Under the pieces are notes generated by a model that saw nothing but the letters and a program-made list of their open reading frames with translations, searched no databases and was not told where the DNA came from. A stretch of DNA of 35,528 bases, from the NCBI GenBank assembly GCA_016776705.1, contig JADHSW010000002.1, positions 1 to 35,528 on the forward strand. Direction: 5' to 3'. Below are positions 1 to 35,528 of the stretch, in pieces; positions within the stretch are counted from its first letter, which is position 1; each line of letters begins with the position of its first letter. The stretch is from Rhodospirillales bacterium (lineage in GTDB: Bacteria > Pseudomonadota > Alphaproteobacteria > Rhodospirillales > JABHCV01). Both the position numbers and the translations under genes were made by a program.

Positions 1-655
1 CTCCGTTTGGTCTTAGTCCACGGGCCAATTCGGAAGGTTTGATGAATTTTCGCCAGTCGTGGGTTCCGGTGGGCAGCCAGCGCATGATGTATTCGGCGCC
101 GATTTTCGCCAGTGCGAAGGACTTCAGGGTCCGGTTCAGGGTCGATAGCACCATCGCACCACCCGGTTTTACCAGCGAAGCACTGGCTTTCAGGAAGGCG
201 TCCACGTCAGCCACATGCTCGATCACTTCCATGTTCAGAACGATGTCGAACGAGCCCTTTGTTTTCGCAAGGTCTTCCGGTAACTGGTGACGGTAGTCAA
301 TGTCCAGGCCGCTTTGCTCCGCGTGCAGCCGGGCGATTGCTATGTTTTTGTCACCGGCGTCGATGCCCGTGACTATTGCGCCCAATCGACGCATTGGCTC
401 ACATAGCAAACCGCCGCCGCAACCAATATCGAGCAGTTTCAAACCGTCAAGCGGCTTGTCTCCCATTGGGTCGCGGCCGTTTTGGGCGCAAACGAAATCC
501 CTGATATAGCCAATGCGAACCGGATTGATCTGGTGCAGAGGCTTAAACTTGCCATTGGGGTCCCACCAGGCGTCGGCCATGGTTGTGAAGCGCGCGACCT
601 CTTCGGCCGATGCGGTCGATGAACTGTCTTTGCCTGGTGCGCTAGCCGATGACAT
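1..655 (-). CDS. ubiG: Bifunctional 3-demethylubiquinol/2-polyprenyl-6-hydroxyphenol O-methyltransferase UbiG (partial, C-terminus runs off window)
   Basis: Reverse-strand reading from ATG at 655: [55 protein letters not shown]...[28 protein letters not shown]...; [18 protein letters not shown] and [24 protein letters not shown] are UbiG hallmarks. Absent from ORF track because no stop lies in the window. Confidence 0.95.
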
Positions 656-830
656 ACGGGTTCCTTAATACGGTCTTGCCGGGGTTGCTTCGTTTTGGCG
701 ATTTAGAGTATGTATACGCGCCCGTCACTCCTGAGCAAGCTCATTGATTGTTTGTGTTAAAAATTGGCGTAGAATTTCTGTGGATTTATCCGCTATTTGA
801 AGCGCCGTTTGTATCATTTAAAAGGTTTTT

Positions 831-2051
831 ATGGCTCGTATAGTTTTAAAATTTGGCGGTACCTCGGTCGGCGATGTTGATCGCATTAAGGCCGTGGCCA
901 TGCGCGTCAAAACGGAAGTCGATGCCGGACACCAGGTCGCCGTTGTCGTATCGGCGATGTCAGGCGTCACCAACCAATTGGTTGGCTACGTAGATGCAGT
1001 ATCGCCACTGTATGACGCACGCGAATATGACGTCGTCGTCTCATCCGGTGAACAGGTAACATCAGGCTTGCTGGCGCTCGCCTTGCAGGAACTGGGCTTC
1101 AGGGCCCGCTCCTGGCAGGGTTGGCAAATTCCGATCCTGACCGATAATGCCCACGGCAAGGCGCGCATCGAATCCATCAATGGTGAGGATGTGATCGCAA
1201 GCATGCAGGCGGGCGAGGTTGTTGTCGTGCCGGGCTTTCAGGGAATTACAACAGACGGGCGGGTTACGACATTGGGCCGTGGCGGCTCCGATACCTCCGC
1301 CGTAGCTCTTGCCGCAGCGCTTGAGGCCGATCGCTGCGACATTTACACCGATGTAGAAGGAATCTACACGGCGGACCCGCGAATCGTCGCCAAGGCTCGC
1401 AAGCTGGAAAAAATTACTTACGAAGAAATGCTCGAAATGGCATCGGTCGGTGCTAAAGTTTTGCAGACCCGCGCCGTTGAGATGGCGATGAAGCATGCAG
1501 TGCGCTTGCAAGTGCTATCATCTTTCACCAATAAACCCGGAACACTAGTCGTTGATGAGGATGAAGTCGTGGAACAGGAATTAGTCAGCGGAATAGCCTA
1601 CTCTCGTGATGAAGCAAAAATTACCCTTGTCAAGGTCGCCGACCGCCCCGGTGTCGCCGCCAGAATATTTGGTCCCCTTGCCGATGCCAGCGTCAATGTC
1701 GACATGATCGTACAGAACGTTTCCGACGATGGTAAGGCGACGGACCTGACATTCACGGTCACCCGCAGCGATCTGGATCGCGCTGTGGCGATCCTTGAAG
1801 AACGCCACGACGATCTTGGCTACCAGAACCTGACCAGTGACTCTGATGTGGTCAAGGTTTCTGTCATTGGCGTAGGCATGCGCTCCCACGCGGGTGTCGC
1901 CCAACGCATGTTTAAATCCCTGGCTGATGAAGGGATCAACATACAGGTTATTTCGACATCTGAAATAAAGGTCAGTGTTCTGATTGCGGAAGAATTCACC
2001 GAGCGCGCCGTTCGCGCCCTTCATAGCGTTTACGGACTGGATGCAGAGTAA
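831..2051 (+). CDS. lysC: Aspartate kinase
   Basis: MARIVLKFGGTSVGDVDRI..., GRGGSDTSAVALAAAL, two C-terminal ACT-like regions. Confidence 0.96.
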   Translation: MARIVLKFGGTSVGDVDRIKAVAMRVKTEVDAGHQVAVVVSAMSGVTNQLVGYVDAVSPLYDAREYDVVVSSGEQVTSGLLALALQELGFRARSWQGWQIPILTDNAHGKARIESINGEDVIASMQAGEVVVVPGFQGITTDGRVTTLGRGGSDTSAVALAAALEADRCDIYTDVEGIYTADPRIVAKARKLEKITYEEMLEMASVGAKVLQTRAVEMAMKHAVRLQVLSSFTNKPGTLVVDEDEVVEQELVSGIAYSRDEAKITLVKVADRPGVAARIFGPLADASVNVDMIVQNVSDDGKATDLTFTVTRSDLDRAVAILEERHDDLGYQNLTSDSDVVKVSVIGVGMRSHAGVAQRMFKSLADEGINIQVISTSEIKVSVLIAEEFTERAVRALHSVYGLDAE

Positions 2052-2055
2052 AATT

Positions 2056-3081
2056 ATGTCAGGAATAACTTCTGAAGCGAAACTGCAGGCTCTGTGGCGG
2101 CGTGGCTGTGATTTTCTTGGCACCCGCACCGCCATTCTTGGTGGAGCCATGTCATGGTTGTCAGAGCGCAATCTAGTTTCGGCAATTTCAAATGCTGGCG
2201 GATTCGGCGTTATCGCTTGTGGGTCCATGACGCCTGAATTACTGGCCGGGGAAATCGCCGCGACCCAGGAAATGACCGACAAGCCATTTGGCGTAAACCT
2301 GATCACCATGCATCCTGATCTGGATCAGCTGATTGATGTTTGTATTGAAGCAGGGGTTTCCCATGTGGTTCTGGCTGGCGGTGTGCCCACCGGTGCGTCC
2401 ATCACCAGGTTGAAAGACGCTGGCATCAGGGTTGTGTGTTTCGCCCCCGCCCTGGCGTTGGCGAAAAGACTGATAAAAAATGGTGCGGATGCGCTTGTTA
2501 TTGAAGGGGCAGAAGCCGGGGGGCACATCGGCCCTGTAGCAACAAGTGTTCTGGCCCAGGAAATTCTACCCCATATTTCGGACGTGCCTGTATTTGTCGC
2601 CGGTGGCATCAGTCGTGGTGAAGCAATGGTTTCTTACCTTGAGATGGGCGCCTCAGGTTGTCAGCTTGGCACCCGATTTGTTTGTGCGAACGAGTCCGTT
2701 GCCCATCCGAATTTCAAGAAAGCCTTTATTCGCGCCAATGCCCGCGATGCGATCCCGACCGTTCAGATCGATCCGAAATTTCCGGTTATACCGGTTCGCG
2801 CCCTCGTCAACGAGGGAACCAAGCGTTTCAACGAAGCCCAGCGCGAGGCCGCCGCTCGTGTGGAACGCGGCGAGGTGGAATTAAAAGATGCGCAGTTGGA
2901 AATTGAACATTTCTGGGCGGGCGCTTTAAAACGCGCTGTTATCGATGGCGATGTGGAAAACGGCTCCTTGATGGCGGGCCAAAGCGTTGGCATGGTCAAG
3001 GAAGAACAGCCGACTGAAGACATTATCAACGAGCTCGTAAGTCAAGCCGTTCAGCTTCTGGATGCAAGAGGGGGCAATTGA
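2056..3081 (+). CDS. Nitronate monooxygenase / 2-nitropropane dioxygenase family flavoprotein
   Basis: ATG at 2056 (MSGITSEAKLQALWRRGCDFLGTRTAILGGAMSWLSE...), GVNLI, EGAEAGGHIG, VAGGIS, GASGCQLGTRF motifs; starts 4 nt after the lysC stop. The track start at 1984 overlaps lysC. Confidence 0.9.
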   Translation: MSGITSEAKLQALWRRGCDFLGTRTAILGGAMSWLSERNLVSAISNAGGFGVIACGSMTPELLAGEIAATQEMTDKPFGVNLITMHPDLDQLIDVCIEAGVSHVVLAGGVPTGASITRLKDAGIRVVCFAPALALAKRLIKNGADALVIEGAEAGGHIGPVATSVLAQEILPHISDVPVFVAGGISRGEAMVSYLEMGASGCQLGTRFVCANESVAHPNFKKAFIRANARDAIPTVQIDPKFPVIPVRALVNEGTKRFNEAQREAAARVERGEVELKDAQLEIEHFWAGALKRAVIDGDVENGSLMAGQSVGMVKEEQPTEDIINELVSQAVQLLDARGGN

Positions 3082-3127
3082 TAGGGAAAAAGCCCCCTGT
3101 GAGTTGCAGGGTAGTCTCCAGGTCCCT

Positions 3128-5443
3128 ATGTCGTCTGGTATGACAAAACCTCCCTCCTCGCAAAGTTCAGAATCACATATATCTCCCGTATCACGGCGTT
3201 TGTTGGGGCGTGTGCGGGATGTCATGGCGAGTCCCCTTGTAGCGCAAGAGCGCCTTAATCAAATCGTTTCGGTTATTGCGGCAGATATGGTTGCCGAGGT
3301 CTGCTCGGTTTATGTCATGCGCCCCGGTGAAGTTCTGGAGCTGTTCGCGACGCAGGGCCTTAAGGCTACCGCCGTCCACAACACTCGCCTTCGGGTCGGC
3401 GAGGGTTTGGTCGGTTTAATCGCCGCTCAGGCCCGCCCTGTTGCCCTGGCCGATGCGCAAAGACATCCTGATTTTGCTTACCGTCCTGAAACAGGCGAGG
3501 AACTGTATCAATCCTTACTGGGTGTGCCGATCCTGCGTAGCGGACGGGTAATCGGTGTTATCGCCGTTCAGAACCAGATCAGCCGTGATTACGGTGACGA
3601 AGAAGTTGAGATTCTTGAGACCGTTGCCATGGTCCTGGCGGAACTGGTCAGCGGCGGCGAGTTGATCAGCCGCGAAGAAATGATGCCTGCCGATGGCAAC
3701 GCCCTTCTTCCTCTTCGTATTGAAGGAATATCGCTTAATCCGGGTCTTGGACTTGGCGTCGCCGTATTGCATGCACCCCACTTCAATATAGTGAAACTGG
3801 TTGCCGAAGACGTCGATTTTGAACATGAACGCCTGCACAAAGCCGTGTCGGAAATGCATGGCGCGCTTGACGACATGATGAATCATTCTGATCTGGCGGC
3901 AGCTGGTGAACATAGGGAAATTCTTGAGTCCTATCGAATGATCGCCGAAGATGCCGGCTGGTTCACCCGTATCGACGAAGCCATATCCAGCGGCCTGACG
4001 GCGGAAGCTGCGGTTCAAAAGATTCACAACGATATTCGCGCCAGAATGAACCAGATTTCCGATCCGTACCTGCGTGAAAGAATTCACGACCTTGAGGATC
4101 TGGGCGGGCGCTTGTTGCAGCATCTGGTCGGACCGGACGCCGCGACGCCCAACGATGATGTGGTGCGCAATGCGGATTGTGTGATCCTGATCGCCCGCAA
4201 CATGGGGCCTGCCCAACTGCTTGATTATGACCGCTCGAAACTAGGCGGTCTTGTGCTTGAGGAAGGGTCGGCGACTGCACACGTATCCATCGTTGCCCGT
4301 GCTTTGGATATCCCTGTTGTCGGTCAGGCTCGCAACATTCTGGACAAGATCGAATCCGGCGAGCCAGTTATTGTTGATGGCACCAACGCCCAGGTATTCG
4401 TGCGTCCGGGCGAGGAAGTTCGCCAGCGTTTCAGGAACAGTGTCAGGGTTCGCGCCGAGCGCAAGGCGGCTTTTTCCCAGCTTCGAAATCTGGAAAGCAT
4501 CACCCAGGACGGCGTGCGCATTAAATTGAACATCAATGCCGGTTTGTTGATCGACCTGCCGCACCTTGAAGACATGGGGGCGGATGGCGTTGGTCTTTAT
4601 CGCACAGAAGTCCCCTTTATGGTGCGTTCTGATTTTCCCAGTGTCGATGACCAGCGCCAGATATATGCGCGGGTTATTGAACAATCCAACAACAAACCGG
4701 TTGTCTTTAGGACTCTGGATGTGGGCGGCGATAAAATGCTGCCTTATTGGAGCGCACAGGACGAAGAAAATCCATCCATGGGATGGCGGGCCATTCGGGT
4801 ATCGCTGGACAGGCCGATGATGCTGCGCCAACAACTGCGCGCCCTGATTCAAGCCTCCGCCGGGGGGGATCTTGCGGTTATGTTCCCGATGATTGCCGAA
4901 GTTCCGGAATTCGATCAGGCGCGATCCTTGCTTGATAAGGAATTGAAGCGTGAGAAGGATCATGGGGCCCCATTACCTGAAACTGTTCGTGCCGGGGTCA
5001 TGCTGGAAGTGCCGTCCTTATTGTTCCAGCTTCCCGCCTTGTTGCAACGGGTCGATTTCGTCTCCATCGGCAGCAATGATTTATGCCAGTTCCTGTTTGC
5101 GACTGACCGTGGCAACCCGCGCTTGTCAGAACGCTATGACCCGCTGTCGCCCCCCGTCATGTCACTGCTTCATGATGTCGTCACCCGCTGTAATGATGCC
5201 AATGTACCGCTAAGCTTGTGTGGTGAAATGGCGGCCAATCCCCTGGATGCCATGGCATTGATCGGAATTGGCCTGCGCAGTATTTCCGTGCAACCCAACG
5301 CAGTTGGTCCGGTTAAGGCGATGATAAGAAGCCTGAACGTAAGCAACCTGACGCAATATATGGACAGCCTTTACGGGCTGTCGCAACATAGCCTTCGCAC
5401 CAATCTTCGGGCCTTTGCCAAGGACCATGGCGTCATTACCTGA
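3128..5443 (+). CDS. ptsP: Phosphoenolpyruvate-protein phosphotransferase PtsP (EI-Ntr), GAF + PEP-utilising domains
   Basis: N-terminal GAF (GLVGLIAAQARPVALADAQRHPDF), GGLVLEEGSATAHVSIVARALDIPVVG swivel-His motif, GVGLYRTEVPFM, FRTLDVGGDK, SIGSNDLCQF. Start 3128 preferred over 3062, which overlaps the previous gene. Confidence 0.93.
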   Translation: MSSGMTKPPSSQSSESHISPVSRRLLGRVRDVMASPLVAQERLNQIVSVIAADMVAEVCSVYVMRPGEVLELFATQGLKATAVHNTRLRVGEGLVGLIAAQARPVALADAQRHPDFAYRPETGEELYQSLLGVPILRSGRVIGVIAVQNQISRDYGDEEVEILETVAMVLAELVSGGELISREEMMPADGNALLPLRIEGISLNPGLGLGVAVLHAPHFNIVKLVAEDVDFEHERLHKAVSEMHGALDDMMNHSDLAAAGEHREILESYRMIAEDAGWFTRIDEAISSGLTAEAAVQKIHNDIRARMNQISDPYLRERIHDLEDLGGRLLQHLVGPDAATPNDDVVRNADCVILIARNMGPAQLLDYDRSKLGGLVLEEGSATAHVSIVARALDIPVVGQARNILDKIESGEPVIVDGTNAQVFVRPGEEVRQRFRNSVRVRAERKAAFSQLRNLESITQDGVRIKLNINAGLLIDLPHLEDMGADGVGLYRTEVPFMVRSDFPSVDDQRQIYARVIEQSNNKPVVFRTLDVGGDKMLPYWSAQDEENPSMGWRAIRVSLDRPMMLRQQLRALIQASAGGDLAVMFPMIAEVPEFDQARSLLDKELKREKDHGAPLPETVRAGVMLEVPSLLFQLPALLQRVDFVSIGSNDLCQFLFATDRGNPRLSERYDPLSPPVMSLLHDVVTRCNDANVPLSLCGEMAANPLDAMALIGIGLRSISVQPNAVGPVKAMIRSLNVSNLTQYMDSLYGLSQHSLRTNLRAFAKDHGVIT

Positions 5444-5617
5444 TATTGGGCTTTAGCTCTTGAATATTCTCATTTAATCGTCAGAATGCAATTCGTCCGG
5501 ACACCTCATTTTGTGGCGACAGGGCGAATGAACAGGGCTCGATTCCAGTTTTTTTTCTGTTTCCTTCGGTGGAAAGAAATCAGGAATGCCCGACAGATGC
5601 TTTCCTTGGGAATTTTA

Positions 5618-6988
5618 ATGGCCTCTCGGGACTCTAATAACGCAGATCATCAGGACGACAAAGGCAGTGCCAACAACGTTGGCGCCTTGTTGAAAGCGTC
5701 ACGGCTCAGGCTTGGCGACGACTTGCGTTTTGTCGCCGAAACTCTGCATATCCGTTTCATCTATCTGGAGGCTATTGAGGCTGCCCGTTACGATGACTTG
5801 CCGGGCAAGGCTTATGCAATTGGCTTTATTCGATCATATGCGGATTATCTCGGGCTGGACAGTCAAGAGGTGGTTCGCCGTTACAAAAGCGAAAGCGCGT
5901 CTCAATCAGGAAATCCCAAACTTGTTTTCCCCGTTCCGATTCCCGAATCGAGCATTCCAGGGGGTGCCATTGTCTTCGTTGGTGTCGTTGTCGCCCTTTT
6001 GGCCTATGGCGGCTGGTATGTGAGCACGGCAAAAGACGGGTTCCTGGCTGGGCTGGTCTCAGCGGTACCCGAACGCCTTAGTGAGGATAAACAGGTTCAG
6101 GAACCTGAAATAACACCCGAAACGGTTGAGCCTGAAAAAGTAGAGCAACCCGTCGAAGAAATTCAACAAGCTACTGATGAAGCGCCCTCCAGTGATCAGG
6201 TGCAGGCAGATGCCAACGAAGAAGTCTCGACCAGCGTCGCTGAAACCATAGAACAGGCTGTCCAGGAACCTACCCAGCAGGTGAGCGAAGAAGTTACGCA
6301 AGCAACTGAACAAGCGGTTGTGAAAGTCGAGGAGACGGTTCAGGAAGTCCAGGAAACCGCCCCTGCTGAAACGAATGCTGTAACCGAGACTGTGGCTGAA
6401 ACGAGTGCAGTAACCGAGACTGTGGCAGAAAAAGTTGAAGAAGTGACAACACCTGAACCCGTGATCGAGGCTGTCACTGAGGTTCAGCAGCAGGCAACGC
6501 CAGCGGAGCCTGAAGCTGAAGCACCCGCAGAGTCTTCCAACGCGGAATCAACGGGTGGCGCCACTGTCGAGAAAGTTGAAGTCGGGGTCGTTTCTGAAGT
6601 TGTAGATGAGGGTGAAGAAATACCGGCTCAGAGCGCATCACCTGCTGAAATCGCCAGTACGTCGAGCGACCCCGAACCGGCTTCATCCAACCGGATATAC
6701 GGTGCTGAGAACGAAAATTCGCGCATCCTTGTCAAAGCGCGTAGGAACAGCTGGATTCAGGTGCGCGACAACAATGCCAATCAGTTGGTGATGACACGCC
6801 TGCTACGGGCTGGAGACAGCTACCGGGTGCCGGATCAGGCGGGGCTTGTGTTGCTGACTGGTAATGCCGGGGCGCTTGAGATTTTTGTCGATGGCGAAGC
6901 CGTGCCAGACCTGGGCGAAGCCGGCAAGGTTCGCCGGAACGTCACACTGGACCCGGACCTGTTACGCCAGGGTAGCGCCGCTCAATAG
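5618..6988 (+). CDS. RodZ-like helix-turn-helix protein with TM segment and C-terminal DUF4115 domain
   Basis: HTH_25-like N-terminus (VGALLKASRLRLGDDLRFVAETLHIRFIYLEAIEAARYDDLPGKAYAIGFIRSYADYLGLD), one TM, long E/V/T/Q-rich linker, C-terminal SRILVKARRNSWIQVRD...LLRAGDSYRVPDQAGLVLLTGNAGALEIFVDG. Confidence 0.88.
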   Translation: MASRDSNNADHQDDKGSANNVGALLKASRLRLGDDLRFVAETLHIRFIYLEAIEAARYDDLPGKAYAIGFIRSYADYLGLDSQEVVRRYKSESASQSGNPKLVFPVPIPESSIPGGAIVFVGVVVALLAYGGWYVSTAKDGFLAGLVSAVPERLSEDKQVQEPEITPETVEPEKVEQPVEEIQQATDEAPSSDQVQADANEEVSTSVAETIEQAVQEPTQQVSEEVTQATEQAVVKVEETVQEVQETAPAETNAVTETVAETSAVTETVAEKVEEVTTPEPVIEAVTEVQQQATPAEPEAEAPAESSNAESTGGATVEKVEVGVVSEVVDEGEEIPAQSASPAEIASTSSDPEPASSNRIYGAENENSRILVKARRNSWIQVRDNNANQLVMTRLLRAGDSYRVPDQAGLVLLTGNAGALEIFVDGEAVPDLGEAGKVRRNVTLDPDLLRQGSAAQ

Positions 6989-7020
6989 CGGCAAAATAGA
7001 AAATCACGAGGGTATTTGAC

Positions 7021-8256
7021 GTGTTCAACGCTCTGCATTCGGCAAGACGCACCAGCGTTCCGGTCGACATCGGCCCTGTCCGGGTAGGTGGCCATGCGCC
7101 CATTGTCGTGCAGTCCATGACCAATACGGACACCGCCGATATTGACGGCAGCGTCTCCCAGGTCGCGGCCCTGGCCCGTGCCGGGTCGGAACTGGTCCGC
7201 CTGACTGTTGATCGCGACGAAGCCGCCAAGGCTATTCCCTATATTCGCGAAAAGCTTGATGCCCAAGGCGTATCCGTCCCGCTTATCGGGGATTTTCATT
7301 ACATCGGCCATACGCTTTTGAAGGATAACCCGGCCTGTGCACAGGCATTGTCCAAATACCGCATCAATCCGGGCAATGTCGGATTCAAGGCCAAGAAAGA
7401 TGGCCAGTTTTCCTCAATGATTGAAACGGCCCTGAAATATGACCGTCCTGTCAGAATCGGCGTCAATTGGGGAAGTCTAGATCAGGAACTTGTCGTTTCC
7501 CTTATGGATCAGAACCATAAACTGGCGGAACCTATGGAAGCAGCAGATGTTACACGCGAAGCACTGGTGCGCTCGGCCCTTGATAGCGCCCAACGCGCAA
7601 GGGAACTGGGCATGGGGGCGGACAAGATCATCCTGTCGTGCAAGGTAAGCAACGTACAGGACCTGATCGCGGTTTATACGGAACTGGCCGCTCGCTGCGA
7701 TTACGCCCTGCATCTTGGCTTGACCGAAGCCGGTATGGGGTCAAAGGGGATTGTTGCATCAACCGCTGCCATGGGGGTGTTGTTGCAAAATGGCATTGGC
7801 GACACCATCCGCGTATCCCTGACTCCGGAACCGGGTGGCGACAGGACTCAGGAAGTCATTGTTAGCCAGGAAATATTGCAAACCATGGGATTGCGCTCTT
7901 TCACACCACTGGTTACGGCGTGCCCCGGTTGCGGGCGCACAACCAGCACTGTGTTTCAGGAACTGGCGCAACAAATTCAGGATCACGTGCGTGCGTCGAT
8001 GCCTGTCTGGCGTAAAAAATATATTGGTGCCGAAGAATTGAACCTGGCGGTGATGGGCTGCATCGTCAACGGTCCCGGCGAAAGCAAACATGCGGATATT
8101 GGCATCAGCCTGCCCGGTACCGGCGAAGAGCCATCCGCCCCAGTGTTTATCGACGGCAAAAAAGAAATGACCTTGCGCGGACCCGGCATTGCAGAAGAAT
8201 TTAAGAAAATCATCGACGATTACGTATCAAATCGCTACAAGCCCAAAAGCGAATAA
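7021..8256 (+). CDS. ispG: (E)-4-hydroxy-3-methylbut-2-enyl-diphosphate synthase IspG/GcpE
   Basis: [51 protein letters not shown]. Confidence 0.96.
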
Positions 8257-8275
8257 AGAACTTAAAGAGGTTACG

Positions 8276-9520
8276 ATGTCCACGTTGCAGCCGGTACGCG
8301 GCACGCACGATTTATTAGCGAATGAAAGCCTGCGCCATCGCAAGGTGATCGATACCGTGCGGAAAGTATCAGGTCGCTACGGATTTGATGAAATTGAAAC
8401 GCCGATTTTCGAACGCACTGAAGTTTTCGCCCGTACGCTTGGTGATACGTCAGATATTGTGACCAAGGAAATGTATACCTTTGAAGACAAGGGTGGCGAA
8501 ATGTTGACGCTCAGGCCGGAAAATACGGCCGGTGTCGCGCGTGCTTTTATTTCCGGCGGGCTGGCTCAATTGCTTCCGCTGAAATTTACCTATCAGGGTC
8601 CCATGTTCCGCTATGAGCGCCCGCAAAAAGGCCGCTTGCGCCAGTTCCATCAGACCGGAGCGGAAATTCTGGGCGTTGAAGGTCCGCTGGCTGATATCGA
8701 AATTATCGCCCTTGGGTCGGACTATCTGGAAGCCCTGGGGGTGCGAGATAAAACGGTTCTTGAACTGAACAGCCTTGGAGACACGGAAAGCCGCGCGGCC
8801 TATCGGGACAAGCTGGTCGACTATTTCAAGGGGCATTTAGATAAACTGTCTAAAGACAGTCAGGAGCGTCTGGATCGCAATCCACTCAGAATTCTCGATT
8901 CCAAGGACGAAGATGACCGCGTAATTATTGAAAATGCGCCGATGATTGCGGACAGTTTCAACGATCATTCCAGAAGCTTTTTTGAAGCCGTGCTAGCCGG
9001 GCTGGATCTTGTTGGCGTCGACTATACGATCAACCCGCGACTGGTCCGGGGGCTGGATTACTATTGCCATACGGCTTTTGAATTCACCACTACGCAATTG
9101 GGTGCCCAGGGCGCACTGGTTGCCGGTGGGCGCTATGATGGGCTGATCAAGCAAATGGGTGGTCCGCAAACCCCGGGAGTTGGCTGGGCAGCAGGAATTG
9201 AACGCCTGGCGATGATGATCGATGAACCTGAAGGCCGGTCTCGTCCAATTGCCATGGTTCCTCTGGGTGAAGAAGCGCAATTAAAGGCTCTGGCCCTGAC
9301 ACAACAGCTTCGTCATAGTGGATTTTGTATCGAACTTGGCTATTCTGGAAACATGAAAAAGCGCATGAAACGGGCCAATAACGTGAATGCAATTGCAGCT
9401 GTTATCCTTGGCGAAGACGAATTGACCAAGGGTGTCGCAACCGTCCGCAATATGGAGACGGGTGATCAGTTAGAGGTGCCTTTAGCATCTTTGGAGGAGC
9501 ACCTGGCCAGCTATCGTTAG
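8276..9520 (+). CDS. hisS: Histidyl-tRNA synthetase
   Basis: MSTLQPVRGTHDLL, LRPENTAGVARAF, YQGPMFRYERPQKGRLRQFHQTGAEILG, LVRGLDYYCHTAFEF, GGRYDGLIKQMGG. Start at 8276; the upstream in-frame extension overlaps ispG. Confidence 0.95.
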   Translation: MSTLQPVRGTHDLLANESLRHRKVIDTVRKVSGRYGFDEIETPIFERTEVFARTLGDTSDIVTKEMYTFEDKGGEMLTLRPENTAGVARAFISGGLAQLLPLKFTYQGPMFRYERPQKGRLRQFHQTGAEILGVEGPLADIEIIALGSDYLEALGVRDKTVLELNSLGDTESRAAYRDKLVDYFKGHLDKLSKDSQERLDRNPLRILDSKDEDDRVIIENAPMIADSFNDHSRSFFEAVLAGLDLVGVDYTINPRLVRGLDYYCHTAFEFTTTQLGAQGALVAGGRYDGLIKQMGGPQTPGVGWAAGIERLAMMIDEPEGRSRPIAMVPLGEEAQLKALALTQQLRHSGFCIELGYSGNMKKRMKRANNVNAIAAVILGEDELTKGVATVRNMETGDQLEVPLASLEEHLASYR

Positions 9521-9527
9521 CGATGCC

Positions 9528-10841
9528 ATGGTAGAGAACTCATCCCTACGCTCGTTATTGAATGGACGCGCCCTGGTTGTCGGGGTCAATCATCGATCCA
9601 GTTCGATGATCCTGCGTGATCGTCTTTTCATCGAAGATGAAGCCGCTCCCTTTATTCTTGAGCGCCTGAAAAAAGCCGGTATTGATCAGGCACTGGTGCT
9701 GTCGACCTGTGATCGGGTCGAGGTGCAGGCCTTTTGCAATGGTGATGTGCCCAACGAAGCGCAAAAAGTCGATCAGATCATTGAAATTCTGGCAGAGCAC
9801 GGCGAGTTGGGGCCGTCGGAAATGGATGGGCAGACATATATCCACTGGGACGAACAGGCGGTTCGCCAGATTTTTTCTGTTACCGCCTCCCTGGACAGTC
9901 TGATTATCGGTGAGCCGCAGGTTCTGGGTCAGGTAAAGGCGGCCCATCGTCTTGCCAAAGAGGCCAAGATGACCGCAAACGGCCTGGAAACAATCCTGCA
10001 GGCGGCTTACGCCACGGCAAAACGGGTTCGCAATGAAACCGCCATTGGGGAACGCCCGGTTTCAATTGCTGCCGCGGCTAGCCAACTGGCGGGTGATCTG
10101 CATGGTAATCTGGAAAACTGTTCCGTGCTTCTGGTTGGTGGGGGCGAAATGGGAGAATTGATTGCCGCCGATATGCAGTCGACAGGATTGGGCAGGCTGG
10201 TGACGACCCATCCCTCCGAACGTCGCGCCGAAGAGGCTGCGCAGCGGCTTGATTGTCACACTAGTGCCTTCGACAACATACCCTCTCTTTTGATCGACTC
10301 TGACATTGTCCTCACATCACTGGGGCGCCGCCAGCATGCGATCAGCGCGGAAATGGTCGACGGGGCTATTGCGGCGCGAAGACACAAGCCGATATTCCTC
10401 ATCGATACGGCGATTCCCGGTGATATTGATCCGCGGGTTGAACGTATAGAAGACGCCTTCCTGTACAACCTTGATGATCTTGAGCGGGTTGCCATGGAAG
10501 GTCGCGCCGGGCGCGAAAACGAATCAGGCGCCGCATGGAAAATCATTGAAGCTGATGTCGATGCTTTTTTGCGTGGCCGTGCAGAACGAACGGCGGTTCC
10601 GGCGCTAAGCCGATTGCGCTCTCATTTTGACACCATGCGCGAGCAAGCACTTCTTGACGCCGGAGACGACGCCGAAAAAGCGACCCGCCTGTTAATCAAT
10701 CGATTGCTGCATGCTCCCTCGGAAGTGTTGCGCGATGCGGCCGGAACGGAAATCACATCCAAATCTCACGATTGGCGGGAAATGGAAAAAATCATTGACC
10801 GCTTGTTCGGACTTGATGACGAAAAAAAGGCTAGGGAGTAG
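9528..10841 (+). CDS. hemA: Glutamyl-tRNA reductase
   Basis: [72 protein letters not shown]. Confidence 0.94.
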
Positions 10842-10846
10842 CGAAC

Positions 10847-11920
10847 GTGAGTTTGAAAGAAAATTTACAAAAGGTTGTCGCCCGACATGATGAGTTGGCG
10901 GATTTGATGGCGGCGCAGGACGCGGCGTCATCAGGCGACTTTGCCAGCTTGTCGAAAGAGTATTCCGATCTGACCCCGGTCGTTGAAGGCATTGCCAAAG
11001 TAACAGCTGCAAAGGAAGAAGCCGCCGATCTGGCCACCATGATGGCGGACCCTGAAACCGATCAGGAAATGCGCGAAATGGCCGAGGCCGAATTTCAGGA
11101 GTTGAAAGAAAAAATTCCACTGCTGGAAAAGCAGGTGCAGGTTCTGTTGCTGCCCAAGGATGATGCCGATGAAAAGAACGCCATTCTTGAGGTGCGCGCC
11201 GGAACAGGTGGTGATGAAGCGGCTTTGTTCGCCGCCGATCTATTTCGCATGTATCAGCGTTACGCTGAAACCCAGCGCTGGAAGTTCGAGATTATGGCGG
11301 TGAATGAAACCGGTATTGGCGGCCTTAAGGAAGCCGTTGCTTCTGTATCAGGACGGGGCGTTTTCGCACGCCTGAAATTTGAATCTGGGGTGCACCGGGT
11401 TCAACGAATACCGACGACGGAATCAGGCGGGCGCATCCACACGTCTGCTGCGACTGTGGCAGTTATGCCCGAAGCCGAAGAAGTCGACATTCATATCGAA
11501 GACAAGGATCTGCGAATTGATGTCTTTCGCGCCAGTGGTCCGGGCGGGCAGTCGGTCAATACTACCGATAGCGCAGTTCGCATTACCCATCTTCCAACCG
11601 GGGTCGTGGTATCCCAGCAGGATGAAAAGTCACAGCATAAAAACAAGGCAAAGGCCATGCGGGTGCTCAGGGCTAGATTGTATGAACACGAGCGTCAAAT
11701 GGCAGACGCCAAAAGGGCGGCAAATCGCAAGAGCCAGGTTGGTTCCGGGGATCGCTCGGAGCGCATCCGCACTTATAATTTCCCCCAAGGCAGGGTCACA
11801 GATCACCGTATCAATCTGACTTTGCACAAACTTGATCGTATCATGGATGGTGACCTGGATGAGGCCATTGACGCCCTGATATCGGAGGATCAAGCCAGAA
11901 AACTGGCAGAGATTTCGTGA
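10847..11920 (+). CDS. prfA: Peptide chain release factor 1 (GTG start)
   Basis: [46 protein letters not shown] with the GGQ motif; RF1-type [12 protein letters not shown]. Confidence 0.96.
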
Positions 11921-12771
11921 CAACAGTTGGTGATTTGCTGATCGATTCCGTTGCGGCTTTGTCAAAGGCCGGGGTGAAAGAAGCCCGCCTTGATGCACGA
12001 TTAATCATCGCCCACGCGTTGAATATCACCCCTGAAAAAGTATTTGGTTATCCGGAAAAAGTGCTGGAAACGGGTGAGCGGGATTACATTCTGTCGTTAA
12101 TTACCCGGCGGGTCGAGCGCGAACCCCTGGCCTTGATTATCGGCGAAAAGGAATTCTGGAGTCTTCGTTTTGTCATCAGTCCGGCAACCTTGATTCCCAG
12201 GCCCGATTCGGAAACTCTCATCGAAGCGGTTTTGGCGGCGTATCCTGACAAAAAGGCCAATTTAAGGATTCTTGACCTTGGCACGGGCTCCGGTTGTCTT
12301 TTACTGACATTGTTGCATGAATATGAAAACGCCACGGGTATTGGTACGGATTTTTCTTCTGAAGCACTCGCGGTGGCTCGGCTGAATGGTAGGAACCTTG
12401 ATCTGTCCTTGCGGGCAGGTTTCGTTCTTGCTGATTGGAATGACGGTATCGCCGACTTTGGAGCGTTCGATATCATCATCAGCAACCCCCCTTACATTCC
12501 CGATGGTGAAGAAAGTGAATTGCAGCCGGAAGTCGCCCTTTACGAGCCACATAGCGCCTTGTTTGCGGGAATTGACGGACTTCAGTATTATCGGGCGATA
12601 CTTTCAGTGCTTTCCGGATTGGCAAACACGGGGTGTGGCATATTTTTTGAGGTCGGTATCAATCAGGGTGAGGCGGTTGCAAGGATGATGGAAAAGGCGG
12701 GGATGAGCGATATTACGTCTCGATCCGATCTTGCGGGCATAAAGCGATGCGTATCAGGAAAGATTTTATAA
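11917..12771 (+). CDS. prmC: Peptide chain release factor N5-glutamine methyltransferase (GTG start, 4-nt overlap with prfA)
   Basis: [70 protein letters not shown]. Confidence 0.95.
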
Positions 12772-13044
12772 AAAAACTGTTGGAAAATAGGGCTATCCCG
12801 ACTAGTTTCATAGGTAAGAGTGGTCTGGGAGTAGGCCACAGGGACAGAGCGCCGGGTGCGTTCATTATAAGGTTCCATTCATCCTCGCAAATGCCAGTCC
12901 GTTTAACTGTTGATTGAATGGATAATGGTCGTGCGAACCGCGAATGCGGGAAGCCCGAAGCGTCGTTGGAATTCATTCAGACAACACAATCAGGCAGTAG
13001 TGGGCCATTGATGATCGCCTGCTCGTATTAGAGATACAAATTCC

Positions 13045-13599
13045 ATGAAACAAGTGCCAAATCCCCGTCGCGGTCGTGGTCGTAATAACAGCGGCAAGCG
13101 TAATCCGAACCAAAATTCCAGAGGCAGGAATTTTGAAAGCAGCGGTTCTGATAATAAAGTCCGTGGTTCCGCCCAACAGGTGCTGGACAAATATCTGACT
13201 CTTGCCCGCGATGCCATGTCTGCGGGGGACCGTATTGCGGCCGAAGGTTACTTCCAGCATGCCGAACATTATCATCGCATCCTGAATCCTGATGGTGCGT
13301 CCAGCGGCCATCAGAATGACCGCAATCGCCGGGAAAATGAAGGCGATAACCGGCGCGACGAAGCGCAGCCGCGACACGACAATCAACTTAGGGAAAAAGA
13401 GCGATCAGAAGCCTCTCAGGTGTCTGCTGAACCGGTAATAGAAGCAACTGAAGAGTCCTCGCAGGAACCTGTAGTAATTGAAGCCCCTATCGATGAGACG
13501 CCAGCTGAAGAAAAGCCCAAACGTCGTGGCCGTCCCCGGAAGGCTGCCTCAACCGAATCCATTTCGAAAGACGATAACGCTTCTGAAACCGCCGCCTGA
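13045..13599 (+). CDS. DUF4167 domain-containing protein
   Basis: MKQVPNPRRGRGRN...SSGSDNKVRGSAQQVLDKYLTLARDAMSAGDRIAAEGYFQHAEHYHRILN is the DUF4167 signature; basic/acidic low-complexity tail ending in KRRGRPRKA. Confidence 0.88.
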   Translation: MKQVPNPRRGRGRNNSGKRNPNQNSRGRNFESSGSDNKVRGSAQQVLDKYLTLARDAMSAGDRIAAEGYFQHAEHYHRILNPDGASSGHQNDRNRRENEGDNRRDEAQPRHDNQLREKERSEASQVSAEPVIEATEESSQEPVVIEAPIDETPAEEKPKRRGRPRKAASTESISKDDNASETAA

Positions 13600-13607
13600 A
13601 AAATAGA

Positions 13608-14396
13608 TTAATCCTGGTCCATAAAGGGATCGCCAATGGCGAAGCTTCCGGCTTGGCTCACCATGGCGAAAACACCCAGATCAACATGACCGAAAGCCCC
13701 TTGCAGGGTTTTTAGAAGGTTCATATTGCGCTCGCCCGTTTGCGGGTCAACATTGATTGCGGTGCATCGCTCCGTACGTTCCTTGATGATCAGGCCAGCA
13801 CTACCGCAGACAACACCCTTGTCGATCCAGTTGAATTCCGCCCAGGGATCGATGCCGTCAATATAGATATTGGCGCGAAATCGAAAAGGGTCAATTGGTG
13901 TACCGACTACCCGTTCAAGGTCGCGGACTGACGCAAGATTAATAACTGAAATTACTTTTCTTTTCTGATCCGTGAAAATGGATCCGTCTATCGATTCTAC
14001 CAGGCGTGGTTTGCCGCGGGTTTCGTCTCTCATATAGGCGGAAAAAAAATCCTCGATCACGGCCCGGCCAATCGGGTCTGAAAGTTTGCCGTGCGCCACT
14101 TGCTTGCCATTGCGCAGTATCTGCAAATCATCGCTTTGATCATCAAAAACCGTTTCCAGCGCGGCCAGCTTCTCGTTTTTCATCAACGCCAGAAAACTTG
14201 TTTTTGGAAGCCAGTGCGGGGATGTTCCGTCGAACAGGGTCGATCCCAGGGCCAGTGCAAAGCGTCTGTCGCCGGGAATTGCGCCACCTGCATCGACAGC
14301 AGATTCAGATAATGTTTGCGGGCTTAAACCCTTTACAGGATAACGACTTATTTTGGAAATTTGAGCTTTCATGGCGCAACAATCGCTATAAGCCAT
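13608..14396 (-). CDS. MOSC domain-containing protein
   Basis: AQISKISRYPVKGLSPQTLSESAVDAGGAIPGDRRFAL, FRANIYIDGIDPWAEFNWIDKGV, ERTERCTAINVDPQTGERN; start may be the internal Met at 14372. Confidence 0.88.
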   Translation of the reverse strand: MAYSDCCAMKAQISKISRYPVKGLSPQTLSESAVDAGGAIPGDRRFALALGSTLFDGTSPHWLPKTSFLALMKNEKLAALETVFDDQSDDLQILRNGKQVAHGKLSDPIGRAVIEDFFSAYMRDETRGKPRLVESIDGSIFTDQKRKVISVINLASVRDLERVVGTPIDPFRFRANIYIDGIDPWAEFNWIDKGVVCGSAGLIIKERTERCTAINVDPQTGERNMNLLKTLQGAFGHVDLGVFAMVSQAGSFAIGDPFMDQD

Positions 14397-14556
14397 TGAA
14401 CTGTCAAGTATGTTAGCACTATTGAATGGAATGGCCTTGCCCTTGCAAAGGTCTTCATTTAGGCCATATTAACCTGAGCAAACCCAATATGAGATGTTCT
14501 CTTGTTGCCTGCTCACAGGAACAGGGATAATCGTCAAGGAGAAAGGTTTCGGCTTT

Positions 14557-17148
14557 ATGGAATTTGAAAAATACACGGAACGCTCCCGCGGCTTTATTCA
14601 GTCGGCGCAAACGCTCGCTTCGCGTTCCAATCACCAGCAATTAACCCCGCTGCATATCCTGAAAGTCCTGCTGGATGACAAGGAAGGCTTGGCGGCCAAT
14701 TTGATCGCCGCTGCAGGGGGCGATGCCCCAAGAGGATTAAAAGCCGTCGAGACCGAACTGGCTAAGCTGCCGAAAGTTCAGGGCGCAGGGGCCGGGCAAA
14801 CCTATTTGGCACAGGAAACCGGCAAACTTTTTGAGCAAGCCGAACAAATTGCCGAAAAGGCAGGAGACAGCTTTGTCACCGCTGAAAGACTGTTGCTGGC
14901 TTTGGTATTGGCGACGGGAACTGCGGCCGCAAAAGTGCTGAATGACGTCGGCGTTACTCCGCAAAATCTTAACAAGGCGATTGAGGACGTGCGTAAAGGC
15001 CGTACCGCTGACAGCGCTACCGCTGAAGACACTTATGATGCCCTGAAAAAATATGCCCGTGATCTGACCGCCGCCGCTGCCGAAGGTAAGATCGATCCCG
15101 TAATTGGCCGGGATGAGGAAATCCGCCGCACCATTCAGGTTCTCTCTCGTCGCACCAAGAACAACCCGGTGCTGATTGGTGAACCCGGCGTTGGCAAGAC
15201 TGCCATCATCGAGGGTCTTGCCCAGCGCATTGTCAATGGCGACGTGCCGGAAAACCTGAAGAACAAGAAACTGATGGTGCTGGATCTGGGCGCCCTGGTC
15301 GCAGGCGCCAAGTTCCGGGGTGAATTTGAGGAACGCCTTAAGGCGGTACTAAATGAAGTTACAAACGCCGCCGGTGAGATTGTTATGTTTATTGATGAAA
15401 TGCACACCCTGGTCGGTGCGGGTGCTTCTGAAGGTTCCATGGACGCGTCAAACCTGATCAAGCCTGCCCTGGCTCGCGGCGAGTTGCACTGCGTTGGCGC
15501 GACGACCCTGAACGAATACCGCAAATATGTCGAAAAGGATGCAGCCCTGGCGCGGCGTTTTCAGCCGGTTTTTGTGGCCGAGCCCAGCGTTGAAGACACC
15601 ATATCTATTCTTCGGGGCATCAAGGAAAAGTACGAGCTGCACCATGGTGTCAGGATTGCCGACGCCTCTCTTGTTTCCGCAGCGACTCTTTCCAACCGCT
15701 ATATTTCGGATCGTTTCCTGCCGGACAAGGCCATCGATCTGGTTGACGAGGCTGCTTCCCGGCTGCGTATGGAAGTGGATTCAAAACCTGAAGATATTGA
15801 CGAATTGGACCGTCGGATTATCCAGTTGAAGATTGAACGCGAAGCGCTGAAGAAGGAAAGCGACGACGCTTCCAAGGATCGCCTCGGCAAACTGGAAGAA
15901 GAACTGATTGGCCTTGAAGCCCGTTCGGCGACGATGACCAAGGAATGGATGTCCGAAAAAACAGCTCTTGCAGATGCCAACAAATTGATGGAGGAACTTG
16001 AACAGGCACGTCTCGCCTATGATCGCGCTCTTCGCGAGAGTGAACACGAAAAGGCGGGGGAGCTTAAGTACGATCTTATCCCGCGTCTGGAAAAACAACT
16101 GGAAGAGGCTGCGGCGGCTGAAAACAACAAGATGCTGGAAGAATCCGTTACCAGTGAGCATATCGCCTCTATCGTATCACGCTGGACAGGCATTCCTGTC
16201 GACAAGATGTTACAGGGCGAGCGTGACAAGTTATTGGCCATGGAAGGAAGTTTGCGCCAGCGGGTGATTGGCCAGGATGAGGCGCTTTGTGCCGTCTCAA
16301 ACGCAGTTAGAAGGGCCCGCGCTGGTTTACAGGACGCCAGCCGTCCCATCGGCTCGTTCCTGTTCCTTGGGCCTACAGGGGTCGGTAAAACGGAGTTGAC
16401 CAAGGCCCTGGCTGAATTTCTGTTTGACGATGAGCAGGCCCTGCTGCGCATCGATATGTCCGAATATATGGAAAAACATGCCGTTGCTCGCCTGATAGGC
16501 GCTCCGCCGGGTTACGTCGGTTATGACGAGGGTGGCGCTTTGACCGAAGCGGTCCGGCGCAGGCCTTATCAGGTGGTGCTGTTCGACGAAGTTGAAAAAG
16601 CCCATCCCGATGTCTTCAATGTGTTGTTGCAAGTTCTGGATGATGGCCGCTTGACAGACAGTCAGGGTCGTACGGTGGATTTCACCAATACCATGATCGT
16701 TCTGACCTCGAATCTTGGTGGCGATATTCTGGCAGCTCAGGATGAAGGCCATGACAGTGGCGAAGTCCGCGCCCAGGTGATGGAGGTTGTCCGGGCCTCG
16801 TTCCGGCCAGAATTCCTTAACCGGCTGGATGAGGTCATTTTATTCCATCGTCTTTTCCGCAGCCATATGGATGCCATTGTCGATATTCAATTGTCGGGCC
16901 TTGAAAAACTGTTGGAAGACAAGGGAATTACTCTGGATCTGGACAATGCCGCCCGGGCATGGCTTGCCGATGCCGGTTATGACCCGGTCTATGGCGCCCG
17001 CCCCCTTAAGCGGGTTATCCAGCGAAGCATGCAAAATTCGTTGGCGGGCCTGATCCTGGAAGGCAAGGTAAAGGATGGCGACCATGTCTCCGTTTCTGCC
17101 GGTGATGGTGCCCTGACGATCAACGGCAAGAAAGCCGAAGCGGCTTAG
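14557..17148 (+). CDS. clpB: ATP-dependent chaperone ClpB
   Basis: [21 protein letters not shown]; two AAA+ modules ([37 protein letters not shown]), coiled-coil middle domain. Confidence 0.97.
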
Positions 17149-17255
17149 GAATGGTGTCGTAAAAAATGGATAAGGAAAGGGTCTCGTTACGCCCACTGAT
17201 ATGGTATTTATCTAAATGAAGTGATGTTGAATTGCCTTGGGGGGTCAGTCGAAGA

Positions 17256-17936
17256 ATGTCTGCAGATTTCTATTCCAGTTATCGCGCCTACAAGGACTAT
17301 CAATCTCCTTCCCTGACGGCCAAGGATATCGCGCGTTTTGATGCCGAAATCTGGAACCCCGGGGCGTTTTCAACGGACATGAATTGTTTGGAAATTGGTT
17401 CCGGAACAGGTCAGTTTCTTGCTTATTTATCCAAAAAGGGGATAGGGAATTTTCAGGGAATAGACCACGATCCGGCGTTGGAATCTGTGCAGCCCATTGA
17501 AGTTGCATCACGTTTTAAATGCGTTGATGTTTGGCAATATCTTGAAACCTTAAACACAGCAACCATCGACAGGATCATCCTGCTTGATGTCCTTGAACAT
17601 TTTACACCTGATGAAGGTTTTAAGTTGTTGTCCAGGAGTGTAAAGGCGCTTGGCAGACAGGGGAAAATCATCATCAAGGTTCCCAACGCATCGTCACCGT
17701 GGGGTATAAACTATCAGTTTGGCGATCTCACTCATAAATCGGCCTACACTGGGGAAAGCCTAAGGCAACTTGCGACTGCTTGTGGGCTTCGCGTTGAAAG
17801 TATCTACGACCAAAGACGGGGTTCACGAAGACGAATGGTAACGGACGCCATTGTGCATCGCTTTCTTTCGTGGGCGCTGCTCACTCCACCTCCCCGGTGG
17901 GGTGCAAACCTGTATTGCATACTTTCTCCGCTGTGA
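17256..17936 (+). CDS. Class I SAM-dependent methyltransferase
   Basis: CLEIGSGTGQFLAYLSKKGIGNFQGIDHDPA (motif I), DRIILLDVLEHF, GKIIIKVPNASSPWG. Start at 17256 or 17232. Confidence 0.8.
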   Translation: MSADFYSSYRAYKDYQSPSLTAKDIARFDAEIWNPGAFSTDMNCLEIGSGTGQFLAYLSKKGIGNFQGIDHDPALESVQPIEVASRFKCVDVWQYLETLNTATIDRIILLDVLEHFTPDEGFKLLSRSVKALGRQGKIIIKVPNASSPWGINYQFGDLTHKSAYTGESLRQLATACGLRVESIYDQRRGSRRRMVTDAIVHRFLSWALLTPPPRWGANLYCILSPL

Positions 17937-17980
17937 TGCAAATCACTGTCGAGTCATTCCAATCTCAGCCATAATGTGGA

Positions 17981-18802
17981 ATGATTGATGTTGTAAACCT
18001 GACTGCCGCAGCCTATCAGGCGTTGCAAACCCAGCAGCGTACGGCGGCGCTTATTGACAATACGACCGAGAATATTTCGACTGGTCGTAAGGTGAACAGG
18101 GCACAGGATAATCCGACTGACTATTTTCAGGCGCGTGAGCTTAGCAACCGGGCAAGTGATCTTCTTGCCGTCAAGAATAGCATTGGCCAAGGCCTGAGCA
18201 CTATAGAGGCAGCGTCAATTGGGCTTCGATCCTTAAATCAGACAATTGATCAACTGGGCGCGATTGTTTCCAGTATCCGCGGCGCCAGCGACGAGGAAAG
18301 GCTGTCAACGGCAGCTATTTTCGATCAGGTTGTAAGCCAGCTTGACCAACTGGCATCGGACAGCAGCTATTCCGGTGTTAGCCTGATCAGTGGCTTGCCG
18401 CAGGATTTGAGCGTCACCATTAGCGATGATGGTGAAGCCCTTACGGTTTCCGGCGAAGCATCCGACCAGAGCGGTCTGGGCATCGGATCGGCGGCATCGG
18501 AATACGATGACTTCGCGACGAATGCCAATATTGATGCTGCATTGGCTGATCTTGATGCTGCAAGCGCTGCCATCCGCGCCCGTGAACATTCCTTTCTGAG
18601 TAATCTTTCAGTGCTGGATGTTCGCGAACAGTTCGCCCAGGACTTAAGCGATACCCTTCAAGCCGGTTCCGACAATCTGGTTAATGCCAATCTTGAGGAA
18701 GAAGCTGCGACTTTCCTGGCCCTTCAGGTGCGTCAAAAACTGGGCAATGTAACCCTCAACCTGATTTCAGAGAAAAACAATGCAATTGCCAGCCTGTTCT
18801 AA
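17981..18802 (+). CDS. Short flagellin (about 273 aa; conserved N/C domains, little variable region)
   Basis: N-terminus with TTENISTGRKVNRAQDNPTDYFQARELSNRASDL and C-terminus EEEAATFLALQVRQKLGNVTLNLISEKNNAIASLF; followed by flaF. Confidence 0.85.
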   Translation: MIDVVNLTAAAYQALQTQQRTAALIDNTTENISTGRKVNRAQDNPTDYFQARELSNRASDLLAVKNSIGQGLSTIEAASIGLRSLNQTIDQLGAIVSSIRGASDEERLSTAAIFDQVVSQLDQLASDSSYSGVSLISGLPQDLSVTISDDGEALTVSGEASDQSGLGIGSAASEYDDFATNANIDAALADLDAASAAIRAREHSFLSNLSVLDVREQFAQDLSDTLQAGSDNLVNANLEEEAATFLALQVRQKLGNVTLNLISEKNNAIASLF

Positions 18803-18805
18803 AAC

Positions 18806-19177
18806 ATGTCCTCAGATCTAACCAAATCCTATGCCCGGATACAAAAGTCAACGCCGGGTGGTCGACACGGGGAAGCAGCGGCTTTTGTAGAAACCGCCCG
18901 TAAAATACATGAAGCGGCTCAGGCTCCAATAGATGTCAGCGCGTATGCGCGCTCACTACAAAACAATCAGAAACTGTGGACATTGCTTCAGGCAAGTTTG
19001 TTGGAAGATGAAGGACGCCTACCCGAAGACTTGAGGCAAGACATTCTGAAATTGAGTATTTTCGTCGACAAGCAAACCCTGAAAGCCTTGGCCTTGCCGT
19101 CTTTTGAAAATGTCGCATCATTAATCGACATCAACCGCAATATGGCCGGCGGGTTGTTTCAAAAACCGAAAGAGTAA
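18806..19177 (+). CDS. flaF: Flagellar biosynthesis regulator FlaF
   Basis: KSYARIQKSTPGGRHGEAAAFVETARKI...NQKLWTLLQASLLEDEGRLPEDLRQDILKLSIFVDKQTL; directly after flagellin. Confidence 0.85.
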   Translation: MSSDLTKSYARIQKSTPGGRHGEAAAFVETARKIHEAAQAPIDVSAYARSLQNNQKLWTLLQASLLEDEGRLPEDLRQDILKLSIFVDKQTLKALALPSFENVASLIDINRNMAGGLFQKPKE

Positions 19178-19180
19178 TTC

Positions 19181-20584
19181 TTAACGCGAAGCCAGTTTGA
19201 CAGGTAGCGCCAGCTGGGCGTACTGGCGGTCTATTTCCGTGCGCACGATCTGGAAGGCTGCGAGTTCCTTACCTTTGAGCTTGCGCCCGGATGGCATTTT
19301 AACCCTGAACGGGTTGACCTGACGGTCGGAACGCCTGATTTCATAGTGCAGGTGCGGTCCGGTGGAACGCCCTGTAGTGCCCACAAAGCCGATGATTTGA
19401 CCTTGTTTAACGCGGCGACCCTTGGCCGTGCCGACCCGGCTCATATGGCCATAAGCAGTAGTATATTCGGCGTTGTGACGGATGAGGACGAAATTGCCGT
19501 ATGCGCCTTTGCGTCCGGCGTATTCAACCGTGCCATTGCCTGCGGCGTAAATAGGGGTTCCGCGCGGGGCGGCGAAATCCAGGCCCTTGTGCATTTTGGT
19601 GTATCCCAAAACAGGGTGCGTGCGTTTGCCGAACCCGGACGACAAGCGGGCTCCGTCAATGGGGGTGCGCATTAACGCCTTCTTGGCGCTTTGACCTTTC
19701 TCGTCGAAATAATCGACATCACCGTCGTCCAGGGTATAGCGATAAATGGTGTGACGCTTACCGCTCAATTCCAGTGTTGCAAAAATCACATCACCATTGT
19801 GAACCGGTTTTCCTTCTTCATCGGAAAAACGTTCATACATCAACTCGAAGCCATCGCCGGTGCGAATATCACGCTGGAAATCCACATCCCATGAATAAAG
19901 TCGAATAAGTTCCGCGAGCACTGAATTTGGAACATTAACCTTGTTACCAGCCAGAAACAGGCTCTGATTGATGGTATTGGCGGCGCGGACGGGGTTGCTT
20001 GTCAGTGTGCGCTTTTCTCTGGCAGCGACAAAAGCATCATTTTTGGTCTTTTTTACAACGATCCTGTGTTCGAAATCAGGCAACAGGGACAGTCCAAGAA
20101 ACGTACCAGATGTCGCCGTGGCGGGATCACCCAGGGCGTTGGCGTCGGCCTGGAATGAAATGTCGATATTCTGCCCCTGGCGAATGCTGGATGGATTAAA
20201 GACTTTTTTCAACGCCTGAATAACCCCATTGGCGTCATCACGAGAAATTCCTGCCCGGTCCAGGATTGCGCTGATGGTGTCGCCGCGGTCAATCTTCATG
20301 GTGATGTGATAGGCGGGTGCCGGTTCCTGCGATGTGGCTGCGGGATATTCGCTTATCATGGCGGCGCGGGTGCACAAGGCGGCGGCGGCGGCTGGGTTGC
20401 CAAGCGAAATGGGAGCCATGGACAACGTCGTTTCGGCGTTTTCGGCACCCTGAAGCTGTGCAGACGCAGCCTTCGTCCGCTCGAGGACGAAATTAGCCGA
20501 CAGCAACACACCCGTGGTCAAAACCACGACCGCAAGAAGGCCTCTTAGGAACATGGTTCCTGCTTTTCCTCGTTCAGTACCCAA
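19181..20584 (-). CDS. M23 family metallopeptidase (LytM/peptidoglycan DD-metalloendopeptidase)
   Basis: N-terminal TM, LysM-like/OapA-like segment, C-terminal GFGKRTHPVLGYTKMHKGLDFAAPRGTPIYAAGNGTVEYAGRKGAYGNFVLIRHNAEYTTAYGHMS...TGRSTGPHLHYEIR (HxxxD...HxH). Confidence 0.93.
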   Translation of the reverse strand: MGTERGKAGTMFLRGLLAVVVLTTGVLLSANFVLERTKAASAQLQGAENAETTLSMAPISLGNPAAAAALCTRAAMISEYPAATSQEPAPAYHITMKIDRGDTISAILDRAGISRDDANGVIQALKKVFNPSSIRQGQNIDISFQADANALGDPATATSGTFLGLSLLPDFEHRIVVKKTKNDAFVAAREKRTLTSNPVRAANTINQSLFLAGNKVNVPNSVLAELIRLYSWDVDFQRDIRTGDGFELMYERFSDEEGKPVHNGDVIFATLELSGKRHTIYRYTLDDGDVDYFDEKGQSAKKALMRTPIDGARLSSGFGKRTHPVLGYTKMHKGLDFAAPRGTPIYAAGNGTVEYAGRKGAYGNFVLIRHNAEYTTAYGHMSRVGTAKGRRVKQGQIIGFVGTTGRSTGPHLHYEIRRSDRQVNPFRVKMPSGRKLKGKELAAFQIVRTEIDRQYAQLALPVKLASR

Positions 20585-20765
20585 GGGAGATTATCTTTCG
20601 TGACGCAAACTTCGGCCAAATATTCGCTTTGTTGATGAATTCCGTTTGGAAGATGTCAATTCCCAGGGTATCTGTCAAGTTTCTACAAGCCGATTCCATC
20701 AACAGAATCAATACTATCCGAGGATTAATTAACAAATCATGTTGCTGCATTTTTAAGGGGTGATC

Positions 20766-22187
20766 CTACGAGACCGATTTAGGTTCTTTTATCAGGGCCT
20801 TGGAGACCATCCAGATAAACATGATACCGCCAATAATGGCGATCAGCGCGCCAATACCATTCATGTACATGCCGATTTTAGCGCCAATTTCATCAAGGCC
20901 CTGGGAGTCCCCGGCTGTTTTGCGCGGGGTGCCGTAACCACCGGCCAGAAACAAGCCGATACAGGCAAAAAACTGGCCACCGCCAAACATGTAGATTTGG
21001 GCGTACAGGGCCTTGCCACGTTCCAATTCACGATCAAGCAAGGGTAGGATCAGACCATAGAACAGGCCCATGAAGCTCAGGTTAATACCCGCGATAACGC
21101 CGTGGTAATGGGCCGGGGTGCGGGTGTCGCCGCCGTCAACGAAAAGGCCAAGAAGGCCACCGGCAGCAAAAACCGTGGGTGAAAAAGCCAGGCACAGGAA
21201 TGCCGGATTGCTTAGGGGCCAGCCATTGCCCAGACTTTTTTGCTTCACCATGTCGATCAGCAAGGGAATGCCGAACAACATGGCTGGCAAGGCTAATCCA
21301 TATTGAAAATTGGTAAACATGGACCAGTATTTTTCGTGGACCGGGGCGTACTTCAGGGTTATTGAAATACCCATACCACCATAGACGACGAGGATGCTCA
21401 TTGCCGTCAAAATAAGTTGATTATCCTCGACAACGATGTCTTTCAGGGTTAGTCGGGCCAGCACATAAAGGGCGGTGATGAGCATCGCCGTGTTGGCGAA
21501 TTGCAGAATATGGCCGCCACCCCAGAACAGGCTTTCGTTGAATTCATAGGACAGATCTTCATCAAGCAGGGTTCCCGCCGCAATAGCGAAAGAAATCAAG
21601 GCGACGCCGAAAATAAGAGATCCGCACAGTGTGCCAAAGGGCAGGGGATTTTTCCAGCGCCCTTGAGAACCAGGCAGATTAAGCAAAAGCCGCAGCACCA
21701 TCAGGCCAAGGACCGCAGCCAGCAAGGCCAGACCCGAATAATAAAGCGGGTCGGTGATGGCTGGAATGTAATTGTTCAGGGTCGCTTCTCCGCGCTCCAT
21801 AAAGGCGGGAATAAACAGCAGCAGGCAACTGGCGTAGCCGCCGATCAGGGCCGGCTTTCCCAAACCCTGCAGGCGGGGGGCACCGTTGGAAATTCTGGTT
21901 GTCGAGATATTAAGCAGGCAACCGAACACGGCTTGGAACCAGACCACAAAGGAAAAGACGACATGAATGACCAGTCCCTTGTCGAAAAAATCCAGTGGTA
22001 GGGGCAAGACACCCTCAACACCGGGAATTCTGGAAACCGCGAGCAACAGGGCGAAGACCCCGGCCATCGCCAATGACAATACTGCCAATCCGGCCCATCC
22101 GCGTAATTCTCCGGTTTGAGCGGGCGTTCTGATGGCGGAAAGGCTTTCGAGAATGCCGATTTGGGCCGTTGCAGTTTCAGATGTCAT
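20766..22187 (-). CDS. Divergent heme-copper oxidase family subunit I-like integral membrane protein (NorB/CcoN-like)
   Basis: Multi-TM protein MTSETATAQIGILESLSAIRTP...; LVIHVVFSFVVWFQA (helix II His), WGGGHILQFANTAML (helix VI His), THE helix X motif AHYHGVIAGINLSFMG; HH pair expected in helix VII not visible (VYGGMGISITLKYAPVHEKYW). Start 22187 rather than 22265. Confidence 0.75.
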   Translation of the reverse strand: MTSETATAQIGILESLSAIRTPAQTGELRGWAGLAVLSLAMAGVFALLLAVSRIPGVEGVLPLPLDFFDKGLVIHVVFSFVVWFQAVFGCLLNISTTRISNGAPRLQGLGKPALIGGYASCLLLFIPAFMERGEATLNNYIPAITDPLYYSGLALLAAVLGLMVLRLLLNLPGSQGRWKNPLPFGTLCGSLIFGVALISFAIAAGTLLDEDLSYEFNESLFWGGGHILQFANTAMLITALYVLARLTLKDIVVEDNQLILTAMSILVVYGGMGISITLKYAPVHEKYWSMFTNFQYGLALPAMLFGIPLLIDMVKQKSLGNGWPLSNPAFLCLAFSPTVFAAGGLLGLFVDGGDTRTPAHYHGVIAGINLSFMGLFYGLILPLLDRELERGKALYAQIYMFGGGQFFACIGLFLAGGYGTPRKTAGDSQGLDEIGAKIGMYMNGIGALIAIIGGIMFIWMVSKALIKEPKSVS

Positions 22188-22192
22188 TGAGG

Positions 22193-22624
22193 TCAACCAG
22201 TAAAGGGATAGATATGAATGGCCATGGCATAGACGACGACGCCGGAGATAGAGACATACAGCCACAACGGCAGGGTCCAGCGGGCAAGGCGTTTGTGGGC
22301 GTCAAACTTGCCGCTAAAGGCGCGGTAGGCGAGAAAGGGAACAATGGGTGTCAGGATCACGGCACCCAGTACGTGGGCGATCAGGATGGCGAAATAGATC
22401 GGACGAATAACGCCTTCACCGCCAAATTTTGCGAGACCGGAATTCATGTGGTAATAGACATAAACAATCAGAAAAAGCACGGCCACGCCAAGGGCAGATA
22501 CCATCATCGCCTTGTGGCGAGTGCGATCGCCAATGCGGATAAAATAAAAACCGGTTAGCAGCATTGCGATGGTGGTGGAATTCAATCCGGCGAGAATATG
22601 GGGAAACGTTGTGATTTCGATCAT
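22193..22624 (-). CDS. DUF420 domain-containing membrane protein (possible oxidase assembly factor, CtaM-like)
   Basis: FPHILAGLNSTTIAMLLTGFYFIRIGDRTRHKAMMVSALGVAVLFLIVYVYYH...IAHVLGA...AHKRLARWTLPLWLYVSISGVVVY matches the DUF420 pattern of TMs and His residues. Confidence 0.8.
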   Translation of the reverse strand: MIEITTFPHILAGLNSTTIAMLLTGFYFIRIGDRTRHKAMMVSALGVAVLFLIVYVYYHMNSGLAKFGGEGVIRPIYFAILIAHVLGAVILTPIVPFLAYRAFSGKFDAHKRLARWTLPLWLYVSISGVVVYAMAIHIYPFTG

Positions 22625-22627
22625 CGC

Positions 22628-22744
22628 TCAGGGGCCGTAGTTGATTATTTTATACATGATTGAAGCATACATAAGAATGGCAATGCCAAGTAAAATGCCA
22701 AAGATAAGCCATTTGTTGAATTTGGGCTTCGGGTTGTCAGTCAT
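22628..22744 (-). CDS. Small single-TM protein (38 aa) in the cytochrome oxidase cluster, not in the supplied ORF track
   Basis: Reverse-strand ATG at 22744 to TGA at 22628: MTDNPKPKFNKWLIFGILLGIAILMYASIMYKIINYGP*. Stop lies 3 nt before the DUF420 start; polar N-terminus plus hydrophobic helix. Confidence 0.65.
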   Translation of the reverse strand: MTDNPKPKFNKWLIFGILLGIAILMYASIMYKIINYGP

Positions 22745-22810
22745 GAATGGCTCCCAAGCCAGATTAGTTTAGGGATTGCCGGGAATATAGGTCCGCTTTG
22801 GGCAAAAGAA

Positions 22811-22841
22811 AAGGCGGGAGTCGCATTGCGATTCCCGCCTT
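22811..22841 (-). terminator. Stem-loop, likely rho-independent terminator/attenuator after coxA
   Basis: AAGGCGGGAGTCGC-ATT-GCGATTCCCGCCTT: 14-bp arms with one G-T pair, followed on the minus strand by TTCTTTT; lies just after the coxA stop. Confidence 0.75.
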
Positions 22842-22861
22842 CGACTTATGATCAAGAAACC

Positions 22862-24469
22862 TTACTTGTGGTAATCGTAAGGCGACCAGCCCGCGCTAAC
22901 CGTTACGGACTCGGTGAAGTTGCCAGGTCCCGGGGGGTTCGGTGCGTGGGTCCATTCAAGTGATCTGGAATTCCACGGGTTGGCCGGAGCCTTTTCGCCC
23001 GAGATTGCACACTTGATCCAGCCGTAAATCATGATGGCGACACCGGCGGCGGTAAGGAACGCACCCACCGTGGCGACTTCATGGTAGCCTTCGAACTGCG
23101 GGAACATTTCATAGTTCCAGTAGCGACGCGGCATGCCTTGCGGGCCGATGATAAACAAGGGCCAGAAGGTCAGATTGATGCCAGCGAAGTTCAGATAGAA
23201 CCCGATCTTCGCCATGCCGGTATCGGCCATGCGTCCGGTCATCTTGGGGAACCAGTAGTAGACGGCGGCAAACACCGCGTATGTCGAGAACAGCCCCATG
23301 ATGAAGTGGAAGTGAGCATGAATGAAAGAGGTTTCAGACAAATGCACCGTAAGCGAGGTCATGGCCAACGGAATACCCGTCAGGCCGCCAACCATGATCA
23401 GGTACAACATGGCAACACAGTACATCATGGCAACGTTGTAGGTGATTGCTGCCCGCCAAAGGGTACCCCACAAGGACATTACAACAAGGCCAACCGGGAC
23501 CGAAATCAACAGGGTTGAAATCATCATGCCGATACGAATCCAGTCCGGCATACCGGTGACATACAGGTGATGAATCCATACTTCACCACCGATGGCGACA
23601 ATGCCACCAATACCGCCATAAATGCAGACCTTGTAGTTGAAGACCGGATTCTTGGCCATGGTTGCGATGACTTCGAACATGATGCCCACAGCCGGCAGGA
23701 AAATAACGTAAACGGCCGGGTGCGAATAGAACCAGAAAAGGTTCTGGTACAAAAGCACATCGCCGCCAGCTGCCGGGTTAAAGAAGTGAGTGCCAAGATA
23801 TTTATCAAACAACAACAAGGTCACGGCGGCTGCCAGTACGGGAATGAAAACCAACTGCAGGACAAACGCTGCCAGGGTGGTCCAGACGAAGACATTGAGC
23901 TGGTTCCAGCCCATGCCCGGTGCCCGCATGTAAATCACTGTAACCAGGAAGTTGACGGCGCCCAGGATCGATGAGAAGCCAAGCAAGTGGACAGTAAACA
24001 CGTAGAACGATGTGTTCCCAGCCGTCGTCACCGCATAGGGCGGGTAGCCTGTCCACATTATGTCCGGGGTGTCGGGAATGACGATGCTGATCAATGCCAG
24101 GATAATGGCAAAGTAGAAAAGCCAGATGCTGAAGGCATTGATGCGTGGAAACGCCACATCGGGAGCGCCGATCATAAGTGGCAGGAAGTAATTTGCCGCA
24201 AACCCGGTCAGTCCCGGAATAAGGAACGCCAGGATCATGGCCGCACCGTGGAAGTAAAGCCACTCGTTGTAATCGGTGCCTGTTTCGATGAACTGGGCAC
24301 CAAGCTGTGCCTGTTCAAGGCGCATCATCAGGGCCATCATGCCGGCCACGGCGAAGGCGGCAATTGATCCAATCAGATACATGACGCCGATACGTTTGTG
24401 ATCGGTGGTGAAAATCCACTCTTTAAGGTTAAAACCTTCGTCAGCGTGGGTTGATGTTGCTGTACTCAT
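22862..24469 (-). CDS. ctaD: Cytochrome c oxidase subunit I, A2-type (YSHPxVY)
   Basis: EWIFTTDHKRIGVMYL, FWFYSHPAVYVIFLPAVGIM, VWIHHLYVTG, THFHFIMG-type motif HAHFHFIMGLFSTYAVFAAVYYWFPKMTG. Confidence 0.95.
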   Translation of the reverse strand: MSTATSTHADEGFNLKEWIFTTDHKRIGVMYLIGSIAAFAVAGMMALMMRLEQAQLGAQFIETGTDYNEWLYFHGAAMILAFLIPGLTGFAANYFLPLMIGAPDVAFPRINAFSIWLFYFAIILALISIVIPDTPDIMWTGYPPYAVTTAGNTSFYVFTVHLLGFSSILGAVNFLVTVIYMRAPGMGWNQLNVFVWTTLAAFVLQLVFIPVLAAAVTLLLFDKYLGTHFFNPAAGGDVLLYQNLFWFYSHPAVYVIFLPAVGIMFEVIATMAKNPVFNYKVCIYGGIGGIVAIGGEVWIHHLYVTGMPDWIRIGMMISTLLISVPVGLVVMSLWGTLWRAAITYNVAMMYCVAMLYLIMVGGLTGIPLAMTSLTVHLSETSFIHAHFHFIMGLFSTYAVFAAVYYWFPKMTGRMADTGMAKIGFYLNFAGINLTFWPLFIIGPQGMPRRYWNYEMFPQFEGYHEVATVGAFLTAAGVAIMIYGWIKCAISGEKAPANPWNSRSLEWTHAPNPPGPGNFTESVTVSAGWSPYDYHK

Positions 24470-24496
24470 ATCAATAAAACTCCTTGGGCTTTGGCC

Positions 24497-25198
24497 TTAG
24501 CCTTCGGCCTGTTCAGCCAGCCATTTTTCGAATTCCTCGGGCGACACTGCTTCAACAGCCGTATACATTTCCGAGTGCGAGTTACCGCAGAATTCCCGAC
24601 ACGTGACGAGGGTTTCAACTGCTTCGATCGGGTTAAACCAGATGTAGGTAACCCGACCCGGCATGACATCTTCCGTCAGCCGGTAATAGGGCAAGCCGAA
24701 GGAATGGATGACGTCATCAGACGTCATCCGCAACACAACAGGAATTCCGATGGGTACTTTCAGTTCATCGGTCGTGGTGCCGTCTTCGTATTCAAACTCC
24801 CAGTACCACTGATAGCCTGTGACTTTAATTTCCATGGCGTCTTCGGGAACTGTGCGCTGATGCTCCCATACCGTCCAGCCCTTGGCGGCAAGGTACAAAT
24901 CGTCAGCCATGAAAATGGCTGCCGGGATCAGGGCCCAACCAATTGCGTTAGCTGTCGTCAAGGACTTTGCGGTCCCGACTTCATCCGGGCTTTTTGCCTT
25001 GAAGCGGATCAGCATGTAAATGGCTGCAACGATGAAAATCACACCGATAACGGTGATGTCGATCAACACCTCGTGCCAAAGTTCGTTCCAGTCGGCTCGC
25101 GTGTCGGGGGTATCTCCCGCCGCCGCAAATGCCGGTGTTGCGAGCAACAGGGATGCTGCGGCACCGTTAAGCACTGACATGATTTGCTTAAGTTTCAA
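24497..25198 (-). CDS. ctaC: Cytochrome c oxidase subunit II
   Basis: GYQWYWEFEYEDG, DVIHSFGLP, CuA motif CREFCGNSHSEM. Confidence 0.94.
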   Translation of the reverse strand: MKLKQIMSVLNGAAASLLLATPAFAAAGDTPDTRADWNELWHEVLIDITVIGVIFIVAAIYMLIRFKAKSPDEVGTAKSLTTANAIGWALIPAAIFMADDLYLAAKGWTVWEHQRTVPEDAMEIKVTGYQWYWEFEYEDGTTTDELKVPIGIPVVLRMTSDDVIHSFGLPYYRLTEDVMPGRVTYIWFNPIEAVETLVTCREFCGNSHSEMYTAVEAVSPEEFEKWLAEQAEG

Positions 25199-26027
25199 GT
25201 TTCTTCTCCCTCTCTCTTTGCCGGCGTCGGTAAAAAATTACCGATCCGGAGAACGCAGTAACTCCGAAGGTTAGTGAACCAACGGCGACAAATAATGGAA
25301 TGTTGTAGGTGTATCGACCTTCTTTGTAGTTGTAGCTGTAACAAAGGCTGGTCGCGAAATTAATGATCTCACTGGGTCTGAATTTACCCTGCTTGGCGTC
25401 GAAAACAGCCAGTTCGACGTCGTTTGACTCCACATTCAGTGAGTATAGAACACGAATGAGCCTGCCTTCGGCGGACAAGAAAAGGAAGGCGCCCGGATGG
25501 AAGAACGTCCGATCATGCGGTGACCAGAAGTATTTAAAGCCCAGTTTGTCAGCAAAAGGTTTGATTTGGTCGGGGTTCTTCATTGTGGCAAAGGTCCAGC
25601 CTTCGCCAACCTTTCTGGTTTCTTCAAGATGTTGCTTGAACACACCCAGTTTTTCCAGGCTGTCATGCTCGTCAAAGGAAATCGTCAGAACCTCGAAGTC
25701 TTTCCCCATTTTGATTTTACTAACGCCAGCAAGCCGGTCACGAAGATCGGCGTTGATGACGGAACAGCTGCCATCGCATGAATAATACGAAAGCACCAAA
25801 ATCAATGGCTTGCCCAGTTTCTCGGACAGTTTGAATTCTTTGCCGTTCTCGTCGATAAGGGAAATGCCTTTATCGACCTTGGCCCCGAGATGCTTCTGTT
25901 CGTCAATTTGGAAGACCGTCGGATCGATGTAGGATTCCGGCACACGGTTGTACTGCGCCTTTGCTGCGGTTGCAAAAAAGACGGAGCACAAAAGTATGCC
26001 TGTAATTGTATGTTGAACCCTCAGCAT
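25188..26027 (-). CDS. SCO1/SenC family copper chaperone with C-terminal TM
   Basis: LILVLSYYSCDGSCSVINADL (CxxxC) and FFHPGAFLFLSAEG (His); signal peptide from Met at 26027; C-terminal TM YNIPLFVAVGSLTFGVTAFSGSVIFY. Confidence 0.85.
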   Translation of the reverse strand: MLRVQHTITGILLCSVFFATAAKAQYNRVPESYIDPTVFQIDEQKHLGAKVDKGISLIDENGKEFKLSEKLGKPLILVLSYYSCDGSCSVINADLRDRLAGVSKIKMGKDFEVLTISFDEHDSLEKLGVFKQHLEETRKVGEGWTFATMKNPDQIKPFADKLGFKYFWSPHDRTFFHPGAFLFLSAEGRLIRVLYSLNVESNDVELAVFDAKQGKFRPSEIINFATSLCYSYNYKEGRYTYNIPLFVAVGSLTFGVTAFSGSVIFYRRRQREREKKLET

Positions 26028-26059
26028 GGTTCTGATCCGTATTCCCCCGGAATTTTGTC

Positions 26060-26842
26060 TTACCAGAAGTAAATTTGTGAAACGACGAAGAACCAGACGA
26101 CGTCCACAAAGTGCCAGTAAACAGAGGCACAAACGACAAAGGCATGGTTTGTCTTGCCCTTTAGCGCGGGGATCAGGACAGCAACAAATGTCGCCAGACC
26201 AATAAATACGTGGGACGCATGGAAGCCGGTGATCGAATAGAACGCCGAACTATATGCATTGGTTTCGGGAACGAAGCCTTCATGGATGAGGTGCTGGTAT
26301 TCATAAACTGTGCAACCCAGGAACAGGGTACCAAGCAAAATGCTGATAATCAGCCACTTGTTAAAGCCACCATTATCCTTGTTGTCCAACTTCACTTCCG
26401 CGACATGCATGGTTAAACTGGACGAAACCAGGATCACCGTCATGATCAACGGGATCGTCGTGTTGATGTCGGGCGTGCCTTCGGGTGGCCAGTTGTTGCC
26501 TGCGCTCAGACGCATCATCCAGTAACTGGCGAACAAGCCCAGGAAGATGAAAATTTCTGAAACAATGAAGATGGGCAAGCCGACGATGGAAACACCGACC
26601 ACAAGGTTTTCATGGCTCATGCCTTCCTGGACCCATTTTGCAACACCGGCAAGGATTAGCGGAACGCCAAGACCTGCACCGATGATGGTCATCATCTGGT
26701 TTTCGTAAACAAAATATCCGGAAAAGCCGATTGGAACCAACATGAAGATACCGGCGACAAGCACCAATGGCGCCCAACTGGTTTCCCAATGATGTTCGTG
26801 TTGGGTACCACCTGTGTGGGCGACTTCGGATTCTACTGACAT
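26060..26842 (-). CDS. ctaE: Cytochrome c oxidase subunit III
   Basis: SEIFIFLGLFASYWMMRLSAGNNWPPEG, YSITGFHASHVFIGL, VYWHFVDVVWFFVVSQIYFW. Confidence 0.95.
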   Translation of the reverse strand: MSVESEVAHTGGTQHEHHWETSWAPLVLVAGIFMLVPIGFSGYFVYENQMMTIIGAGLGVPLILAGVAKWVQEGMSHENLVVGVSIVGLPIFIVSEIFIFLGLFASYWMMRLSAGNNWPPEGTPDINTTIPLIMTVILVSSSLTMHVAEVKLDNKDNGGFNKWLIISILLGTLFLGCTVYEYQHLIHEGFVPETNAYSSAFYSITGFHASHVFIGLATFVAVLIPALKGKTNHAFVVCASVYWHFVDVVWFFVVSQIYFW

Positions 26843-27013
26843 AGATATTCCCCCGTGAACGTAAACGCTTCTCTGTCACTTTTTTTCACAAGAAAGCCAT
26901 TCAGCCAAAGCTCAAAAAAGTAAAAACATAAATGCGTAACAATTAAGTCCTAAATTAATGGACACTATGTAACATTATTCCAATTCTTAATAGCGTATAC
27001 TCATATGGTGAAA

Positions 27014-27088
27014 CAACCCATGAATTTATCCTGTCGCGCGGGATAAGGGGTTGGCGAAAGTATAAATAAGCCCTTAAAATATAAGGGC
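27014..27088. other. Two consecutive stem-loops in intergenic region
   Basis: CAACCC(27014-27019)/GGGTTG(27048-27053) enclosing TTATCC(27026-27031)/GGATAA(27041-27046); then GCCCTTA-AAATA-TAAGGGC (27070-27088). Confidence 0.5.
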
Positions 27089-27309
27089 AAACTAATATAA
27101 AGGAGGTAATATTCCGAAATTTGGCCTGTTTATTGGGCCTTTAACGATTATTTTTTTATCTGATTTGTATTGGCGGCATTCTTTGCTCTTGAGTGCCGCC
27201 TGTCCGGACCTTGGTTTACTGGAGCTTTTTAAGCCAAAGGTTTAAAGATAAATTGTCAAATTTAAAATGTCCCGCAGGATAAAAATGCTAATCCTCACCA
27301 TATTTACCC

Positions 27310-27546
27310 TCAGGAACAACAACCCTTTGGGGTTTCCTGGATGGGTGGGCAGGGGGTAGAGCCGAAAGAGCAGAAGACACAACAGTCTCCCGGTTTCGGT
27401 TTCAGGAGAGTCTTGCAGTTCTCACACTCATAAAAAAAGATACAGGCATCGATGGGCATGGATTCAGATTTGCTGTGCCCACATTCCGGGCAGCTTAAAA
27501 CCGAATACAGTTCAATATGCTTGGACGGTGTTTCCTGGTTATTCAT
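27310..27546 (-). CDS. GDCCVxC domain-containing small Cys-rich protein
   Basis: MNNQETPSKHIELYSVLSCPECGHSKSESMPIDACIFFYECENCKTLLKPKPGDCCVFCSFGSTPCPPIQETPKGCCS: GDCCVxCS...CPPxQ signature; track start at 27573 is 9 codons upstream. Confidence 0.85.
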   Translation of the reverse strand: MNNQETPSKHIELYSVLSCPECGHSKSESMPIDACIFFYECENCKTLLKPKPGDCCVFCSFGSTPCPPIQETPKGCCS

Positions 27547-27676
27547 GATGCTGTTCCGGGGGGCCTCAAACACGAGCTAAATAAATAGGCAATCGACTAT
27601 ATAGTCAGCTAAGGGTAAGCAACGTATTATATATTTGGAAATATACTATAATCTAAATGTTATTGAGACTGTAATT

Positions 27677-29479
27677 ATGAATAAAAAAGTCGAAAAAGGT
27701 CAGGCTGCTGTCGACCCGGAAAAACTCTCCCTGGCCATGCAGGACTTTGCTGAACGGGGTCAGCGTATTGCGCAAGCTTTCATAAAACGACAAGAGTCAC
27801 ATGACGGCTTTCAAATGAGCGATGCGAGCGTCGTCTCGAAGGCCTTTCTGGAACTTGCCCAGCAATTAATGTCCAATCCCGTCAAAATTCTTGAAACCCA
27901 GGCGAAGCTCTGGAACGACTATGCGGAATTATGGCAGGCGACGGCGAAACGCATGGCCGGCGAAGAAGCCGAGGTTGTCGCCAAGCCCGAACAGGGGGAT
28001 CGGCGGTTTCAGGATGAAGCCTGGAACGACCAGGTGGTCTTCGACTTTATCAAGCAATCCTATTTGTTAACATCTGACTGGATGAAACATACAGTCCGCG
28101 ATGTTGAAGGCCTGGATGACAAGACCGCTCAAAAGGTTCAGTTTTATACCCGCCAGTGGGTCGATGCCCTGTCGCCCAGCAATTTTGTTGCGACCAATCC
28201 TGTGGTTTTGCGCGAAACGGCGGAAAGTGGCGGCGAGAACCTGCTCCATGGCATGGAAAACCTGCTCACCGATCTTGAAAAAGGTAAGGGAGAACTGAAA
28301 ATATCGATGACCGACGAGGCGGCATTTACCCTGGGCGAGAATGTCGCGACTTCACCGGGAAAGGTGGTTTTTCAAAACGATTTAATGCAGCTCATCCAGT
28401 ACGAGCCGACGACGAAAACCGTCCGCGATGTCCCCCTTATGATCGTTCCGCCATGGATCAACAAGTTCTATGTCCTTGATCTGCAACCCAATAATTCATT
28501 CATAAAATGGAACGTTGATCAGGGTAACACCGTTTTTGTCATTTCCTGGGTTAATCCGGGTGCCGAGCTATCCCAGAAAGCTTTCGATGATTACATGCTT
28601 GAAGGGCCGATTGAGGCCCTGGGCGCCATCGAAAAGGCGACCGGACAAAAGAAAGTCAACATTGTCGGTTATTGCATTGGCGGCACGCTGACCGCCAGCA
28701 CGCTTGCCTATATGGCGGCCAGGAAGGATAACCGCATTCAGTCGGCGACCTTCCTGACGACCATGGTTGATTTTTCTGACCCCGGTGAACTGGGCGTCTT
28801 CATTGATGAAGAGCAGCTTGACCTGATGGAAGAACACATGCGCGAAAAGGGATATCTTGAAGGCTCCCACATGTCATCGGTGTTCAATATGATGCGCGAC
28901 AATGATTTGATCTGGTCGTTTGTCGTCAATAATTACCTGATGGGCCGCCGCCCATTACCGTTCGATCTACTGTACTGGAATTCGGATTCGACCCGCATGC
29001 CGGTGATGATGCACAGTTTTTATCTGCGCAATATGTATTTGAAGAACAAACTGGTCGAACCCGGCGGAGTTTCTCTGGCCGGTGAGCCTATCGATCTGAC
29101 CAAGATTAAAACGCCAACATATATACTTTCCACTCTTGATGACCATATCGCACCGTGGCAATCGACCTATGCAGCGACGGGATTATATAGCGGGCCAAAA
29201 CGTTTCGTCCTTTCGGCCTCAGGACATATTGCCGGGGTCGTAAACCCACCGGAAAAGGAAAAGTACTGTTACTGGACCAACCCCAAGATACCGAAAGACC
29301 CGAAAAAATGGCAGGAAGACGCCAAACAGCATAAAGGCTCCTGGTGGCCGGATTGGGACAAGTGGTTGAAAAAGCATTCGGGTGGCAAGGATGTAAAAGC
29401 GCGCAAGCCGGGCGATGGCAAACTGAAGCCCATTGAAGATGCGCCGGGTTCTTACGTCAAAGTGCGAATAAGGGAATAG
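27677..29479 (+). CDS. phaC: Class I polyhydroxyalkanoate synthase
   Basis: LMIVPPWINKFYVLDLQPNNSFIKWNVDQGNTVFVISWVNPG, lipase-like box VNIVGYCIGGTLTA, W-rich C-terminus PAxHKGSWWPDWDKWL. Start at 27677 (MNKKVEKGQ). Confidence 0.95.
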   Translation: MNKKVEKGQAAVDPEKLSLAMQDFAERGQRIAQAFIKRQESHDGFQMSDASVVSKAFLELAQQLMSNPVKILETQAKLWNDYAELWQATAKRMAGEEAEVVAKPEQGDRRFQDEAWNDQVVFDFIKQSYLLTSDWMKHTVRDVEGLDDKTAQKVQFYTRQWVDALSPSNFVATNPVVLRETAESGGENLLHGMENLLTDLEKGKGELKISMTDEAAFTLGENVATSPGKVVFQNDLMQLIQYEPTTKTVRDVPLMIVPPWINKFYVLDLQPNNSFIKWNVDQGNTVFVISWVNPGAELSQKAFDDYMLEGPIEALGAIEKATGQKKVNIVGYCIGGTLTASTLAYMAARKDNRIQSATFLTTMVDFSDPGELGVFIDEEQLDLMEEHMREKGYLEGSHMSSVFNMMRDNDLIWSFVVNNYLMGRRPLPFDLLYWNSDSTRMPVMMHSFYLRNMYLKNKLVEPGGVSLAGEPIDLTKIKTPTYILSTLDDHIAPWQSTYAATGLYSGPKRFVLSASGHIAGVVNPPEKEKYCYWTNPKIPKDPKKWQEDAKQHKGSWWPDWDKWLKKHSGGKDVKARKPGDGKLKPIEDAPGSYVKVRIRE

Positions 29480-29547
29480 AGAAGCTCCCTCACAGGACAA
29501 ATAAAAAGTGCCTTCTTTTCCAATTATTTGCCCGAAATGGCAAATAA

Positions 29548-31314
29548 ATGCATAGTGTCGAAATGAAAAATGCGGAAGCTCAGACGACACCTATTAATGA
29601 TGATGACGAGCGCATTTCCGGGCATCTGGAACTGCTGTCCGCCATGGGCCAGGATTTTGCCACCTCGTTGGATATTGACGAGACCCTGCGTCATGGCCTG
29701 AAGCGCATCACCGATTATGTCGGCGCCGAGGGCGGTGCGTTGTTCCTGCTCGATGACAGGGGCGAAAAGCTGACCTGCAAAACATCCAACGGGCCGATCA
29801 ATCTGGATGGCCTGACCATGAGCAGCGCAGAAGGTATTGTCGGGCGTTGCGTCCAAATGGATGTAGGGGAAATCGTTCGCGACGTCTCTAACGATCCTAA
29901 TTTCCATACTGCGGTCGACGACAAGACCGGGTTCACCACCCGGTCCATTTTGTGCGCGCCGATGAGCGTCAAGGGTGAGCGAATTGGTGCTATTGAACTG
30001 GTTAATAAAAACAGCAAAGACGGCTTGTTTGACGATCATGATCTTCACCTGTTGCGCTCGCTAAGTTCATCGGCGGCGTTATCGATCAAGAATGCCCGTA
30101 TGGCGGAGGCCCTCGTCGAGCAGGAAAGGGTTCGCCGCGAACTTGAACTGGCGGCAGAAATCCAGCGCAGTCTGTTGCCTGACGAAGGCGACGACACTTC
30201 ACCTGTTCACGGCGTCAATTGCCCGGCACGCACGGTGTCGGGGGATTTTTACGATTTTTTCCCCCTTGCTGACGGGCGTATTTGTTTCAATCTGGGCGAT
30301 GTGTCGGGTAAGGGAATGAATGCGGCTTTACTGATGGCCAAGACCGCCAGCCTGTTTCGTTGTCTCGGCAAGACCATTCACCAACCTGGCCGCCTGCTTT
30401 CCATGATTAATGATGAAATATGCGAGACAGTGACACGTGGCATGTTTGTCACCATGGCGGGTGGCATTTATGATCCGAAAACGGGCATCGTCAAAATGGC
30501 CAACGCAGGGCACGAGCCCGCCCTTATCTATTCAGGCGGGGGCACATTTGAAGCCATACAGGCGGAAGCCCCACCGCTTGGCATTTCACCCCTGATATCC
30601 GGTGATGGTGGCATTCCGGAAGTGGAATTCCGTCTTGATGGGGGAACGCTTTACATCTTCACCGACGGGGTGACCGAAGGTTATCTTGAAGACGGCAGTG
30701 AACTTGAAGCCGATGGCTTGAAGAAAATTCTCATCGATACAGCGGGAGAACCTGCGGCGACTCGCCTCAAGACAGTTATCGACTGCATCAATAGGGAAAA
30801 TGTTGCCCTGCGCGACGATCTGACGCTGCTGGCCATTGATGATGGACTGAATAAAATAGCAAGGGACGAAAGGGCGTCCTCTGACGAGGGTATTCAAAGC
30901 ACAGCTGAAACCGTTTTCCACCTTAATTTCCCGTCGCAACCGGATCGTTTGAAACTTGTCCGAAGCGCCGTCTTTGACACCGTGATGTTGTGCGGTTGTT
31001 CGGAAAGCGTTGGGCGCGATATTGTTATAGCAGTTGATGAGGCCTGTCAGAACGTTATACGCCATGCCTACAAGGGTGCGAGGGATGGTCAGGTTATTCT
31101 GGATATCGCCCGCGCTGGTGACAATATTGTTCTATCCCTTCGGGATTTTGCCGAACCCGTCGATGTCTCCAAGATCAAACCTCGTGATCTGGATGATCTT
31201 CGCCCAGGTGGCCTGGGGACCCACTTTATTCGGGAAGTGATGGATGATGTTGATTACCTGCCGCCACCAGATGGCGAAGGTAATTTGTTAAGAATGGTAA
31301 AAAGAATCGAATGA
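29548..31314 (+). CDS. GAF domain + SpoIIE/PP2C-type phosphatase + HATPase (RsbW-like) fusion protein
   Basis: GAF (MGQDFATSLDIDETLRHGLKRITDYVGAEGGALFLLDD), SpoIIE (AAEIQRSLLPDE...VSGDFYDFFPLADGRICFNLGDVSGKGMNAALLMAKT, YIFTDGVTEG), HATPase N-box VDEACQNVIRHAY and G-box RPGGLGTHFIREVMD. Confidence 0.92.
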   Translation: MHSVEMKNAEAQTTPINDDDERISGHLELLSAMGQDFATSLDIDETLRHGLKRITDYVGAEGGALFLLDDRGEKLTCKTSNGPINLDGLTMSSAEGIVGRCVQMDVGEIVRDVSNDPNFHTAVDDKTGFTTRSILCAPMSVKGERIGAIELVNKNSKDGLFDDHDLHLLRSLSSSAALSIKNARMAEALVEQERVRRELELAAEIQRSLLPDEGDDTSPVHGVNCPARTVSGDFYDFFPLADGRICFNLGDVSGKGMNAALLMAKTASLFRCLGKTIHQPGRLLSMINDEICETVTRGMFVTMAGGIYDPKTGIVKMANAGHEPALIYSGGGTFEAIQAEAPPLGISPLISGDGGIPEVEFRLDGGTLYIFTDGVTEGYLEDGSELEADGLKKILIDTAGEPAATRLKTVIDCINRENVALRDDLTLLAIDDGLNKIARDERASSDEGIQSTAETVFHLNFPSQPDRLKLVRSAVFDTVMLCGCSESVGRDIVIAVDEACQNVIRHAYKGARDGQVILDIARAGDNIVLSLRDFAEPVDVSKIKPRDLDDLRPGGLGTHFIREVMDDVDYLPPPDGEGNLLRMVKRIE

Positions 31315-31331
31315 ACTAATGAGTAGCCAAA

Positions 31332-31667
31332 ATGGAACATGAAATATCGGAACGTGATGGCGCCCTTATCGTCGGTTTTTCCGGCGATGTGGATTTACAG
31401 TCCTCACCAGAGGCCAGAAAAATCCTGCTTCAATGCGTGGCGCGAAAGATGCCGGTTTTGGTCGACCTTTCGGCTGTCAACTATATTGACAGTTCGGGGA
31501 TTGCCTCTTTGGTGGAAGCCCTGCAAACGGCGCGCAAGGGCGGTGGAAGCCTGATGTTGGTTTCTGTTAGTGAGGCGGCGCTCAGGGTGCTTGAACTGGC
31601 CCGGCTGGACAAGGTCTTCACAATTTCCGGCAGCATCGAAGAAGGGCTTGAAAAGGCAACGTCGTAA
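31332..31667 (+). CDS. STAS domain protein (anti-sigma factor antagonist / MlaB-like)
   Basis: GALIVGFSGDVDLQSSPEARKILL...VLVDLSAVNYIDSSGIASLVEAL: canonical DSSG phosphosite motif. Confidence 0.92.
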   Translation: MEHEISERDGALIVGFSGDVDLQSSPEARKILLQCVARKMPVLVDLSAVNYIDSSGIASLVEALQTARKGGGSLMLVSVSEAALRVLELARLDKVFTISGSIEEGLEKATS

Positions 31668-31669
31668 CA

Positions 31670-32479
31670 ATGAAAAACGTCGGGAATGGAATAACGGATT
31701 ACACCGAAAAAATCGGACGCCAGACAATTGCCGGCGTCGAGGAAATCGGCAATGGCGGCTTTTTACTGCTTGAAAGCTTCTACTGGTTGTTTGTTGGCCC
31801 CAAATTAAAACAGCCCGTGCGTTTTGGCGCGGTGATCGCTCAGATGATGGAAATTGGCATCAACGCCATTCCCCTGATCGCCATGATGGCGGGAACAATC
31901 GGCGCCATGATGGCCATGCAAAGCATCTATATGCTGCGGATTTTCGGTGCCGAGTCCCAGGTAACCTACGGTGTCGCCTTTTCTGTCGTGCGTGAATTTG
32001 CCCCCTTGATCACCGGCATTCTTGTTGCCGGCAGGTCGGGTTCCGCCCTGGCAGCCCGATTGGGAACCATGAAAATTTCCCAGGAAATTGACGCCCTGAA
32101 GGTAATGGGAATTAACCCCGTGCGCTATCTTGTCGTGCCAGCCCTGCTGGGGATGGTGGTCATGGTGCCTGCCCTTACCATCTTCAATATGATGGTCGGT
32201 ATGTTATGCGCCGGACTGTACATCAATGCGGACTTGGGAATTTCACTGGCGGCATATAGCGAACAGGTGATCGACATTCTTTCCGTTGGCGATGTAATCC
32301 ACGGCGTTGGGAAAAGCGTGCTGTTCGCTGTTCTTATCGCTCTTATCGGCGTCATTAATGGAGCGTCGGTGACCGGCGGTGCGGAAGGTGTTGGCAAAGT
32401 GACGACGCGGGCCGTCGTTCAGGCGATTTCGGCAATTATCGTTACCGACATGTTGTTTGCATTCATGGCGACGAGGTAA
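31670..32479 (+). CDS. MlaE family ABC transporter permease
   Basis: GAVIAQMMEIGINAIPLIAMMAGTIGAMMAMQ, VVREFAPLITGILVAGRSGSALAARLGTMKISQEIDALKVMGINPVRYLVVPALLG. Confidence 0.95.
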   Translation: MKNVGNGITDYTEKIGRQTIAGVEEIGNGGFLLLESFYWLFVGPKLKQPVRFGAVIAQMMEIGINAIPLIAMMAGTIGAMMAMQSIYMLRIFGAESQVTYGVAFSVVREFAPLITGILVAGRSGSALAARLGTMKISQEIDALKVMGINPVRYLVVPALLGMVVMVPALTIFNMMVGMLCAGLYINADLGISLAAYSEQVIDILSVGDVIHGVGKSVLFAVLIALIGVINGASVTGGAEGVGKVTTRAVVQAISAIIVTDMLFAFMATR

Positions 32480-32482
32480 GCC

Positions 32483-33307
32483 ATGAACGGGGAACCAAAA
32501 ACAGTTATCGAAGTTGAAGACCTGGTCACCCATTACGGGGGCAGGAAAATTCTCGACGGTGTTTCGATGAATGTCACCGAGGGTGAGATCATGGTCATCA
32601 TGGGCGGCAGTGGCTCGGGCAAGAGTACCTTGCTGCGTTACATGATGGCGCTGGAACGTCAGACATCCGGAACCATCAAATTGCTGGATCAGGATATCGG
32701 CAAGCTAAATCAGCAGGAAATGTTTGGTCTTCGCAAGAAGATTGGCGTCGCCTTTCAGGGTGGCGCCTTGTTCAGTTCCATGACAGTGGGCGAGAATATC
32801 ATGCTGCCGCTGTACGAGCATGCCCATCTGGACATGATGACCATGGAAATCATGGCGCGCATGAAACTTGAAGTCGTCGATCTGGCTGGTTTTGAGGATT
32901 TGATGCCGGCCGAACTTTCCGGCGGCATGATCAAGCGCGCAGCTTTCGCTCGCGCCGTGATCATGGACCCAAAGCTGCTGTTTTGCGATGAACCGTCTGC
33001 GGGACTGGACCCGGTTGTTGCATCCGCCCTTGATGATTTGATCCTCAAGCTTCGTGATGCCCTGCAAATGACGGTGGTTGTCGTGACTCACGAACTGGAT
33101 AGCGTTTTCAAGATCGCGGACCGGGTGACCGTTCTTGATCGCGGGCATATTCTTTTTATTGGTACGGTGGAGGAACTGCGCAACAACAAAAGCGAGCGCA
33201 TTCAGAACCTTCTCAATCGCCGACCCGAAGATGAAACAATAGACCCGGATGAGTACCTGCGTCGTCTCACCGGAGAAGAAGAAACAGGGGGAGACGCGAC
33301 CTTATGA
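32483..33307 (+). CDS. MlaF family ABC transporter ATP-binding protein
   Basis: Walker A GGSGSGKST, signature LSGGMIKRAAFARAVI, Walker B LLFCDEPSAGLDP. Confidence 0.95.
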   Translation: MNGEPKTVIEVEDLVTHYGGRKILDGVSMNVTEGEIMVIMGGSGSGKSTLLRYMMALERQTSGTIKLLDQDIGKLNQQEMFGLRKKIGVAFQGGALFSSMTVGENIMLPLYEHAHLDMMTMEIMARMKLEVVDLAGFEDLMPAELSGGMIKRAAFARAVIMDPKLLFCDEPSAGLDPVVASALDDLILKLRDALQMTVVVVTHELDSVFKIADRVTVLDRGHILFIGTVEELRNNKSERIQNLLNRRPEDETIDPDEYLRRLTGEEETGGDATL

Positions 33308-34302
33308 GAAACAACAAACTGAATTACATCATCGTCGGTACTTTTGTTCTGGCGATGCTGTTTGGCCTGATATTTTCGATCGCCATGTTAACCGGGCGGA
33401 CCGGGGCGGTGGACAACTATTACGCAGTCTATCGCAATGTCACCGGCGTTAAATTCGGAACCCAGGTTCTTTACGAAGGTTTCCCTATTGGTCAGGTCGA
33501 TAAAGTGACGCCGGTTTCCGATGGCGCAGCGATGAGCTTCCGTGTTGATTTTTCTGTCATCAAGGACTGGAGTATCCCCCAGGACAGCGTCGCCAAGATT
33601 GCGGCCCCTGGGCTTTTATCGGCAATTACCCTCAGCCTTAGCGCCGGATATAGCGAAAAGCCGCTGCATCCTGGAAGCCAGGTTATTGGACAGGAAGCCG
33701 CAAATGTTTTTGCCGTGGTTTCATCTGTTGCTGACCAGATCAGCCTGCTCGCCGAAAAAGACCTCAGGCCCTTGCTAAATAATATCACGCCGCTTCTGGA
33801 ATCGATTACCAACACTTCTGATAAATTTGGCAAGATTATTGAAGGCGACGCCAGTATTCTGGTTTCAGATCTGGTTACCCTGACCGGTGATTTAAGGGAC
33901 CGTGTACCCAGGATCGCCGATGATATTGAACAAATTACGTCTCGAATTAATCAAAGCTCCAAGGAGTTAAGCACACTGCTGACCGAAGAAAATCGCAAGC
34001 AGATTGAAAGCCTGATCGGAAATATGGATACGGCGGCCGGTAACTTTACCGAGCTTTCGGGAAATCTTGACGGTCTGATCAAGGATTTGAATGGTGTTGT
34101 CACTGACAACAAGGGAAACATTGAAAAGTCCGTTGTTGACGTGCGTTATGTCACAGATTCAATGGCGCGCCACATCGATGCGTTGAACCAGAACATGGAA
34201 GCGACATCGCGAAACATGTACGAATTCTCGCGCCAAATCAGACAGAACCCGGGATTGCTGCTGGGTGGCACACCGCCACGTGATGAAGCCAAAACCCAAT
34301 AA
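33304..34302 (+). CDS. MlaD/MCE family lipid transport protein
   Basis: N-terminal TM NYIIVGTFVLAMLFGLIFSIAML followed by MCE domain YYAVYRNVTGVKFGTQVLYEGFPIGQVDKVTP; 4-nt overlap with the ATPase gene. Confidence 0.92.
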   Translation: MRNNKLNYIIVGTFVLAMLFGLIFSIAMLTGRTGAVDNYYAVYRNVTGVKFGTQVLYEGFPIGQVDKVTPVSDGAAMSFRVDFSVIKDWSIPQDSVAKIAAPGLLSAITLSLSAGYSEKPLHPGSQVIGQEAANVFAVVSSVADQISLLAEKDLRPLLNNITPLLESITNTSDKFGKIIEGDASILVSDLVTLTGDLRDRVPRIADDIEQITSRINQSSKELSTLLTEENRKQIESLIGNMDTAAGNFTELSGNLDGLIKDLNGVVTDNKGNIEKSVVDVRYVTDSMARHIDALNQNMEATSRNMYEFSRQIRQNPGLLLGGTPPRDEAKTQ

Positions 34303-34319
34303 CAAAACCCGATTTAAAG

Positions 34320-34925
34320 GTGGGATTGATGAAGAATATATCTAAGGGAATTGCCCTGTTTAGCTTTGTTGCTTTGGCTGGCTGTGCCCAACCAGAACTT
34401 CCCCTGGATCATTATTACCGTCTGCAAATCCAGGCGCCGGAAAAGACCACGGGCGATGCCCTGTTCAAGGGCGTCATCGAAGTCCAGCGCTTCGTCGCCG
34501 ATGGTCTGACTGCCGGTCGTCCCATCGTCTATTCCGAAGCAGGAAGCGAACATCAGTTATTGGAATATCATTATCATTTCTGGACCGAGCCGCCGATTGT
34601 CATGCTGCGCGACCAGCTGATCGACTACATGCGCGCCGCCAATGCAGCTGAATTGATCGTCTCGCCTGAAATGCGGTCCCGACCGGATTACCGTTTGACC
34701 GGCAAGATCAAGAGACTGGAAAAAGTTGTCGGACCCAATCCCAGCGCCATAGCCGAGCTGGAGCTTGGTCTGCAAAATGAAAAAAATGGCGACATTGTCA
34801 ATCTTGCCAACTATCGCATAGAAGTGGGCGCGCAATCGCAATCCGTCAGCGACGCTGTGATCGCCATGAACAAGGCCCTTACCGAAATCTACGCTCGTTT
34901 CGTCGCCAGTTTGCGCAAACTGTAG
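34320..34925 (+). CDS. ABC-type transport auxiliary lipoprotein (PqiC/DUF330-like)
   Basis: Lipobox LAGC (FSFVALAGCAQPELPLDHYYRLQ), ADGLTAGRPIVYSEAGSEHQLLEYHYHFWTEPPIVMLRDQLIDYMR; follows the MCE gene. Confidence 0.85.
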   Translation: MGLMKNISKGIALFSFVALAGCAQPELPLDHYYRLQIQAPEKTTGDALFKGVIEVQRFVADGLTAGRPIVYSEAGSEHQLLEYHYHFWTEPPIVMLRDQLIDYMRAANAAELIVSPEMRSRPDYRLTGKIKRLEKVVGPNPSAIAELELGLQNEKNGDIVNLANYRIEVGAQSQSVSDAVIAMNKALTEIYARFVASLRKL

Positions 34926-35054
34926 GAAACCCGGCAGGATGTGTTCGATTACATCGAGATGTTCTACAATCCAAAACGCAAGCATGTTAGAAACGGGATG
35001 CTGTCGCCCGTCGAGTTAGAACGGCAGCAAGAAACGAGAACCGAAGGCGTCTAG
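34926..35054 (+). pseudogene. IS3-family transposase (OrfB/DDE) C-terminal remnant
   Basis: Reading directly after the lipoprotein stop: ETRQDVFDYIEMFYNPKRKHVRNGMLSPVELERQQETRTEGV*, the characteristic IS3-family C-terminus, with no upstream catalytic domain. Confidence 0.85.
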
Positions 35055-35072
35055 AAAACTAGGGGCTATTCA
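35049..35072 (+). mobile_element. Probable right terminal inverted repeat of the IS3-family remnant
   Basis: GTCTAGAAAACTAGGGGCTATTCA just after the transposase stop; reverse complement TGAATAGCCCCTAGTTTTCTAGAC resembles common IS3-family IRs. Confidence 0.5.
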
Positions 35073-35187
35073 ACCCCCCAGGCATTGATGGGCCATAAAA
35101 GAGTCCCGACAGTATAAATACGGGCGCTCAGAGGTACACTCGAACCCCGGGGCCCCGTCTTTGAATCTGTTAAGTGCTTGAAAAAAT

Positions 35188-35232
35188 TGGTCGGAGTGAG
35201 AGGATTTGAACCTCCGGCCCCCGCCTCCCGAA
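35188..35232 (-). tRNA. Truncated tRNA-Pro, 3' half (anticodon loop to CCA; apparent CGG anticodon); att-like remnant
   Basis: Minus strand: TTCGGGA-GGCGG-GGGCC-GGAGG-TTCAAAT-CCTCT-CACTCCG-A-CCA. T-arm and 3' acceptor intact; matching 5' acceptor CGGAGTG, D-arm and 5' anticodon stem are absent upstream on that strand. Confidence 0.7.
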
Positions 35233-35404
35233 TGGGGCTGGTATAATAAAAACGTAAGTAAATCAATGAGTTGTTCGGGCGCTGTTGCGGCTTTTACCGG
35301 ATAAAACCAAATAGAATGGAACAAGAAGGAATAGTCAGGGCACAATTTTGGCACAATGGGTTCACAGTAGATATCGGCTCAGTGCGTGTTTTGCGACTTG
35401 CAGT

Positions 35405-35528
35405 TTATGTCATAACAACCGGGATGCCTGTAAAATCCCTCATGGGAATGGCGGTTGCTTTTCCGTTGGCTAAGGCTTTGTCGTCGGCTTCAATGGGTGC
35501 CTCATTGGCATCTACAAACAAGCATCCA
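35405..35528 (-). CDS. Partial open reading frame, C-terminus of unknown protein
   Basis: Minus strand reading open from the window edge: GCLFVDANEAPIEADDKALANGKATAIPMRDFTGIPVVMT*; no family recognised. Confidence 0.3.
   Translation of the reverse strand, partial: GCLFVDANEAPIEADDKALANGKATAIPMRDFTGIPVVMT

Follow-up and report, generated by a model that had tools for sequence, protein, structure and literature searches.

The last gene of an aa3 oxidase cluster in the window (the whole stretch of DNA analysed, 35,528 nucleotides from a Rhodospirillales bacterium) encodes a protein with the fold of a heme-copper oxidase (HCO) subunit I in which the helix VII HH pair is absent. This HCO-like protein is more probably than otherwise a paralog of HCO subunit I that has no catalytic activity and acts in the biogenesis of heme-A (aa3) oxidase. 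We infer both heme binding and a role in assembly, in which the protein probably handles heme A and usually stands in for SURF1. It is found mostly in bacteria without SURF1, beside oxidase and heme-A genes, and therefore probably helps to build the real oxidase. The genes of the cluster in the window are as follows.

26060..26842, minus strand: COX3 (CtaE); Pfam COX3, E 1.5e-27
25188..26132, minus strand: SCO/SenC-like protein; Pfam SCO1-SenC, E 2.4e-4, slightly under the cut-off
24497..25198, minus strand: COX2 (CtaC); TIGR02866, above the cut-off
22862..24469, minus strand: COX1 (CtaD), A-type catalytic subunit I, HH present; Pfam COX1, E 1.3e-119; TIGR02891, E 1.1e-158
22628..22744, minus strand: 38-aa single-TM open reading frame between COX1 and DUF420, recognized from the sequence
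22193..22624, minus strand: DUF420 / CtaM-family protein; Pfam, E 9.6e-39
20766..22187, minus strand: HCO-fold subunit-I-like protein without the helix VII HH pair, 473 aa, 12 TM segments

The gene order is COX3, SCO, COX2, COX1, 38-aa ORF, DUF420 and HCO-like gene. The full aa3 oxidase gene set that the earlier note had placed beside the last of these was recovered, together with DUF420, and COX1 is an ordinary A-type subunit. The DUF420 gene ends 5 bp upstream of the HCO-like gene, in one operon with it. Both ends of the SCO-like ORF overlap its neighbors, COX3 and COX2, and its annotated start is uncertain. The 38-aa ORF had no Pfam match and may encode an assembly peptide or a small subunit of the oxidase.

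Searches with the single window protein returned no match to Pfam COX1, NCBIfam or PDB sequences, so profiles were needed. A profile of 26 homologs matched subunit I of the T. thermophilus ba3 oxidase along nearly its entire length (E 3e-13, profile positions 35-447), and Pfam COX1 was matched by 23 of the 26 profile members (best E 5e-21). All 26 PDB matches of an AlphaFold2 model at E<=0.001 were HCO or NOR subunit-I chains or complexes, with TM-scores of up to 0.64. Twelve TM segments, co-linear with known subunits I, give the protein the fold of the HCO superfamily, to which the profile matches also point; the model is itself weak (pLDDT only 58, pTM 0.64), and ligand geometry was not taken from this model because it was built from four sequences. 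The earlier note had aligned the protein by eye to NorB/CcoN-type subunits; in the profile comparison the B-family ba3 oxidase, and not NorB or CcoN, came closest among solved structures. The helix II His, helix VI His, helix X HxH and basic pair of that enzyme are all aligned with the window protein, which lacks, unlike the enzyme, the helix VII HH and the helix VI cross-link Tyr.

For residue counts, 75 family members were aligned (MAFFT) with seven catalytic-type SAHHL paralogs from the same genomes; invariance per residue was counted in 74 members, leaving out L055. The predicted ligand positions of the window protein, assigned by alignment, are these.

21963..21965, minus strand: H75 codon, low-spin-heme ligand position in helix II, aligned with the helix II His of ba3 oxidase; invariant (73/74, a gap in the remaining member)
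21510..21512, minus strand: H226 codon, helix VI His and sole remaining His of the CuB site, aligned with LFWWTGH of ba3 oxidase; invariant (74/74)
21336..21377, minus strand: helix VII segment GMGISITLKYAPVH, with the HH columns at I276-T277 in the alignments; poorly conserved across the family
21102..21110, minus strand: H360-Y361-H362 codons, helix X HxH (high-spin proximal and low-spin ligands); each residue invariant (74/74)
20919..20924, minus strand: R422-K423 codons, opposite the propionate-binding RR pair of HCOs and aligned with VPRR of ba3 oxidase; both invariant (74/74)

As read from these alignments, the heme sites are retained and the metal-B site is lost throughout the HCO-like family. 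The heme-ligand histidines that HCOs carry in helices II and X are present as H75, H360 and H362, and the RR pair aligned with R422/K423 contacts the heme propionates in known HCOs. The HH columns of helix VII hold no HH in any of the 75 members, L055 included; the 'HHH' triplet of L055 lies outside these columns, and its helix VII reads TPVTYL. The three CuB histidines of the A/B/C O2 reductases are accordingly incomplete in every member. At helix VI H+4, where A/B oxidases carry the cross-link Tyr, 67 of 74 members have F (F230 in the window protein) and 3 have Y. The NOR-type combination of an FeB HH with Glu/Gln at helix VI H+4 (cNOR, qNOR, eNOR-like) is likewise absent, with F at H+4. H284 is the one His that the window protein has near helix VII, and it varies among homologs.

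The earlier note had located the histidines of LVIHVVFSF (helix II), WGGGHILQF (helix VI) and AHYHG (helix X), all of which are borne out by conservation in homologs. It had also read the missing HH as replaced by 'IS' (I274-S275); the absence holds family-wide, and alignment with the SAHHL paralogs moves the position to I276-T277. Its suggestion that heme ligation could be intact while two of three CuB/FeB ligands are missing, leaving either an active site of atypical kind or a heme protein without catalysis, agrees with the family-wide alignments. An HH pair hidden by misalignment was considered and rejected: the HMM alignment to ba3 oxidase and the MAFFT alignment with the paralogs agree, and no helix VII His is conserved. 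An isolated mutation or a pseudogene was rejected as well, since dozens of genomes have intact ORFs.

The HCO-like family forms one clade (SH-aLRT 99; tree outgroup, A-type COX1), apart from the paralogs that keep SAHH, a pattern that fits one loss of the CuB ligands. Carriers of the gene number 43 among 61 relatives, mainly members of the window's order, and 43 among 399 genomes sampled from the phylum, with several belonging to other classes; a 44th genome among the relatives (G019) has a NOR-like paralog only. No relatives were found in plasmid and viral collections, and no description of the family was found in the open-access literature. The NOR-type paralogs of the order are 28-31% identical to the window protein and match its motifs in helices II, VI and X. 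They differ in retaining HH, in carrying Q at H+4 and in branching as a clade of their own. In several relatives these paralogs (L035, L036, L038, L039, L042; motifs WWGMGH, SAHHL, GHFH) are a second enzyme of the HCO type. Their neighbors, where read, include COX2-like and SCO genes (L035), a SCO-like gene (L039) and CtaB (L038).

The phyletic pattern was examined in the phylum sample of 399 genomes, of which 304 have CtaA (heme A synthase) and 261 have SURF1, all 261 with CtaA. The HCO-like gene is present in 35 of 43 CtaA genomes without SURF1 and in 6 of 261 with SURF1 (Fisher p 5e-32). The genomes are not independent, and counting the same contrast by family, which corrects for kinship only in part, gave 11 of 15 families without SURF1 and 5 of 61 with it (p 8e-7). 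The sample of relatives gave a weaker contrast (39/45 without SURF1, 2/5 with SURF1; p 0.035). Neither SURF1 nor the HCO-like gene was present in eight CtaA genomes of the phylum sample and six of the relatives. Among 68 carriers searched at E<=1, none had SURF1 above the cut-off; there were ten weak matches, all under it. Divergent SURF1 overlooked in carriers was rejected as an explanation, as of the two weak matches checked, one of which represented a set of four similar ones, one was a TonB-like protein and the other an antisense ORF. The exclusion has exceptions. Operons of G009 and G017 (COX3-SCO-COX2-COX1-DUF420-HCO-like-CtaB-SURF1) have both genes, and six of the sampled SURF1 genomes likewise carry the HCO-like gene, so the HCO-like protein is not a strict substitute for SURF1.

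DUF420 and Cox11 were also compared between carriers and SURF1 genomes. DUF420 is present in 34 of 40 HCO-like carriers versus 0 of 40 SURF1 genomes, and Cox11 in 12 of 40 versus 39 of 40. The result looks like two alternative maturation kits, SURF1 with Cox11 and DUF420 with the HCO-like protein, along with mixed cases. DUF420 excludes SURF1 in the same way, and the SURF1-like step could therefore be its own. This exclusion within the phylum, seen when G033, G051 and 38 other SURF1 genomes were set against 40 carriers, is an observation in its own right and may be relevant to the still unsolved function of CtaM.

SURF1 is a heme A-binding protein proposed to chaperone this heme into subunit I; the route of heme A insertion is unsettled (PMC9145763). 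Both SURF1 and the HCO-like protein occur with CtaA and aa3 genes, in nearly complementary distributions, yet the two are unrelated: SURF1 combines a large outer domain with two TM segments (PMC9145763). The window protein gave no match to the SURF1 domain PF02104; a SURF1-like mode of working is suggested by context. CtaM is required for active aa3/caa3 in Firmicutes (PMC4958251, PMC9145763), where a heme-chaperone role was the first proposal (PMC4958251). DUF420/CtaM shares the phyletic pattern of the HCO-like protein and is its adjacent partner in the window's order, but belongs to a different family, with 4 TM segments.

A non-catalytic role in oxidase assembly is favored over an atypical active site by genome context and phyletic pattern. 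The HCO-like protein would have a cavity like that of subunit I and bind there one heme or two, probably heme A supplied by CtaA. Unable to hold CuB, this cavity would not turn over with O2 or NO, and the protein could store or present heme A without oxygen chemistry. It may then pass heme to nascent COX1 or template COX1, doing the job of SURF1 together with DUF420/CtaM. More specifically, in a reading a little less likely than not, the dead copy of the catalytic subunit is proposed to be a heme-A insertase or template that, with DUF420/CtaM, replaces SURF1 (in other classes also Cox11) in several proteobacterial lineages.

Gene neighborhoods bear on this proposal and on its rivals. Within the window's order, 36-158 bp separate DUF420 from the HCO-like gene in all 26 genomes that have both, and the two are usually within aa3/CtaB clusters. 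CtaB, Cox11, SCO and COX1-3 are recurrent neighbors of the HCO-like gene. As to whether homologs always co-occur with DUF420, a check the earlier note had proposed, they nearly always do so in this order, and adjacently; elsewhere this is frequent, and some carriers have no DUF420. Outside the order, CtaA is within 1 kb of the HCO-like gene in 13 of 26 mapped genomes, often divergently and in several lineages, and the HCO-like gene is almost always found in genomes with CtaA. This would suit a partner of CtaA, a two-heme membrane protein that takes or gives electrons in heme A synthesis and does not hand heme to COX1. Such a partnership is nevertheless improbable: most CtaA genomes (261 with SURF1) lack the HCO-like gene, and within the window's order its ties to DUF420 and the COX genes exceed those to CtaA.

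Less probable again is a copper-side factor that works with DUF420/CtaM in loading CuB of COX1 through H226 or other residues. The adjacency of DUF420, the 2026 proposal of copper export by CtaM as a step in building the oxidase of B. subtilis (PMC13344008) and the absence of Cox11 from 28 of 40 tested carriers speak for it, but the copper ligands are those lost and the heme ligands those kept, and Cox11 occurs together with the HCO-like gene in 12 of 23 tested carriers of the window's order. Heme insertion fits the kept residues and the SURF1 pattern best, ahead of both a CtaA partnership and copper handling.

A catalytic, atypical oxidase or NO reductase, with a second metal on H226 and non-canonical ligands, is very unlikely. 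H226 and E218 are conserved in the family and related paralogs of catalytic type exist, but helix VII ranks among the least conserved regions, the family alignment offers no alternative conserved ligand there, the H+4 Tyr/Glu is missing and the gene is tied to COX biogenesis genes. Least probable of all is a place within the aa3 complex, as an accessory heme subunit with a structural or gas-sensing function; the gene shares one operon with COX1-3 in the window but is often unlinked to COX1 and linked instead to CtaA or CtaB, in a distribution complementary to that of an assembly factor (SURF1).

The role of a widespread family that is nearly complementary to SURF1 and resembles its COX1 target is directly testable. 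In annotation, the HCO-like genes match COX1 profiles but need to be kept out of counts of oxidases and NO reductases. A subfamily with a C-terminal TPR domain (L106:1295-3091, L108:1064-2983, L107, L091) likewise lacks the helix VII HH, and the fused and stand-alone forms are both present in some genomes.
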